Shown in pieces: positions 1 to 64,000 of a stretch of DNA of 64,000 nucleotides (its first letter is position 1; every line of letters begins with the position of its first letter). Origin of the DNA: Methylobacillus gramineus (GTDB lineage Bacteria; Pseudomonadota; Gammaproteobacteria; Burkholderiales; Methylophilaceae); the NCBI RefSeq assembly GCF_020532675.1, contig NZ_JAJAVE010000001.1:372001-436000 (forward strand), read 5' to 3'. A program made the translations under genes and the position numbers. The notes under the pieces were generated by a model. It did no database searches and was not told the DNA's origin. It worked only from the letters and a program-made list of their open reading frames with translations.

Positions 1-375
1 GCTGAAGAGAATGGTGTGGTGATTGAATGCATTCATGCTGATTTAGCCGATTTTGAGCTGGGTGAGAATCAATGGGATGGGGTTGTCTCCATCTTTTGTC
101 CGCTACCCTCTGCATTGAGAAAATCTCTCTACCATCGAGTAATAGCCGGGCTGAAGCGTAATGGGGTCTTTTTATTGGAGGCTTACACGCCGAATCAGTT
201 AAAGCATGGCACTGGTGGAGGAAGTTCAGCAGATACCATGCAAACGAAAGAGACATTGAGTCTCGAGTTGGCGGGGTTAAAGTTTCAGCATCTGATTGAA
301 CTTGAGCGGGAGGTTATTGAGGGGATTTATCACACTGGTCTTGGCGCGGTAGTGCAGGTGATTGCGACAAAATAA
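1..375 (+). CDS. SAM-dependent methyltransferase, C-terminal part (cut by window edge)
   Basis: The reading frame is open from base 1 (codons Ala-Glu-Glu-Asn-Gly before any start), so the gene begins outside the window and only the last 124 codons are present. The segment WDGVVSIFCPLPSALR followed by a Leu/Phe-rich strand (NGVFLLEAYTPNQL) matches motifs IV-V of class I Rossmann methyltransferases, of the small TehB/UbiE-like kind. The SAM-binding GxGxG motif would lie upstream and cannot be seen. The substrate cannot be told. It ends 365 bases before the next gene, so it is probably the end of its transcription unit. Confidence 0.75.
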   Translation, partial: AEENGVVIECIHADLADFELGENQWDGVVSIFCPLPSALRKSLYHRVIAGLKRNGVFLLEAYTPNQLKHGTGGGSSADTMQTKETLSLELAGLKFQHLIELEREVIEGIYHTGLGAVVQVIATK

Positions 376-739
376 GGATGAGAAGCCTTTTCCCTGCAGA
401 GAGCCAGGCCGTTTATTCTGCAGCATCATGATATGCCGCATGAAGTATGTTGATACACGGATTGATGCTGCATTAGGCTGGTCATGCCGTTGTCATTGAG
501 GAGCGTGCCCAAGCGTGATGATCTTCTGGTGATGAAAATGGTAAAGCAGGTTAATGTTGTTGTGAGTGAAGTAACAGTACAGTGAAGCCTTGCTAGTGAT
601 TGGCGATTTCCATAATTGTTGGGATTGTCGGCAGCGATTTTGAGATAATCCTGCCTGAGTGGCATCCTGTTTAGGGCTTGAAACACATCAAGCCGGAAGG
701 CTGACCGAATATGAACATTATTTGAATAGAGTCTTCAAT
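376..739. other. Intergenic, no gene recognised
   Basis: These 364 bases lie between a methyltransferase and phnA. A short minus-strand frame (426-686) exists, but its Thr/Ser-rich translation resembles no family and it has no convincing ribosome binding site. The region presumably carries the phnA promoter. No terminator with a clear T-run is seen. Confidence 0.5.
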
Positions 740-1078
740 ATGAGTGAATTACCCCATTGCCCTCAATGTAGTTCAAGCTATACCTACAAGGACCGCAATG
801 TATATATCTGTCCTGAATGCGCGCATGAATGGACAGCCGCAGGAGCTGAATCTGTCAGCAGTGAGTTGGTTGTGAAAGATGCCAATGGCAATCTGCTGCA
901 GGATGGCGATACGATCACCGTGATCAAGGACTTGAAAGTAAAAGGCTCCTCACTGGTGGTCAAGGTCGGTACCAAGGTAAAAAACATCCGCCTGGTGGAT
1001 AGTGACCACAATATTGATTGCAAGATTGACGGCATTGGCGCGATGAAGCTGAAGTCAGAGTTTGTGAAGAAGGCGTAA
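740..1078 (+). CDS. phnA: PhnA/YjdM-family zinc-ribbon protein
   Basis: A 112-residue protein with an N-terminal zinc ribbon (CPQC at about 7-10 and CPEC at about 24-27) followed by the compact PhnA beta domain ([20 protein letters not shown], then LKVKGSS). This is the whole length of the YjdM/PhnA family. Despite its name, the E. coli protein is not the phosphonoacetate hydrolase, and its role is poorly defined. I chose the ATG at 740 rather than an earlier in-frame start at 659 because the family begins at the zinc ribbon and the extra 27 residues look non-coding. csaA follows 4 bases after the stop, so the two are probably co-transcribed. Confidence 0.88.
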
Positions 1079-1082
1079 GGCT

Positions 1083-1421
1083 TTGAACGAGATCAATTTC
1101 GAGGATTTTCTCAAGGTTGACCTTCGGGTGGGGGAGGTCGTATCTGCCGAGGTATTTGCCCAGGCCCGGAAGCCTGCCTACATCTTGCATGTGGATTTTG
1201 GTCCTGAGATCGGCATATTGAAGTCCAGCGCCCAGATCACTGCGCATTACCAGCCTGATGAATTGATAGGCAAGCAAGTGGTGGCAGTGGTGAATTTCCC
1301 CACCAAGCAGATCGGCCCGATCCAGTCGCAATGCCTGGTGACTGGGTTTCATGACGAACATGGTGCCGTAGTGTTGTGTGTGCCGGATAAATCAGTATCC
1401 AAGGGCACGAAGCTACTTTGA
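1083..1421 (+). CDS. csaA: CsaA-type tRNA-binding protein
   Basis: A 112-residue single OB-fold protein of the CsaA/YgjH group, related to the anticodon-independent tRNA-binding domain of MetRS and Arc1p. Family signatures are visible: DFLKVDLRVGEV near the N-terminus, ARKPAYILHVDFG, KSSAQITAHY, VVAVVNFPTKQIG and a C-terminal GAVVLCVPDK. CsaA forms dimers and binds tRNA; a chaperone role in protein export has been proposed in Bacillus. The start is a TTG at 1083, 4 bases after the phnA stop, giving exactly the family length. Length and motifs leave little doubt about the family. Confidence 0.9.
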   Translation: MNEINFEDFLKVDLRVGEVVSAEVFAQARKPAYILHVDFGPEIGILKSSAQITAHYQPDELIGKQVVAVVNFPTKQIGPIQSQCLVTGFHDEHGAVVLCVPDKSVSKGTKLL

Positions 1422-1452
1422 ACTAGGTGTTGATTACAAAAGCAAGGCAGGC

Positions 1453-2106
1453 ATGGAAACTACCCGTGACCATCTGGTTGTCCTTTATGATTCCTACTCT
1501 GATGAGGAAGTTGTTCGCCTGGTCAGGTCAGGTAATTTGACTGAATTGGCCTTGTCCGTTGCCAAGAGTGAGCTCAGGCATCGTCGAATAATCCTTGATG
1601 GTGGGGCGAATGATTTCGCTGATCCACCCGATGATCTTGCGCTTCAAGTAAAGATGACTGAAGTTGCCCAGGCTGGACTCATTGAAGCTAAACTCTTGGT
1701 GGGGGTTTTGCAGTCGACGGGGATTGATACTGATGCGTTGCGTGCTGATGAGTTCTCTATGAGCTCGCCATTTCCCAGTGTGCCCGCGAAAGTAGCGATC
1801 AGGGTCAATGCCCAACAGGCGGATGATGCACTTAAGCTAATTGAAGCATATCGAGCCGGACAATTTGAAGTTGATGAGGATTGGTTCCGTGAAGAGTTTG
1901 GGGAAGATGCAGGGCAAGAGCTTGCAGACTCACAGGCTGGATCATTTAATTCAGGTTATGCACACAATGCACGACCACAAAAAATGGCAGGTAAGCGAAC
2001 CCAATCTGAGCCATATAAAACTAATGAAAGTTATTGGCCAGGCCTCTTCATTATTATTGTCATTCTTACCCTGCTAGGGATAGCGTATCAACGCTTGGTC
2101 GTTTGA
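1453..2106 (+). CDS. DUF2007-like protein with C-terminal membrane anchor
   Basis: A 217-residue protein. The N-terminal part (residues about 1-70) is a helical, charged region beginning METTRDHLVVLYDSYSDEE. Residues about 75-135 (EAKLLVGVLQSTGIDTDAL ... AIRVNAQQADDALKLIEAYR) look like the DUF2007 putative signal-transducing fold, in which alternating Leu/Val strands end in an amphipathic helix. An acidic linker (DEDWFREEFGEDAG) leads to one C-terminal transmembrane helix (WPGLFIIIVILTLLGIAY), so the bulk should be cytosolic and tail-anchored. I chose the ATG at 1453. A longer frame from 1378 would overlap csaA. The function is not known. Confidence 0.7.
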   Translation: METTRDHLVVLYDSYSDEEVVRLVRSGNLTELALSVAKSELRHRRIILDGGANDFADPPDDLALQVKMTEVAQAGLIEAKLLVGVLQSTGIDTDALRADEFSMSSPFPSVPAKVAIRVNAQQADDALKLIEAYRAGQFEVDEDWFREEFGEDAGQELADSQAGSFNSGYAHNARPQKMAGKRTQSEPYKTNESYWPGLFIIIVILTLLGIAYQRLVV

Positions 2107-2138
2107 GTTCACTTAATATTCCCCCAGTATTTTGTCTT

Positions 2139-3128
2139 CTAGCGCTGCCAACGCAAAGCCGCTGTATGCACAGGGCTATCCCAGTGTTGCCTGATTTCAT
2201 CATCCAGCAGGCACACCGTGATGGAGGCGCCTGCCATATCAAGGGCGGTGGTGTAGTTGCCTACCAGTGAGCGGCTGATGACCAGGCCTTGTGCTTGCAG
2301 CAATTTGGCTGCGCTGTTGTAAAGCAGGTATAACTCCATGAGTGGGGTGGCGGCAAAGCCATTGATCAGCAGCAATACCTCAGTGCCTCGTGCTGGTTTC
2401 AAGTCTTCGAGGATGGCTGCGACCAGGTCGGCGACTATCGCATCGGCATTGCGCATGGATTCACGCCTGCGACCGGGTTCACCGTGGATGCCTACGCCCA
2501 TTTCCAGCTCCAGCTCGCCCATATCAAAAGTGGGACGGCCTGCGGCAGGCACGGTACAGCTGGTGAGGGCAACACCCATGGAGGCGGTGCGGCTGTTGAC
2601 CTTGTCGCCCAAGGCTTTGCAGGCAGCGAGGTCTGCCCCGGTTTCAGCCAGGCTGCCAACGGCTTTTTCCACGATGACCGTGCCTGCTACGCCACGGCGG
2701 CCTGTGGTGTAGGTGGAGTTTTCCACGGCAACATCGTCACTGGTAAGTACGGTGGCATTGTCGAAAGGCAGCATTTCGGCGGCCATTTCAAAGTTCATCA
2801 CATCACCCGCGTAATTCTTGACGATGAATAGCACACCTTTTCCAGCATGCACGGCCTCAGCGGCTGCCAGCATCTGGTCCGGAGAGGGGGAGGTGAATAC
2901 ATAGCCTGGACAGGCGGCATCTAGCATCCCGTATCCTATATATCCACTGTGCAGGGGTTCATGCCCTGAGCCGCCACCGGAAATAATGGCGACTTTATTT
3001 TCTGCCTTGTTCTTTCGGGTAATGAAGTGCGGTTCCAGGTGTAGTTCCACCAGGTCGGCATGGGCCGCCGCAAAGCCGGACAGGCTTTCTACGAGTAAGT
3101 CATCTACGTTGTTAATGAATTTCTTCAT
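2139..3128 (-). CDS. dhaK: Dihydroxyacetone kinase, substrate-binding subunit DhaK
   Basis: 329 residues, full DhaK length. GGGSGHEPLHSGYIG (about 51-65) forms the dihydroxyacetone-binding loop, and His215 in GVGIHGEPGR is the residue that binds the substrate carbonyl covalently as a hemiaminal. It is the substrate subunit for phosphorylation of dihydroxyacetone or a related short ketose, with DhaL supplying the phosphoryl group. A strong ribosome binding site (AGGAGGAG) precedes the ATG. It is the last gene of the rpiA-dhaL-dhaK run. No DhaM phosphotransferase gene is nearby, so whether the kinase uses ATP or PTS phosphate cannot be decided here. A tetrose such as erythrulose is an alternative substrate. 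Confidence 0.9.
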   Translation of the reverse strand: MKKFINNVDDLLVESLSGFAAAHADLVELHLEPHFITRKNKAENKVAIISGGGSGHEPLHSGYIGYGMLDAACPGYVFTSPSPDQMLAAAEAVHAGKGVLFIVKNYAGDVMNFEMAAEMLPFDNATVLTSDDVAVENSTYTTGRRGVAGTVIVEKAVGSLAETGADLAACKALGDKVNSRTASMGVALTSCTVPAAGRPTFDMGELELEMGVGIHGEPGRRRESMRNADAIVADLVAAILEDLKPARGTEVLLLINGFAATPLMELYLLYNSAAKLLQAQGLVISRSLVGNYTTALDMAGASITVCLLDDEIRQHWDSPVHTAALRWQR

Positions 3129-3153
3129 GCGCTCCTCCTTTTGCCTGCATGTT

Positions 3154-3789
3154 TCAGGCTATTTTTGTCTTAGCCAGTTCACAAATGGTATGAATGATGA
3201 TCTGGCTGCTACGCGCACCGGGGTCTATATGACCAATGGCACGTTCCCCCAGGAATGATGCGCGTCCCTTGGTGGCGATCATCTCCCTGGTGGATTGCAT
3301 GCCTTGTTCCGCGGCTTGCTGCAGGGCTGTGAGCAGGAGAAGGCGATCAGTATCTTGCTGGGTGAGCTGAGTAAATGTCTCGGCAACTGGGATCAATGTA
3401 TCCAGCATGGTTTTCTCCCCCCGGTCTGCCTTGCCACGCTGTTTGACCGCATCCACACTGGCCTGAAAGGCTGACGCGATATCTGCAAGTGTGCTGACGT
3501 CTGATGTTTTTTCCGCTTTCGCCAGCGTCATGAAAAAAGTGGCAAGCAGGGGGCCGGAAGCGCCGCCTATGGTGGAAAGCAGCTTCATGCCCATGCGCTG
3601 CAATACCTCGGCAGGCGCTAGCGGGGATAGCTCATCATGCATGGCAAGCAATGCAGCACAGCCGCGCTTGAGATTGATAAAGTGATCCCCATCGCCTATG
3701 GCCCGGTCTAATGATTCCAGCTCGCTCTCACTGGAAAGAATGGCCTGATTGACCGTAGTCATTGCTTCAAGAATAAATAGGGTTTTCAT
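3154..3789 (-). CDS. dhaL: Dihydroxyacetone kinase, nucleotide-binding subunit DhaL
   Basis: 211 residues, DhaL-sized. The Mg-ADP-binding aspartates are present as Asp28, Asp33 and Asp35 in LDRAIGDGDHFINLKRG, and the second phosphate-binding loop is IGGASGPLLATFF. A C-terminal GRASFLGERAIGHIDPGARS segment is typical of the family. DhaL carries the nucleotide that phosphorylates the substrate held by DhaK. It starts 3 bases after the rpiA stop and is followed 25 bases later by dhaK. The ATG at 3789 is used; a start at the internal Met10 would also leave the domain whole. Confidence 0.9.
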   Translation of the reverse strand: MKTLFILEAMTTVNQAILSSESELESLDRAIGDGDHFINLKRGCAALLAMHDELSPLAPAEVLQRMGMKLLSTIGGASGPLLATFFMTLAKAEKTSDVSTLADIASAFQASVDAVKQRGKADRGEKTMLDTLIPVAETFTQLTQQDTDRLLLLTALQQAAEQGMQSTREMIATKGRASFLGERAIGHIDPGARSSQIIIHTICELAKTKIA

Positions 3790-3792
3790 GCC

Positions 3793-4473
3793 CTAATTCT
3801 TCCAGATTTCTTCAACCTTGCCGTTGTCGGCCACAAATACCGCATTGGCCAGTTCATCAAAAACACCATGTTCCACAATGCCAGGCACATTGTTGAGTAA
3901 TTGGTTAAGTTCAGCACTATCAAGCTGCTGTTTGAATTGCAGATCCAGAACCAGGCTGCCATGTGAGGTGATAGCCCAGCCATCTTTTGCCGCATTCTGG
4001 CGTAATGTGACAGAGGCACCCAGATCTTCCAGGGTGGCTTTTGCCATTTGCCAGGCGAATGGTATGACCTCAGCGGGGATGGGGAACTTCTCTCCCAGGC
4101 GGGTCACCAGCTTGGTTTTGTCTACCAGCACAATAAACAGGTCACTATTACGGGCCAGCAATTTCTCACGTACAAGATCGTAACCACGGCCTTTCAACAG
4201 GGCCATTTTGGTAGTGACTTCATCAGCACCATCGACGTAAAGATCAATGCGTCCCAGATGCTCTAACGCTACGAGTGGCAAGCCTTGCTCAGCGGCTTGC
4301 AGGGTGCTGGCAACAGAGCTGGATGCAGCGGTAATGCGCAGACCTTCCTCACGGTGTCTCCGTGCCAGTTCCTTGATGAAGAAGTTGGCAGTGGAGCCTG
4401 TGCCCAGGCCGACAGTCATGCCATCCTTGACCTGACGTGCTGCCTGGATGGCTAACAGTTCCTTGTCATTCAT
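3793..4473 (-). CDS. rpiA: Ribose-5-phosphate isomerase A family protein
   Basis: 226 residues, the usual RpiA length (about 220). The phosphate-binding GLGTGSTANFF (22-32) and the DGADE motif (81-85) are intact, and REK (102-104) carries the catalytic glutamate position. The loop before it reads LLKGRGYDLVREK rather than the glycine-rich KGGGAAL/TREK of standard RpiA, which may mark a paralogue. RpiA interconverts ribose-5-phosphate and ribulose-5-phosphate in the pentose phosphate pathway; in ribulose-monophosphate methylotrophs this regenerates the formaldehyde acceptor. A GGAGAGAG ribosome binding site precedes the ATG. It is the first gene of the operon with dhaL and dhaK. Confidence 0.88.
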   Translation of the reverse strand: MNDKELLAIQAARQVKDGMTVGLGTGSTANFFIKELARRHREEGLRITAASSSVASTLQAAEQGLPLVALEHLGRIDLYVDGADEVTTKMALLKGRGYDLVREKLLARNSDLFIVLVDKTKLVTRLGEKFPIPAEVIPFAWQMAKATLEDLGASVTLRQNAAKDGWAITSHGSLVLDLQFKQQLDSAELNQLLNNVPGIVEHGVFDELANAVFVADNGKVEEIWKN

Positions 4474-4563
4474 TTTCTCTCTCCTTCATTATTTTTCTGG
4501 GGCAGGAGATTGCGCTAATCGGTTAAAATTGGCGACTTTCCCCATGCTGGTTTTAATCTTTCC

Positions 4564-5340
4564 ATGACATTTAAACATATCACCTCCCGAGATAACAGCC
4601 TGTTCAAGGAATTGAAAAAACTGGCTGATACATCGCGTGAGCGCCGTAAAACCGGCAAGACACTGCTGGATGGCGTGCATCTTGTCACTGCCTATATTGA
4701 GCAGTTTGGTATGCCGGAATTGTTGGTGATTGCCGAGGGGCAATCGACCCATGAAGTGGTGGGCTTGGTGCAGGAATTGTCGGATGTGCCTACGGTGATG
4801 TTCACCACCCTGATGTTTGCCGAACTGTCGCCTGTCGCCACACCTACCGGTATTCTGGCATTGGTGAAAACGCCCCAACTGCCGATACCAGAGCAGCCAG
4901 ATTTTCTGCTGCTGCTGGAAGATATTCAGGACCCAGGGAATCTTGGCAGCATGTTGCGATCTGCCGCTGCCGCTGGAGTGCAGGGCGTGTATCTCTCCGA
5001 AGGGTGCACCGATGCCTGGTCACCAAAGTCTTTGCGTGGCGGGCAGGGCGCCCAGTTTGTCTTGCCGCTGGTAGAGCGTGCCGACTTGCTGGAGGTGATT
5101 GCCGGGTTTGAGGGCCAATCACTGGCCACCACGTTGGGGAGCGAATCTCTTTACAGCCTGGATTTAACCCAGCCGACTGCGTTTGTGATTGGTAATGAGG
5201 GGGCGGGTTTGAGCCAGGCGTTGATTGCGGCCAGTAGTCAGCAGGTGAGTATCCCCATGCTAGGCAAGGTGGAGTCATTGAATGCCGGGGCAGCCACGGC
5301 CATTTGCCTGTTTGAACGTAGCCGCCAGAAAAGTGCTTGA
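4564..5340 (+). CDS. TrmH/SpoU-family RNA 2'-O-methyltransferase
   Basis: 258 residues. The C-terminal SPOUT knot motifs are all present: motif 1 EDIQDPGNLGSMLRSA, motif 2 FVIGNEGAGLS and motif 3 VSIPMLGKVESLNAGAATA. The N-terminal part (1-90) has the SpoU substrate-binding fold (ITSRDNSLFKELKKL ... LLDGVHLV) shared with the rRNA methylases TsnR and RlmB. It should transfer a methyl group from SAM to a ribose 2'-OH of tRNA or rRNA as a dimer; which nucleotide cannot be told. It is divergent from rpiA with 90 bases between them and convergent with hslO. Confidence 0.88.
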   Translation: MTFKHITSRDNSLFKELKKLADTSRERRKTGKTLLDGVHLVTAYIEQFGMPELLVIAEGQSTHEVVGLVQELSDVPTVMFTTLMFAELSPVATPTGILALVKTPQLPIPEQPDFLLLLEDIQDPGNLGSMLRSAAAAGVQGVYLSEGCTDAWSPKSLRGGQGAQFVLPLVERADLLEVIAGFEGQSLATTLGSESLYSLDLTQPTAFVIGNEGAGLSQALIAASSQQVSIPMLGKVESLNAGAATAICLFERSRQKSA

Positions 5341-5353
5341 TGGATAGAGTTGG

Positions 5354-5382
5354 CGGCACCTGTGTCAGAGCAGGTGCCGTTT
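5354..5382. terminator. Hairpin between converging trmH-like gene and hslO
   Basis: A perfect 9-bp stem (CGGCACCTG / CAGGTGCCG) with an 8-base loop lies in the 54 bases between the two converging stop codons. Only three Ts follow on the plus strand, so it is a weak or bidirectional terminator. Confidence 0.5.
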
Positions 5383-5394
5383 GAATGCCTGGAT

Positions 5395-6306
5395 TTAGTG
5401 GCGGATATCGTTGCCTGGAATGATGATGTCAGCGCTGAATAATTGCTCGGCATCCACCTGGTCAAAGTGATATTCGCGGTTACAGAAATCACAATTGATA
5501 TCAATGTTGTGCTGTTCTGCCAGGATGTCAGCCACTTCTTCTGGGCCCAGCATGCGAAGCATATTGCTGACGCTTTCACGTGAGCAGGTACAGTGAAACT
5601 TGATGGCTTGTTCCTTGAACAGGCGCACATCTTCTTCATTGAACAAACGCTTCAAAATCGAAATCGCAGCCAATCCCAGTAACTCTTCCGACTTCACGGT
5701 ATCCGCCAATACGGTGGCACGGTTCCAGGCATCGGCATCATGCTCTGGCTGGTCTGGCAGTTTTTGCAACAGCATGCCCGCTGCACTCTTGCCGTCACAA
5801 GCCAGCCACATCCTGGTTTCAATCTGTTCAGAACGCTGCATGTAGTTTTGCAGGATCTCGGCAATACTGTCGCCTTCCAGCGGCACGATCCCTTGATATG
5901 GCTGCCCGCCATCGCGGGGATCCAGCGTAATGACAAAGTTGCCACTGCTGACCATGTCAGCAAAGCTCAAGCCTTCAAGATCGCCAGACCATTTTGCCGT
6001 CGCACGCATACCCAGGTCCGAGGTGCATTCCACCACCAGCAGCTTTAATGGGCCTTTGCCCTGCACTTGCAGGACCAAAGCGCCGCCCTGCAGTTTGAGG
6101 GTGGATGCAATCAGCGCCCCTGCCGCCATGAGTTCGCCCAGGGCATTTCTCAAAACAGAAGGGCATTGTTGGTGCTGTAAGGCGTTATGGAATGTGTCAT
6201 CAAGATGCACAATATTTCCACGGACAGGTGTGTTTTCAAAAAGGAAACGGTGCAGTTGGTCGCTGATTTGCATGTGACTAAAGCTGTTGGAATAAAGCGC
6301 CATCAT
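5395..6306 (-). CDS. hslO: Redox-regulated chaperone Hsp33
   Basis: 303 residues, Hsp33 length. The C-terminal redox switch has all four cysteines: CTC at about 239-241 and CDFC at about 272-275, the CxC-x(27-32)-CxxC zinc site. When oxidised it releases zinc, unfolds and dimerises into a holdase that protects proteins from hypochlorous and peroxide stress. The N-terminal region begins SDQLHRFLFENTPVRG, the family hallmark. The frame begins MMALYSNSFSHMQ; the first ATGs are used, though Met12 would be closer to the usual family start. It is cytosolic. Confidence 0.93.
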   Translation of the reverse strand: MMALYSNSFSHMQISDQLHRFLFENTPVRGNIVHLDDTFHNALQHQQCPSVLRNALGELMAAGALIASTLKLQGGALVLQVQGKGPLKLLVVECTSDLGMRATAKWSGDLEGLSFADMVSSGNFVITLDPRDGGQPYQGIVPLEGDSIAEILQNYMQRSEQIETRMWLACDGKSAAGMLLQKLPDQPEHDADAWNRATVLADTVKSEELLGLAAISILKRLFNEEDVRLFKEQAIKFHCTCSRESVSNMLRMLGPEEVADILAEQHNIDINCDFCNREYHFDQVDAEQLFSADIIIPGNDIRH

Positions 6307-6423
6307 ACCATTGACGGCAGCATAGGAAAATTTCCCAATCCAACCTTTTTGTGATGAATATTTCGTAAAATAATGATTGCTATATATAATTTAACGTCTT
6401 GCCGATAGTTTGATGGAGAGCCA

Positions 6424-8112
6424 GTGTCTCGATTCAGTGTCTTGCTGAAGTCCCGCTTTTTTGTGTTGCTGATTGTCATTGCGATTGTGCCGCTGTTTTT
6501 GTGGCTTTCACATAACGCAACCAAAGAACTGGTGGAGTCGCGCGCCTGGCTGGAGCATACCTATACCATCATTAGCCATCAGGAGGACTTGCGGGCGGAT
6601 ATCGATGAAGTGGAGATTTTCCGTCAGGAGACTTTCATCAATCGAAAGCTGAACCAAAAACAGCAGATGGACCTGTTGAGCCAGCATGTCGCTGAGACAA
6701 TTACAGTGCTGCAGAAGCTGACAATCACTAATAATTATCAACAGGTACATTTAAGAGAGTTTAAAAAAGTCATCGCTTTCCTGCTGAAACAGACTGCTAG
6801 TGATATCAATAAGTTAAGTGCTACTGGACTGTCGTACGAAAGCTATAACGAGCAAGCCTTGCCCTTGATGGAAAATGCGCGCTTGCTGCTGGGCGAAATG
6901 CAGGCCAATGAACAGGCATTGCTTGGCACTCGTTTGCAAAACAGCGAACGCAGGCAGCATGAACTCAAGCTGATATTGATGATCATGGGCGTCAGCTTTG
7001 TGTCGCTCATCGCCTTTTTGCTCGCACATATGTATCGGGAAATTACTCAGCGTCGCACGATTGAGGCTGGCCTGATTGAGAGTCAGGCCCAGAACGAAGT
7101 GACGGTGTATAACCTTTCTTTGATGGGGGAGCTGGGCAGCTTGTTACAAGCCTGTTCCAGCATTGAGGAATCACTGGATGTCATTCGCCAGTTCTCTATC
7201 CGCTTGCTCAACGTCGATGCTGGGGTGATTTATTTATTCCGTGAATCACGCAATCAGATTGAAGAAAAGACCAGCTGGGGAAATCCGGCAAAAAGTGACC
7301 TGGTATTCCAGCCTGATGATTGCTGGGCTTTGCGACGTGGTGAGCCACATTTGTCTGGAGGCTTGCATAACTCATTAAGGTGTAGGCACCAGCATCACGA
7401 GCCTGCAGTAATCAGCCTGTGTATCCCGATTGTGGCTCAGGGCAATGTACTGGGTATCCTGCACCTGGAAAATCACCATGGTAATGAGATGACGGAAGTG
7501 CAGCGCCGCCTGGCGATCAACCTTGCCAGCCAGATTGCCCTGGCGATGGCGAGTATGAGATTGCGTGAAACCCTGCGTAATCTCTCGGTGCGTGACCCAC
7601 TGACAGGCTTGTTCAATCGCCGTTATATGGAAGAGTCACTGCAGCGTGAGCTGGTAACGGCACAACGCAAGAATCGCCCATTGGGCATTGTGATTCTGGA
7701 TATCGACCACTTCAAGACATTCAACGATACGTTTGGTCATGATGCGGGTGATTTCCTCTTGCGTGAGGTCGGCGCGCTGCTGACTGCACATTCTCGTGCC
7801 AGTGATATTGCCTGTCGTTTTGGTGGCGAGGAGTTTGTGTTGATTTATCCTGAGACTGCGCCTGAAGTGGTAGAGCAGCGCACAGAGCAAATACGCCAGG
7901 CGATATTTGCCCTGCAATTGCAGCATTTTGGTCGTGCACTGGGGCAGGTGTCAGCTTCATTCGGACTGGCATTCTTTCCCCAACACGGCAGCTCTGGCGA
8001 TGAGTTGCTCAGGCTGGCTGACAAGGCTCTTTATCGTGCCAAGGCAGAAGGTCGTAACCGCCTGGAAGTGGCATGGGTCAAAGATTCTGTTTCAATCAAG
8101 TCAAACTACTAA
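6424..8112 (+). CDS. Membrane diguanylate cyclase (CHASE3-like, GAF, GGDEF)
   Basis: 562 residues with a GTG start behind GGAGAG. There are two transmembrane helices (about 10-28 and 180-202) around a periplasmic helical region like CHASE3. A GAF domain follows (about 235-380, ending VLGILHLENHHGN), then a GGDEF domain. The active loop reads GGEEF at about 467-471, and an inhibitory I-site RASD lies five residues before it, so this should be an active, product-inhibited c-di-GMP synthase. Substrate-binding DIDHFKTFND and TGLFNRRY are intact. It is divergent from hslO. The signal sensed is unknown. Confidence 0.9.
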   Translation: MSRFSVLLKSRFFVLLIVIAIVPLFLWLSHNATKELVESRAWLEHTYTIISHQEDLRADIDEVEIFRQETFINRKLNQKQQMDLLSQHVAETITVLQKLTITNNYQQVHLREFKKVIAFLLKQTASDINKLSATGLSYESYNEQALPLMENARLLLGEMQANEQALLGTRLQNSERRQHELKLILMIMGVSFVSLIAFLLAHMYREITQRRTIEAGLIESQAQNEVTVYNLSLMGELGSLLQACSSIEESLDVIRQFSIRLLNVDAGVIYLFRESRNQIEEKTSWGNPAKSDLVFQPDDCWALRRGEPHLSGGLHNSLRCRHQHHEPAVISLCIPIVAQGNVLGILHLENHHGNEMTEVQRRLAINLASQIALAMASMRLRETLRNLSVRDPLTGLFNRRYMEESLQRELVTAQRKNRPLGIVILDIDHFKTFNDTFGHDAGDFLLREVGALLTAHSRASDIACRFGGEEFVLIYPETAPEVVEQRTEQIRQAIFALQLQHFGRALGQVSASFGLAFFPQHGSSGDELLRLADKALYRAKAEGRNRLEVAWVKDSVSIKSNY

Positions 8113-8996
8113 ACAATCGCAATAGTCCGCTGCCTGGCGATGTTGCTCATGCGCCAGTGCAGGTGAGCCCACTGCCATAATGGGCCATGCCCAGCGTTGC
8201 GCAGTTCTGCTGGTGGCGTCTGGCCGAGAAAGTCCAGCACTTGCCAGAGTTCTTCATTTTTATGCTGCGGGTTTAACGGTGTTGCCAGTGTCTGTTTGCT
8301 AAGTTTTTCACCTTGCAGATTGGTCGCCACTGGAACATGGGCATATCCAGGCTGCGTGAAACCCAGGGCCTGTTGCAGGAATATCTGCCTGGGGGTGGAA
8401 TCCAGCAAATCCGCACCTCTCACAATATGACTGATGTCTTGATTCTGGTCATCAACTACCACTGCTAGCTGATAAGCAAACAGCCCATCTGCACGTTTCA
8501 GTACAAAGTCACCAATGTCATGGGTGAGGGATTGCTGTATTGGCCCCTGAATATTGTCTACAAGCGAGGTGGGCTCGGTATTGACGCGCACTCGCCAGGC
8601 ACGTGACTGCTTGCCTGGCGCCAGTCCATGACGGCAAGTGCCTGGGTATACCAGGCCATCCACGCCATGGATGGCTGAGTCGGCAATTTCCTTGCGTGAG
8701 CAACCACACGGGTAGATCAGTCCTGCTTGTTCAAGCTGATATAGCGCTTCTGCATAGAGAGCATCACGCTTGCTCTGATATACCACTTCTCCATCCCATT
8801 CAAACCCATACGCTTGCATTGTATGAAGAATCAGGTCAGCAGCACCTGGGACTTGTCGTGGCAGGTCAAGGTCTTCGATTCTGAGTAGCCATTGGCCTTG
8901 ATGGACTTTGGCTTCAAGGTAGCTCGCGACTGCGGCAATCAGGGAACCGAAATGCAAGGGTCCGGTGGGCGAGGGGGCGAAACGTCCTCTATACAT
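8109..8996 (-). CDS. gluQ: Glutamyl-Q tRNA(Asp) synthetase
   Basis: 295 residues, matching GluQRS, a truncated GluRS paralogue without an anticodon-binding domain. The class I HIGH-like motif is APSPTGPLHFGS at the N-terminus and the KMSKS-like motif is GEKLSKQ. A zinc site is formed by CGCSRKE plus a later Cys in YPGTCRHG. The enzyme activates glutamate and attaches it to queuosine in the wobble position of tRNA-Asp. Its stop overlaps the converging diguanylate cyclase stop by a few bases. The family assignment is firm. Confidence 0.93.
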   Translation of the reverse strand: MYRGRFAPSPTGPLHFGSLIAAVASYLEAKVHQGQWLLRIEDLDLPRQVPGAADLILHTMQAYGFEWDGEVVYQSKRDALYAEALYQLEQAGLIYPCGCSRKEIADSAIHGVDGLVYPGTCRHGLAPGKQSRAWRVRVNTEPTSLVDNIQGPIQQSLTHDIGDFVLKRADGLFAYQLAVVVDDQNQDISHIVRGADLLDSTPRQIFLQQALGFTQPGYAHVPVATNLQGEKLSKQTLATPLNPQHKNEELWQVLDFLGQTPPAELRNAGHGPLWQWAHLHWRMSNIARQRTIAIV

Positions 8997-9013
8997 GCAC
9001 TAATTCAGCAATA

Positions 9014-9343
9014 TCAATACAGCGGATTAATGGAAACCGGTTGCAGGTAGGGAGGAATATGCCAGGATTGCAGATGCCTGCCGAGCAACACCAACTCGCA
9101 GGACAGCCGGTCGCTGCCATTGGCACTGACATCAAATTGATAAGTGCGTTGCAGCTGCACACGGCCACGGCGGTTGCGTCCCAGCCATACCTTGTTGCAG
9201 GCGACAGTTTCATCCAGTAACTGCAGGCTGAAACGTTCAGCCAGTTCACGGCCTGTGGCAATGGCTTGCTCACGGCTCGAGATGCTATCAACCCAATACC
9301 AGGCTGCGATTACTACAATAATTAACAGGTAAATTTCCATCAT
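9014..9343 (-). CDS. Small membrane-anchored protein, DUF3301-like
   Basis: 108 or 109 residues. One N-terminal transmembrane helix (YLLIIVVIAAWYWVDSI) is followed by a soluble domain with AIATGRELAERFSLQLLDETVA, a conserved Arg-rich strand and a WHIPPYL C-terminal motif, which resembles DUF3301. Two adjacent ATGs (9343 and 9340) are possible starts. A much longer upstream frame exists but runs inside pilU and is rejected. The gene starts 5 bases after the pilU stop, so the two are likely co-transcribed. The function is unknown. Confidence 0.75.
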   Translation of the reverse strand: MMEIYLLIIVVIAAWYWVDSISSREQAIATGRELAERFSLQLLDETVACNKVWLGRNRRGRVQLQRTYQFDVSANGSDRLSCELVLLGRHLQSWHIPPYLQPVSINPLY

Positions 9344-9347
9344 GAAC

Positions 9348-10520
9348 TCAATTAGGCTGGTCGGTTGGTGATTCTTCTGGCTCATCTTCATGCAGCGATA
9401 GATGGTCAATGCGGGAGGATGAATCCTGGGCTGCGGCATTTTTGCCGTGTAGTTTGAAACGCAACCGTAGCTCATTGATGGAATCTGCGTTACGCAATGC
9501 ATCTTCCTCGGTGATACGGCCTTCTTCACACAGTGTAAAAAGTGCTTGGTCAAAGGTTTGCATCCCCAGCTCCACGGATTTCGCCATGGCTTCCTTCACC
9601 ATGCCGGTTTCTCCCTTGAGGATGAGGTCAGCAACCAGCGGAGAGTTAAGCAAGATTTCTATTGCAGCACAGCGACCTCCGCCTTTTTTCGGCACCAGTC
9701 GTTGCGAGACAAATGCCCGCAGATTGAGTGAGAGGTCCATATGTAGCTGGGCATGGCGTTCTTCAGGGAAGAAGTTGATGATACGGTCTATGGCCTGGTT
9801 TGAGCTGTTGGCATGCAGGGTGGCCATACACAGATGGCCGGTTTCGGCAAACGCCAGGGCGAACTCCATGGTCTCCCGATCACGGATTTCACCAATCAGG
9901 ATGACATCGGGGGCCTGGCGCAGGGTGTTCTTGAGTGCACTGAACCAATCCTTGGTATCTCGGCCTACTTCGCGATGCGTAATCAGGCAGTTCTTGCTGG
10001 GATGCACATACTCCACCGGATCTTCCACGGTGATGATGTGACCATAGCTGTTTTCATTGCGGTAATCAATCAGCGCTGCCAGCGTGGTTGATTTGCCGGA
10101 ACCGGTACCGCCTACCAGAATGACCAGTCCGCGCTTGGACATGATGACGTCCTTGAGGACAGGAGGCAGGGCCAGATCATCAAAACGCGGGATGTTGGTG
10201 GTGATGGTACGCAGCACCATACCGACCTTGTCCTGTTGAATAAAGACATTCACGCGGAAGCGGCCAATATCCCTCGGCCAGATGGCAAAGTTGCATTCCT
10301 TGTCCCGCTCAAACTCACCGCGCTGCTTGTCGTTCATCAAGGCGTCGGCAAACGCGCGTGTATGTTCACCACTGAGTTTCTGCTGGGTGACGGGCGTCAT
10401 TTTTCCATCAATTTTCATGGCAGGTGGAAAGTCGGCCGAGATAAATAAATCCGAGGCTTTTTTCTCCAGCATGGAGCGCAGCAGGGTGTGCATATAGGCC
10501 AAAGCCTGTTCCGGGTTCAT
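9348..10520 (-). CDS. pilU: Type IV pilus retraction ATPase PilU
   Basis: 390 residues. It has the PilT-family two-domain layout: an N-terminal PAS-like domain (SDLFISADFPPAMKIDGKM), Walker A GGTGSGKST at 137-145, the Asp box (ITVEDPVEYVH), Walker B and the His box (GHLCMATLHANSSNQAIDRI). The extended C-terminus and the opening MHTLLRSMLEKKASDLFIS identify the PilU paralogue rather than PilT. PilU is a cytoplasmic hexameric motor helper that acts with PilT in pilus retraction and twitching. pilT is not in the window. The following DUF3301-like gene is probably in the same transcript. Confidence 0.92.
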   Translation of the reverse strand: MNPEQALAYMHTLLRSMLEKKASDLFISADFPPAMKIDGKMTPVTQQKLSGEHTRAFADALMNDKQRGEFERDKECNFAIWPRDIGRFRVNVFIQQDKVGMVLRTITTNIPRFDDLALPPVLKDVIMSKRGLVILVGGTGSGKSTTLAALIDYRNENSYGHIITVEDPVEYVHPSKNCLITHREVGRDTKDWFSALKNTLRQAPDVILIGEIRDRETMEFALAFAETGHLCMATLHANSSNQAIDRIINFFPEERHAQLHMDLSLNLRAFVSQRLVPKKGGGRCAAIEILLNSPLVADLILKGETGMVKEAMAKSVELGMQTFDQALFTLCEEGRITEEDALRNADSINELRLRFKLHGKNAAAQDSSSRIDHLSLHEDEPEESPTDQPN

Positions 10521-10703
10521 GCAAGTCCGATCGGAAAAGTAAAAGAAGACTGATCAAGCAGGCATCATCTTAATCAGGATGCCAGGCATCTTCAACTGAC
10601 GATTGCACATGGCGGGAATTAGTCCATGATCGATTGTACGAAAATAGATGAATTCGGTTATAGTGGTATGCGTATTTGACCAGACTCGAGTTACCTAAAC
10701 GTA

Positions 10704-11375
10704 ATGAACGATACCCGTGAGCGTGAAGCACTTAGCGCTTATCTCAAGCTTTTGAGAAGCAAAGGCGCAAGTGAGGATGGTCTCAATCAGCGAGAGCAAT
10801 GGTTGTTGCAATTATTGCCCGTGATAGCAGGCCAGCCTGCAGATGGCCTGGTATACCGTGAAGCGGTGGAAAGCCTGATTGAGCAGGTGGATCGTGCTCA
10901 GTGGCCATTCTTTCTGGCTATCGTGCGTGAATATTTTCCCTTCTGGATCCAGGATATCAAGGCCATTGCTGCATTGAATGCAGAGCATGCGTTTGAGCTG
11001 GCACCCATGCAATGGCAACCGGTTGAGCATGACTTGAAAACACTCTGGCATATGCTGGACAAGGAAAAGTTCGGGGTGGCTGACACCTGGCCATTGAAAG
11101 CCTACACCCATGCTTTAAGGCAAGAAGGCGCTGAGCAGACATTGGTAGATACTCGTGTCAGGCTGGTCAAGCTACTATTGCTTAAACTGAAGGATGTACC
11201 GGAGCGAGATACCAAGGTATATCGGATTGCGGTGGATGCAACGGTGGCGCTGTTTTCCATGAAGCCCACACAGCGCCTGTTTCTTTCGGTGGTGCGGGAA
11301 TACTACTATTTCTGGATAGGCGACCCAGAAGCCATGAGCCATATACAGATCGAGCGTATAGAAAACATCGCCTGA
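10704..11375 (+). CDS. Unrecognised protein with an internal repeat
   Basis: 223 residues, soluble, helical and rich in Leu, Glu and Trp. Two halves share a motif: WPFFLAIVREYFPFWIQD at about 72-89 and RLFLSVVREYYYFWIGD at about 191-207. Each is preceded by a Leu-rich helix with basic residues, so the protein appears to be an ancient duplication of a unit of about 110 residues. I recognise no catalytic motif and no family name. There is no signal peptide. It stands alone between pilU (divergent) and the polyphosphate:AMP phosphotransferase gene (convergent). Confidence 0.75.
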   Translation: MNDTREREALSAYLKLLRSKGASEDGLNQREQWLLQLLPVIAGQPADGLVYREAVESLIEQVDRAQWPFFLAIVREYFPFWIQDIKAIAALNAEHAFELAPMQWQPVEHDLKTLWHMLDKEKFGVADTWPLKAYTHALRQEGAEQTLVDTRVRLVKLLLLKLKDVPERDTKVYRIAVDATVALFSMKPTQRLFLSVVREYYYFWIGDPEAMSHIQIERIENIA

Positions 11376-11446
11376 TGACTGGCTTCATGGCGTTGCCGCC
11401 GTTCCCATGCTAATGCTTGATCACTTCAATTCTTAAAGCGAAATTC

Positions 11447-12949
11447 CTAGAGTGAAGACAGTTTTTTCTCTAACTGTTTACAGATAGTTTTCAATATCTT
11501 GATCCGGGCGTATTTCTTGTCGTTCGATTCCACCAGTGTCCAGGGGGATAACTCAGTGCTGGTGCGATCTATCATGTCGCAGACCGCTGTCTGGTACTCA
11601 TCCCATTTTTCACGGTTGCGCCAGTCTTCAGGCGTAATCTTGTAGCGTTTGAAAGCCGTTTTCTCTCGTTCTTCAAAGCGTTTTAGCTGCTCTTCCTGGT
11701 CAATATGCAGCCAGAATTTCAGCAGGACAATATTGTGGCCTATCAACTGTTCTTCAAAATGATTGATCTCTGCATACGCCCGCATCCAGTCTTGCTCGCT
11801 GCAAAAGCCTTCCACCCGCTCCACCAATACCCGGCCATACCAGGTGCGATCAAAGATAGTGAGGCGCCCTCGGCGCGGTAATTGGCGCCAGAAACGCCAC
11901 AGATAAGGCTGTGCACGCTCCTCATCCGTGGGTGCGGCAATCGGGATGGTGCTGTAATGTCTGGCATCAAGCGCCTGGGTAATGCGCCGGATGGCCCCTC
12001 CTTTACCCGCTGCATCCACCCCTTCAAAAGCCGTAATCACGGCAATATCCTTGAATTTTTCATGCCTGGTCAGCAGGTTGAGCTTGCCTTGATACTCCTC
12101 TAGTTCACTCTCGTAATCTGACTTATCCAGAGACTTGGTCAAATCAAGTGCATTCAGCACATTGAGGCCATCCGCAGGTGGGAGCAGAGCAGGGGCGGTT
12201 GCCTTACGTGGGCGAGCAGTCTTGATGTCCAGGTTTTTCCTGATGGCGTCGAGAATATATTGACCAGTTGTCAGGCTGCGGTAATTGGCATCAAAGCCTT
12301 CTATGACCATCCATGGTGCGTTGGCTGTACTGGTTTCACGCAGGATATGCCCCGTTACAGTACGAAATTCGTTGTAATGCTTGAGATGCTCTTTATCTTG
12401 CTCAGTGACACGCCAGCTGGTCTTGGGGTTTTCTTCCAGCGCGGCAATCCGCGTTTTTTGCTGTTTTTTCGATAAGTGGAACCATAGCTTGATGATGAGG
12501 GTGCCCTCATCAGTCAACATGCGCTCAAAACGCACAATGTCATTGAGCGTGCTATCCAGTTTCTTGCGGATCTTGCCATCCATGTTGTCGAGAATAGGCG
12601 TCGTGTACCAGGAACCAAAAAAGATACCAATCTTGCCTTTGGGTGGGAGCTCTTTCCAGAAGCGCCACATGGTGGGCCGCTCCGCTTCATCCTGGGTGGC
12701 TGGGCCAAATGCACAGGTGTGAATCAATCTTGGATCCATCCATTCATTCAGCAAGTTGGCGGTTTCGCCTTTACCCGCGCCATCCACCCCACCAATCAGG
12801 ATCAGCACAGGCAAATTCTTGGCCTGGGCCAAATCGTATTGCACATCCAGCAGGGCCTGGCGCAATGCAGGAACTGCTTTTTTATAATCATCATCGGCAA
12901 CGGTGTGGCCAAGTTCTGCGGATTCAAACATACGCTGTCTACCGTTCAC
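11447..12949 (-). CDS. pap: Polyphosphate:AMP phosphotransferase (two-domain PPK2)
   Basis: 500 residues made of two fused PPK2 domains, the class II PAP architecture (about 500 residues). Domain 1 carries Walker A GGVDGAGKGE and the lid segment ERPTMWRFWKELPPKG. Domain 2 carries FEGVDAAGKGGAIRR, the lid ERAQPYLWRFWRQLPRRG and the Walker B segment FDRTWYGRVLVERVEG. The enzyme phosphorylates AMP to ADP with polyphosphate, helping to recover adenylates. The frame opens at 12949, but the family start MFESAELG is at Met7 (12931) and may be the true start. It is cytosolic. Confidence 0.9.
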   Translation of the reverse strand: MNGRQRMFESAELGHTVADDDYKKAVPALRQALLDVQYDLAQAKNLPVLILIGGVDGAGKGETANLLNEWMDPRLIHTCAFGPATQDEAERPTMWRFWKELPPKGKIGIFFGSWYTTPILDNMDGKIRKKLDSTLNDIVRFERMLTDEGTLIIKLWFHLSKKQQKTRIAALEENPKTSWRVTEQDKEHLKHYNEFRTVTGHILRETSTANAPWMVIEGFDANYRSLTTGQYILDAIRKNLDIKTARPRKATAPALLPPADGLNVLNALDLTKSLDKSDYESELEEYQGKLNLLTRHEKFKDIAVITAFEGVDAAGKGGAIRRITQALDARHYSTIPIAAPTDEERAQPYLWRFWRQLPRRGRLTIFDRTWYGRVLVERVEGFCSEQDWMRAYAEINHFEEQLIGHNIVLLKFWLHIDQEEQLKRFEEREKTAFKRYKITPEDWRNREKWDEYQTAVCDMIDRTSTELSPWTLVESNDKKYARIKILKTICKQLEKKLSSL

Positions 12950-13115
12950 TAAGGGTATAAGTCATGGTGCATAAACTTCTGCTGAGTGTCAAAGATGGTG
13001 TAGGGAAGCCGGTAGTTTGACGCAGTGTGGACTTCACCCGCTCTGCTAGAAAAATCATAATGTCTAAAACAGAACGGAGCTGGTCACATGAAGGGTATTA
13101 GATACACAGATGCAT

Positions 13116-13562
13116 TTAAGTTACAGCATTAATCAAAGTGCGTACCAATGTTTTGGCATGGGCGATCGACTCACTGGCTTGATGATTCCTTTGAGTAATC
13201 GATGCGCCTTCGATCACCAACGCCAATTGCAATCCCAAGGCAGCAGCATGCTGTATACCCGCTTTAGTGGCCAGTTCAGTTATTTGCTCTCGTAGTTGCC
13301 GGGAGAACTCTTTCGAGGTTTGGTTAACGGGGTTGTCTGATTGAGGAAATTCTACCCCGGCATTGATAGAGGCGAACCCTTTGAAGTCCTTGTCTGCAAT
13401 GGCATCAAGCAATGTAATCACCAATCCCTCCAGCTCTGCTTTGGCATTTTCTTGTTGCCGGGCTTGAGCTAGCTTCTGCCAGAGCTTGGAATCCTGTTCG
13501 CGCAGATATTCAATAATGAGCGGCCAGATGCATATCAATATCAAAAGAAAAAGCCGTTCCAT
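13116..13562 (-). pseudogene. TetR-type regulator, C-terminal ligand domain only
   Basis: A 148-residue frame. From about residue 56 it matches the ligand/dimer domain of TetR/AcrR regulators: KDFKGFASINAGVEFPQSDN corresponds to the usual GCLFINASAEFPDPDHP segment, and helices ending in GLQLALVIEGAS follow. The N-terminal helix-turn-helix that every TetR protein needs is missing. Upstream of the ATG, the same frame reads on as VADIRITSFFE behind a stop codon, as expected at the end of a decayed HTH. I infer a truncated, inactive gene. A short real protein cannot be excluded. Confidence 0.55.
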
Positions 13563-13727
13563 TTACTCAAAGAAACTTGTAATGCGAATATCGGCAACTT
13601 TGGTTGAGGACTATTTCAGGCTTGGTGAATTGCCCATACTCTACCAAGCATCACAAGATCAAATGTAAAAGACAAAAGTTTCTACAGTTCATAAGGCAAA
13701 GCATGTATGACATTTGAGCGTTCAGTT

Positions 13728-14150
13728 TTAGCGCTTTGGTGCGCCCTTGCTTAGCTGGCTGTACGGGCATTCCGCGCTCGTACCGAAATCAGCAGCATCC
13801 GCCGTGTGTAGATTGGTCATTTCCTCAGGATCCGCATCCGGCACTGCGTCTCCCCACTTTCGCATCGCCTCAAGCACATCGCGCAGGCCCTCGCCTAAAG
13901 GCGTGAGTTCGTAAACGACACGCGGCGGGGTCTCGGCGTACGCGGTGCGTGTGACAAGCCCGTGTCGTTCGAAGCCTTTGAGCCGGTGCGTGAGTGTGTG
14001 GGCGCTGATGCCGGGAAGCGCCTGCCTCAATTGCGTGAATCTTCGTGGCCCAAAATGAAGCAACTCGCGCACGATCAGTGTGGCCCACGGACCGTCAAGG
14101 AGCGTTAAGAACCGAGCGACTCCGCAACATGGTGTATTTTTTTTATTCAT
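13728..14150 (-). CDS. HxlR-family transcriptional regulator (with N-terminal Cys pair)
   Basis: 140 residues with a single MarR-like winged helix: FLTLLDGPWATLIVRELLHF, GPRRFTQLRQALPGIS, then the wing GLVTRTAYAETPPRVVYELT. Cys8-Cys9 lie just ahead of the first helix, where the thiol sensors YodB, HypR and QorR carry their reactive cysteine, so electrophile or redox sensing is plausible. It is divergent from an NAD(P)-binding oxidoreductase, with 92 bases between them that contain a symmetric pair of half sites. It probably controls that gene and itself. The codons are richer in G+C than those of the neighbours, consistent with transfer. Confidence 0.88.
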   Translation of the reverse strand: MNKKNTPCCGVARFLTLLDGPWATLIVRELLHFGPRRFTQLRQALPGISAHTLTHRLKGFERHGLVTRTAYAETPPRVVYELTPLGEGLRDVLEAMRKWGDAVPDADPEEMTNLHTADAADFGTSAECPYSQLSKGAPKR

Positions 14151-14165
14151 AACTGAAAGTCATCC

Positions 14166-14229
14166 ATTAGTGCATTTGACGTAACTGATTTAAATAGTAC
14201 ACCATCATTACTCTTTTAACTGCACTAAT
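14166..14229. promoter_or_regulatory. Candidate HxlR operator: inverted half sites in divergent promoter
   Basis: ATTAGTGCA (14166-14174) and its exact reverse complement TGCACTAAT (14221-14229) lie near the two ends of the 92-base space between the divergent hxlR-type gene and the oxidoreductase. Each lies about 14-16 bases from one start codon. This symmetry suits a regulator that controls both directions. The binding protein is inferred from position. Confidence 0.45.
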
Positions 14230-14242
14230 ATTAGGAACTGAC

Positions 14243-15103
14243 ATGACTTATGTGATCCATGGCGCCACCGGCGCCCAAGGCGCCCCTCTTCTGGCTCGTC
14301 TGATCGACTCAGGCCACCACGCAGTAGCCGCTGTACGCAACACGGCTGCCGTTAAGGGTATGCCTACTGTCGCGATAGATAATACTTCGGTGGATTTGTT
14401 GGCTGCTGCCTATGAAGGCGCCAAGGGTGTCTTCATCCATCTACCGATGGGGGCTGAAACGGATCGGCTTCAGTACGCTCGCAACATCGCGCAAGCTATC
14501 GCCCGCGTCAAGCCGCAGCGAGTGGTGATCTCGACCAGCGGATGGGTGATTGACGAGCCCAACTCCCCGTTGCAGAACCCTTCTGAAAGTGCGATAGCAA
14601 CGCTCATTCGCGAGGTTCAGCAAACCGGGGTTTCGTTGGCGGTCGTGGCGCCGCGCCTGTTCTTCGAAAACCTACTCAACCCTGTCGTGCTGGGGCCGGT
14701 AAAGTCGGAGGGCGTTCTTCGCTATCCCCTGCGGGCGGACTACCCAGTATCATGGAGTTCCCACCTGGACGTCGCCGCAGTCGCCGAGCGCCTGCTGTTG
14801 GACACATCCGTGACCGGCATTATTGGCGTCGGACAGTCGCCCGGTATCACCGGGCAGGACCTAGCCGAAGGCTTCGCCCGCTACCTGGGTCGCCCAGTGG
14901 TCTTCAGCAGCGTAGCGCCGGCGGCTTTTGGCGATATGATCGTCCCCTTGTTTGGTGCGGGTGCGACGGCAGGGATTGTCGCTGTTTATCAGATGCTAGC
15001 GAAAGCCTCCGCGAACGTGATTGCCCATAAAACAAGTGCACAAGGCCAACTAGCATTGACGCCTCGCACGATGCTGGAGTGGTTGGACGAAATTTCTGCC
15101 TGA
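14243..15103 (+). CDS. NmrA/QOR2-like NAD(P)-binding oxidoreductase
   Basis: 286 residues, an atypical short-chain dehydrogenase of the NmrA/HSCARG/QOR2 type. The N-terminal Rossmann motif is GATGAQG (7-13), followed by a basic VRNTAAV segment expected to contact the NADP phosphate. The second half has a WSSHLDVAAVAERLL segment typical of the group, where the catalytic Tyr of classic SDRs is missing. Probable roles are quinone or electrophile reduction or redox sensing. It is divergent from an HxlR regulator and was probably acquired with it. Its G+C is higher than that of the surrounding genes. Confidence 0.82.
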   Translation: MTYVIHGATGAQGAPLLARLIDSGHHAVAAVRNTAAVKGMPTVAIDNTSVDLLAAAYEGAKGVFIHLPMGAETDRLQYARNIAQAIARVKPQRVVISTSGWVIDEPNSPLQNPSESAIATLIREVQQTGVSLAVVAPRLFFENLLNPVVLGPVKSEGVLRYPLRADYPVSWSSHLDVAAVAERLLLDTSVTGIIGVGQSPGITGQDLAEGFARYLGRPVVFSSVAPAAFGDMIVPLFGAGATAGIVAVYQMLAKASANVIAHKTSAQGQLALTPRTMLEWLDEISA

Positions 15104-15199
15104 ACGAGTGCTTTTCAGCGCGATCTGCACCCCATCAACTTGCGCGGAAACATCCATCTTAAATTTAAGCTAACTGGAGAGTTTAATTGAATTTTTTGC

Positions 15200-15690
15200 T
15201 CAACGCACTTTGAATCCCTTGGCTTTAACCGCCATCTTCGCTTGGGGAGCCATGGGGGCTGAGATCCGGGCGAAGTTCAGCCACCAGCTCCAACCTAAGC
15301 GAACGCCCGTGATCGAATTATGCTCGCCTGGGTGCCGTGAGTTTATTAGCCTTGCCGTCGAGCTTCCGACAATCGGAGCGAAGACCAAAAATCTAAATAA
15401 ACAGGTAATGCCGGCCCGACCTGGGTAAATTGAGTAAATATCGAGGAAATTTTGGAGCTGATTACAAATAGCAAAACACCAGCCATGACTAATACCGGCA
15501 TCCATATCCAGCCTGCATTCCCACGTCTAATTAAGGTTGATCGATTTGCTAATGCTGAGGTTGATTGCTAATGCCAATAGTGCCGCAATCAGCACCTGAA
15601 AGGCTTCGATAAATGGGCGAGCCTCAATGTATACTCCTGGTCGATCACGTTCAGTGCACTTGAATTTTCGGGGGACTCCATTGTCCTAGA
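15200..15690 (-). pseudogene. Decayed small membrane-protein gene
   Basis: Two minus-strand frames give hydrophobic, protein-like sequence but are broken. One, around 15555-15640, reads FIEAFQVLIAALLALAINLS. The next, around 15350-15550, reads GNAGWIWMPVLVMAGVLLF and then SIFTQFTQVGPALPVYLDFW before its stop. The junction needs a frame change and no start codon serves both. A third frame (15200-15505) is open but lower in quality. I infer remnants of a small integral membrane protein of unknown family. The rest of 15104-15741 shows no gene. Confidence 0.3.
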
Positions 15691-15741
15691 GTCAGCGAGT
15701 GAGGATCTATTCGCACCTTACCTGTAATGGAATAATATTCT

Positions 15742-16333
15742 ATGAAACAGCCTTATATCAGTACGTTTATTGCTCAATGGCCCTCGCTGGGCTTGGAAAC
15801 CCCTCACGCTTGGCTGGTTTCTCAAGACTGCGAAAACCAAGTTTTGGCCTTGCAGGCTAGTCTTGGTGAGGGTTATCGACGCCATGGAAATTGTGCCATC
15901 CACGAAAGTGCTGTTGTGGAGCAGGGGGCTGTACTGAAAGGTGCAATTATCATCGGTGAAGGATCATCTACGTGGAGGGGTTTATCTCGGCCGCAATTGC
16001 ATTGTTGGCCCAAGCTGCGAAATAAAAAGCAGCTTCATGCTTGGTGGAAGCAAGCTGGCACATTTCAATTTTATCGGCGATACGTTGATTGGCGAGGGCG
16101 TAAATATTGAGGCAGGAGCCATCATTGCCAATTACCGAAACGAACTGGATGGTGCCGATATCAAAATCCGCTTTGAAGGCAGTGTGATTGAGACAGGAGT
16201 GAATAAATTCGGTGCCTTAATCGGTGACGGTTGCAAAATTGGGGCAAACGCAGTCATCTCTCCCGGCGCGCTACTAAGGCCAAACACCATCGTTCCACGT
16301 CTGGGGTTGATTGACCAGTTCGCCTACGATTAA
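15742..16333 (+). pseudogene. Left-handed beta-helix (GlmU C-terminal-like) acyl/nucleotidyltransferase, frameshifted
   Basis: Frame 1 from 15742 (MKQPYISTFIAQWPSLGL ... AVVEQGAVLKGAIIIGEGSS) continues in another frame as GVYLGRNCIVGPSCEIKS and GEGVNIEAGAIIANYRNE to the stop at 16333. The hexapeptide repeats (I/V-G-x4) run straight across the break. A single-base frameshift near 15973-15978 (TCTACGTGGAGGGG) therefore splits one gene of about 196 codons. Its parts resemble the acetyltransferase half of sugar-nucleotide enzymes such as GlmU. It is a pseudogene unless the extra base is a sequencing error. Confidence 0.7.
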
Positions 16334-16428
16334 GTCAAACTTTTAGAAATGACGACATTTCTATGGTCATTTGCGATAATCGGCCTGTCCCAATGCTTTT
16401 CATGCATAACTCGGCGTTTGCATTTTAG

Positions 16429-16539
16429 CTAATCCAACAGATGTCGGGATTGGGTAGTCTTATCTTTATATGTGTATGCCGTATCACGTACATCATGCAT
16501 TAAGTTGGCCCCCCCACATTCTGGACATTTCATCTTCAT
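16429..16539 (-). pseudogene. YgiT/MqsA-type zinc-finger fragment
   Basis: The frame begins MKMKCPECGGANLMHDVRD followed by TAYTYKDKTT, matching the N-terminal zinc finger of YgiT/MqsA-type antitoxins (CxxC, HDTRDxPYTYKG). It stops after 36 residues. A one-base shift continues it as IPTSVGLAKMQTPSYA, so the frame is broken and the DNA-binding half is absent. Its ATG overlaps the stop of the upstream frame (ATGA), which suggests a former two-gene operon. It is too short to be functional as an antitoxin. Confidence 0.5.
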
Positions 16540-16792
16540 CGCTCTTTCTTGCGACTTTGCTTCAAAATTTCTGCTCTCACCTGTCTAATTGCTGCAGCCG
16601 TTACCTCATCATAAATACCTTCATCTTTCAAAAAATCTTCGAAGTTGTCACCCAAATAAGGATTTGTTTTAGAAGTATCAGGTAAGCCTTCTTTGAATAG
16701 CCCTACAATCTTTTGTAAATTATCAGAATGTTCTGCTTGAATCGGCCCTACTACCTGAGGGATTCCACAGTTACTTGATGAGGAAGAGTTTT
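16536..16792 (-). pseudogene. Truncated unknown gene next to the miniature element
   Basis: An open minus-strand frame without a proper start reads into GLFKEGLPDTSKTNPYLG and then DNFEDFLKDEGIYDEVTAAA before ending SRKKER. The DxFxDFLKDEGIxDEV stretch resembles the N-terminal part of small antidote-type HTH proteins of addiction modules, but the helix-turn-helix that should follow is missing. The frame is cut off about 7 bases from the repeat that starts at 16799, as if disrupted by it. The assignment is tentative. Confidence 0.35.
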
Positions 16793-16798
16793 AGGCTT

Positions 16799-17084
16799 AA
16801 AAAATAGGATGAACACATCGAAAATAGGATGGAGTGCAAAAGTGCGACACCTTATGGTAACAACAATATTGTAACTATATGATTTTAATGAAAACTACTA
16901 TGACAGCTTATGGTAACAAAATGACAAGTTGAAATTGATCCTGTAGGGGGTAGGTAAATTTGGCACTTTTGGTATAATAAAATCAATAAGTTATAAGAAA
17001 ATTTTTGGCATAAGTTGTCCCCCTTTGTTGCCATAAGCTGTCCATATCCTAGAAAATGTTGGCATAAGCTGTCCGTATCCTATT
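16799..17084. mobile_element. Miniature transposon-like element with multi-site inverted ends
   Basis: About 285 non-coding bases. The outer ends are AATAGGAT (16803-16810) and ATCCTATT (17077-17084), inverted copies. The left end has two plus-direction sites around GACAnCTTATGGTAACA (16846 and 16902). The right end has three in the opposite direction, CATAAGYTGTCC at 17009, 17032 and 17063, spaced 23 and 31 bases apart. Several transposase-binding sites per end, facing inward, is the pattern of Tn7/Mu/Tn5053-like transposons. It carries no transposase, so it would be a non-autonomous element. The family is inferred from architecture only. Confidence 0.5.
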
Positions 17085-17130
17085 GGTTGAGGACGAAAGC
17101 CTCACTTAAACTTTGGGCAGCTAGTGAAGA

Positions 17131-17874
17131 TTAGCGTGCACTATCAATAATCGAACCGCCATCCGGTGTGAGGCTAGTACCCGTAATGAACTGACTATCT
17201 GTACTCGCCAGGAATAGTACGACAGGTGCAATGTCATCTTCTGGTGAGCCATATCGGCCAAGTGGGTTGCTAGGGGGAGGTACATTAGCTTCTGGCCCCC
17301 AGGTTTCTGCTACTGGCAAAATGTTGTTCACGGTGATTTTATCTACGCCCCATTCGCGAGCAGCTGTCCTAGTCAAAGCTCGGACTGCCTCTTTTGCCAT
17401 GTTGTAAGGACCGTAACCCACTAAACCAATTACGCCGGCCAGTGAGCCAAAGTTGATGACTCGGCCCTCACCACTTGCCTTTAGGTAGGGGTAAGCAGCC
17501 TGCATTGTCCGTAAGTAAGCAATTGGTCCAAGATCAAAATTGCGCTGCAACTGCTCAGCCGATAGATCAAGGATGGAGGAAAATGGAGCGCTTGAGTCGA
17601 ATGCGTTGTTTACAAGAATATCAATGCGACCAAAAATCGCCGCAACGTTATTGATAGCAGCTTGTATCTGTTCTTGATCACCAATATCACATACAACGCC
17701 GAGGGCAGATCCCCCAACCGACTCAATCTCAGCGACTACCTTGTCAACGTTTCCAGGTGTTAGCGATACAACTGCCACTTTTGCCCCTTCAGCAGCTAAT
17801 AGCTTTGCGGTTGCGCGACCAATACCTCGGCCAGCGCCGGTGACTATGGCAACCTTACCGTCTAGTTTTCCCAT
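17131..17874 (-). CDS. Short-chain dehydrogenase/reductase
   Basis: 247 residues, classical SDR. The cofactor motif is GAGRGIG (13-19), NNA follows beta 4, and the catalytic residues are Ser144, Tyr157 and Lys161 (YNMAK). It ends [11 protein letters not shown]. The residues after beta 2 (VVSLTP, without a clear acidic or basic residue) leave NAD versus NADP open, and the substrate is unknown. It lies 19 bases downstream of the DoxX-like gene, in the same direction, and both are divergent from an HxlR regulator that probably represses them. The cassette lies between two copies of a transposon-end-like repeat. Confidence 0.88.
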
Positions 17875-17893
17875 TTGATTTCCTTTCAGTGAA

Positions 17894-18301
17894 TTAATGT
17901 TGCGCTAATGAAGTAATAACTACATAAGGTGATGGAGTGTCCCGCACAGCGTTTTGAGTTGTGAACGACACAGATAGAAGCAGGAGGCCAACCAAGGCTG
18001 GGATAGCACCTAATGGCTTGCGAACGCCAAAGTGTGCCATTGTCGAAAGTATTAAGTGATACAGCATTCCTGCATATGCGAGATCACTAAGTCCAACGTT
18101 AAACCGGGACAGAATAGCCAATGGCCCTAGGATTTTAATTACCACCATAAATGGTAATAGGTGGCCTGCGGAGTAACCCATATCGGCTTGCGTTTTGCGT
18201 ACAAAATCGCTTTTCAATATATAGAGCGCGGCAGATGCCAGATACAACAAAACCAAAAGTAATGTACTGACCCAGTAGATGTAATGCATTGTCATCAACA
18301 T
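17894..18301 (-). CDS. DoxX-like four-helix membrane protein
   Basis: 135 residues with four predicted transmembrane helices (about 5-28, 46-65, 72-90 and 98-115), the DoxX/DoxX_2 layout: short helices, GHLLPFMVVIKILGPLAIL in the second and LAYAGMLYHLILSTMAHFG in the third. Members often accompany oxidoreductases and HxlR or TetR regulators, and some act in quinone or thiol stress. It is co-directional with the SDR and divergent from hxlR, separated by 76 bases. The precise role is not known. There is no signal peptide beyond helix 1. Confidence 0.72.
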   Translation of the reverse strand: MLMTMHYIYWVSTLLLVLLYLASAALYILKSDFVRKTQADMGYSAGHLLPFMVVIKILGPLAILSRFNVGLSDLAYAGMLYHLILSTMAHFGVRKPLGAIPALVGLLLLSVSFTTQNAVRDTPSPYVVITSLAQH

Positions 18302-18377
18302 ATCCTTATTTGTATTAAATTATCGACTTGGGGTAAGAATGTCGTTTAATATCAATTCTCGCAAGTAGGATGAATTA

Positions 18378-18773
18378 ATGGTGCCTAGTATGGAAAATGT
18401 GACTAATGAGCAGGAAATTAATATGCATGACGAGATGAGGCGTGCATTTTCCTTACTTTCTGGAAAGTGGAAACTTGAAATCATGTGGCTGTTGAATCAG
18501 CGGATATACAGATTCGGAGAGCTGAGGAAAGCAATTCCCGGCATCACTCAACACATGCTAACTGCTCAATTACGTGAGTTAGAGGACGATGGACTTGTAA
18601 CAAGAACTGTATTTGCAGAGGTGCCTCCGCGTGTTGAGTATGAGATTACATTTAAGGCAAAAGGACTAGGGCCAACGATGGAAGCATTGGCTGCTTGGTG
18701 GGCTGAATATGGGAATACCGTGCCCAAAAAGGTGACAGCAAGAGGCAGAAAAAGCAACAAGGCTACTTCATGA
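18378..18773 (+). CDS. HxlR-family transcriptional regulator (no cysteines)
   Basis: 131 residues with an HxlR winged helix: AFSLLSGKWKLEIMWLLNQR, RFGELRKAIPGITQHMLTAQ, then GLVTRTVFAEVPPRVEYEIT. A basic tail (KKVTARGRKSNKATS) follows. It contains no cysteine, unlike the regulator at 13728, so if it senses anything it does not do so through a thiol. The start could also be Met5 or Met16. It is divergent from the DoxX-SDR pair and is the likely repressor or activator of both. A terminator with eight Ts follows. Confidence 0.87.
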   Translation: MVPSMENVTNEQEINMHDEMRRAFSLLSGKWKLEIMWLLNQRIYRFGELRKAIPGITQHMLTAQLRELEDDGLVTRTVFAEVPPRVEYEITFKAKGLGPTMEALAAWWAEYGNTVPKKVTARGRKSNKATS

Positions 18774-18850
18774 TGGACGTGGCTAATTTACTTCTGGGAT
18801 AAGAGTTACAGCATGCCTCACTAACAGGTCGTATAGATTCTAGATAACTC

Positions 18851-18876
18851 AGGTCGCGATGGTGGCCTTTTTTTTG
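18851..18876 (+). terminator. Rho-independent terminator after hxlR
   Basis: AGGTCGC / GTGGCCT form a 7-bp stem with two G-T wobbles around a GATG loop, followed directly by a run of eight Ts. Confidence 0.6.
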
Positions 18877-18916
18877 TTTGAAATGCCAAGAGATTAATCG
18901 TTTGTAGCCTTACGGA

Positions 18917-19060
18917 AAAAAATAGGATGAATACAGCGAAAATAGGATGAGCTGCAAAAGTGCGACAGCTTATGGTAACAACATTCTTCTAACCATATGA
19001 TTTAAATGAAAACTACTGTGACAGCTTATGGTAACAAAATGACAAGTTGAAATTGATCCT
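18917..19060. repeat. Second copy of the 144-bp transposon-end-like repeat
   Basis: This is a direct repeat of 16799-16942, about 90% identical by eye over 144 bases. It has the same order of AATAGGAT twice, GCAAAAGTGCGACA, TTATGGTAACAAC and GACAGCTTATGGTAACAAAA, ending GAAATTGATCCT. Only the left half of the miniature element is present; the inverted right-end sites are absent. The two copies flank the SDR-DoxX-HxlR cassette. It ends about 55 bases before the NtrC site of amtB. Confidence 0.75.
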
Positions 19061-19114
19061 ACAGATCCTACACAAAAAATGGATTTTTTAATCGGGACAT
19101 CATTCATCTGAATT

Positions 19115-19131
19115 TGCACAAAATTGGTGCA
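19115..19131. promoter_or_regulatory. NtrC binding site upstream of amtB
   Basis: TGCACAAAATTGGTGCA is a 17-base dyad matching the NtrC consensus TGCACx5-6GGTGCA. It lies 82 bases before the -24 element of the sigma-54 promoter, the usual enhancer position. Confidence 0.75.
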
Positions 19132-19212
19132 ATGCACCTGATGATGTTCCTATTTTGTGCATAGCTTCTCCTTCCTGATATTAAATGTTTTATAAATCAA
19201 CAATATGAGATA

Positions 19213-19228
19213 TGGCGCAGTTTTTGCT
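19213..19228 (+). promoter_or_regulatory. Sigma-54 promoter of amtB
   Basis: TGGCGCAGTTTTTGCT fits the -24/-12 consensus TGGCACx5TTGCA, with exactly ten bases between the invariant GG and GC. It lies 38 bases before the amtB start. With the NtrC site it indicates nitrogen-limitation control. Confidence 0.8.
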
Positions 19229-19266
19229 AATAAATTGGCGCTATAAAAATAGATGGAGGAGACAAT

Positions 19267-20475
19267 ATGGACTCAACACAGTCAGGAAATGACGTATTTT
19301 TTATATTACTCGGCGCCATTATGGTGCTTGCGATGCATGCAGGATTTGCCTTTCTTGAAGTTGGCACGGTGCGTCGCAAGAACCAGGTGAATGCCTTGGT
19401 CAAGATCATGGTGGATTTCTCAGTATCGACCATTGCCTATTTCTTCATTGGCTATGGCCTGGCTTATGGCATTGGTTTTATGCAAGGGGCGGAAGCACTT
19501 TCGGCGCAAAATGGCTATCAGTTGGTGAAGTTCTTTTTCCTGCTGACGTTTGCGGCAGCGATTCCAGCCATTATTTCTGGGGGCATTGCAGAGCGCGCTA
19601 AATTCAATCCACAGTTGGCAGCGACGTTTGCCATTGTTGGCCTGGTCTATCCATTTTTTGAAGGCATTGCGTGGAATGGACAATTCGGCATCCAGGAATG
19701 GCTGGCTGCCACGTTCGGTGCGCAATATCACGACTTTGCCGGGTCTGTGGTGGTGCATGCCATGGGGGGCTGGATTGCGCTTGCCGCTGTGCTATTGCTC
19801 GGTCCGCGTATTGGCCGCTATAGCAAGGATGGAAAATTGCATGCTTTCCCTCCTTCCAGCATTCCCTTTCTGGCACTTGGGGCATGGATACTCACCGTAG
19901 GCTGGTTTGGTTTTAACGTAATGTCAGCTCAGACTGTCAACGCAGTGACAGGCCTGGTAGCACTCAACTCCCTGATGGCGATGGTAGGCGGCACACTGGC
20001 GGCATTACTGGCTGGAAAGAATGACCCTGGATTTGTACATAATGGCCCACTGGCTGGATTGGTGGCTATTTGTGCAGGGTCAGATATTGTGAATCCACTT
20101 GGGGCGTTAGTGATCGGGTTGGTGGCAGGTAGTGTCTTTGTCTGGACTTTCACCCTGACGCAAAATCGCTGGAAAATTGACGATGTGCTTGGTGTCTGGC
20201 CGTTGCATGGTATTTGTGGGGCTTGGGGCGGGATCGCTGCCGGTATTTTTGGTACTACAGCTCTGGGCGGTCTGGGAGGTGTGCATATTGTGTCTCAGTT
20301 GATCGGCACTACTCTCGGTATCACCATTGCGCTAATTGGAGGCTTTACAGTCTATGGCCTGATCAAGCTGGTGGTCGGGATACGCCTGGATGCGGAGGAA
20401 GAGTATGACGGTGCTGATCTCTCAATCCACAAGATCGCAGCAACACCAAATCTTGCAGCAGGACAGGATGAATAG
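19267..20475 (+). CDS. amtB: Ammonium transporter AmtB
   Basis: 402 residues with eleven transmembrane helices. The pore histidine pair is visible in VVHAMGGWIALA and PLHGICGAWGG, and the AmtB signature appears as GGIAERAKF and AGSVVVHAMGG. The trimeric channel conducts ammonium/ammonia into the cytoplasm and is normally blocked by the PII protein GlnK when nitrogen is plentiful. Unusually, no glnK lies next to it. GGAGGAG precedes the ATG. Upstream there is an NtrC dyad and a sigma-54 promoter, so expression should follow nitrogen starvation. The protein starts directly at the first helix, without the cleaved signal peptide seen in E. coli. Confidence 0.95.
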   Translation: MDSTQSGNDVFFILLGAIMVLAMHAGFAFLEVGTVRRKNQVNALVKIMVDFSVSTIAYFFIGYGLAYGIGFMQGAEALSAQNGYQLVKFFFLLTFAAAIPAIISGGIAERAKFNPQLAATFAIVGLVYPFFEGIAWNGQFGIQEWLAATFGAQYHDFAGSVVVHAMGGWIALAAVLLLGPRIGRYSKDGKLHAFPPSSIPFLALGAWILTVGWFGFNVMSAQTVNAVTGLVALNSLMAMVGGTLAALLAGKNDPGFVHNGPLAGLVAICAGSDIVNPLGALVIGLVAGSVFVWTFTLTQNRWKIDDVLGVWPLHGICGAWGGIAAGIFGTTALGGLGGVHIVSQLIGTTLGITIALIGGFTVYGLIKLVVGIRLDAEEEYDGADLSIHKIAATPNLAAGQDE

Positions 20476-20521
20476 CTGCTTTGTTACAAGTGATGTTGTT
20501 GGTTAGGCGTTATTTGTAAAG

Positions 20522-20553
20522 ATTTCACTGCATCCATATAGGTGCAGTGAAAT
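20522..20553 (+). terminator. Hairpin downstream of amtB
   Basis: A perfect 11-bp stem (ATTTCACTGCA / TGCAGTGAAAT) with a 10-base loop lies 46 bases after the amtB stop. There is no T-run, so it is probably a transcript-end or stabilising hairpin rather than a classic terminator. Confidence 0.45.
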
Positions 20554-20998
20554 TATCAGGATATTTAACACCGCTTCGAAATTGATGCGTAAGATGATCT
20601 TTAGATCTATATTAATTCAATGTTAATTAATCCTTACAATAGATGAAATTTGTCTATGTTAAATGGAGTTAAAATATGATAATGACATTGATCTATCGCG
20701 CATGATGAATGACTATATTTTGATCAATATTCACAGTGCTAAATATTTATTAATTGATTGAACTTAATATACATAACTCAACTCTGACCAGTAATAATTT
20801 TCTAGGGTGATTTTCATTGTGTAATTACTAGCAATAGGATGTTTGAATATTATTTTTGATAATTGTTAATCAATATGTCTTTTAAAGTGAAGTTTTATAT
20901 ATTGTAAAAAAACTAAAGCATATGCTAAGATCAAAACCTCTTATTTTGAATGGTAAGTCACACCAATCCATCGCATGATGGCCAGGTAATTTAAACGT
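20554..20998. other. A+T-rich intergenic region, no gene recognised
   Basis: About 445 bases, strikingly A+T-rich, between amtB and a small membrane-protein gene. I see no open frame of note, no RNA gene and no clear repeat. It may hold promoters for the genes to its right. Confidence 0.4.
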
Positions 20999-21340
20999 AT
21001 GTCTTCCAAAATCACCCATGCAACTATACAAATGCGGATATTTTTATTATCCGTTGTATTGGCATTGGCCAGTTTTGGTATTGTTAATATCCTTCATTAT
21101 CAGGATGGTGATTTATATTTAGGGGATACTGCCCCGCTTCAAGTTATTGCTGAATCGCTTTCTGACGACGGAGAACCTCCAGCTTCTTCCCTTGATCTAT
21201 TCATCTCCACTTTCCTTGCCGCTACGATATTCTCAGTCGGTAATGTGCTACTTGTCTGGGATAGAGCGAATAAAAACTTTGTATATAGATTAATCTTCTC
21301 AACCCACGTCCGACCCCGCGATCCTCCCTCCTTGACCTAA
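20999..21340 (+). CDS. Small putative membrane protein, unrecognised
   Basis: 113 residues. Two hydrophobic helices are visible (about 13-31, IFLLSVVLALASFGIVNIL, and 66-86, DLFISTFLAATIFSVGNVLL). Between them is an acidic loop (ESLSDDGEPPASS). The last eight residues (VRPRDPPS and on) look out of character and may reflect a changed 3' end. No family is recognised and the ribosome binding site is weak. It is A+T-rich like the surrounding DNA. It could be a genuine small membrane protein or a chance frame. Confidence 0.45.
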   Translation: MSSKITHATIQMRIFLLSVVLALASFGIVNILHYQDGDLYLGDTAPLQVIAESLSDDGEPPASSLDLFISTFLAATIFSVGNVLLVWDRANKNFVYRLIFSTHVRPRDPPSLT

Positions 21341-21683
21341 GCGTCATCTTTATATTTTTCCGATTTTGAGTGCTACAACCTGATGTATTAATGCTGATAA
21401 CAAGGCGAGATACGAGCGTTGGTGCTGGCCAATTTTAAGCAGTTCATACCTCGAATAGCTTTGCTTATTGTCATGAAAAAATTGCTTATGCCTTCTATTT
21501 TTTTGAGATGGCAAGCGAATATATCTGATTGTTATCCTCTCAATAATCGGCGTTAAATCAAACTACATTGCTGTATCTGGCAGACACCATGATCCTTGCT
21601 GAGGATTGCAGTGAGCTTACCTGCGCCTGTCATATAGAAACGTGGTTTAACAGTCTTCTTCGTTGCTAAGGCATTCTTATCTT
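21341..21683. other. Intergenic region before the efflux operon
   Basis: About 340 bases with no supported gene. It presumably contains the promoter of the RND efflux operon. No regulator gene stands next to the operon, and I see no convincing operator. Confidence 0.4.
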
Positions 21684-22769
21684 ATGTTAAAAATTGTTTA
21701 TTTTGCTTTAAGCCTCACGGCATTGCTATTGGGTGGATGCCATGAAGTTGAAACCACGGAACATGAAGATGTGGCGAAATTTAAGGTAACCACTCCTATC
21801 CGTCGTGATACATCGATTGTCAAGGAGTATGTTTCTCAGATACATGCAATTAGACATATTGAGATCAGGGCATTAGAGAGAGGTTATCTTCAAAGTATTT
21901 ATGTGGATGAGGGGCAACAAGTGAATCAGGGGCAGATGATGTTCAAGATCATGCCTAATATTTATCAGGCTGATCTGCAGAAGGCAAAAGCAGAAGCTGA
22001 TATGTCATTGATTGAGTATAAGAATACTCAAGCATTGGCAGATAAAAATATTGTTTCCTTAAATGAACTTGAATTATCAAAAGCCAAATTAAATAAAGCA
22101 AGTGCTGAAGTAAAAGCAGCAGAAACCCACTTGGGGTTTACCAATATAAGTGCACCATTTACCGGGATTATGGATCATCTTGAAGTGCGTAATGGCAGCC
22201 TGATTGATGAAGGGGATTTGCTTACTACGCTATCGGATGTCAGCAAGATGTGGGTGTATTTTAATGTTCCGGAATCAGAATACATTGATTACATGAAAAA
22301 CAAGAAAAACCGTGAACATGAGAAAGTGAAATTAAAAATGGCCAATGGAGACATTTTTGATCAGGAAGGGGTGGTTGAAGCGATTGAAGCGGATTTTGAT
22401 AACAAGACAGGAAATATTCAATTCAGAGCCACCGTACCTAATCCAGATAAGATTTTAAGGCATGGTCAGACGGGTAATGTATTGATGACGGTTCCTTATA
22501 AAAATGCCATGTTGATTCCACAAAATTCTACGTTTGAAATTCTGGATAAAACGTATGTGTATGTTGTAAGTAAAGACAACAAACTGGAGCAGAGGTTAAT
22601 TCAGATTGATGCAGAATTACCACATCTATTTATCGTTAAATCCGGGATACAAGATGGGGAAAGGATACTCATTGATGGCTTGAGAAAAGTCCAGAATGGC
22701 CAGGTTATTAAGGCCAATTTCATCCAACCTGAACAGGCTGTTTCCGATTTAAGCCTTTACGCTGAATAA
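21684..22769 (+). CDS. RND efflux periplasmic adaptor (membrane fusion) lipoprotein
   Basis: 361 residues from the ATG at 21684. A signal peptide ends in a lipobox (LLLGGC), so the protein is probably anchored to the inner membrane by lipid. The barrel-sandwich/lipoyl halves are LERGYLQSIYVDEGQQVNQG and FTNISAPFTGIMDHLEVRNG around a helical hairpin. The beta-barrel and membrane-proximal domains follow (HGQTGNVLMTVPYKNAMLIP). It bridges the pump encoded next with the outer-membrane channel. The gene is clearly A+T-richer than the pump gene 20 bases downstream. The substrate is unknown. Confidence 0.88.
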   Translation: MLKIVYFALSLTALLLGGCHEVETTEHEDVAKFKVTTPIRRDTSIVKEYVSQIHAIRHIEIRALERGYLQSIYVDEGQQVNQGQMMFKIMPNIYQADLQKAKAEADMSLIEYKNTQALADKNIVSLNELELSKAKLNKASAEVKAAETHLGFTNISAPFTGIMDHLEVRNGSLIDEGDLLTTLSDVSKMWVYFNVPESEYIDYMKNKKNREHEKVKLKMANGDIFDQEGVVEAIEADFDNKTGNIQFRATVPNPDKILRHGQTGNVLMTVPYKNAMLIPQNSTFEILDKTYVYVVSKDNKLEQRLIQIDAELPHLFIVKSGIQDGERILIDGLRKVQNGQVIKANFIQPEQAVSDLSLYAE

Positions 22770-22788
22770 CCAGACAGGTGATGATGAC

Positions 22789-25700
22789 ATGCTAAACATA
22801 TTTATCAAACGACCAGTCATGGCGATTGTGTTATCGCTATTGATTGTGTTCATGGGGTTTCTCGCCATCAAGGCGCTACCCACTTCACAGTTTCCTGACA
22901 TTGCGCCTCCACGCGTCATCGTGTCCCTGGCATATCCCGGTTCCAGTGCTGATGTGTTGGTGCAATCTTCGTTGATCACTATCGAGCGTGCGATCAATGG
23001 TGTGCCAGGGATGAAGTACATTATTTCTGATGCCACCAGTGCGGGGGAGGCGACGATCCAAGTGATTTTTGACTTGGGCATAGATCCTAACCAGGCCATG
23101 ATCAACGTCAAGACCCGCCTCGATCAGGTGATGAGCCGCTTGCCACAACTGGTGCAGATGGAAGGGGTGGTAGTTGAGCGGGTGCAGCCGAGCATGCTGA
23201 TGTATATCAACTTGTTCAGCAAAGACAAGAATGCGGACGAGAAATTTCTCTTCAACTATGCCAATGTCAATGTTATTCCTGAGATTCAACGGGTCAATGG
23301 GATTGCGCAAGCCAAGATTTTGGGAAGCCGTCAATACGCAATGCGCATTTGGCTTAATCCAGATCGTATGCGTGCCTATAAGGTATCGACCGAAGAGGTC
23401 ATGGAGGCTATCAATAGCCAAAGCGTGATTGGCCGTGCCGGGCGACTAGGTCAAAGCTCCGGGATTGCTGCGCAATCCAAGGAGTATGTGCTGTTGTATC
23501 AGGGGCGTTACAACAAGCCCGAGCAATATGAAGACATCATTATCCGTTCCAATTCGGAAGGCGGAATCCTGCGCTTGAAGGATATTGCCAAGGTGGAGTT
23601 AAGTAGTGAGTTCTACGATATCTATTCCAATAAGGATGGCTTTCCTTCAGCCGCGATCGTGCTCAAGCAGAATTACGGCAGTAATGCGACAGAGGTGATC
23701 GAGCATGTGAAGGAGAAAATGCAGGAGTTGAAGGCGGCCTTTCCCGAGGGCATGGATTATGAAGTTAATTACGATGTTTCCAAATTCCTGGATGCTTCCA
23801 TCGAAAAAGTCATTCATACCCTGATCGAGGCATTTATCTTGGTGGCCTTGGTGGTGTTTATTTTTCTGGGTGATTGGCGATCTACCCTCATCCCTATACT
23901 TGCCGTGCCGGTCTCATTGATAGGCACATTCTTTGTGATGCAGATGTTCGGGATTTCCATCAACCTCATTACCCTGTTTGCCCTGGTACTGGCGATCGGG
24001 ATCGTGGTGGATAACGCCATCGTTGTGGTTGAGGCTGTGCATGCCAAAATGGAAAGTGAGCATCTTCTTCCATATCCGGCAACGAAGAAGGTTTTGGGTG
24101 AAATCGGCGGTGCCATTGTCGCTATCACATTGGTAATGACAGCGGTGTTTGTGCCAGTTGCTTTCATGACAGGGCCAGTAGGAGTGTTCTACCGCCAGTT
24201 CTCAATCACCATGGCAGCTTCTATCATTATTTCCGGCGTAGTAGCTTTATCCCTGACGCCTGTGCTCTGCGCCATGTTGTTGAAGAGCAATCATGGTCAG
24301 CCTAAACGCCGTACTCCCATCAGTGTGTTCATCAATGCATTCAATCGTATTTTTGAAAAAATCACCGGTCGCTACACCCAGCTGCTTGATGTTGTCGTGA
24401 CTAGGAGATTCCTGACATTTCTGATGTTGGGCTTGTTTGCATTGGGTACGTTTCTGGTCAATAAATCCCTGCCTGCAGGGTTTATTCCAGGGGAAGATCA
24501 AGGGATGGTCTATGCGATTATCCAGACACCGCCAGGCTCTACTCTGGAAGTCACCAACAAGATTGCCCGTCAGTTGCAGACCATCGCCTCCAAGGTTGAA
24601 GGAGTGCAGTCAGTGTCATCACTGGCCGGTTATGAGGTACTGACCGAAGGGCGAGGCTCGAATGCCGGGACTTGTATCATCAACCTCAAAGACTGGTCCC
24701 AACGCAAGCATTCTGTGCATCAGGTGATTGCTGAACTGGAAGAAAAAACCAAAGACTTTGGTGCAGTGATCGAGTTCTTTGAACCGCCTCCTGTCCCTGG
24801 CTATGGTGCGGCTTCTGGCTTGGCACTACGTCTGCTTGATAAAACCGATAACACGAATTATCACGAGTTTGACAAGATCAATCAGGACTTCCTGAAGGCA
24901 TTAGGTAAACGTAAAGAACTGACCGGCCTGTTTACTTTCTATGCGGCGAATTATCCGCAATATGAAATTCAGATTGATAACAATCTTGCCATGCAGAAGA
25001 AAGTGTCTATTGCCAAGGCGATGGATAACCTCGATATCCTGATTGGGAGTACCTACGAGCAGGGCTTTATCCGCTTTAACAACTTCTTCAAAGTCTATAC
25101 CCAGGCTGGCCCAGAGTTCCGCCGCTATCCAAGCGATATCCTCAGTTATTACGTGAAGAACGAAGAGGGTGAAATGGTGCCGTACTCAGCTTTCATGAAG
25201 CTGAAGAAGATGCAGGGGCCCAACGAGATTACCCGCTATAACCTTTATAACTCAGCCACCATTCGTGCCATGCCTGCCCAAGGCTATACAACCGATGATG
25301 CTATCAAAGCAGTAGAGCAAGTGGCCAAGGCAACATTGCCCAAGGGATACGATATCGGCTGGGAAGGCTTGTCATTTGATGAGGCTCACCGAGGCAATGA
25401 GGCGCTCATTATCTTTGCCGTTGTGCTGGTCTTCGTTTACATGGTGCTGGCTGCTCAATATGAAAGTTTCATCCTGCCCTTGGTCGTGTTGTTGTCGCTG
25501 CCAGCAGGGGTATTTGGTTCGTTCTTTCTTCTTAAGGTTTTGGGTTTGGCAAACGATATTTATGCCCAGGTTGGACTCGTCATGCTGGTCGGGCTACTTG
25601 GAAAAAATGCGGTGCTGATCGTGGAATATGCCGTGCAGAAACATGAGCAGGGGATGTCGATCAAGGATGCGGCGATCGAGAGTGCCAAAGTGCGTTTCCG

Positions 25701-25968
25701 TCCCATCCTCATGACCTCGTTTGCGTTCATCGCTGGCTTGATTCCCCTAGTCGTTGCCACTGGAGCTGGCGCAGTAGGCAACAGGACCATTGGTACATCT
25801 GCCTTGGGTGGCATGCTGTTCGGTACCGTGTTTGGCGTCATCCTGATTCCTGGTTTGTATTATGTGTTTGCCAAGCTGTCTGAAGGTAAGTCACTGATCA
25901 AGAATGAAGAGTTTGAGCCATTAACTGAAATCTATCACTACAGTAAGAATGATGATGACCAAGAATAA
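22789..25968 (+). CDS. RND multidrug efflux pump, HAE1 family
   Basis: 1059 residues with twelve transmembrane helices and two large periplasmic loops, the HAE1 size. It starts FIKRPVMAIVLSLLIVFMG. The proton-relay helix 4 carries GIVVDNAIVVVEAVHAKM with a single Asp, as in drug rather than metal pumps, and LGKNAVLIVEYA marks helix 10. The loop sequences (YANVNVIPEIQRVNGIAQAK, RMRAYKVSTEEVMEAINSQS) resemble a group abundant in Bacteroidetes more than AcrB/MexB, which hints at transfer. It is the middle gene of an adaptor-pump-channel operon. Its stop overlaps the channel gene start by 20 bases. Confidence 0.93.
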   Translation: MLNIFIKRPVMAIVLSLLIVFMGFLAIKALPTSQFPDIAPPRVIVSLAYPGSSADVLVQSSLITIERAINGVPGMKYIISDATSAGEATIQVIFDLGIDPNQAMINVKTRLDQVMSRLPQLVQMEGVVVERVQPSMLMYINLFSKDKNADEKFLFNYANVNVIPEIQRVNGIAQAKILGSRQYAMRIWLNPDRMRAYKVSTEEVMEAINSQSVIGRAGRLGQSSGIAAQSKEYVLLYQGRYNKPEQYEDIIIRSNSEGGILRLKDIAKVELSSEFYDIYSNKDGFPSAAIVLKQNYGSNATEVIEHVKEKMQELKAAFPEGMDYEVNYDVSKFLDASIEKVIHTLIEAFILVALVVFIFLGDWRSTLIPILAVPVSLIGTFFVMQMFGISINLITLFALVLAIGIVVDNAIVVVEAVHAKMESEHLLPYPATKKVLGEIGGAIVAITLVMTAVFVPVAFMTGPVGVFYRQFSITMAASIIISGVVALSLTPVLCAMLLKSNHGQPKRRTPISVFINAFNRIFEKITGRYTQLLDVVVTRRFLTFLMLGLFALGTFLVNKSLPAGFIPGEDQGMVYAIIQTPPGSTLEVTNKIARQLQTIASKVEGVQSVSSLAGYEVLTEGRGSNAGTCIINLKDWSQRKHSVHQVIAELEEKTKDFGAVIEFFEPPPVPGYGAASGLALRLLDKTDNTNYHEFDKINQDFLKALGKRKELTGLFTFYAANYPQYEIQIDNNLAMQKKVSIAKAMDNLDILIGSTYEQGFIRFNNFFKVYTQAGPEFRRYPSDILSYYVKNEEGEMVPYSAFMKLKKMQGPNEITRYNLYNSATIRAMPAQGYTTDDAIKAVEQVAKATLPKGYDIGWEGLSFDEAHRGNEALIIFAVVLVFVYMVLAAQYESFILPLVVLLSLPAGVFGSFFLLKVLGLANDIYAQVGLVMLVGLLGKNAVLIVEYAVQKHEQGMSIKDAAIESAKVRFRPILMTSFAFIAGLIPLVVATGAGAVGNRTIGTSALGGMLFGTVFGVILIPGLYYVFAKLSEGKSLIKNEEFEPLTEIYHYSKNDDDQE

Positions 25969-27394
25969 AGCCATTCAACTGATCGTATTGGGAAGCCTGG
26001 CCTTGATGGTGCAATCCTGCGCTATCCCAGCGATTACAAAAAAAGACCCTGAGGTGCACCTGCCTGACACATTCACCACTCTTGGTAGTGACGGCATGAA
26101 TAGCACTGCCACCATGAATTGGAAGGATTTCTTTGAGGATCCCTATTTATCTGGGCTGATAGATACCGCCGTTGCCAATAACAAGGAAATCAATATCCTC
26201 ATGCAGCGCATCAGTATTGCCGAGAATGAGGTACTGGCAAGAAAAGGGGAGTACATGCCATTTGTTGGGGTGGGCGCTGGTGCTGAAGTGGAAAAGGCTG
26301 CTCGCTATACGCGCAATGGTGCGGTGGAAGAAAACCTTGATATCAAGGAAGGCAAGTCCTTCCCCAAATATCTGGGCAACTATCAATTTGGCCTGGTAGC
26401 GTCGTGGGAGCTGGATGTCTGGAAAAAGCTCAGGAATGCGACCAAGGTCGCGACCATGGAGTATATGGCGTCTATTGAGGGTAAGCATTTCCTGGTGACC
26501 AACCTGGTGGCAGAAGTGGCCAACTCCTATTATGAACTGCTGGCACTGGATAACGAGCTTGATAATCTCGACAAGAATATCGAGATTCAACAACAGGCGC
26601 TAGAAGTGGTGAGGCAGCTTCAGCAATATGCGAGGACTACATCGTTAGCCGTAAAGCGCTTTGAAGCCGAGGTGAACAAAAACCAGAGCCAGCGCTATGA
26701 GGTAAAACAACGGATTGTCGAGACTGAAAACCGGATCAATTTTTTGCTGGGACGTATCCCCCAGCCGATTGAACGCGCCTCTGCTGGTTTTATGGAGATC
26801 AATCCCAAGATACTGCAAGCAGGAGTTCCCTCCGAACTGCTGGAGAACCGGCCAGATATACGTAAAGCGCAGCTTGAGCTGGAAGCTTCCAAGCTCAATA
26901 TTGACGTTGCAAAAGCCAATTTCTATCCCTCCTTTGCACTGAAGGCGGGCCTGGGGTTCCAGGCCTTCAATCCACGATATCTGTTCAATATGCCTGAGTC
27001 TGTGGCCACCTCGTTTGCTGGCGATGTAATGGCGCCATTGATCAATCGCAATGCCATTGTTGCGACCTACAAGAATGCCAGCGCGGAGCAAATTCAGGCA
27101 GCATTTGAATATGAACAGACGATTATCAAGGCCTACATTGAAGTGTCAAGCCAGCTTTCCAATATCGATAATCTGGAAAAAAACTACGCGCTGAAAAATC
27201 ATCAGGTTGACACACTGACCAGCTCCATCGAAATCTCAAACCAGCTCTTCAAATCTGCACGCGCCGATTACATGGAAGTGTTATTGACACAGCGCGATGC
27301 ATTGGAAGCCAGGATGGACCTGATTGAAACCAAACAAAAACAAATCATGGCAATGGTTAATTTATACAAAGCACTTGGAGGTGGCTGGCAATAA
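25949..27394 (+). CDS. RND outer-membrane channel lipoprotein (NodT/OprM family)
   Basis: 481 residues. The N-terminal signal peptide ends LMVQSC, a lipobox with Cys24. Two OEP (TolC-like) repeats follow: one with NSYYELLALDNELDNLDKNI and the other with LENRPDIRKAQLELEASKLN, the latter being the NodT-family ENRPDIxxAE hallmark. The trimer forms the outer-membrane duct of the pump. Three consecutive ATGs start the gene inside the end of the pump gene, in another frame, indicating translational coupling. GGWQ at the end is the usual family terminus. Confidence 0.92.
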   Translation: MMMTKNKAIQLIVLGSLALMVQSCAIPAITKKDPEVHLPDTFTTLGSDGMNSTATMNWKDFFEDPYLSGLIDTAVANNKEINILMQRISIAENEVLARKGEYMPFVGVGAGAEVEKAARYTRNGAVEENLDIKEGKSFPKYLGNYQFGLVASWELDVWKKLRNATKVATMEYMASIEGKHFLVTNLVAEVANSYYELLALDNELDNLDKNIEIQQQALEVVRQLQQYARTTSLAVKRFEAEVNKNQSQRYEVKQRIVETENRINFLLGRIPQPIERASAGFMEINPKILQAGVPSELLENRPDIRKAQLELEASKLNIDVAKANFYPSFALKAGLGFQAFNPRYLFNMPESVATSFAGDVMAPLINRNAIVATYKNASAEQIQAAFEYEQTIIKAYIEVSSQLSNIDNLEKNYALKNHQVDTLTSSIEISNQLFKSARADYMEVLLTQRDALEARMDLIETKQKQIMAMVNLYKALGGGWQ

Positions 27395-27446
27395 TGTTTG
27401 TGAAGGCAATATCCATACAATTTCAATATTAACTATCTACTAGGAG

Positions 27447-27794
27447 ATGATGATGAAACAGGTTTTATCGATAATCACGGTTGTATTGTCATCGGCTGCA
27501 GGCGTTTCCGCCTATGCGCAAAATAATGAGGCAATGCTGGACGGACATGTGTTGGCTGCAGCCAATATTTCTCCGCTTAACGCCACTTTTGATGGGCGGG
27601 TGGCAGAAACACACGCCATGATTAGCCAGAAGGATGCAGAGCGGGCAATGAATAATCGACCTCATCCAAAATATGGCTTCAATATCAATCGCATCAATAC
27701 CACAGCTGAAAAAGCTGAACGCAATATGGGTAAGCATTTTGTCTACGTTACCCATCCCAAGAATGGCTTCAGGATCAAGCGATACGTGGGTTGA
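27447..27794 (+). CDS. Small secreted protein with HPKxGFxIxR repeat
   Basis: 115 residues. A signal peptide (VLSIITVVLSSAAGVSAYAQ, cleavage probably after AYA) points to the periplasm or outside. The mature part of about 90 residues contains a repeated motif, HPKYGFNINRI (about 73-83) and HPKNGFRIKRY (about 103-113), so it may be two small repeats. The family is not recognised. It lies 52 bases after the efflux channel gene in the same direction and ahead of a strong terminator, so it may be the fourth gene of the efflux operon. Confidence 0.7.
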   Translation: MMMKQVLSIITVVLSSAAGVSAYAQNNEAMLDGHVLAAANISPLNATFDGRVAETHAMISQKDAERAMNNRPHPKYGFNINRINTTAEKAERNMGKHFVYVTHPKNGFRIKRYVG

Positions 27795-27848
27795 TCCTGA
27801 GCATGTGTAAGGGCTGACCGTTAAAATAGCCCGGAATTCTGCACACTA

Positions 27849-27885
27849 GGCTTACCTCGAAAACAAAGAGGTAAGCCATTTTTTT
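27849..27885 (+). terminator. Strong rho-independent terminator of the efflux operon
   Basis: GGCTTACCTC / GAGGTAAGCC form a perfect 10-bp stem with a 9-base loop, followed by A and seven Ts. Confidence 0.9.
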
Positions 27886-28026
27886 GCTTTTGTCTTTTAA
27901 CGCGTCGAGTATTGCCAGTATTTGATAGGCATAAAAGCAGAAATATAAAGTTAATAACCTACCTTGCGCTGTGCGGTAAGCCTTGGGGCGTGGTATCTTT
28001 GAGCTGTTGTCGATTCACTCATCATC

Positions 28027-28404
28027 ATGCTACAGCAAACCAAAATTTTCCTCTGGCGTACCATCGCAGTGCTTGCGCTGATCCTAGGCGTGATCGGGGC
28101 ATTTCTGCCCATCATGCCTACGGTGCCTTTTGTGCTGGTCGCCGCCTGGGCTGGCGGACATGGTTGGCCCCAGCTGGAGCAATATTTATTAAACCATCCC
28201 AAATACGGCTGTCATATCCGTCAATGGCGTGAACATGGTGCAGTGTCCCGCCGGGCCAAGAGCTTTGCTATTTTCATGATGACATGCAGCGGTACCATGC
28301 TCTGGTTCACGCCTGCGCCAGTCTGGTCCAAATGGGCAGTGAGCCTGACCATGGCGTCTGTTGGACTTTGGCTATGGTTGCGACCTGAACCAGAACAATG
28401 TTGA
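28027..28404 (+). CDS. DUF454/YbaN-family inner-membrane protein
   Basis: 125 residues with three hydrophobic helices. The DUF454 signature is visible: LGVIGAFLPIMPTVPFVLVA near the N-terminus, then a WPQLEQYLLNHPKYG segment and IRQWREHGAVSRRAK. E. coli YbaN belongs to this family and its function is unknown. The size is normal. It precedes ispD by about 60 bases in the same direction and may share its promoter. Confidence 0.85.
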   Translation: MLQQTKIFLWRTIAVLALILGVIGAFLPIMPTVPFVLVAAWAGGHGWPQLEQYLLNHPKYGCHIRQWREHGAVSRRAKSFAIFMMTCSGTMLWFTPAPVWSKWAVSLTMASVGLWLWLRPEPEQC

Positions 28405-28461
28405 GAAGCCGTGCCGTGGCGGTTTGCTTGGTCGTGATGGCCGCATGTTAGAATGCCGCCC

Positions 28462-29166
28462 ATGTCAACTTTCCATGTGCTGATCCCTGCTGCCGGTTCT
28501 GGCAGCCGCATGGGGTCTGAGTTACCCAAGCAATATCTGCCTTTACTGGGCAAACCGCTGATTCACCATGTGCTGGCCATGTTGGCGCAAGCACCTCGTA
28601 TTGCCTCGGTGCATGTGGTGGTTAGCGCTGATGATGCGTGCTGGGATGAGCATGCGGTGGATTATGGCAACAAAGTGCAGGTGCATCGCAGTGGGGGGGC
28701 GACACGAGCTGCAACGGTCTTGAACGGACTGTATGCCATGGCTGGTCAAGTGAGGGCTGATGACTGGATACTCGTTCATGATGCTGCGCGCCCAGGCTTG
28801 AGCCAAGCCTTGCTCGCCAGCTTGCTGGATGCATTGGAGCATGATGAGGTGGGCGGCTTGCTGGCGATTCCGTTGGCAGATACCCTCAAGCGTGCGGATG
28901 AGCAGCAGCGGGTAGCCACTACCGAGCCACGCGATGGCTTGTGGCAAGCACAAACCCCGCAGATGTTCCGCTATGAAATACTGCAACGTGCACTGCAACT
29001 GGCAGGTGGCGCACCGACCGACGAAGCGCAGGCCGTTGAGGCGCTGGGTTTGAAGCCCAGGTTGGTGGTGGGCCAGTTGCGCAACCTGAAAATCACATAC
29101 CCGCAAGACTTGAAGATTGCCGAGGCAATCCTGCTGGCGGATGCCAAGGAGAATGAAGCAATATGA
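28462..29166 (+). CDS. ispD: 2-C-methyl-D-erythritol 4-phosphate cytidylyltransferase
   Basis: 234 residues from the ATG at 28462, three codons inside the longest frame, giving the usual IspD start. The CTP-binding loop is [17 protein letters not shown]. The [13 protein letters not shown] segment, the GDxLW-like [12 protein letters not shown], and a conserved late TDEAQAVE follow. It makes CDP-methylerythritol in the non-mevalonate isoprenoid pathway. Its stop overlaps the ispF start (ATGA), the classic ispD-ispF coupling. Confidence 0.95.
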
Positions 29167-29645
29167 TCAGAGTAGGCAATGGATTTGACGTTCACCAATT
29201 GGTGGAAGGACGTCCTTGTATCATAGGCGGCGTAGATATTCCCTATGCCAAAGGCCTGAAAGGCCATTCAGATGCAGATGTGCTGCTGCATGCAGTGAGT
29301 GATGCATTGCTGGGGGCTGCTGCGATGGGCGATATCGGCAAGCATTTCCCTGATACCGATGAGCGTTTCAAGGGTGCTGATTCCCGGGTGTTATTGCGGC
29401 ATGTCGTCAATCTGTTAAAAACCAAGCATTATTCTATTGTGAATATTGATGCGACTATCATGGCAGAAGCGCCCAAGATGGCACCGTATGTTGCTGAGAT
29501 GTGTCGCAATATTGCCAACGACTGTGGCCTCCCTGATGACAGTGTCAATGTAAAGGCCACCACAACCGAAAAGCTGGGGTTTACCGGGCGTGGTGAAGGG
29601 ATTGCAGCGCAGGCCGTATGCCTGATTCAGCGTTACCAGATTTGA
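29163..29645 (+). CDS. ispF: 2-C-methyl-D-erythritol 2,4-cyclodiphosphate synthase
   Basis: 160 residues, full length. The divalent-metal ligands are in GFDVHQL (Asp9, His11) and [12 protein letters not shown]. The substrate-binding [15 protein letters not shown] and the C-terminal [19 protein letters not shown] are intact. The trimer cyclises CDP-methylerythritol-2-phosphate to MEcPP with release of CMP, the step after IspD and IspE. It is translationally coupled to ispD by a 4-base overlap. A symmetrical terminator follows 20 bases after the stop. Confidence 0.96.
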
Positions 29646-29666
29646 GTGCTGAGTTTACGAATGGAT

Positions 29667-29692
29667 AAAAAGCCCGGCATGCCGGGCTTTTT
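29667..29692. terminator. Bidirectional terminator between ispF and the metal efflux operon
   Basis: AAAAAGCCCGGCATGCCGGGCTTTTT is a fully palindromic hairpin with an A-run on one side and a T-run on the other. It serves ispF on the plus strand and the converging czcA-like gene on the minus strand. Confidence 0.92.
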
Positions 29693-29704
29693 GTTGTCAG
29701 CGGC

Positions 29705-32700
29705 TTATTCGCCTCTGCGTTCATCAGAAAAGTAAGGGAACAACAGGGGTAGCAATAGCAAAGTGAAGAGGGTGGCTGACACCAGGCCACCGACAATCAC
29801 GACGGCGAATGGCCTCTGGGTTTCAGAGCCTATGCTGTGTGAAAGTGCAGCAGGCAATAATCCCAGACCTGCCATCAATGCAGTCATCATGATCGGGCGC
29901 AGGCGTGCGACAGCGCCATCAACGACGGCTTTCTTGAGTGCATACCCTTCTCGCATCAGGTACTTGATCTGTTCCACCATGATGACGCCGTTCTGCACCG
30001 ACACCCCGGCCAGCGCAATGAATCCCACGGCGGCGGAGACTGAGAGATGCAAGCCCGCGAGGCCAAGTGCTGCCAGGCCCCCGATCAGCGTGAAGGGGAT
30101 CATCATCAGTACCAGCAAGGCATTGCGTATAGACTTGAAGGCCATGAATAGCAGCACGAATATCATCATCAATGACAGCGGTACAATCACTTCCAAGCGC
30201 TTCATGGCGCGTTGCTGGTTCTCGAACTGCCCGCCCCAGGTGATGGTATAACCAGGCGGTAGTTTGACCTGTTGCTTGACCTTGTCCATGGCTTCGGCCA
30301 CAAAGCTACCCTGATCGCGATTGATCAGGTTGGCCTTGATGGCGACGATACGTGAGACTCCCTCACGACTGACGCGGGAGGCCCCCTGCTTGATGCTGAT
30401 GTCTGCGACTTCACCCAGTGGAATGGTGCCGGCATTATCAGGCAGTGCCACAGGCAATTCTGCGATGTCATCCACCCCATCGCGATATTGGCGATCCAGG
30501 CGCAAGGTCACGTCAAAGCGACGATCCCCATCATAAAATGTGTTGGCAGCATTGCCTGCCATGGCCGTCTGTATGGTGGTGTTAACATCATTGACCGTCA
30601 TGCCGTAACGCGCAAGTTTTGTTCTATCCAGGGCAATATTCAGCTCTGAGTTACCGGAGATGCGGATGGCAGCAACATCGGTAGCGCCCTTGATGCTATT
30701 CAATACATCGACCACCTGGTCTGCCTTGTCTTCCAGAATGGCGAGATCCGGGCCAAAAATCTTGACCGAGATTTCCCCTTTAACGCCTGAAAGTGCTTCT
30801 TCCACACTGTCCTGTATCACTTGCGAGAAGTTGGTGGGAATGCCCGGAATCGTATGTATCTTGCCGGAGATGCTTTCTATGAGTGCTTCCTTGTTGGCGA
30901 AGCTCCATTCCGAGCGCGGCTTGAGGTCAGCCAGAATCTCAATATTGTTCGGTCCTTTAGGGTCAGTGCCATCATCAGGCCGCCCGACATGGCTGACGAC
31001 CAGATTGACCTCTTTGTAACCTTCAAGAATGGTACGCACATGGCGTTCTACTTCCTTGGTTTTGGCCAGGCCAGTGGAAGGTGGCAGGCTGATGGTTAGC
31101 CATATATTGCCTTCATCCAGCTTGGGCAGGAACTCAGAACCCAGCCTGGGGGCGAGCAGCAGGGAGGCAATCAATAAGCCCACCGAACCTGCAACCAGTG
31201 GCCAGCGAATATTGACTGTGCGCAGCAACAGGCTGCGATAACCTTCCTGGATCTTGTGCATCCATCCGCTGTGCTTTTCCGCCATATCCTCGCGGCGCAT
31301 GGTGTAGGAGAGCAGGGCTGGCACCAGGGTCAGTGTGAGCAGGATGGCACCCAGCAGGGCAAAGCTCAAGGTAAACGCCATGGGCGAGAAAATCTTGCCT
31401 TCCACCCGCTGGAAAGTGAAGATGGGCAGGAAGGCCAGGATGATGATGGCCTTGGAAAAGAGAATGGGCCTGCCCATTTCAATCGCGGTTTGCTTGAGTG
31501 TGTGCAAACGCCAGCCAAAGGTGGCTTGTTGTGGCAGCTTGTCTATCTGTGCGGCTGCCAGGCGCACCATGAGGGCTTCTACCAGCACCACAGCACTGTC
31601 GATAATAATCCCGAAGTCCACTGCCCCCAGCGAAATCAGGTTGGCGGAAACGCCACGGATGTCCATGATGATAAAGGCAAATAGCAGTGACAGTGGAATC
31701 ACCGATGCCACAATCAGGGCAGCCCGCCAATTGCGCAGGAAAACAATGAGTATGGTGACGACCAGCAGTGCACCGACAATCAGGTTTTCAGTGACGGTAT
31801 GTACCGTATGCTCAATCAGGGTTGTGCGGTCGTAGAAAGGTGCAATCTTGACGCCAGGCGGCAGCTTGGCATTGATCTCGTTGACCTTGCTGCGTAATGC
31901 ATCAATGACCCTGGCCGGGTTCTGGCCCTTATTCATGATGACAATACCTTCTACCACGTCATCTTTATCATTAAAGGCGACAATGCCAGAACGGGTACGG
32001 TCACCAATTTCCACAGCACCGATATCACTGACCAGTATGGGTTTGCCGCCGCGTGAATCAATCACGGTATTGGCAATATCTTCCAGACTCTTGTAAAGAC
32101 CAATACCGCGCACTACTAGGTCTTCATCGCCGCGGTGCATGAGGCCACCGCCAATATTGCTGCTGTTGCCGCTGAGAGCGTGGTTGACCTGGTCTATGGT
32201 GATATCGAATTTCTTCAACAGATAGGGATCAAGCTTGACCTGATATTCCTTGATGCTGCCACCAAAGCTGGTGATGTCAGCAACACCAGAAACCGTGCGT
32301 AACATGGGACGGATCTGCCAGTCCTGGATCGCACGGATTTCACGTTGCGGCATATCCTTGGGTGCTTCTACCAGGTAGCGGAATATCTCGCCCACGGCAG
32401 TGGAAAGGGGAGCCAGTGTTGGCTGGTATTCTGCTGGCAGTTCTGCATCCTGCAAGTGCTCCAGCACTTGTTGGCGGGCAAAGTAATCATCGGTTTTTTC
32501 CGAGAAGGTCAGCGTGATGACTGAAAGCCCGGTAATGGAGACAGAGCGCATTTGCGTGAGGTGAGGAACGCCGCTCATTTCGTGCTCGATGGGAAGGGTG
32601 ACCACACGCTCGACCTCTTCCGGTGCCAGGCCTGGCACCTGCGTCACAATGCCGACGTGTACATCCTCTACGTCTGGGAATGCCTCAATCGGCATATTGT

Positions 32701-32794
32701 CCACCGCAAAATAGCCCGCGATGATCAGGGCCAGCGTACCCAGCAAGACAAACACCCGCTGTTGCAGCGAGAAGGTAATCAGTTTATTCAACAT
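29705..32794 (-). CDS. Heavy-metal RND efflux pump, CzcA/CusA family
   Basis: 1029 residues with twelve transmembrane helices. The helix 4 relay reads GAVDFGIIIDSAVVLVEAL, with two Asp and a Glu, the pattern of divalent-cation (HME) pumps such as CzcA rather than the AcrB drug pumps or the single-Asp Cu/Ag pumps. It starts LNKLITFSLQQRVFVLL and carries the CzcA-type NMPIEAFPDVEDVHVGIVTQ. The likely substrates are Zn, Co, Cd or Ni, expelled from the periplasm across the outer membrane. It is the third gene of a channel-adaptor-pump operon on the minus strand. The metal cannot be fixed from sequence. Confidence 0.92.
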   Translation of the reverse strand: MLNKLITFSLQQRVFVLLGTLALIIAGYFAVDNMPIEAFPDVEDVHVGIVTQVPGLAPEEVERVVTLPIEHEMSGVPHLTQMRSVSITGLSVITLTFSEKTDDYFARQQVLEHLQDAELPAEYQPTLAPLSTAVGEIFRYLVEAPKDMPQREIRAIQDWQIRPMLRTVSGVADITSFGGSIKEYQVKLDPYLLKKFDITIDQVNHALSGNSSNIGGGLMHRGDEDLVVRGIGLYKSLEDIANTVIDSRGGKPILVSDIGAVEIGDRTRSGIVAFNDKDDVVEGIVIMNKGQNPARVIDALRSKVNEINAKLPPGVKIAPFYDRTTLIEHTVHTVTENLIVGALLVVTILIVFLRNWRAALIVASVIPLSLLFAFIIMDIRGVSANLISLGAVDFGIIIDSAVVLVEALMVRLAAAQIDKLPQQATFGWRLHTLKQTAIEMGRPILFSKAIIILAFLPIFTFQRVEGKIFSPMAFTLSFALLGAILLTLTLVPALLSYTMRREDMAEKHSGWMHKIQEGYRSLLLRTVNIRWPLVAGSVGLLIASLLLAPRLGSEFLPKLDEGNIWLTISLPPSTGLAKTKEVERHVRTILEGYKEVNLVVSHVGRPDDGTDPKGPNNIEILADLKPRSEWSFANKEALIESISGKIHTIPGIPTNFSQVIQDSVEEALSGVKGEISVKIFGPDLAILEDKADQVVDVLNSIKGATDVAAIRISGNSELNIALDRTKLARYGMTVNDVNTTIQTAMAGNAANTFYDGDRRFDVTLRLDRQYRDGVDDIAELPVALPDNAGTIPLGEVADISIKQGASRVSREGVSRIVAIKANLINRDQGSFVAEAMDKVKQQVKLPPGYTITWGGQFENQQRAMKRLEVIVPLSLMMIFVLLFMAFKSIRNALLVLMMIPFTLIGGLAALGLAGLHLSVSAAVGFIALAGVSVQNGVIMVEQIKYLMREGYALKKAVVDGAVARLRPIMMTALMAGLGLLPAALSHSIGSETQRPFAVVIVGGLVSATLFTLLLLPLLFPYFSDERRGE

Positions 32795-32805
32795 GGTGGG
32801 TGGCC

Positions 32806-33912
32806 TTATTTACCTGCGGCAAGTTCGGAATTGAGCAGGATTGCTCCTGACGTCACCAGTTTTTCATTATTGCTCAGGCCTTGTTTTACGGTCGCAAAGT
32901 CCTTGCCCTGCACATCCAGGGTCACTCGGCGCTTCTTGATATGCCCGGGGCTGGTCTCGACGAAGACATAGCTATACAGGCCTTCTGTGATCAGTGCACT
33001 GTTGGGAATGCGGATGACCTGGCGGTTGCCTGGGCTTAATGGGGTGATGCGGGCATACATTTCCGGTTTGAGGCGGCCGCCCTTGCTATCTACCGAGCAG
33101 CGAATGGGAATACGGCGCGTGACAGGATCTATCATGGCACCGATGGAAAGAATCTTGCCGCTGAATGCTTCACCTGGATAGGCATCCACCTCCACTGAAA
33201 CGCTTTGCCCGGGATTGACCTTGCCCAGGTCACGCTCTGGCAGGTCGATACTGGCCCAGAGATGAAGTGGGTCGGTGATGATGAAGATCGGGGTGGCGGC
33301 ATCCGGCCTGACCTCGCTGCCGGGATTGACCTGGCGATCAACGATGATGCCAGCTAGCGGCGCACGCACACTATAGCTTTCGTTGGTATTGCGACTTGCC
33401 CCCAGATTGTTGAGGCGGGCACTGGCGCGGGATGATTCAGCCGCGGCTTCATCCAGGTCTGCCTTGCTGGCTTCAAGCTCCTTGTGTGGTATCACGCCGC
33501 CATCCAGCAACATGCGGCTACGCTCATAAGCCTGCTTCTTCAATTGCAGTTCAGCCTGGGCTTTGCGAGCGTCGGCAATGGCGCTGCCCAAGTCGGGGGA
33601 GTCCATGGTCATCAACACTTGACCGGATTTGACGGTATCCCCGATTTCCGCATTGATCCTGAGTGCGCGGCCCACAACCGGTGAGCTGATGCGGGCCGTA
33701 AAGTTTTCGTTGAATACAATCTTGCCATTGAAGGGCGAGCTGGCAGGGGCTGGAATCTGAGTCACTGCTTCGATTTTCAGGTTGGCGAGCTGCGGGGAGT
33801 CTGCTGCCAATACCACCTCATCGGCAGCTTTTGGCTTGGCGACTTCCGCGGCCAACAGCGGGGTCGTGCTATACAGGCTTGATAACAGCAGTATCAGTAA
33901 TTTCTTGTTCAT
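32806..33912 (-). CDS. Heavy-metal RND efflux adaptor, CzcB family
   Basis: 368 residues. A signal peptide (LLILLLSSLYSTTPLLAAEV) leads to the barrel-sandwich half RISSPVVGRALRINAEIGDT, then VKSGQVLMTMDSPDLG. A long helical hairpin, the second half NESYSVRAPLAGIIVDRQVN, the beta-barrel and a C-terminal domain ending SNNEKLVTSGAILLNSEL follow. It lacks the His-rich metal-binding N-terminus of canonical CzcB. It joins the pump to the outer-membrane channel. It starts 12 bases before the pump gene, as the middle gene of the operon. Confidence 0.9.
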   Translation of the reverse strand: MNKKLLILLLSSLYSTTPLLAAEVAKPKAADEVVLAADSPQLANLKIEAVTQIPAPASSPFNGKIVFNENFTARISSPVVGRALRINAEIGDTVKSGQVLMTMDSPDLGSAIADARKAQAELQLKKQAYERSRMLLDGGVIPHKELEASKADLDEAAAESSRASARLNNLGASRNTNESYSVRAPLAGIIVDRQVNPGSEVRPDAATPIFIITDPLHLWASIDLPERDLGKVNPGQSVSVEVDAYPGEAFSGKILSIGAMIDPVTRRIPIRCSVDSKGGRLKPEMYARITPLSPGNRQVIRIPNSALITEGLYSYVFVETSPGHIKKRRVTLDVQGKDFATVKQGLSNNEKLVTSGAILLNSELAAGK

Positions 33913-33945
33913 TATGGGCTTTCTTAACCTTCAGGTTTAAGCGTA

Positions 33946-35244
33946 TTAATTGTCACCAGGATTGATGGCAGCGCGCCAGCTGGCAAGGGATTTGGCAAAG
34001 TCTGCATGGGCGGTGGCGGCATCAATTTGCAATGCGCGCAATACACGGCGTGCATCCAGCAGGTCAGTGACACCCATTGCGCCATGCTGATAAGCAAACT
34101 CAGCGGCGTGGGCCGTTTTTTCTGCTTCCAGCAGCATGTTCTGGTCATAGCGATTGACCTTCTCAATGGCGGCATCCAGATCAGCGCGGGCGCGGCTGAC
34201 TTCACCTACTGCATTGGCTCGAATGCGATCTTCAGCCTCCATGGCCGTGGTGTAGTCCACCTCGGCACGGGCGATCTCTCCCTGATACTGATAGCCGGTA
34301 AACAAAGGAATACTGAAACCAGCGCCTATGGTATTACGGCCATTATTATTGCCGCCTCCCCCTCCGCCAGCACTCGGGTAGTGTTCATATTGCATGCCGA
34401 TGGTGATGTCCCGCGTAGTGAATGCCTGCGCAAGTTTTCGGTTCTCGTTGGCCACCTGGATGCGCGCCATGGCCGCCTGGATATCGGGGCGCTGGTCGAG
34501 CTGGTCTTCACTCGCGGGGATAATCGCAGTAGTGGTCTCTGGCCAGCTGTCATTGATGCGGATGACATTGGCTTGTTGTTCCTTGCCGATGAGGTAGGCA
34601 AGGTCCGCCTGGGCTTTCTGCCGTTCGGCCTGGGCTTGGCGCAGATCGTTCTGGGCGCGCAGCACGTCTATCCGAATCCGTGCCGCATCAGTGCTTGAAA
34701 TGTCGCCAGCCTTTAGTCTCAGTTCTGCTGCGTTTAACATATTCTGGTAAAGCGCCTGGTTGCTCTGCAATATCTCTTCACTTTGCTGGGCAAGCAGCAA
34801 ATCGTAATAAGCGATATAAAGCGTTTGTTTTTGCAGGCGAAATGCGTCACGTAAATCCAGCTCGCTAGCCTGTACTGCATTCTGTGCCAGGGCCATGCGC
34901 AAAGCACGCTTGTTGCCACGTTCAATCGGCTGCTCAATCCGGGCAATGGTATCGACAGTCCGGTTGCTGAGGCCGCCGTTACCATTACTGCCTTGCAGAT
35001 TGAAGTTGTTGGTATTGAGGGAAAATGTGGGATTGGGGCGTTGTGCCGCCGTGAGGGTATCTGCTTTTGCACCTTCCAGATAGCGTTCGGAAAGCAGGAG
35101 TTCGCGGTTGTTTACGGTAAATAGATCATTGGCCTTCGACAGGGTCAACTGGGCAAGATCATCAATTTCTGCAGCTTGAAGAACGGATGGGCTATGACAT
35201 AGCAGCGCCACCAGAGTTGTATACGTCAATAGACGCCACTGCAT
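33946..35244 (-). CDS. Heavy-metal RND outer-membrane channel, CzcC family
   Basis: 432 residues from the ATG at 35244, chosen because it follows a GAGAG box and begins a good signal peptide (LLTYTTLVALLCHSPSVLQA). An alternative start 9 residues upstream is possible. Two TolC-like OEP repeats are visible, with ERYLEGAKADTLTAAQRPNP early and RPDIQAAMARIQVANENRKL in the second. A Gly/Asn-rich loop (AGGGGGGNNNGR) lies between strands. It makes the trimeric outer-membrane duct for the CzcB- and CzcA-like proteins and is the first gene of the operon. No metal-sensing regulator gene is adjacent. Confidence 0.88.
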   Translation of the reverse strand: MQWRLLTYTTLVALLCHSPSVLQAAEIDDLAQLTLSKANDLFTVNNRELLLSERYLEGAKADTLTAAQRPNPTFSLNTNNFNLQGSNGNGGLSNRTVDTIARIEQPIERGNKRALRMALAQNAVQASELDLRDAFRLQKQTLYIAYYDLLLAQQSEEILQSNQALYQNMLNAAELRLKAGDISSTDAARIRIDVLRAQNDLRQAQAERQKAQADLAYLIGKEQQANVIRINDSWPETTTAIIPASEDQLDQRPDIQAAMARIQVANENRKLAQAFTTRDITIGMQYEHYPSAGGGGGGNNNGRNTIGAGFSIPLFTGYQYQGEIARAEVDYTTAMEAEDRIRANAVGEVSRARADLDAAIEKVNRYDQNMLLEAEKTAHAAEFAYQHGAMGVTDLLDARRVLRALQIDAATAHADFAKSLASWRAAINPGDN

Positions 35245-35335
35245 GTTGTTCTCTCTTTTTTTCATGCACACCAGCGTGCGATGAATAGTAAACGCGAGAG
35301 AGATTCTTTAGTTTACAGAGCGGGAGACTATATTT

Positions 35336-35875
35336 TCATGCCTTGAGCAAGACGATCACTGCTCCGCTGCCACCGTCCTGCCGGCGCGCCTGGGCATAGG
35401 CGATCACCTCGTCTTTTTGCATGAGCCAATTGCGTAGTTTGTGCTTGAGTATGGGTTCGCGATTGCGTGAGCTCAGGCCTTTACCATGAATGATGCGGAC
35501 ACAGCGTATGCCACGTTTTTTACAGTGATGCAAAAACTCTGCAACATACAACCTGGCTTCATCACTGACCATGCCATGAAGATCGATGGCGGCCTGAACC
35601 ACCCAATGACCTCGCCTCAGCTTGCTCAAGATGTCAGGGGCGTGGCCTTCACGCAGGTAAAGCAGTTCCTCTCCGCTTTCAAGTTCATGAGAAGGAATGT
35701 AGTGGTCACTGAGCGAATCTGCCAGTGCCTGGCGCTCATCGCGAATGAATTGCCGCGGAATCGGCTTGGGGCTGGGAATGGGATGATGCAAGCGGGACGG
35801 TTTTAACGGGCGAGCGCCTTTGACTGCTTCAAGGAACAGTTCAATTGCATCGTCCTTGTCGTCCTCGTCCACCAT
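35336..35875 (-). CDS. Smr-domain protein (putative endonuclease)
   Basis: 179 residues, the size of the stand-alone Smr proteins related to E. coli SmrA/SmrB. The C-terminal Smr domain shows IDLHGMVSDEARLYVAEFLH, then CVRIIHGKGLSS, the LDxHG and HGxG motifs of the nuclease family. The N-terminal half is charged and probably flexible. E. coli SmrB cleaves mRNA between collided ribosomes; whether this protein does the same is inference. It lies next to trxB, separated by trxB's terminator. Confidence 0.85.
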   Translation of the reverse strand: MVDEDDKDDAIELFLEAVKGARPLKPSRLHHPIPSPKPIPRQFIRDERQALADSLSDHYIPSHELESGEELLYLREGHAPDILSKLRRGHWVVQAAIDLHGMVSDEARLYVAEFLHHCKKRGIRCVRIIHGKGLSSRNREPILKHKLRNWLMQKDEVIAYAQARRQDGGSGAVIVLLKA

Positions 35876-35895
35876 GATGTCAACCTGTTGCTACT

Positions 35896-35930
35896 GAAAA
35901 ATCAGCGGCAGGCAAGTGCCTGCCGCTGAT
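35896..35930 (-). terminator. Rho-independent terminator of trxB
   Basis: On the minus strand ATCAGCGGCAGGCA pairs with TGCCTGCCGCTGAT in a 14-bp stem, followed by five Ts. It lies directly after the trxB stop. Confidence 0.88.
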
Positions 35931-35933
35931 GAC

Positions 35934-36914
<981 letters not shown>

Positions 36915-36930
36915 TTAAATGAGGCGAATC

Positions 36931-37413
36931 TTATGGTTTTTCAAGCAGGCTACGCAACATCCATGCAGTTTTTTCATGAATTTGCAGGCGTTGCGTCAAC
37001 AGGTCGGCTGTCGCTTCATCGGATGCTTTTTCTGCCGCTGGAAATATTGAGCGGGCTGTACGTACAACAGCTTCGTGGCCTGCAACCAGTTCCTTGATCA
37101 TCTCTGGCGCATGTGGAACGCCATCGCTTTCAGCGATGGAAGTCAGCTTGCTGAACTCCTTGTAAGTACCGGGCGCATGAAAATCCAGCGAGCGGATACG
37201 TTCAGCAATCTGGTCAACGGCCGTCCAAAGTTCGTTGTATTGTTCTTCAAACATCAGATGTAGGGTGCGGAATTGTGGCCCTGTAACATTCCAGTGAAAG
37301 TAATGGGTTTTCAGGTACAAGGTATAAGTATCTGCCAAAAAGCGCGATAGGCCTTCTGCAATTTTTTTACGGTCTTTTTCACTAATGCCAATGTCTACCA
37401 TTTTATTCTCCAT
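36931..37413 (-). CDS. dps: Dps-family ferritin-like protein
   Basis: 160 residues, Dps-sized. The ferroxidase residues at the dimer interface are visible: [20 protein letters not shown] (His and the following His/Glu) and then [12 protein letters not shown] (Asp, Glu). The dodecamer oxidises Fe(II) with peroxide, stores iron and protects DNA. The N-terminus ([19 protein letters not shown]) is moderately basic, so DNA binding is possible. It is followed by trxB 46 bases further. The 366 bases upstream hold no other gene and should include its promoter. Confidence 0.93.
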
Positions 37414-37779
37414 TATTTAAATAGATGGGCTTAATTCCAGCCATGAATTGTTCTATACCAGACCATTGTAGCCAATCTTAGTTTCTGTGCGACTAGACTT
37501 TCAATAGTGTAGAGGGGCAGATGTCTTTCGTGCAAATTGATTGTTCTTATTTGAGTGATAGCTAAATTTAATCACGTTGAATATAGGTGTGGATGGATAC
37601 ATGCATCATATTCAGCTTGAGCAGGCCTTTGAATATTGTTACCCCCAATATGCAACGTAGAAATAGCCTGGTGGTTTGGGGAATTATTCCGCATATGCTG
37701 AGTCAGAAAACATGACGGGGACAAAATCCCGGTCATTGTTTAGTTGCCATCTCCCAAAAGGAAAGTAGAAGGAAGTCTC
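37414..37779. other. Intergenic region between dps and a small gene
   Basis: 366 bases with no supported gene. It should contain divergent promoters for dps (minus) and the small gene at 37780 (plus). I see no clear operator or RNA gene. Confidence 0.4.
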
Positions 37780-37980
37780 ATGCAAGCTGAAGTCCATGTT
37801 GTGCCCGTTTCCGCTGTGAAGGTTCAGCGTTCTGATCTTCATCCCTCCCAATTGACGCATTCGCAATACATTGTTGCTGAAAATGTTGCTGAAAAAGAAG
37901 CAGCATTTGATCGTGTCAGCCGCGCTGGCAATGCCCGTGCGTTGGTGAAAAATATTGCAGCATTTTGCGATTGTGTTTGA
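37780..37980 (+). CDS. Small unrecognised protein
   Basis: 66 residues starting MQAEVHVVPVSAVKVQ. The ATG at 37780 is preceded by GGAAG at good spacing, and the gene is followed by a strong terminator, so it forms its own short transcript. The protein is soluble and mildly basic, with a helical second half (VAENVAEKEAAFDRVSRAGN) and a C-terminal CDC. No family is recognised. A start 12 codons upstream is possible but less likely. Confidence 0.6.
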   Translation: MQAEVHVVPVSAVKVQRSDLHPSQLTHSQYIVAENVAEKEAAFDRVSRAGNARALVKNIAAFCDCV

Positions 37981-37995
37981 CGGCATAAACCCATG

Positions 37996-38030
37996 ATGAT
38001 GGCTGGAGGCCTGCTTCCAGCCATCATTTT
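37996..38030 (+). terminator. Rho-independent terminator after the small gene
   Basis: ATGATGGCTGGA / TCCAGCCATCAT form a perfect 12-bp stem with an 8-base loop, followed by a short T-run. Confidence 0.8.
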
Positions 38031-38081
38031 GCAGTGTTGTGTCTTATAGGCTTGCCAGCCAATGCCCAAGCGGGTTGATGC

Positions 38082-38090
38082 TGTTATAAT
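38082..38090 (+). promoter_or_regulatory. Candidate extended -10 promoter for ftsK
   Basis: TGTTATAAT is an extended -10 element (TGnTATAAT) 40 bases before the ftsK start. No good -35 box is seen, which is usual for this promoter type. Confidence 0.4.
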
Positions 38091-38129
38091 CAGGGCAGCT
38101 TATATTCTCGTGTCGGGTCATAGATCATC

Positions 38130-40424
38130 TTGTTTTTCCAGAAAAAAAGCGCGCCACTCAACAGCCGTCGCGAAGCTGCCCCAATTGAAACGCCAGGCAT
38201 CGTCAAGGAAGCCTGGTGGTTAGGCCTGGTCGTGGTCGGGATTTATCTCACCCTGATCTTGCTGACTTACCGGCAGGATGATCCGTCATGGTCGCACAGC
38301 GCAAGCGATAGCGACGTTACACAAAATGCAGGCGGCACTATAGGCGCCTGGCTGTCTGACATACTGCTTTATCTGTTTGGTTTTTCAGCCTGGTGGTGGG
38401 TAGTGTTGTCGTTCTATGCCATGTGGCTGGTATATCTGCGTCTGGAAGCGGTGAGTTCTGAGCACAAACCCCTGATCGTCGTGAATCTCAGTGGTTTCCT
38501 GATGTTGCTGCTTTCCTCTGCCGCGCTTGAGGCAGGCCATGTTCATCATTTGGCAGTCGAACTGCCACTGGCTGCCGGAGGCATGCTGGGCTCGGTGATT
38601 GATAGCGGCTTGCAGGCCTTGCTGGGTTTTGCTGGATCAACCCTGGTCTTGTTGTTGGCGCTGGCGGTCGGTTTCAGCCTTTTTACTGGCTGGTCGTGGA
38701 TCAGCATGACGGAAAAACTCGGCTCCGCACTGGAGTTCAGCTATCACTACATCCTCAAAAAATGGCAGGACTACCAGGATCGCAAAGTCGGCAAGGTGGC
38801 TGAGCAACAACGCAATGAGTTTGTGCATAGCGAGCGCAAGCGGACAGAAGATCGCCAGCCTGTGCAGATTGAGGTGCCAGCGACATTCGAGGTTGTAAAA
38901 AGCGAGCGGGTGCAGAAAGAAAAGCAAACACCATTATTCGAAGCATTGCCGGACTCTCCCTTGCCACCGCTACATTTGCTTGATGAGCCTAGTGGTGTGG
39001 TTGAGGTACAGTCGGCTGAAACCCTGGAATTCACCTCCCGCCTGATTGAACGCAAGCTCATGGACTTTGGTATCGAGGTCAAGGTGGTGACAGCATTGCC
39101 GGGCCCGGTTATTACACGCTATGAAATCGCTCCTGCGGCTGGCGTCAAGGGCAGCCAGGTAGCTAATTTATCCAGGGATTTGGCGCGCGCCTTGTCTGTG
39201 ATCAGCGTGCGAGTGGTGGAGACAATCCCCGGCAAGACTTACATGGGGCTGGAAATACCCAATCCCAAGCGCCAGATTGTCTATCTCTCTGAAATCCTCG
39301 GTTCTCAGGTCTATGCCGACGTAACCTCGCCGCTGGCCATTGCCATGGGCAAGGATATCTCTGGCAAGCCAGTGGTGGCTGATCTGGCCAAGATGCCACA
39401 TGTGCTGGTGGCGGGTACGACCGGCTCTGGTAAATCCGTGGCTATCAATGCCATGATACTGAGCCTGGTTTACAAAGCTGAACCGAGCAAAGTGCGCCTG
39501 ATCCTGATTGACCCCAAAATGCTCGAGCTCTCGGTGTACGATGCGATTCCGCATTTGCTGACACCGGTAATCACCGATATGCGCAATGCGGGCAACGCCC
39601 TGAACTGGAGCGTGGCCGAGATGGAGCGTCGCTATAAGCTCATGTCATCGCTGGGGGTACGTAACCTGGCGGGGTATAACCAGAAAATCCGTGATGCAGA
39701 AAAAGAAGGCACGTCTATCCCGCATCCTTTCAGCCTGACGCCGGATGCCCCGGAGCCACTGGAAGAGTTGCCATTGATCGTGGTGGTGATTGATGAGCTG
39801 GCCGACCTGATGATGGTGGTGGGCAAGAAGGTGGAAGAGCCGATTGCCCGTCTGGCACAAAAAGCGCGTGCTTGTGGCATCCATTTGGTTGTCGCGACCC
39901 AGCGTCCATCGGTGGATGTGATTACTGGTCTGATCAAGGCCAACATCCCAACCCGGGTAGCTTTCCAGGTATCCAGCAAGATAGATTCCCGCACCATTCT
40001 GGATCAGATGGGCGCAGAAGCCTTGCTTGGGCAGGGCGATATGCTATACCAGCCACCAGGCACCAGTGATCCTCAGCGTGTGCACGGCGCGTTTGTGTCT
40101 GACCAGGAAGTCCACCGCGTAGTGGAATACCTGAAAGCGCAGGGTGAACCTAATTATATAGATGCCATTTTGACTGGCGGTACCGATGAAAATGCAGAAG
40201 GTGGCGAGCTGGGAGAAAGTGGTGGCGAGGCGGATCCGCTCTATGATGAGGCGGTCGGCATTGTGTTGAAATCCCGCCGTGCCTCTATTTCCTCTGTGCA
40301 ACGTCAGTTACGCATAGGTTACAACCGCGCTGCCAGGTTGATTGAGGAGATGGAGCGCGCGGGTCTGGTGTCTGCCATGCAAAGTAATGGTAATCGTGAA
40401 GTTCTCGCTCCCAATAATGATTAA
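38130..40424 (+). CDS. ftsK: DNA translocase FtsK
   Basis: 764 residues, the short-linker FtsK type. The N-terminal domain has four transmembrane helices (about 28-190). A charged linker follows, then the alpha/beta motor with Walker A GTTGSGKS (about 428-435), Walker [18 protein letters not shown] and the RQ-rich [17 protein letters not shown]. The C-terminal gamma winged helix ([20 protein letters not shown]) reads KOPS sites. FtsK pumps DNA at the septum and activates XerCD at dif. The start is a TTG right after an in-frame stop, so it is the most upstream start possible. lolA follows 25 bases later. Confidence 0.95.
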
Positions 40425-40449
40425 CGGTGAAACCCGTGCAAAGGATGTT

Positions 40450-41058
40450 ATGAAGTTTCTGGCAATATTGTTGATGGCAATGCCTCTGCTTGCGGAGGCG
40501 GCTGGTACGGAGTCATTGAAGGATTTCTTCAAGTCCACGGCTTCCATGCGTGCACGTTTTCATCAGGTGGTGACGGACGCGCAGGGTGGCAAGGTGCAGG
40601 AAGTCGATGGCAGCATGCAGTTGCAGCGCCCGGGCAAGTTTCGCTGGGATTATGAGAAGCCGTATGTGCAACAGATTGTGGGTGATGGTGAAAAAGTCTG
40701 GCTATATGACCCTGAATTGAATCAGGTGACCGTGCGCGCACTGGGCAAAGCCATCGGCTCCAGCCCGGCTGCATTACTGGCCGGCGCACAAGATGTAGAG
40801 CGGAATTTCACTGTGACCTCGGTCACTGAACGTAAGGATGGACTGGACTGGGCTCAGGCAATTCCCAAGGCCGAGGACAGTGGTTTTGAGAAAGTCCTGC
40901 TGGGCTTCAAGGGCGATGCACTGCAAAAAATGGAATTACACGATAGCTTTGGTCACGTCACTGCCATCCAGTTCAGCAAAATGGAGCGCAATCCTGCCAT
41001 CAATAGCAATACCTTCAAGTTTGTCGCACCAGCTGGTGCAGATGTCGTGGGGGAGTAG
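40450..41058 (+). CDS. lolA: Outer-membrane lipoprotein carrier protein LolA
   Basis: 202 residues from the ATG at 40450. A signal peptide (FLAILLMAMPLLAEAAG) sends it to the periplasm. The LolA fold is visible: LKDFFKSTASMRARFHQVV, the GKFRWDYEKPYVQQIVGDGE strand pair, LWLYDPEL-like VWLYDPELNQVTV and the late GHVTAIQFSKMERNPAI. It ferries lipoproteins from LolCDE to LolB. It lies between ftsK and rarA, the order common in proteobacteria. The longer frame from 40342 lies inside ftsK and is rejected. Confidence 0.94.
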   Translation: MKFLAILLMAMPLLAEAAGTESLKDFFKSTASMRARFHQVVTDAQGGKVQEVDGSMQLQRPGKFRWDYEKPYVQQIVGDGEKVWLYDPELNQVTVRALGKAIGSSPAALLAGAQDVERNFTVTSVTERKDGLDWAQAIPKAEDSGFEKVLLGFKGDALQKMELHDSFGHVTAIQFSKMERNPAINSNTFKFVAPAGADVVGE

Positions 41059-41108
41059 TGCGATGGTAAGGCAGCGCCTGCCTGGTAATCAACACATAGA
41101 GATCAAGA

Positions 41109-42419
41109 GTGGCTGGGCTATTTGAACCGGTAGCGCCTCAAGCCCCTTTGGCAGAGAGGCTACGCCCCAAAGTCTTGCAGGATGTGGTGGGGCAATCTCA
41201 TTTGTTGGGTGAGGGTAAGCCGTTGCGCCTGGCATTTACATCCGGCAAGTTGCCGTCCATGATTCTATGGGGTCCTCCAGGGGTAGGCAAAACTACCCTG
41301 GCCCGGCTGATTGCCAATACCGCTGATGCCGAGTTCATCCCGCTCTCTGCCGTACTGGCGGGCATCAAGGACATCAGGGAAGCTGTGGAGCGGGCCGAAC
41401 ATATCTTGCAACAATCGGGACGGCGCACCATTCTGTTTGTGGATGAGGTACATCGGTTTAACAAAGGCCAGCAGGATGCTTTCCTGCCTTTTGTTGAAAG
41501 CGGCTTGATCACCTTTATTGGCGCCACCACAGAGAACCCGTCGTTTGAGGTGAATAGCGCCTTGTTGAGCCGGGCGCAGGTGTTTGTGCTGAATGCCTTG
41601 TCCGAAGCCGAACTCAAGCAGTTGCTGGACCGGGCGCAAGAAGAGATGGCACCTGCCATCACGCTTGCCCCGGAAGTGGTGGAGCAGGTGCTGGGGTATG
41701 CGGATGGCGATGCACGACGCTTGCTCAACTTTGCAGAGGGACTGTTTAATGCCGCGATGGCGGCTGAAATCAGCGTGATTGATGAGGCGTTTCTGCAATC
41801 GACCATGGCCAGCAAGTTGCGCCGGTTTGATAAGGGTGGGGAAGCGTTTTATGACCAGATTTCTGCCTTGCACAAGTCTGTGCGCGGGTCTAATCCTGAT
41901 GCGGCGCTTTATTGGTTGATGCGTATGCTCGATGGCGGCGCCGAGCCACTATACTTGGCGCGCCGTATCATCCGTATGGCATGGGAAGATATCGGTTTGG
42001 CCGACCCACGGGCGATGCAGATTGCCAATGATGCGGCACTCACTTTTGAGCGCCTGGGTAGTCCAGAGGGTGAGTTGGCGCTGGCGCAAGCTGTGATTTA
42101 TCTGGCCGTGGCAGCCAAGAGCAATGCGGGCTACATGGCCTACAATCAGGCGAAAGCGTTTGTTGCGCAAGATAAAAGTCGTGAAGTGCCAATTCACCTA
42201 CGCAATGCACCAACAAAATTAATGAAAAATTTGGGCTATGGGCATGAATATAGATATGCTCACAATGAGCCGAATGCTTATGCAGCGGGTGAAAATTATT
42301 TTCCTGATGGTATGCATGAACCCTCTTGGTACCAGCCAGTACCAAGAGGGTTAGAGTCAAAGATTACAGAAAAACTTAACATGCTTCGCAAATTGGATGA
42401 AGAAGCCAAGAAGAAATAG
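41109..42419 (+). CDS. rarA: Replication-associated recombination AAA+ ATPase RarA/MgsA, with a replaced 3' end
   Basis: 436 residues, full RarA length. Walker A is WGPPGVGKTTLA, Walker B FVDEVHRFNKGQQD, sensor 1 GATTENPSFEVNSALLSRAQ, and the MgsA C-terminal domain carries AIIR-like RRIIRMAWEDIGLADPRAM. It acts at stalled forks. The start is a GTG at 41109. From about base 42180 to the stop the DNA turns A+T-rich and its codons look like those of the defence island next door. A second, frameshifted copy of the rarA 3' end lies at 49090-49226. The 3' end of this gene therefore seems to have come in with the island. Confidence 0.94.
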   Translation: MAGLFEPVAPQAPLAERLRPKVLQDVVGQSHLLGEGKPLRLAFTSGKLPSMILWGPPGVGKTTLARLIANTADAEFIPLSAVLAGIKDIREAVERAEHILQQSGRRTILFVDEVHRFNKGQQDAFLPFVESGLITFIGATTENPSFEVNSALLSRAQVFVLNALSEAELKQLLDRAQEEMAPAITLAPEVVEQVLGYADGDARRLLNFAEGLFNAAMAAEISVIDEAFLQSTMASKLRRFDKGGEAFYDQISALHKSVRGSNPDAALYWLMRMLDGGAEPLYLARRIIRMAWEDIGLADPRAMQIANDAALTFERLGSPEGELALAQAVIYLAVAAKSNAGYMAYNQAKAFVAQDKSREVPIHLRNAPTKLMKNLGYGHEYRYAHNEPNAYAAGENYFPDGMHEPSWYQPVPRGLESKITEKLNMLRKLDEEAKKK

Positions 42420-42480
42420 AAACGTTAATTCAATTGAAATATTAACGGCACAAATGCCGATACATTAGAAAAAATTACTT

Positions 42481-44085
42481 ATGGCAACACTTCACTGGGG
42501 CGGAAAAAATAAGGTGGTCAATCACCACCATGATGTGCCATTCCGTTTGCTGGATAAGCAATACAGCTTTAAAGCGAATGAAGGCGCTCCTGCTAACTCC
42601 ACGAATAATCGAATCATTCATGGCGACAATCTAGAAGCATTGAAGAGCCTTCTTCCTGAGTTTGAAGGCAAGGTGAATTGCATCTACATTGACCCACCGT
42701 ACAACACTGGCAATGAAGGTTGGGTGTACAACGATAACGTGAATGACCCCAAAATCAAGAAGTGGCTTGGTCAGGTAGTAGGTAAAGAAGGTGAAGACTT
42801 AAGTAGGCACGATAAGTGGCTATGCATGATGTATCCGCGCCTCAAGTTGCTTCATCGTTTGTTAGCTGATGAAGGAGTGATACTTGTATCACTAGATGAT
42901 GTAGAGGCTGGAAATTTCCGTCTTTTGATGGATGAAGTTTTTGGTTATGGAAATAGGGTTGCCACAATTGTCTGGAATACCAGAAATACTGATAACAGAA
43001 TAAAGTCTTATTTGTCGCAAGATCATGAAAACATTTTTGTCTACGGTAAATCAGCCTCTACGAGAATTGAGGGGCGTGTAATTAATCGTTCTGATTTTAA
43101 AAATCCAGACAATGATCCACGCGGCCCCTATGTTACTGACCCCCTGAAAGGCAAGGCTACAGCTTCTGAAAGGCCGAATCTTCATAGCTATAACATGGAA
43201 CAACCAAACACAAACAATGTTTGGAGGCCTGATCCTGCAAAAGGTTGGATAACGGACTTTACCGGTTATGAAAAGTTACTTGAAGAAGATAGGATTTGGT
43301 GGCCACCTAATCCAGAAACCGGATGGCCGCGGAAGAAGAGGTTTTTGTCTGAGGTGCAAGAGCGCATGCCAGCTTCAACTTTCTGGTCTGAGTTCAAAAC
43401 GCAATCGGGGGCACGTGAGTTGGATGAGATTCTTGACGAGCGGGTCTTTGCTTTTCCAAAACCAATTTCATTAGTTCAAAGAATCATTAGCTATTGTGCC
43501 CCCCCGAATTCCATAGTTATGGATTCTTTCGCAGGTTCAGGGACTACAGCTCATGCCGTTCTTAAGCAGAATGCAGAAGATGGTGGCAATCGTCGTTTCA
43601 TCTTGTGTGAAATGATGGATTATGCCGAAACCATCACGGCTGAGAGGGTTCGCCGTGTCATCAATGGTTATGGTGAAGGAAGTAAGGGTGTAGCAGGCTT
43701 GGGTGGTGGTTTTGACTTCTACACCGTTGGAACTGCTCTCTTCAAAGAAGATAAGAACCTTAATGAAGAAGTTGGCGCAGAAGCTATTCGGGGTTACGTA
43801 GCCTACACTGAGAACATCCCCACTGAAAAGCGGTTGGATGCTGAAAACTCTATTAGTCCCTATGTCTTGGGTTTAACAAATACAGCCCTGTGTGTCTTTT
43901 ACTATGAAAAAGATCGGGTGACGACACTGGATATTGATTTTCTTGGGCAACTGAGAATCAAGAATCTGTCATCCAGACCTGAACAGTTTGTGATTTACGC
44001 TGATAAGTGTGCATTGGATAAGGATTTCCTTTATAAGCATGGAATTACCTTCAAGCGTATTCCACGTGACATCACCCGATTCTAA
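42481..44085 (+). CDS. Type III restriction-modification methyltransferase subunit Mod
   Basis: 534 residues, an adenine-N6 DNA methyltransferase of the beta class. Motif IV DPPYNTG (71-77) comes before motif I FAGSGTT (350-356), with the target-recognition region (about 165-320) between them. Mod alone methylates one strand of its asymmetric site, and with Res forms the restriction complex. The target sequence cannot be read from the protein. It is the first gene of the island, 61 bases after rarA, and res starts 11 bases after its stop. No simple-sequence repeat suggesting phase variation is seen. Confidence 0.93.
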   Translation: MATLHWGGKNKVVNHHHDVPFRLLDKQYSFKANEGAPANSTNNRIIHGDNLEALKSLLPEFEGKVNCIYIDPPYNTGNEGWVYNDNVNDPKIKKWLGQVVGKEGEDLSRHDKWLCMMYPRLKLLHRLLADEGVILVSLDDVEAGNFRLLMDEVFGYGNRVATIVWNTRNTDNRIKSYLSQDHENIFVYGKSASTRIEGRVINRSDFKNPDNDPRGPYVTDPLKGKATASERPNLHSYNMEQPNTNNVWRPDPAKGWITDFTGYEKLLEEDRIWWPPNPETGWPRKKRFLSEVQERMPASTFWSEFKTQSGARELDEILDERVFAFPKPISLVQRIISYCAPPNSIVMDSFAGSGTTAHAVLKQNAEDGGNRRFILCEMMDYAETITAERVRRVINGYGEGSKGVAGLGGGFDFYTVGTALFKEDKNLNEEVGAEAIRGYVAYTENIPTEKRLDAENSISPYVLGLTNTALCVFYYEKDRVTTLDIDFLGQLRIKNLSSRPEQFVIYADKCALDKDFLYKHGITFKRIPRDITRF

Positions 44086-44096
44086 GAAAAAGAAAA

Positions 44097-46814
44097 ATGG
44101 AACTCAAAGACTATCAGGCTGATGTACTAAGTGACCTCAGCGAATACTTGGGAACCCTGCTTGAGTGCAAGGGCCATCTTCCCAATGCTTTCACCAAGTA
44201 TTGGAAGGATCGTGGTGTTCTCAATCAAGCTTACAAGAACAACATCAAGGAAGTGCCTCATGTGTGTGTGAAGGTCCCCACTGCGGGTGGGAAGACCTTC
44301 ATTGCAGTGAATGCGTTGGACAGAATTTTTTCTGCCTTTGCTGAATACAATCCGACTCGTCCTAAGTTTGTGGTGTGGTTGGTTCCTTCTTTGACCATCC
44401 TTGAACAGACAGTTAAGAACCTATGCAACATTGATCATCCATACCGTCAGCGGTTGAATGACCTTTTCAATGGTCGTGTTCAAATCTATGAGAAGGCTGA
44501 TGTTCTTCAGGGTGCGGGGTTCAATGCGGACACCGTGAAGGAACAGCTTTCAGTAGTGGTGATGTCTTTTGACTCACTTAAGGCCACTAACAAAGAAAAC
44601 CGCAAAGCCTTTCAGGAGAATGGCTACCTTGCTTCATTCCTGAACGATGATAGCGAAATTGTTGAGCCGCTGGAAGGAACTGACCCTTCAGCACTTATTA
44701 ATATCATGCGGACTCTCAGGCCTGTTGTAGTTGTTGATGAAAGCCACAACGCTGAAAGTACTCTGTCTGTGGACATGCTTCGCGACCTCAATCCAAGCTT
44801 CATTTTTGACCTGACTGCTACCCCAAGGGATAACAGCAACATTATCAGCTATGTTGATGCCTTGAGGCTCAAGAAGCAGAACATGGTTAAGCTTCCTGTG
44901 ATTGTTGCGAATCAGAGAAGCCAAGAAGATGTGATCATGGCTGCGCTAAATATGCGGCGCCAGTTGGAAGAATTCGCCAAGAAGTCTGAAGAAAAAGGTG
45001 GTGGCTACATTCGGCCTATCGTGTTGTTCCAGGCTGAACCGAAGAACAAGGATGACACCACTACTTTTGAGAAGGTGCGGGAAATTCTGTTGGAACTGAA
45101 CATTCCAAAGGAACACATTGCCATCAAGACTGCCAATATCAACGAACTGAAGAACGTTGATTTGATGAGCCGTGATTGCCAAGTACGATACATCATTACG
45201 GTCAATGCGCTAAAAGAAGGATGGGATTGCCCTTTTGCTTATGTGCTGGCAACCCTGGCAAACAAATCCTCTGTGGTGGATGTGACTCAGATTCTGGGAC
45301 GTGTCCTTCGCATGCCATATACCAGAAAGCACAGCATTGAATTGCTGAACCTGAGCTATGTGTTTACCTCTTCCAGCCATTTCCAGAACACCTTGACCCA
45401 AGTAGTTGAGGGGTTGAATAAGGCGGGCTTCTCCAAGCGGGATTATCGAGAGTTTGACCTGTCTGGAATTGAGCAAGAGTGGGGTTCTACACCGTCACCA
45501 ACTCAAGAACAACTGAACCTGACTACTCTAACTGGTGAAGACAAGCCTGCTGAAACTGGTGACAGACAGGATATTGAGATTGAAAAGAGCAAGCTCAATC
45601 CTGACTGGGAGCAAAGCGCTGTAGAACAAGCTGCCACTGCGTATGGCAGTGAAAATCAGCAACCGGCTGCAACCGTAAATGACTCTACTGGTATTGAAGC
45701 GATCAAGGCTCAAGCTGTCGCACAAGCTCAACAATTTGAAGAGCAGGCAAGTGCTACGAATGGTGAGGCTTGCCCTGAAGAACTGAAGGCGCATATGAAT
45801 GAGCACAAGATGAAGCCAATCTTTGAAGAGTTGGCAAAAGCAATTCAGTTACCTCAGTTTTTCATTAAGCTGCCTTCAGATGGAGGGTTCTTTGATAGTG
45901 GTGACGAGTGGCATAAGCTCGCCAAGGAAAACCTGTTGTCCAACTTCGTTTTGGCAAACCTCGATGCCACTATCAACTTCACTGCCATTGAATCTGATGT
46001 GTATAAAGTAGATGCAGAAGAGATTGGTAATGGTGAAAGTGCTCCATCTTTCACCGTAGTGAAGAAGGCTGAGAAGGAAAAGCTGAACAGCATCATAAAG
46101 AGTCAGCCCACATCAGGCCAAATCACATCTATCATTGGTCGGTTGTTCAGTCTCATTGGAAAGAATACCTTTTACCCGATTGAAGATAACGATGTTAAGC
46201 ACTACCTCAAGCGGATTGTTGAGGCCTTGAATGCTGACCAACGTGCTGATTGTCTTGAACGTGACTATGCTTATGCGAAGCTCATCAAAGACAAGGTTCA
46301 GAGCCTTGCCAATGAGTATGCTGCAAAGGAATTTGGTAACTGGCTGACCACTCAAAAAATCAAGCTTCGTCCGTCCTTTTTACTGCCAGCAACGATTACA
46401 CCCAGTGACAACGCACCAGCGATCAGCCACAGTCTCTATGTCACTGAAGGCACTGTGAACAACCTTGAGAGCAAGGTTATCCGTGGTGTTGCAGAACTGG
46501 AAAATATTGTCTGGTGGCACAAGAATCTTGAACGAGGCAAAGGTTTCGTCATCAATGGATTTCTGAATCACTACCCTGATTTCATTGTTCTCACAGAGAG
46601 CAAGAACATTATTGTGGTGGAAACAAAGGGTGATGACAGAGATAACTCAGACTCAAAGAGCAAGCTGAAGCTTGGCAAAATTTGGGAGTCTCAGGCTAAC
46701 CAGATTGCACATGAAACAGGCTACCGCTATCACTACATGATGGTATTTGAGAGCAACCCGATTGATGGGGCATACACAACTGGTGATGTGCTGAAGCTGA
46801 TCGAGGCTTTATAA
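44097..46814 (+). CDS. Type III restriction endonuclease subunit Res
   Basis: 905 residues. An SF2 helicase core has Walker A VPTAGGKTF (60-68), DESH (214-217), SAT-like DLTATPRDN and motif VI QILGRVLRMPYTRK. The C-terminal nuclease is PD-(D/E)xK: PD at 827-828 and ETK at 842-844 (PDFIVLTESK ... VVETKGDD). Between them is a Gln/Glu-rich spacer (about 460-560). With Mod it uses ATP to find two head-to-head unmethylated sites and cuts nearby. All active-site motifs are intact. It is co-transcribed with mod and followed 66 bases later by the ATPase gene. Confidence 0.93.
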   Translation: MELKDYQADVLSDLSEYLGTLLECKGHLPNAFTKYWKDRGVLNQAYKNNIKEVPHVCVKVPTAGGKTFIAVNALDRIFSAFAEYNPTRPKFVVWLVPSLTILEQTVKNLCNIDHPYRQRLNDLFNGRVQIYEKADVLQGAGFNADTVKEQLSVVVMSFDSLKATNKENRKAFQENGYLASFLNDDSEIVEPLEGTDPSALINIMRTLRPVVVVDESHNAESTLSVDMLRDLNPSFIFDLTATPRDNSNIISYVDALRLKKQNMVKLPVIVANQRSQEDVIMAALNMRRQLEEFAKKSEEKGGGYIRPIVLFQAEPKNKDDTTTFEKVREILLELNIPKEHIAIKTANINELKNVDLMSRDCQVRYIITVNALKEGWDCPFAYVLATLANKSSVVDVTQILGRVLRMPYTRKHSIELLNLSYVFTSSSHFQNTLTQVVEGLNKAGFSKRDYREFDLSGIEQEWGSTPSPTQEQLNLTTLTGEDKPAETGDRQDIEIEKSKLNPDWEQSAVEQAATAYGSENQQPAATVNDSTGIEAIKAQAVAQAQQFEEQASATNGEACPEELKAHMNEHKMKPIFEELAKAIQLPQFFIKLPSDGGFFDSGDEWHKLAKENLLSNFVLANLDATINFTAIESDVYKVDAEEIGNGESAPSFTVVKKAEKEKLNSIIKSQPTSGQITSIIGRLFSLIGKNTFYPIEDNDVKHYLKRIVEALNADQRADCLERDYAYAKLIKDKVQSLANEYAAKEFGNWLTTQKIKLRPSFLLPATITPSDNAPAISHSLYVTEGTVNNLESKVIRGVAELENIVWWHKNLERGKGFVINGFLNHYPDFIVLTESKNIIVVETKGDDRDNSDSKSKLKLGKIWESQANQIAHETGYRYHYMMVFESNPIDGAYTTGDVLKLIEAL

Positions 46815-46880
46815 CCGTAATGAGCAAGAGTTGAAAAGCACCTGCCGGTGTTTTTTTACAATCTTAAAAAGGGGATAACG

Positions 46881-49037
46881 ATGAAGCTGACTGTAGACCT
46901 TAAGAACTGCTATGGGATCAGTGAGTTAGTGCATGAGTTTGATTTTAATGTTACTAATAGCTATGCCATCTATGCGCCAAACGGCTTCATGAAAACTTCA
47001 TTTTCCAAGACATTTGATGATCTAGCTAAGAGAAGAGAAACGAAGGATTTGATTTTTCCAGACAGAGAACCAAGTAGGTTTATTAAAAATGATACGGGCA
47101 ATGATATCGCTCCTGATTCTGTATTTGTTGTTGAGCCATACAATGCAGATTTCTCATCTGATAAAACATCACTCCTTCTTGTAAATAATGATGTCAAGAA
47201 AAAGTATGATGAGGCTCTCAATGATATTGCAGATAAGCAATCAGCATTATTGGGGAAGCTTAAGCAGTTATCAGGTTTAACAGGTAGAACAGTTACTCCT
47301 GAAACCGAGATTCTGAAATGCTTTGGTAAGAGGACACTTGCTGAACTGATGGAATCGTTGGACGAGAAGATAAAGGATAGTACTCTTACACAGCTTTCTA
47401 CAGTGGTCTATGCAGAAGTTTTTAATGAAAAGACTCTCGGACTTTTAGATTCTGGCGAAATTACAGACCAGTTAGAAGAATACATCCAGAAATACAATGA
47501 ACTGGTTTCTAAGTCTGATGTTCTCAGTAAACAGTTCAATCACTATAGTGCCACGACTGTCAATAAACAGCTTAAGGACAACGGATTTTTTGAAGCTAAG
47601 CATACAGTTAATCTCCGAACCAAAGATGGGATGAAGGAGATTACTACTGCTGATGAGCTTGCTGGAAAAATTGAAGAGGAAAGAAATAAGATTCTGACTG
47701 ACAAAGAGCTTGCTTCAAAGTTTGATGCGATAGACAAGAAGATTCAAAACGCTGAATTGAGGAAATTCAGGGATTATCTCTTTGATAATCAGCATATTCT
47801 TCCGTATCTAAAGGACTATAAGCAGCTTCAAAAAGAATTGTGGATTTCATACTTGGTTGATCAGAAGGAGTTCTACGGCCAATTTCTAGAAGCCTATAGG
47901 GCAAGCAAAGTTACTATCGAAGAGGCTGTCCAGCAAGCTAACAATGAAAGAACAGAATGGGAAGGAGTCGTTGAAGCATTCAACAAGCGATTCTCTGTGC
48001 CATTTAAAATGAGCGTATCAAACCAAGATGACGTGATTCTTAAAGGTACTCAACCCACAATTTCTTTTAAGTTTTCTGATGTTGATGGCGAAGGTGATGT
48101 TGCTAGAGAGTCGTTGCTGAAGGTTCTGAGTCAAGGTGAGCGTAGAGCACTTTATATATTAAATATCTTGTTTGAGATTCAGACAAGAATTAAGCAAGGA
48201 GCCATCACAATATTGGTGATTGATGACATTGCAGATTCGTTTGATTATAAAAACAAGTACGCGATAATTGAGTATCTAAAGGATATTTCAGCGTCAGGTA
48301 AATTCTTTTGTCTATTCCTATCCCATAATTTCGACTTCTACAGAAGTATTAGCGGAAGACTTGGTTTAAAACGGGAGTGTAAGCTACATGCAACGAAGTC
48401 AGGTAGAAAGCTAAAGCTAACTAAAGAAAAGTACCAAAAGAATCCATTTAATCATTGGAAAGAAAACCTTACAACTCCTGCTTTCTGTATTTCAGCCATA
48501 CCATTTGTCAGGAACCTAGCAGAATACTGCGGCTTGAATGCCGAATTTATTAAACTAACCTCTTTGCTTCATATTAAAGCTGAAACTGATACGCTAACAC
48601 TTGATAATCTATGTGTGATTTACAGGAAAATCCTGGCAGATAAACAACAGTTGACATTGAACCCGCCAGGAAAGCCTGTGATTGATGTTATTAACGAAGA
48701 AGCAGAGTCTGTTTTTAATGCACAAGAAGAAAGTGTAGAGCTTGAAGGGAAAGTTGTTCTCTCAATAGTAATCAGGCTAATAGCTGAAAAGCACATGATT
48801 AAAGTTATCAATAATCCAACCTTTGTTAATTCAATTAATGAAAACCAAACAATCAAGCTGCTTCAAGAGTACAAGAGATTAGGTTTGGGTGATGCGCAGG
48901 ATGTTTTGACTCTGGAACAGGTTAACCTAATGACGCCAGAGAACATCCATCTAAATTCGTTCATGTATGAGCCAATCTTAGATTTGGGAATAGCACATCT
49001 AAAGAATCTGTATTCAGATGTAAAACAACTTTATTGA
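46881..49037 (+). CDS. SMC/PrrC-like ABC-type ATPase linked to the type III R-M genes
   Basis: 718 residues from the ATG at 46881, behind AAAAGGGG. The ATPase head is split: a Walker A-like APNGFMKTS (32-40), a long helical middle (about 100-370, coiled-coil-like), then the signature LSQGERRA (416-423), Walker B ILVIDDI (444-450) and an H-loop His at 482 (LSHNFDFYR). This is the AAA_13/PrrC/RloC layout. After the head, Arg544-x3-Glu548 and His564 could match the catalytic trio of PrrC-type anticodon nucleases. A C-terminal NSFMYEPILDLG follows. Family membership is fairly clear; nuclease activity is inference. It may also be an independent defence gene. Confidence 0.75.
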   Translation: MKLTVDLKNCYGISELVHEFDFNVTNSYAIYAPNGFMKTSFSKTFDDLAKRRETKDLIFPDREPSRFIKNDTGNDIAPDSVFVVEPYNADFSSDKTSLLLVNNDVKKKYDEALNDIADKQSALLGKLKQLSGLTGRTVTPETEILKCFGKRTLAELMESLDEKIKDSTLTQLSTVVYAEVFNEKTLGLLDSGEITDQLEEYIQKYNELVSKSDVLSKQFNHYSATTVNKQLKDNGFFEAKHTVNLRTKDGMKEITTADELAGKIEEERNKILTDKELASKFDAIDKKIQNAELRKFRDYLFDNQHILPYLKDYKQLQKELWISYLVDQKEFYGQFLEAYRASKVTIEEAVQQANNERTEWEGVVEAFNKRFSVPFKMSVSNQDDVILKGTQPTISFKFSDVDGEGDVARESLLKVLSQGERRALYILNILFEIQTRIKQGAITILVIDDIADSFDYKNKYAIIEYLKDISASGKFFCLFLSHNFDFYRSISGRLGLKRECKLHATKSGRKLKLTKEKYQKNPFNHWKENLTTPAFCISAIPFVRNLAEYCGLNAEFIKLTSLLHIKAETDTLTLDNLCVIYRKILADKQQLTLNPPGKPVIDVINEEAESVFNAQEESVELEGKVVLSIVIRLIAEKHMIKVINNPTFVNSINENQTIKLLQEYKRLGLGDAQDVLTLEQVNLMTPENIHLNSFMYEPILDLGIAHLKNLYSDVKQLY

Positions 49038-49089
49038 TAGAATCACCTTTGGGCTCCATTGTTGCCGGAATTTTGCTACTACGACTGAG

Positions 49090-49226
49090 GATTGTTTTTC
49101 CGACGATTTGGCACCCATGGCATTTTATATGCCCCCCTCACGCGGGCTCGAAGGTAAAGTTAGTGAAAAATGGCGCATTTGCGTGAGCTTGATGAGCAAG
49201 CCCTGGCAAGAAACCGCAAAAAATAA
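49090..49226 (+). pseudogene. Displaced original 3' end of rarA, frameshifted
   Basis: The frame reads DCFSDDLAPMAFYMPPSRGL then EGKVSEK, and after one missing base at 49170/49171 it continues AHLRELDEQALARNRKK and stops at 49226. This aligns with the end of RarA at 42310-42419 (YFPDGMHEPSWYQPVPRGLE, SKITEKLNMLRKLDEEAKKK). The serS gene follows 84 bases later. I take it as what remains of the ancestral rarA tail after the island arrived. It has no start of its own. Confidence 0.75.
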
Positions 49227-49289
49227 AACAGATGGTCATGCCAATTACCATCGTGCTTTCATGCACCTTGGACTGGTGGCATACCTTAG

Positions 49290-50603
<1,314 letters not shown>

Positions 50604-50636
50604 ATCACATCCGAGGCACAACCTGCCTAGCTCATC

Positions 50637-50674
50637 AAAAGCCTCGTCATGCATGTCGCATCACGAGGCTTTTT
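50637..50674 (+). terminator. Rho-independent terminator of serS
   Basis: AAAAGCCTCGT / ACGAGGCTTTT form an 11-bp stem with a 15-base loop. The A-run and T-run make it usable also by the converging antiporter gene, whose stop lies inside it. Confidence 0.8.
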
Positions 50675-52430
50675 AATGGTCTTCTTTTTCCTGGTTCAAC
50701 GTTTCTATCAAGGCAATCTGCATACGGTAATGCAGCATGACAAACCAGCGCCACAACAATGCCACCAGGCCTGCCACGATCACCAGCACTAAGAGGAGTA
50801 CCTTGATTGGCGGCATGATGCTGTGACTGAGGGTGAGGATCAGTATCGTCATGCCGATGACGGCAACTACATTCACTGTCTTGGCAATGAAGCGCTGTAC
50901 ACGTGGACTATCATTTCCACTCATGCCTTGCGTGCTGTGGTCTGCCAATAACAAGCCCAGGGATTGCAGTTTCCTGAATGCCGCGATCAGGAACGGTGCG
51001 GACAGCAATAACGTGATCCCCCAGGCTAGTGCCTGTTGCCAGAGCTGATCATGCAGGGCGGAAGGTAGCTTGATCAAATGCGCATTCACCAGCCATACCG
51101 CGCCAAGCAGCAAAGCGCTAACCATGCATAAATTCACAAACACTTGCAGCAGGAGTTTGCGATATATATTGGCCAGGATAGCACTGTCACTATCGGGTGC
51201 ATGGCTGGTGGATAGCCAGTTGCTATAGAGCCTGAAAAATTGCGATATCTTCTCGGGCATTTTGCGAGAAATGGACATGGACAGCGGATCTGCCGCCTTG
51301 ATCAAATAAGGCGTGGTCAGTGTGGTAATCACGGAAGCCGCAACGGCAATCGGGTAGAGAAATGGGCTGGTCACGCCCAGTGTCAGCCCGAGTGAGGCGA
51401 TGATGAATGAGAACTCGCCAATTTGGGATAAGCCCATACCGACGCGTAAAGACGTACGACCATCATTACCTGCCGCCATGGCACCCAGGCTACACGACAA
51501 TATTTTGCCAAAAATGATCACCAGAATGACGACCAGGATAGGCTTTGCGTATTCGATGATGATATTCGGATCCAGCATCAGCCCGATGGCAACAAAGAAA
51601 ATGGCGCTGAACATATCGCGTATGGGTGCAATCAGTCGCTCAATGGCCCTGATGCGCCGCGATTCAGCCATGATCGCACCTATCATGAAGGCGCCCAGCG
51701 CTACGCTGTAGTCCAGTTGTATCACAAGCAGGCAGAAGCCGAAGCACAGGCCGAGAATCGTGATCAAGAGCATTTCATCACGCTTGAAGCTGGCTACATA
51801 CTCCAGCAGCTTGGGCACCAGGATAATGCCCAACACCAGGGCTACCACCATAAATAAGGTCAGCTTTGAGATAGTGGCTGCTGCATCCAGGGTAGATACG
51901 TGACCAGTCGCTGCAATGCCGGAAAGCAAGGCAATAATGCCAATGCCAAGAATATCCTCCACAATCAGCACACCAAAAATCAGCTGGGCAAAGCGCTCAT
52001 GCTTCATGTTGAGTTCATCCAGCGCCTTGACGATGATGGTGGTCGAGGAAATCGCAATCATGGCGCCGAGGAAAATCGAATCCATGGCTTTCCAGCCGAA
52101 GTAGCTACCAATCTCGTAACCGAGCCAGACCATAACAACAATCTCGACCAGTGCTGCGACGACGGCTGTGGCACCAACAGCGCGTAATTTGCGCAGGCTG
52201 AACTCCAGTCCAAGCGAGAACATGAGAAACACAATCCCCAGTTCTGCCAGAATTTCTATGGTGTGGTTGTCATGGATCAGAGGGAAGGGCGGAGTGTGCG
52301 GGCCAATGATCAACCCGGCTAATATGTAGCCCAGCACCACCGGCTGCTTCATGCGGTGGAATAGAATGGTGACCATGCCTGCCACCAGCATGATGACAGC
52401 CAGATCCTGTATGAAGGCTACGGCGTGCAT
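50673..52430 (-). CDS. Kef-type monovalent cation:proton antiporter (CPA2)
   Basis: 585 residues. Twelve or so transmembrane helices make up an Na/H-exchanger domain: LGYILAGLIIGPHTPPFPLI, the helix IFLGAMIAISSTTIIVKALD and LIVEDILGIGIIAL (the VEDI carboxylate pair of the CPA2 ion site). About 180 C-terminal residues contain three more hydrophobic helices instead of the cytosolic RCK/TrkA-N domain of KefB/KefC, so gating by nucleotides or glutathione is not expected. It is likely a K+ or Na+ / H+ antiporter of the inner membrane. It is convergent with serS. Confidence 0.9.
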   Translation of the reverse strand: MHAVAFIQDLAVIMLVAGMVTILFHRMKQPVVLGYILAGLIIGPHTPPFPLIHDNHTIEILAELGIVFLMFSLGLEFSLRKLRAVGATAVVAALVEIVVMVWLGYEIGSYFGWKAMDSIFLGAMIAISSTTIIVKALDELNMKHERFAQLIFGVLIVEDILGIGIIALLSGIAATGHVSTLDAAATISKLTLFMVVALVLGIILVPKLLEYVASFKRDEMLLITILGLCFGFCLLVIQLDYSVALGAFMIGAIMAESRRIRAIERLIAPIRDMFSAIFFVAIGLMLDPNIIIEYAKPILVVILVIIFGKILSCSLGAMAAGNDGRTSLRVGMGLSQIGEFSFIIASLGLTLGVTSPFLYPIAVAASVITTLTTPYLIKAADPLSMSISRKMPEKISQFFRLYSNWLSTSHAPDSDSAILANIYRKLLLQVFVNLCMVSALLLGAVWLVNAHLIKLPSALHDQLWQQALAWGITLLLSAPFLIAAFRKLQSLGLLLADHSTQGMSGNDSPRVQRFIAKTVNVVAVIGMTILILTLSHSIMPPIKVLLLVLVIVAGLVALLWRWFVMLHYRMQIALIETLNQEKEDH

Positions 52431-52511
52431 AGAATCGAATGTACTTTCTTATAAGGCTTCTCAGCCCTTATTTTATAACGATACCGGCATATTCATTGCG
52501 CAGTAAACGAC

Positions 52512-53930
52512 TCATTCCTGGCTTATATTGTTGCCATAGCCACTGAGCCCTGCCACTTCAAAGCTGGGGAAAATGGGAGAATGTCGCGGCTCGCGCTTCA
52601 CCAGTATCTTATGATAGGTACGCACTGACTCAACAAATACTACTGGTGCCCCACCACGGGCATAGCCATATTTGAGCGTTGAGTAATATTCTTCCTTGTT
52701 TAGCATGGGCAGGGTTTTTTTAATATCCACCCAGCGATCCGGGTTCAATTTTAGCCGTGTGGCCAAAATACGGGCATCCTGCAGGTGGGCATAACCTATG
52801 TTATAAGCTGCCAGCGCCATCCAGGTACGGTCAGGCTCATGAACTGAATCCGGGATCAAGTCCTTCAACATAAGCACATAGCGTGCCCCGGCAATAATGC
52901 TCTGCCGTGCATCCAGCCGGTCAGTGACACCCAGCCGGTCAGCCGTATCTTCAGTAAGCATCATGATGCCCCGAACATTGGTAGGCGAGGTATTGAACCT
53001 GTCCCAGTGGGATTCCTGGTAGCCAATCGCAGCAATCAAGCGCCAATCCAGTCCAGTCAATTCCTGCGCTTCATGGAAGATCGGTCTGTATTGTGGCAGC
53101 AGCGACTCTGAGCGTTGCATGAAACTGGTGACATCCACTGGTTTCAATCGATCTGCATGACCGTAGTAACGGTCTATCAGGTTGCGCAGGGTACCGTCTT
53201 TCTTGATACGGTCAAAATAGGCATTGGCCTTATCATACAGCCACTTGTCACTGGTTTTGGCAAACGCCCATGCCACTTGTTCAGGCTTGCCTAGAGGCAT
53301 GCGCGCACCAAGGTTGGGATAATAGTTCTGCACCAGTGCAATCAAGTGACCATCTGCAACCGTATAGTCCAGCTCTCCTTCAGCGACCCGCGCCAAGAGT
53401 TCATCGGAGTTCGCTTTTGGCGTTTCGGACCAATGCAGCCTGGGTTCTTTTTCCTTCAACTGTTGGAGTCGTTCAGCGTAGCTGGTCCCTGCAGGAATCA
53501 GAATCTGCTTGCCGATAAGATCCTTGACCGATGCAGGGGCTTTAGTCTGCTCGCTGTTAAAGACAATTTGTTGTTGTACGGTATGGTAGGGCTGGGTGAA
53601 CTGCACCATGTGTTCACGCATGCGGGTGACACTGAGATCGGCTGCGGCGAAGTGCGCTTTTTGTTTTACAAGGGCGGGGATGACCTGTGAAATATTGCCC
53701 ACCACCAGGAACTTGACGCTGTATTCCGGCCCCAGTTCCTTGACAAAATTCCTGACAAGATCGTACTCCAGCCCTGCATATTGATTGCTGCCACTGTAGT
53801 AATAAGTGCTGGGACCATTGTGTGTCACCACAATGATTTCCTTGCTTTGCCTGGGGTCTGAAAGAGGCTTTGGCGACTCTTTACAGCCCATGAGCAACAG
53901 CATCAAAAAAATAAGGACCAGTGAGCGCAT
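52512..53930 (-). CDS. mltF: Membrane-bound lytic transglycosylase, MltF-type
   Basis: 472 residues from the ATG at 53930; an earlier in-frame start would add 16 residues ahead of the signal. The lipobox LLLMGC anchors it to the outer membrane. Residues about 30-260 form a SBP_bac_3-like regulatory domain (EIIVVTHNGPSTYYYSGSNQ ... LSVTRMREHMVQF). The SLT lytic transglycosylase domain follows, with the catalytic Glu in IAAIGYQESHWDRFN and ALAAYNIGYAHLQDAR. It cleaves peptidoglycan glycan strands with anhydro-ring formation. The architecture is exactly that of MltF (about 500 residues). Confidence 0.92.
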   Translation of the reverse strand: MRSLVLIFLMLLLMGCKESPKPLSDPRQSKEIIVVTHNGPSTYYYSGSNQYAGLEYDLVRNFVKELGPEYSVKFLVVGNISQVIPALVKQKAHFAAADLSVTRMREHMVQFTQPYHTVQQQIVFNSEQTKAPASVKDLIGKQILIPAGTSYAERLQQLKEKEPRLHWSETPKANSDELLARVAEGELDYTVADGHLIALVQNYYPNLGARMPLGKPEQVAWAFAKTSDKWLYDKANAYFDRIKKDGTLRNLIDRYYGHADRLKPVDVTSFMQRSESLLPQYRPIFHEAQELTGLDWRLIAAIGYQESHWDRFNTSPTNVRGIMMLTEDTADRLGVTDRLDARQSIIAGARYVLMLKDLIPDSVHEPDRTWMALAAYNIGYAHLQDARILATRLKLNPDRWVDIKKTLPMLNKEEYYSTLKYGYARGGAPVVFVESVRTYHKILVKREPRHSPIFPSFEVAGLSGYGNNISQE

Positions 53931-54017
53931 CCGATCAAGTTTCCTAAAGATTGGACTATTTGTCCAGTCTGAGCTCATTTTAGTTCTTATTCATGCGCTG
54001 GATTTTGACGTCTGAAA

Positions 54018-54046
54018 TTTACTTGATATGCCTGCTAAGCTATAAT
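54018..54046 (+). promoter_or_regulatory. Promoter of tRNA-Ser
   Basis: TTTACT (54018-54023) and TATAAT (54041-54046) are spaced 17 bases apart, a good sigma-70 promoter ending 9 bases before the tRNA. Confidence 0.6.
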
Positions 54047-54055
54047 CCGCCTCCC

Positions 54056-54146
54056 GGAGAGGTGGCAGAGCTGGTTGAATGTACCTGACTCGAAATCAGG
54101 CATACGTGAAAGCGTATCAAGGGTTCGAATCCCTTCCTCTCCGCCA
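54056..54146 (+). tRNA. tRNA-Ser (anticodon CGA)
   Basis: 91 bases including an encoded CCA. The acceptor stem GGAGAGG (54056-54062) pairs with CCTCTCC (54136-54142). The anticodon loop CTCGAAA carries CGA at 54091-54093, reading UCG. A long variable arm (CATACGTGAAAGCGTAT) and the T-loop GGTTCGAATC confirm a type II serine tRNA. It has its own promoter and no sign of an integrated element at its 3' end. Confidence 0.96.
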
Positions 54147-54168
54147 ATAATGAACTACGTTAGGCCAC

Positions 54169-55065
54169 TTACAGTGGATCCTTCACTGCCTCAATAGCCG
54201 CGCTTTCAGGTTTATGCCAGAACACCAGCATGCCACTGGCACAGATAATCGCGATGCCGATCAGTCCGTAAATATCTGGCACGTGGCCAAATGCCAGGTA
54301 GCCGATCAGTCCTGCAAATATCAACTGACCATAGGTAAATGGCGCCAGAGTTGATGGGTTGGTATGGCGGTATGCTTCTGTCATCAGCAGGTGGCTGGCT
54401 AAGGCTGAAATGCCTAATCCCAATAATAATAGCGCATGGTAGGCGTTAGGTGTCTGCCAGAAGAAGGGGGCGATACAGCCGAGCATTGCGCTGCCAATGA
54501 GGCCGCTGATGAGGTTGGTGGTGGCAGAGCTATCGGTGGCGTTGAGCTTGCGCGTGATTAATTGATACAGGCTAAAGGTGCATGCTGCCCCTATCGCCAA
54601 TATGCTGATGGGGGTGAAAAGCGCTCCACCTGGTCTCAATATCACCAGCACGCCGATAAACCCCAGCGAAACGGCAATCCATTGTAGTGGCGTGACACGT
54701 TCACCGAGCAATGGGCCTGAGAGCGCTGTCACAATCAGTGGGGTCAGGTAAATAATAGCTGTGCCTTCAGCCAGCGGGATATAGCGTAATGCTGAAATGA
54801 ACAGCATATTGGTGCCCACCATGCATAGCCCACGCATTAATTGCAGGCCCGGGCGCTGCGTCTTGAAGATGGATACGCCCTTGCGCGGCAAGAGCACTGC
54901 CAGCATGAGGCTGCTATGGATCACATAGCGTACCCAGATCACCATCACCACAGCATAAAATCCAACCAGGTATTTGGAAAGTGCGTCACTGCCTGCAAAC
55001 AGGAAAATGGCGCCACACATGCAGAGTATGCCCTGAAGTAGTTGCGCTTTGGAATGCGGGTTCAT
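54169..55065 (-). CDS. EamA/DMT-superfamily transporter
   Basis: 298 residues with ten transmembrane helices in two EamA repeats (1-145 and 150-290). The first contains ALRYIPLAEGTAIIYLTPLI and LGERVTPLQWIAVSLGFIGV; the second contains AYRHTNPSTLAPFTYGQLIF and IIGYLAFGHVP-like LIGYLAFGHVPDIYGLIGIA. It is an inner-membrane drug/metabolite exporter or uptake carrier. Members move amino acids, nucleotides, SAM or other small molecules, and the substrate cannot be told. It is divergent from the Hsp70-like gene, 190 bases apart. Confidence 0.9.
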   Translation of the reverse strand: MNPHSKAQLLQGILCMCGAIFLFAGSDALSKYLVGFYAVVMVIWVRYVIHSSLMLAVLLPRKGVSIFKTQRPGLQLMRGLCMVGTNMLFISALRYIPLAEGTAIIYLTPLIVTALSGPLLGERVTPLQWIAVSLGFIGVLVILRPGGALFTPISILAIGAACTFSLYQLITRKLNATDSSATTNLISGLIGSAMLGCIAPFFWQTPNAYHALLLLGLGISALASHLLMTEAYRHTNPSTLAPFTYGQLIFAGLIGYLAFGHVPDIYGLIGIAIICASGMLVFWHKPESAAIEAVKDPL

Positions 55066-55255
55066 GTATAAAGATGGGGCAGGATTAATACGGATGCTGA
55101 AGGTTAAGTGGGGTGAATGATGTCGCTAAAACCGAGTATTGAGTGTAGCACGCCCATGATGATGCTTAGTGCGGAATCTCAAGTCTGTTGCACCTAGGCG
55201 TATAATACTGCGCTTTGAATTAAAGCCTGGGTCAGGCAGTCATGGGTTGTGAATA

Positions 55256-56515
55256 ATGCATTGTGGCATCGATTACGGTACGTCTAATTCTTCCATTGGT
55301 ATTATCAGGGGTGGTCAAGTGGTGCAGGCCATTCTTGAGGGGAGCAGTCATTATCTGCCTTCAGCGATTTACCGTGCGATTCCCGAACATGAGTTGCAGG
55401 AAGACTATGAATCACTGACCATTCGTCAGCAGTTGGGCAATGCCCAGGGGCTGTTGTATGGAACCGAGGCGATAGATGCTTATATCCGTAATCCTGGGGA
55501 TGGACTATTCATGAAGTCGCCCAAGGTATTTCTCGGCAGTGACCTGAATAAGGATCAACTGGATTTTTTCCAGATCATTATTGCCAAGATGATGACGCAT
55601 ATCCTGGAGCAGGGGCGTGCTTATTATCAGGAAGAGATCAGGCAGGCAGTGATAGGCCGGCCTATCCGTTATCATGGGATTCATGGCGAGAAGGGCGATC
55701 GTCAGGCATTAGGCATCATGGAACAGGCTGCGGGGCAGGCTGGACTGGATGACATCATATTTATGTATGAGCCACTGGCCGCGGCGCTGGATTATGAGCA
55801 GACCCTGGATGCGGATGAGGTGTTGCTGGTGGTCGATGTGGGTGGAGGGACGACGGATTGCTCCGTGGTTAAGGTGGGGCCTTCATTCAATATGAAGAAA
55901 AACCGCGATGACGATTTGCTGGCGTATACCGGCAACCGGATTGGGGGGGTGGATCTTGATATCAATCTTGGCTGGCACAGCATCATGCCCTGGTTTGGCA
56001 AAGATACGGATGAGCTGCACAACAAAGCCTATGATGCGATCTCCGTCAATAGCATTCCCAGCCAGCAGGCGTTTTATTCACGCTTTGAGATGCCAGTGCA
56101 CGGCAAGGCAGATGCAGCCCGTCAGCGTTTGCATCAGGTCTGGCTACACAAGCTGAGCAATCACCTGGTGAGAAGTGCAGAAATGGCCAAGATTGCATTA
56201 TCCGATACCGTAAGTCATGATTTTAGTCTGGACTATATCGAAGACGACCTGACCATCAGTGTGTCACGTGAGGATTTTCGCCAGGCGATAGATCGATCTA
56301 CCGAGAAAATCCGCAAAGTGATTGAGGATGCATGTCAGGCCAGTGACACTGTCATCGACAAAATTTATCTGACCGGTGGATCTGCTGTGTCACCGGTGAT
56401 TCAGCAAGTCATACGCAACGTCATGGGCGATGCCATTCCGTTTGTTTCCGGCAATATGCATGGGAGTGTGGCATGTGGTTTGGCAACTTTTGCCGAGCGG
56501 CATTTTGCCCGGTGA
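55256..56515 (+). CDS. yegD: YegD-type Hsp70-like ATPase
   Basis: 419 residues, only the actin-like nucleotide-binding part of Hsp70. Phosphate 1 is GIDYGTSNSSIGI at the N-terminus, phosphate 2 VVDVGGGTTDCSVV, and the adenosine motif LTGGSAVSPVIQQV. As in E. coli YegD, the substrate-binding domain of DnaK is absent, so it is complete for its family and not truncated. Its role is undefined; it may be a chaperone-like ATPase. It is divergent from the EamA gene. No DnaJ or GrpE partner lies nearby. Confidence 0.88.
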   Translation: MHCGIDYGTSNSSIGIIRGGQVVQAILEGSSHYLPSAIYRAIPEHELQEDYESLTIRQQLGNAQGLLYGTEAIDAYIRNPGDGLFMKSPKVFLGSDLNKDQLDFFQIIIAKMMTHILEQGRAYYQEEIRQAVIGRPIRYHGIHGEKGDRQALGIMEQAAGQAGLDDIIFMYEPLAAALDYEQTLDADEVLLVVDVGGGTTDCSVVKVGPSFNMKKNRDDDLLAYTGNRIGGVDLDINLGWHSIMPWFGKDTDELHNKAYDAISVNSIPSQQAFYSRFEMPVHGKADAARQRLHQVWLHKLSNHLVRSAEMAKIALSDTVSHDFSLDYIEDDLTISVSREDFRQAIDRSTEKIRKVIEDACQASDTVIDKIYLTGGSAVSPVIQQVIRNVMGDAIPFVSGNMHGSVACGLATFAERHFAR

Positions 56516-56758
56516 TCGCGCTGGATGGTAATAAAATTAAAGTTCTGGCAGGTTTTGCCGGTAATAATAAACTGGTAGTCTGCTTTTCTGCATGAGGAAT
56601 GGCTGCCTGGCTCTAAAGGTCATCAAATAATAAACAGTACTCGTCAGTCAGCCATGCGCCTTGGCATGGATGGATTGTAAATACCAGTAACAAGCATAGT
56701 CGACAAAATGGTGGCTTAAGCCGCTGAATAATAAGAGACGGAATCTACGAAAGTGCTT

Positions 56759-59700
56759 ATGGTTAAGATACAGCATGACCGGATATTGGCATTCAGCGTG
56801 TTTATCTTTGGCGTGGTCATTACTGCGCTTCTCGCGCGCGCCCAGTATTACAACTCTGCCTTGCATTCACGCCAGCTTGAGTTGGTGCAAACCGCCGGGC
56901 AAGAGCTTCATCACACCATACATTCCGAATTACAGCATGCTGTTGATTTCGTACAGACGACGGCCTGGCTGTTCAATGCGAGTCAATCGGTCAGTCGTCG
57001 TGAGTTCCGCGAATTTTCTCTTCGTGCCATTGCCAATAGTCCCTTGCTTGATGAACTGCAATGGCGACCCAGGGTGACGGCTGCGCAGCGGCAACAATAT
57101 ATTGATGCCGCGCGCAAGGATGGCTTGACCGAATTTAATTTCCTGCAGCTGGATCCAGCGAGTGGCCGCTATGTGCCAGCCACTACACGCTCTGAATATT
57201 TCCCGATTTTTTACACTGAAATGATAGGCCTGAAAGCCGCTGCCCCATCACTAGTGGGGATAGATACGGCAGTATCCACTACCGATCTGGATGCCGTCAG
57301 GAGTGCGATTGATGATGGGGTTGAGGTGACGGCTTCTGTGATAGAGGCAAGTGCTGGCAATCAGCATGCTTCGGTTTTGTTGGTGCATGTGCCCGTGTTT
57401 GACAATGAGTCCATCTTAACCAAAACCAACCAGAATCTTAAAGGCTATGTGTTAGGTCGCTTATCGCTGGATAAGCTGTTCCAGGAGGTGGAACAAAAAG
57501 CGGAATTGCTTGGTGTGGATGTTTTCCTGCTGGATAGTAATAACTTTCAGCAGCCCATATTCCATGTGATCGGGCGGGACAGTGATCTGAAGTCATTCGA
57601 TTTTAGCCGTCCTTATCAACATGATAATTTCGATATTGCCCTGCCTTTTAAACTGGCCGGGTTTGATTGGCAATTGATTGTGCATCCACGGCCTGCGTTA
57701 TTGCTTAATCATGCCGGGCTGGTGCTGTTCATCATGGCGGTAGGTTTTGCCATATCCTTGTTATTGGGATTGTTGGTGTATCGCATGCTGCGTGAGCAGC
57801 GGGCGGTGAAAGCGTCCCAGGAGCTGTTGGAAAACCTGACGGGTAGCCTCCCTATCGGGGTATTCCAGACATTTTCCACGCATGGACGTACTTTGCGTTT
57901 CAGCTTTGTGAATCGAAGCGCCAGCCAGATGTTGGGTGTCTCAGCCGACAGCATGACGGAGAAGTGGGAAAACGCATTTATCCATGTGATACATGAAGAT
58001 AAGCCCAAGCTGGTGGAAGAGTTGCGCCAGGCGAAGCGCAGGCAGCGACTGTGGGAAGGCGAGTTTCGTGTTCATCTGGATGATGGAATTCATTGGCTGC
58101 ATGTACGAGCAATCCCCAAGCGTGGCTTGGGTGGGGTGCTTTTTTACAGTGGGTATGTTGAGGATATTACCGAGCGTAAGCGTACTGATCTTGAAACCAA
58201 ATCCCAAAGTATGTTCCTGCAACAACTGATTGATAACATTCCCAGTCCTTTATTCTTCAAGGGTACAGACAGTCGTTTCCTTGGCTGTAATCGTGCTTAT
58301 GAGCATGAGTTTGGTGTCACCCGTGATTACATGGTAGGTAAAACCGTACTGGAGCTGGAGTTCCTGCCTTACGAGGATAGAGTGGCTTATCAGAAGGAAG
58401 ATGAGCATGTAATCAAGACGGGGGCCACCATTCACAAAGCGCTTTCCCTGGAACTGGCCGATGGCCAGATACATCAAGTCCTGTATTGGGTGAGTGGCTT
58501 TCATTTGCCAGACGGATCGCCGGGGGGCATGGTAGGCTCAATTGTGGATATTACCGCACAGCGTGAGGCGCAAAATGCCCTGAGTGTGGCGATTGATCAA
58601 CAGAAGGCGATTCTGGACTCCGCTCCACTTGGCATTATTGAGCTGAAAAACCGTAAGGTTATCCAGTGCAACCGCAATTTTGAACGCATGCTGGGGTATG
58701 CGAAAGGCGAGTTGATGGGTCGCTCTACCCGGGATTGGTTTTCCACTGACCAGGGATACCAGCAAGTGGGTGCGCTAGGCTATGAGGTGTTGCGTCGGGG
58801 AGAAACCTATACCGATGAGCATCAGTTCATACGCAAGGATGGTAGCCAATTCTGGTGCCGTATATTCGGGCATGCGGTCGATGCGAATGATCCAGAACAT
58901 CATAGTGTCTGGCAGTTCGAGGACATTACAGAAAAGCGCAAGGTTGAGGAGCAACTGAGGCAGGCTCGAGATGCTGCAGAGGAGGCTACCCTGGCGAAGT
59001 CCATGTTCCTTGCCAATATGAGCCATGAAATCCGTACCCCAATGAATGCTGTCATTGGCCTGGCGCATCTCGCCTTAAAAACAGAGCTGACGCCCAAGCA
59101 GCGTGATTATCTCGGCAAGATCCATAGTGCCGGGATGTCATTACTCTCAGTGATCAACGATATTCTGGATTTCAGCAAGATTGAGTCCGGGCGTATGGAT
59201 CTTGAGCAGATCGAGTTTTCGCTTGATCAGGTGCTCAACAGTGTGACCAATACTCTGGCTCATGCCGCGAGTGATGGCGGGCTGGAGCTACTTTTCGATG
59301 TGGCTGACGATGTGCCGCGCAACCTGATAGGCGATCCCTTGCGCCTGGGGCAGATATTGCTGAACCTGGTCAGCAATGCGATCAAGTTTACGCACGAAGG
59401 GGAAGTCATCATTCGATGTCAGTTGCTGGACTCCAATGATCAGCAAATCAAGCTGCAGTTTTTTGTGATTGATTCTGGTATCGGCATGGATAACGATGCC
59501 TGCAATCGTTTATTCCAGCCTTTCACTCAAGCTGATGGATCGACCACGCGTAAATATGGTGGCACCGGACTGGGTCTAACCATATGTAAACGTCTGGTTG
59601 GCATGATGGGCGGCGATATCTGGGTGACTAGCGTTCCAGGGCAGGGTTCTACCTTTACCTTCACCTCCTGGTTTGGCAATGGTGCTCCAGCGAAGCCTTA

Positions 59701-61156
59701 TATCCTCATTAATGAGCTGAATGACCTGCATGTCTTGATTGTGGATGACAACTCGGTGGCACGCGGCATATTGGCGGGACAGCTGAGTTTTCTGCCGTTT
59801 AGACTGAGTTATGCCAGCTCCGGTAGTGAAGCGGTGGCGCTGGTCAGGGAGTTGCAGCATCAGCAGCCGATAGACTTGGTATTGATGGACTGGAAAATGC
59901 CCGGCTTATCCGGCATGGAAGCTGCGCGGCTGATCAAGCACGATAATAGCCTGTCCAAAATACCGGCCATCATCATGGTCACGGCCTATGGGCGTGAAGA
60001 GATCAGGCGTGAATCTGAAGATTTGAATCTGGATGCTTTCCTGGTCAAACCGGTAAGCCAGTCTTCCCTGATTGATACGCTAGTGGGCTTATACAGCTCG
60101 GTGGTGTCTGAGCAGTCATATGCCTTGCCTAATTCAATCTATGATCTGAGCGGCATGCGTTTGTTGGTGGTCGAGGATAACGACATTAACCAGCAGATTG
60201 CCAGTGAGCTCTTACAGTCGGTAGGGGCGGTGGTTGATATTGCTGACAATGGTCAGGTGGCACTGGATAAGCTGATCGCAACACCCGCTGGCTATGATGT
60301 GGTGCTGATGGATCTGCAAATGCCAGTGATGGATGGCTATGCGGCCACTACGGCGATTCGTTCGGATGCGCGGTTTGATCATCTGCCGGTGATTGCCATG
60401 ACGGCTCACGCCACACTTGAAGAACGTCAGCGTTGCATTGATCTTGGCATGGCAGGGCATATCACCAAGCCGATAGACCCCGATTTACTCTATCAGACCT
60501 TGTCTTACCTGCATCCCCACAAGCAGGGAGATACATCATTGATGGTTTCAGAAACAGGAGGATATTCTTTGCTTGAAATTCAAGGATTTAATGTGTCCGA
60601 TGCCCTGCGCCGAGTCGCAGGCAACCAGGAGTTGTATATCCGGCTATTGAAGCAGTTTGCCGCTACCCAGGCGAATGTAGCCGTTGAAATACGCCAGGCA
60701 CTGGAGGAGGGCAGAACGGAAGATGGCGTACGCTTAGCCCACAATTTAAAAGGCGTTGCCAGTAATCTGGGGGCCATGGCATTAGCCGAGGCCGCTGCAG
60801 AATTGGAGCGTTCATTAAGAGAAACAGTGGGAGTTGAGCTGGCAGTGGATTTGCTTGAATCAACCCTGGCAGATGCCATTGAGGCCTTGGCACCGGTATT
60901 GGGGCAACATCAGCAACATGTAATACCGCTACAAACAGTCAGTAAGCAGCATGGGAATGCAGTCTTGCAGCAGATCAACCAATACCTGGAAGCACGGGAT
61001 GCCTCTGTGCAGGATTATATTGAGGCAGAGCGTGCAACCTTGAAAGCGATTCTGCCGCATCAACAACACCAGAAATTAACTGAACTTATCAGTTTTTATG
61101 ACTTTGATGCTGCTCTGTTATTATTAAAACCTCTATTGGCGACAACTCCTCATTAG
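56759..61156 (+). CDS. Membrane hybrid histidine kinase: CHASE, PAS repeats, HisKA-HATPase, two REC, Hpt
   Basis: About 1465 residues. TM1 (about 8-27), a periplasmic CHASE domain, TM2 (about 320-345), three PAS domains (about 365-480, 490-605, 615-735; one with a PAC end QFEDITEKRKVEEQL), then HisKA with the phosphorylated His in NMSHEIRTPMNAVIG (about 756) and HATPase (N box NLVSNAIKFTHEG, G boxes GIGMD and GGTGLGL). REC1 has its Asp near 1043 (LMDWKMP), REC2 near 1184 (LMDLQMP), and Hpt His near 1327 (AHNLKGVASNLG). It is a full phosphorelay in one protein. The ATG at 56759 is used; a GTG two codons earlier is possible. The gene after it is its probable output. Confidence 0.93.
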   Translation: MVKIQHDRILAFSVFIFGVVITALLARAQYYNSALHSRQLELVQTAGQELHHTIHSELQHAVDFVQTTAWLFNASQSVSRREFREFSLRAIANSPLLDELQWRPRVTAAQRQQYIDAARKDGLTEFNFLQLDPASGRYVPATTRSEYFPIFYTEMIGLKAAAPSLVGIDTAVSTTDLDAVRSAIDDGVEVTASVIEASAGNQHASVLLVHVPVFDNESILTKTNQNLKGYVLGRLSLDKLFQEVEQKAELLGVDVFLLDSNNFQQPIFHVIGRDSDLKSFDFSRPYQHDNFDIALPFKLAGFDWQLIVHPRPALLLNHAGLVLFIMAVGFAISLLLGLLVYRMLREQRAVKASQELLENLTGSLPIGVFQTFSTHGRTLRFSFVNRSASQMLGVSADSMTEKWENAFIHVIHEDKPKLVEELRQAKRRQRLWEGEFRVHLDDGIHWLHVRAIPKRGLGGVLFYSGYVEDITERKRTDLETKSQSMFLQQLIDNIPSPLFFKGTDSRFLGCNRAYEHEFGVTRDYMVGKTVLELEFLPYEDRVAYQKEDEHVIKTGATIHKALSLELADGQIHQVLYWVSGFHLPDGSPGGMVGSIVDITAQREAQNALSVAIDQQKAILDSAPLGIIELKNRKVIQCNRNFERMLGYAKGELMGRSTRDWFSTDQGYQQVGALGYEVLRRGETYTDEHQFIRKDGSQFWCRIFGHAVDANDPEHHSVWQFEDITEKRKVEEQLRQARDAAEEATLAKSMFLANMSHEIRTPMNAVIGLAHLALKTELTPKQRDYLGKIHSAGMSLLSVINDILDFSKIESGRMDLEQIEFSLDQVLNSVTNTLAHAASDGGLELLFDVADDVPRNLIGDPLRLGQILLNLVSNAIKFTHEGEVIIRCQLLDSNDQQIKLQFFVIDSGIGMDNDACNRLFQPFTQADGSTTRKYGGTGLGLTICKRLVGMMGGDIWVTSVPGQGSTFTFTSWFGNGAPAKPYILINELNDLHVLIVDDNSVARGILAGQLSFLPFRLSYASSGSEAVALVRELQHQQPIDLVLMDWKMPGLSGMEAARLIKHDNSLSKIPAIIMVTAYGREEIRRESEDLNLDAFLVKPVSQSSLIDTLVGLYSSVVSEQSYALPNSIYDLSGMRLLVVEDNDINQQIASELLQSVGAVVDIADNGQVALDKLIATPAGYDVVLMDLQMPVMDGYAATTAIRSDARFDHLPVIAMTAHATLEERQRCIDLGMAGHITKPIDPDLLYQTLSYLHPHKQGDTSLMVSETGGYSLLEIQGFNVSDALRRVAGNQELYIRLLKQFAATQANVAVEIRQALEEGRTEDGVRLAHNLKGVASNLGAMALAEAAAELERSLRETVGVELAVDLLESTLADAIEALAPVLGQHQQHVIPLQTVSKQHGNAVLQQINQYLEARDASVQDYIEAERATLKAILPHQQHQKLTELISFYDFDAALLLLKPLLATTPH

Positions 61157-61174
61157 ACGATCAGGATAAACGCA

Positions 61175-62266
61175 ATGAATGAAATTCCGGATAACATCAA
61201 CAAACAAACAATTCTGGTCATTGATGATGCGCCTGAGAATCTTTCTGTTATCAATGCCTTACTGAGGGAGTTTTATTATGTCAAGGTCACGACAAAAGGG
61301 GCTGACGGCCTGAGGGTAGCTCAGTCACAGCCGCAGCCATCATTGATATTGCTGGATATCATGATGCCTGATGTGGATGGTTATGAAGTCTGTCGTCAGC
61401 TCAAGGCCAATCCCCTGACAGAACATATCCCGGTTATTTTCCTCACAGCCAAAATTCACATGGAAGATGAGCAGCGCGGATTTGACGTAGGCGCTGTCGA
61501 TTATATTGTGAAGCCGATCAGCCCCCCCATTGTGCTGGCACGGATACAAACGCATTTGTTCCTCAATGATCAGCGGCGTTTTCTGGAGTATCAAGTAGAA
61601 CAACGTACCCGCGAGATTGCCTTGACTCAGGATGTCACCATCTTTGCTTTGGCTTCTCTGGCAGAAACCCGGGATAACGAAACAGGTAATCACATACGCC
61701 GGACCCAGACCTACGTGAAGTTGATTGCTGAAAAGCTATGTGAGCAACCTAAATATGCCGCCATGCTGACACCAGCGGTGATTGATATGTACTATAAGTC
61801 CGCTCCCTTGCACGATATTGGCAAGGTCGGTATTCCTGATCGAATTCTGCTCAAGCCTGGCCCATTAAGCGAGGAAGAGTATGAGGTCATGAAAACGCAT
61901 TCCAAGTTGGGCGCAAATGCCTTGATTGATGCAGAGAAACTGATAGGGCGTAAAAACAACTTTCTGCAATGTGCGCGTGAAATTGCCATGTGGCATCATG
62001 AGCACTGGGATGGTTCCGGGTATCCAGATGGCTTGAGTGGTGAGAATATTCCCCTGTCCGCACGCTTGATGGCGATTGCGGATGTCTATGATGCCTTGAT
62101 CAGCGAACGTGTGTACAAGGGGCCTATCCCCCATGAGGTTGCCATCCAGATGATGGTGGAAGAGCGCGGAACCCATTTCGATCCTGAAATGATTGATGCT
62201 TTGGTGGCGATTCAGGATCAGCTCAGACAGGTGGCAGAAGAGTTTGCAGATAGGATTACTGGATGA
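61175..62266 (+). CDS. Response regulator with HD-GYP c-di-GMP phosphodiesterase
   Basis: 363 residues of the RpfG type. The N-terminal REC domain has an acidic pair (LVIDDAPEN), the phosphorylated Asp near 60 (LLDIMMPDVDG) and Lys in VKPISPP. After a helical linker (about 130-165) comes HD-GYP: HD at about 212 (LHDIGKVGIPDRILLKPGPL) and HHEHWDGSGYPDGLSG near 275-290, all metal and GYP residues present. It should hydrolyse c-di-GMP when phosphorylated. It starts 18 bases after the hybrid kinase, so the kinase Hpt is its likely phosphodonor. A terminator follows. Confidence 0.95.
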   Translation: MNEIPDNINKQTILVIDDAPENLSVINALLREFYYVKVTTKGADGLRVAQSQPQPSLILLDIMMPDVDGYEVCRQLKANPLTEHIPVIFLTAKIHMEDEQRGFDVGAVDYIVKPISPPIVLARIQTHLFLNDQRRFLEYQVEQRTREIALTQDVTIFALASLAETRDNETGNHIRRTQTYVKLIAEKLCEQPKYAAMLTPAVIDMYYKSAPLHDIGKVGIPDRILLKPGPLSEEEYEVMKTHSKLGANALIDAEKLIGRKNNFLQCAREIAMWHHEHWDGSGYPDGLSGENIPLSARLMAIADVYDALISERVYKGPIPHEVAIQMMVEERGTHFDPEMIDALVAIQDQLRQVAEEFADRITG

Positions 62267-62280
62267 GAAGGGGTAGACAT

Positions 62281-62311
62281 AAAAAAAGGATTGCGTAGCA
62301 ATCCTTTTTTT
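62281..62311. terminator. Bidirectional terminator between HD-GYP gene and ybiT
   Basis: AAAAAAAGGATTGC and its complement GCAATCCTTTTTTT (with a GTA loop) form a hairpin flanked by A- and T-runs. It serves the HD-GYP gene on the plus strand and the converging ybiT on the minus strand. Confidence 0.92.
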
Positions 62312-62334
62312 ATCATGCGCGTACTACATCTTCA

Positions 62335-63930
62335 TTACTCAACACCCTGACTTGCAAGATAGTCTTCATAATTTCCACTGAAGTCTGTAATGCCATCGGC
62401 CTTGATTTCAATAATGCGCGTGGCTAGTGAGCTGACGAATTCACGGTCATGACTGACAAAGAATAGCGTGCCCTTGTACTTGTCCAATGCAGTATTGAGC
62501 GCCTCAATGGATTCCATGTCCATGTGGTTGGTGGGTTCATCCATCAGCAGCACATTGGTGCGTGCCAGCATCAACTGGCCATACAGCATGCGGCCTTTTT
62601 CACCACCGGACAGGACTTTGACAAACTTCTTGGTATCTTCACCGGAGAACAACAAACGCCCCAGCATGCTGCGCACTGACTGATCATCGTCGCCTTGCTG
62701 AGTAAATTGTGACATCCAGTCGAACAGATTGAGGTCTTCTTCAAATGCGTATTCGTGATCCTGTGCAAAATAGCCCAGCTTGGCTTTGTCAGTCCATTTG
62801 ATCTCACCATGCTGCGGTGTTAAATCCCCTGCCAGGCAACGCAGGAATGTGGTTTTACCAATACCGTTCTCACCAATAATGGCCACTTTTTCACCGGCTT
62901 CAAAGATGAGTTCCACATCGTTGAACAATGGGCGATCAAAGCCATGGCTGACTTTTTTCAGCTCCACGGCATTACGGTGCAGTTTTTCACGCTCATCATA
63001 TTCAAAGCGGATGAATGGATATTGACGGCTGGAAGGCTTGAATTCCTCAATCTTGATCTTGTCGATCTGCTTGGCACGGCTGGTGGCCTGCTTGGCTTTG
63101 GAGGCGTTGGCAGAGAAGCGGCGCACGAATTCTTGCAAGTCGGCAATCTGTTGCTTGGCCTTGGCATTGTCCTTGGCCTGTTGTGCACGTGCCTGGGTCG
63201 AGGCTTCCATGTAGTCATCATAGTTGCCTGGATAGACCGTCAGCTTGCTGTAGTCCATATCCGCGGTATGGGTACATACCTGGTTCAGGAAGTGACGATC
63301 ATGCGAGATGATGATCATGGTGCAATCACGGTTGTTCAGCACGTCTTCCAGCCAGCGTATCGTGTTGATGTCCAGGTTGTTTGTGGGCTCATCCAGCAGC
63401 AGGATGTCCGGGTTGGCAAACAGGGCCTGTACCAGCAATACGCGTAGTTTCCAGCCTGGAGCAACAGCGCTCATGGGGCCAGTATGCTGTTCAATGGGGA
63501 TGCCCACACCTAGCAGTAATTCCCCTGCGCGAGCTTCTGCGGTATAGCCGTCATATTCTGCATAAACGCCCTCCAGCTCGGCGGCACGCATATAGTCGTC
63601 TTCGGTGGCTTCCGGGTTCATGTAGATTTCGTTCTTTTCTACATTGGCTTTCCACATCTGCTCATGGCCCATCATCACCACGTCAATCACACGCTGATCT
63701 TCATAGGCAAACTGGTCCTGGCGCAAAAAGGCCATACGCTCATTGCTATCCAGCGCGATATTGCCCGATGTTGGCTCCAGCACACCGGCCAGAATTTTCA
63801 TATAGGTTGATTTACCACAGCCGTTGGCCCCAATCAGGCCGTAACGGTTGCCATCGCCGAACTTGACGGAGACGTTTTCGAATAATGGCTTCGCGCCAAA
63901 CTGCATGGTGATGTTATTACTGATTAACAC
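62335..63930 (-). CDS. ybiT: ABC-F family ATPase YbiT
   Basis: 531 residues, the YbiT length (530). Two ABC domains carry Walker [13 protein letters not shown] and [12 protein letters not shown], signatures [11 protein letters not shown] (degenerate, as in YbiT) and [13 protein letters not shown], Walker [13 protein letters not shown] and [12 protein letters not shown]. The helical linker between them (about 240-300, rich in [10 protein letters not shown]) is the P-site tRNA interaction motif. There are no membrane segments. ABC-F proteins bind the ribosomal E-site and relieve stalls. It ends 25 bases from the terminator. The ATG at 63930 begins the family N-terminus [12 protein letters not shown]. 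Confidence 0.95.
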
Positions 63931-64000
63931 GGTGTTTTCCTAAAAAGCCTAAAATGTTCTGGGTGTAATGATCTGTGTTTATTTGAATTTGTTGCGAATA

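Follow-up and report, generated by a model that had tools for sequence, protein, structure and literature searches.

Type III restriction genes and a PDC-S46 ATPase between an imported and a displaced native rarA 3' end in Methylobacillus gramineus

We analysed a stretch of 64,000 nucleotides from Methylobacillus gramineus (hereafter the window), in which rarA and its downstream neighbor serS are separated by three long open reading frames and a second, incomplete rarA 3' end. All features described here are located on the forward (+) strand. The complete rarA spans positions 41109–42419, the second rarA end positions 49087–49226, and serS, the native right flank, positions 49311–50603; the latter shows 93% amino acid identity to the nearest congener (G002) and matches the Pfam families tRNA-synt_2b and Seryl_tRNA_N. 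The first of the three reading frames (42481–44085) encodes Mod, a predicted type III DNA methyltransferase (PADLOC MTase_III, 8.1e-182; Pfam N6_N4_Mtase, 1.2e-36; DPPY in the translation). It adjoins Res (44097–46814), the predicted type III restriction subunit, which contains a helicase domain (PADLOC REase_III, 7.1e-72; Pfam ResIII, 3.3e-13), so that both genes match models of type III restriction-modification (R-M). The third (46881–49037) encodes a PDC-S46 ATPase (PADLOC PDC-S46, 3.6e-272, 903 bits), a RloC/PrrC-like protein and putative RNase effector, for which position 46881 is likely the true start.

Similarity and base composition divide rarA into three parts. Approximately 790 bases at the 5' end (41109–41899) are native: their best matches are congeners (locus L007 with 83%, locus L008 with 80% nucleotide identity), and informative sites support the own genus over a type resembling the genus g19 by 40 to 10. 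In the following 265 bases (41900–42164, G+C 0.57) the informative sites are 2 own-genus to 28 g19-like, and all 13 g19 loci compared are 81–85% identical at the nucleotide level; the next-best match is the congener G005 with 78%. The difference between the left and middle parts has a Fisher p-value of 5e-11, which is optimistic because the breakpoint was picked after inspecting the data. The RarA protein is identical to that of the g19 locus L032 as far as residue E at 42183. RarA is completed by an imported A+T-rich 3' end (42165–42419). Here the G+C content falls from 0.56–0.57 in 41109–42164 to 0.40, with the drop beginning near 42140, and GC3 falls from 0.62–0.63 to 0.32, close to the 0.36 of the ATPase gene. 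A preliminary description of this DNA had noted an island-like composition at the coding end of rarA from about 42180. This is borne out, with the drop starting slightly further to the left; as the beginning of all foreign sequence, however, this position does not hold, since 41900–42164 is already of another allele type.

Among the loci compared, the top match of the imported end is the rarA of genome G252 (L202/L238; 182 bits, the next 130 bits), with 76.6% identity over 252 bp of DNA and 82% at the amino acid level. In the class sample, the rarA tail DNA was matched at E ≤ 1e-15 in 22 of 369 genomes, M. gramineus counted, and the best other match was 75% over 194 bp. Overall rarA is a three-part mosaic in which the type switches twice; both switches were located, and the reading frame continues unbroken from the native part into the foreign one. 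The g19-like middle points to two or more exchanges, one after the other. Since G005 belongs to the same genus and carries the same g19-like middle type, this allele may have spread or come from within the genus.

The second rarA end, in contrast to the imported one, is of native type. Positions 49087–49226 align with the rarA 3' end of the nearest congener (G002, locus L007) over 141 columns, 117 of which are identical (83%; 23 substitutions and one lost base), and end in AHLRELDEQALARNRKK plus a stop codon. The rarA tails of three other congeners match with 76–79% over 90–107 bp. A second rarA C-terminal sequence lacking one base had been described before at 49090–49226, together with the proposal that a donor rarA end came in, kept RarA whole and displaced the native tail next to serS; the native-type remnant and the foreign 3' end agree with this account. 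Eight codon changes in the remnant are synonymous and ten are not, compared to 10–15 synonymous and 4–10 other changes between native tails (four pairs). Because these numbers differ little, the case for decay of the remnant rests mainly on the frameshift. A scan for consensus promoters and terminators over 49000–49400 found nothing.

At the protein level the two rarA ends of the locus are recognizably related (34% over 53 columns, E = 8e-5). Nucleotide blast between them gave chance-level matches only, with no significant match and no identical block, and this dissimilarity indicates that no duplication of the target took place. In rarA coordinates the remnant starts at the equivalent of 42291, and the left switch at 42165 lies 126 bp before this point. 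Native rarA sequence was therefore lost between the joins rather than duplicated: 126 bp are missing, or 391 bp if counted from 41900. Such a loss is predicted if one join was homologous and the other illegitimate, as in homology-facilitated illegitimate recombination (HFIR). If a circle with a rarA 3' fragment and the island had entered by a single crossover (Campbell integration), the right copy should start upstream of the crossover; with the observed start 126 bp downstream of the left switch, this model needs an extra deletion in the right copy. Even though duplication-type products from circular molecules were the common outcome in an E. coli conjugation test (PMC3240628, extract), we consider this sequence of events very unlikely at rarA.

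Of 40 PDC-S46 homologues, 39 match SMC_N and 9 match AAA_13, the family that includes PrrC; the protein of the locus itself gave no AAA_13 match at E ≤ 0.1. Residues P, N, G, K and S of the Walker A region, S, G and E of the signature, as well as DD and H are invariant in all 40 sequences, and the protein has the ABC/SMC-type ATPase head expected of a RloC/PrrC-like ATPase. Foldseek with an AlphaFold2 model (mean pLDDT 85, pTM 0.64) returned condensin, Rad50 and SMC heads at low TM-scores. Likewise invariant (40/40) is R632-x3-E636-x53-H690, a triad by our own assignment. The corresponding RloC motif is given as Arg-x3-Glu-x36-52-His (PMC2610378, extract), and the Glu-His spacing of PDC-S46 lies one residue beyond the published range. 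From its motifs and predicted fold, PDC-S46 would be an SMC/Rad50-like ATPase with an invariant triad resembling the anticodon-nuclease triad of RloC/PrrC. The cargo probably acts as a type III restriction system accompanied by a RloC/PrrC-like ATPase that may cleave RNA upon failure of restriction, in which case PDC-S46 would form a second line behind the R-M enzyme. A literature search on PDC-S46 found no paper. In genome G170 a Res relative (77% amino acid identity) is located next to a Mod relative, with no PDC-S46 match in the 16 kb read.

To place the locus among its relatives we used a family sample of 150 genomes, one per species. The table of rarA–serS gaps took in 141 of the 142 genomes with rarA (G027, which has no serS match, was left out) and 135 of the 143 with serS, leaving out those for which only an internal or C-terminal serS fragment was listed; 134 genomes in which the two genes share contig and strand remained. 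The gap measures at most 200 bp in 122 of these, 201–500 bp in ten, and more than 500 bp in two, namely M. gramineus (6.9 kb) and G025 (2.6 kb). As predicted in the preliminary description, relatives have rarA and serS as direct neighbors with tails like 49087–49226. Judged by its open reading frames, the G025 insert comprises toxin-antitoxin-like genes; its rarA end is intact and there is no remnant. Of 5426 E. coli genomes, 5374 contain a rarA–serS junction query to at least 80% in one place, where interruptions of about 1.15 kb may still count as one place. The suggestion that the space behind rarA is a defense hotspot in this lineage does not stand: because 132 of 134 family genomes have a gap of at most 500 bp, the rarA–serS slot is not a defense hotspot in the samples studied (one genome per species). 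A literature search combining rarA with serS and genomic island gave no match.

None of the five sampled congeners carries the insert. This bears on the possibility that the whole block of mosaic rarA, island and remnant arose in another strain of the genus, outside the sample, and arrived by ordinary homologous recombination at two points, in rarA and in serS. In favor of this, the remnant belongs to the genus type, and rarA seems to have been exchanged repeatedly, as seen from the g19-like middle and from G005, where a divergent rarA (74% amino acid identity) lies next to a normal serS (88%). Yet the insert is found in 0 of 5 congeners, and the original event would merely be shifted to another strain; we therefore regard this version as rather unlikely.

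Displaced rarA tails were also searched for in other intervals. We picked 16 rarA–serS intervals by eye (14 from class genomes in which the gap exceeds about 1 kb and two from family genomes with about 0.4 kb) and added G025. In these 17 intervals no rarA-tail remnant was detected with 56 tail queries: the best plus-strand match had E = 0.010, and a wrong-strand match reached 7.8e-4 at best, compared to 8e-15 in the studied locus and 1.6e-6 in Parvibium lacunae (see below). An interval of about 25 kb in G525 lies outside this set. Among 75 further loci with both genes, some of them two per genome, the 51 with an interval of at least 30 bp were searched as well. Weak matches (E = 0.003–0.009) were found at L202/L238, L204, L011/L059/L184 and L067. 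A strong match at L072 (G132; 5e-34) was discarded as a displaced end, as it was put down to a broken rarA frame that leaves the gene's own tail in the interval. Seven genomes of the same order without serS within the first locus contain their own rarA tail only; repeated mid-gene matches in these genomes were a product of the broken L072 query.

G252, which provides the top match to the imported rarA end, belongs to the same order (family f14) and has a G+C content of about 0.43 in the pieces read. It also holds a PDC-S46 gene (83% amino acid identity) and, separated from it by one gene, a Res-end fragment with 89% nucleotide identity over 113 bp; both are located on another contig than rarA. 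The imported rarA tail, PDC-S46 and the Res-end fragment together point to a donor near the G252 lineage. No donor with the order rarA-Mod-Res-PDC-S46 was found in an order sample of 300 genomes, in which PDC-S46 is present in six (E ≤ 1e-30) and Res in five (E ≤ 1e-100), M. gramineus being counted in both.

We then surveyed named PDC-S46 loci, using the best 80 of 371 relatives. Among these 80, both Mod and Res are found beside PDC-S46 in one (L128), and one (L096) is located between rarA and serS. The latter, from Parvibium lacunae, is also the top-scoring locus of the 80 (PDC-S46 83% identical in amino acids), with rarA at 8669–9982, PDC-S46 at 10010–12166 and serS from about 12306. NCBI places P. 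lacunae in the Alcaligenaceae, Burkholderiales. It appears to lie outside the family of M. gramineus, because its rarA is up to 72% identical to that of other families in the order, compared with 66% for the congener G001. Behind PDC-S46 and directly before serS, P. lacunae contains AKMAEKLAWLRSLDDEARSQ plus a stop codon, which reads as a short rarA tail end (tblastn E = 1.6e-6 with the 56 tail queries). Five of 2256 mismatched pairs attain its score, and position, orientation and stop codon support the assignment, so that we consider the evidence for this predicted tail end good, not overwhelming. The case suggests that the route was used more than once. Near serS in P. lacunae there is also an apparent serine recombinase, by our own reading, which overlaps a tRNA-Met beyond serS.

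Repeated gene ends were further sought in 84 PDC-S46 loci, 48 of which were testable, using filters and a null distribution of 2256 mismatched pairs. The end of the upstream gene is repeated behind PDC-S46 in two of the 48, L096 and L128. L128 is a Bacteroidetes MAG with the order Mod-Res-PDC-S46; behind PDC-S46 it carries a second version of the final ~50 bp of Res, which differs at about two positions and scores above all 2256 mismatched pairs. The other 46 loci gave no repeat signal (best score 38, reached by 43 mismatched pairs). Two further flags of the filtered scan, L170 and L100, look like truncated or paralogous genes, and a scan of 80 loci without composition correction was swamped by noise. 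The near-identical repeat in L128 recalls insertion of R-M genes with a long target duplication, as in Helicobacter, which is stated in PMC3031569 (extract) and attributed there to Nobusato 2000. In M. gramineus R-M cargo also lies between two rarA ends; since these are not copies of each other, such an origin seems extremely unlikely for this locus.

The use of the same slot in P. lacunae is likewise what might be expected of an integrative element whose attachment site lies in the 3' end of rarA and which inserted site-specifically, restored the gene and later lost its integrase. The restored gene end on one side and the displaced end on the other resemble such elements, and to this extent the likeness drawn in the preliminary description is justified. 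The joins do not match it: 126 bp of native rarA are missing, whereas site-specific insertion leaves both sides contiguous around a shared core, and one-sided recombination fits this better. The two tails share no identical block that could represent an att core, and the rarA type changes from 41900 on. As had been stated before, the insertion appears to have occurred without integrase or tRNA; none of the three long reading frames between the tails (Mod, Res, PDC-S46) encodes an integrase, and the sole tRNA detected in the window lies at 54056. The apparent serine recombinase of P. lacunae overlaps the tRNA-Met beyond serS. An origin from such an element is accordingly very unlikely in our view.

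We favor, with a probability of about 0.65, the explanation that a linear donor fragment joined homologously within rarA and illegitimately at its far end (HFIR), with restriction and a RloC/PrrC-like ATPase as cargo. Linear DNA from another lineage would have entered, carrying a 3' portion of the donor rarA and, behind it, Mod, Res and the PDC-S46 ATPase. The donor rarA part would have served as an anchor by recombining homologously with the resident rarA, and the opposite end of the donor DNA would have been attached by an illegitimate join within the tail of the resident gene, upstream of serS. RarA would then have been kept whole by the imported end with the loss of 126 bp of native rarA, leaving the last 47 native codons (stop included) stranded, where decay would have begun. 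At least one further exchange in rarA would have taken place besides this event.

HFIR is favored over site-specific insertion or target duplication by the missing 126 bp, by tails that are unlike each other and by the fact that no integrase lies between them. Site-specific insertion and a single crossover predict contiguity or duplication and HFIR predicts loss; since a loss is seen, HFIR is the most economical reading. The empty rarA–serS site in relatives (132 of 134 within 500 bp), the native remnant, the two changes of type within rarA, the shared direction in which the imported tail and PDC-S46 point, and the comparable arrangements in P. lacunae and L128 also count for it. HFIR is reported to produce insertions and deletions of on average 1 kb, mostly at 3–10 bp of microhomology, and to occur 100 to 10^6 times less often than homologous recombination (PMC3240628, extract). 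The approximately 6.9 kb gained and 126 bp lost (391 bp from 41900), compared to about 1 kb each in that study, count against it, as do this rarity, the lack of a donor with the same gene order among the genomes sampled, the g19-like middle of G005 and the separate contigs of rarA and PDC-S46 in G252. A ComEC homologue is present in the genome, which is no proof of competence because a control search finds ComEC in E. coli too.

Accounts of how defense genes arrive on chromosomes lean on integrases, transposons and plasmids. The rarA locus keeps both ends of the event and shows no sign of any of these. It would also illustrate that a neighborhood with an essential gene such as serS can take up cargo undamaged when the donor supplies the gene end. 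We tentatively extend this to the doubtful but possible idea that PDC-S46 cassettes take along a host gene's 3' end as their landing anchor, stay linked to rarA across lineages without integrase or transposase, and with each transfer re-create the arrangement of foreign end, cassette and stranded native end.

Several known systems share part of this layout. In the core defense hotspots of Pseudomonas aeruginosa (PMC10250203, extract) defense genes also lie between core genes; these hotspots are occupied in most isolates, whereas the rarA–serS slot holds an insert in two of the 134 family genomes, and in one of these the cargo is different. Long target duplication upon insertion of R-M genes (PMC3031569, extract) likewise leaves these genes between two versions of the target, but the rarA ends differ in origin and no duplication exists. 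With RloC/PrrC (PMC2610378, extract) the PDC-S46 protein has in common an ABC/Rad50-like ATPase and, by our assignment, a candidate counterpart of the C-terminal Arg-x3-Glu...His triad, in a family sometimes tied to type I or III R-M; it differs by 53 residues between Glu and His in place of 36–52, and its nuclease role is putative. The HFIR events of PMC3240628 (extract) also combine one homologous and one illegitimate join, with foreign DNA gained and native DNA lost; at rarA the insert is larger and the deletion far smaller, and the event is read from a genome, in contrast to the laboratory observations there. Finally, an HFIR-like reaction has been proposed for displaced T6SS effector modules in Vibrio cholerae (PMC5361080, extract), where, as in the displacement of Rhs C-termini, a shared upstream sequence serves as anchor and the old sequence is shifted downstream as an orphan. 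Those proposals concern toxin and effector loci with variable ends. What would be new here is a 3'-end displacement of the HFIR type at a housekeeping gene, which serves as the anchor and has its end restored, and with phage-defense genes as cargo.

In the congener G005 (loci L011 and L184), RarA shares 74% protein identity with RarA of the window as compared to 88% for SerS, and the rarA gene has an end of the EPGWYQP type, as in other families. Taken together, the low identity of RarA relative to SerS and the type of its end suggest that rarA of this congener has been replaced without cargo. In another sampled genome (G132, L072) the rarA match ends at residue 330 and the rarA tail is found further along, outside the open frame; the gene looks frame-broken.

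Besides the insert of the window, the family sample contains a single further large rarA-serS insert (G025, L178:3251-5579). It carries toxin-antitoxin-like genes including a Phd/VapC-like pair, according to our reading of the ORFs, and the rarA end beside it is intact. In Parvibium lacunae, which has a gene of PDC-S46 (the PADLOC family of the SMC/Rad50-like ATPase in the window) between rarA and serS, what we read as an apparent large serine recombinase gene (L096:13742-15352) overlaps a tRNA-Met just past serS, approximately 1.6 kb from where PDC-S46 ends.

In G252, a member of the same order, a gene that we read as DUF262/HNH-like and a stranded 41-residue Res end with 88% identity to Res of the window stand before PDC-S46 (L176, 9801-13851). 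This arrangement gives the impression that displacement of a type III system took place at this locus. In the Bacteroidetes MAG (L128:4545-6880), Res is followed by PDC-S46 and the final ~50 bp of Res recur 3' of PDC-S46.
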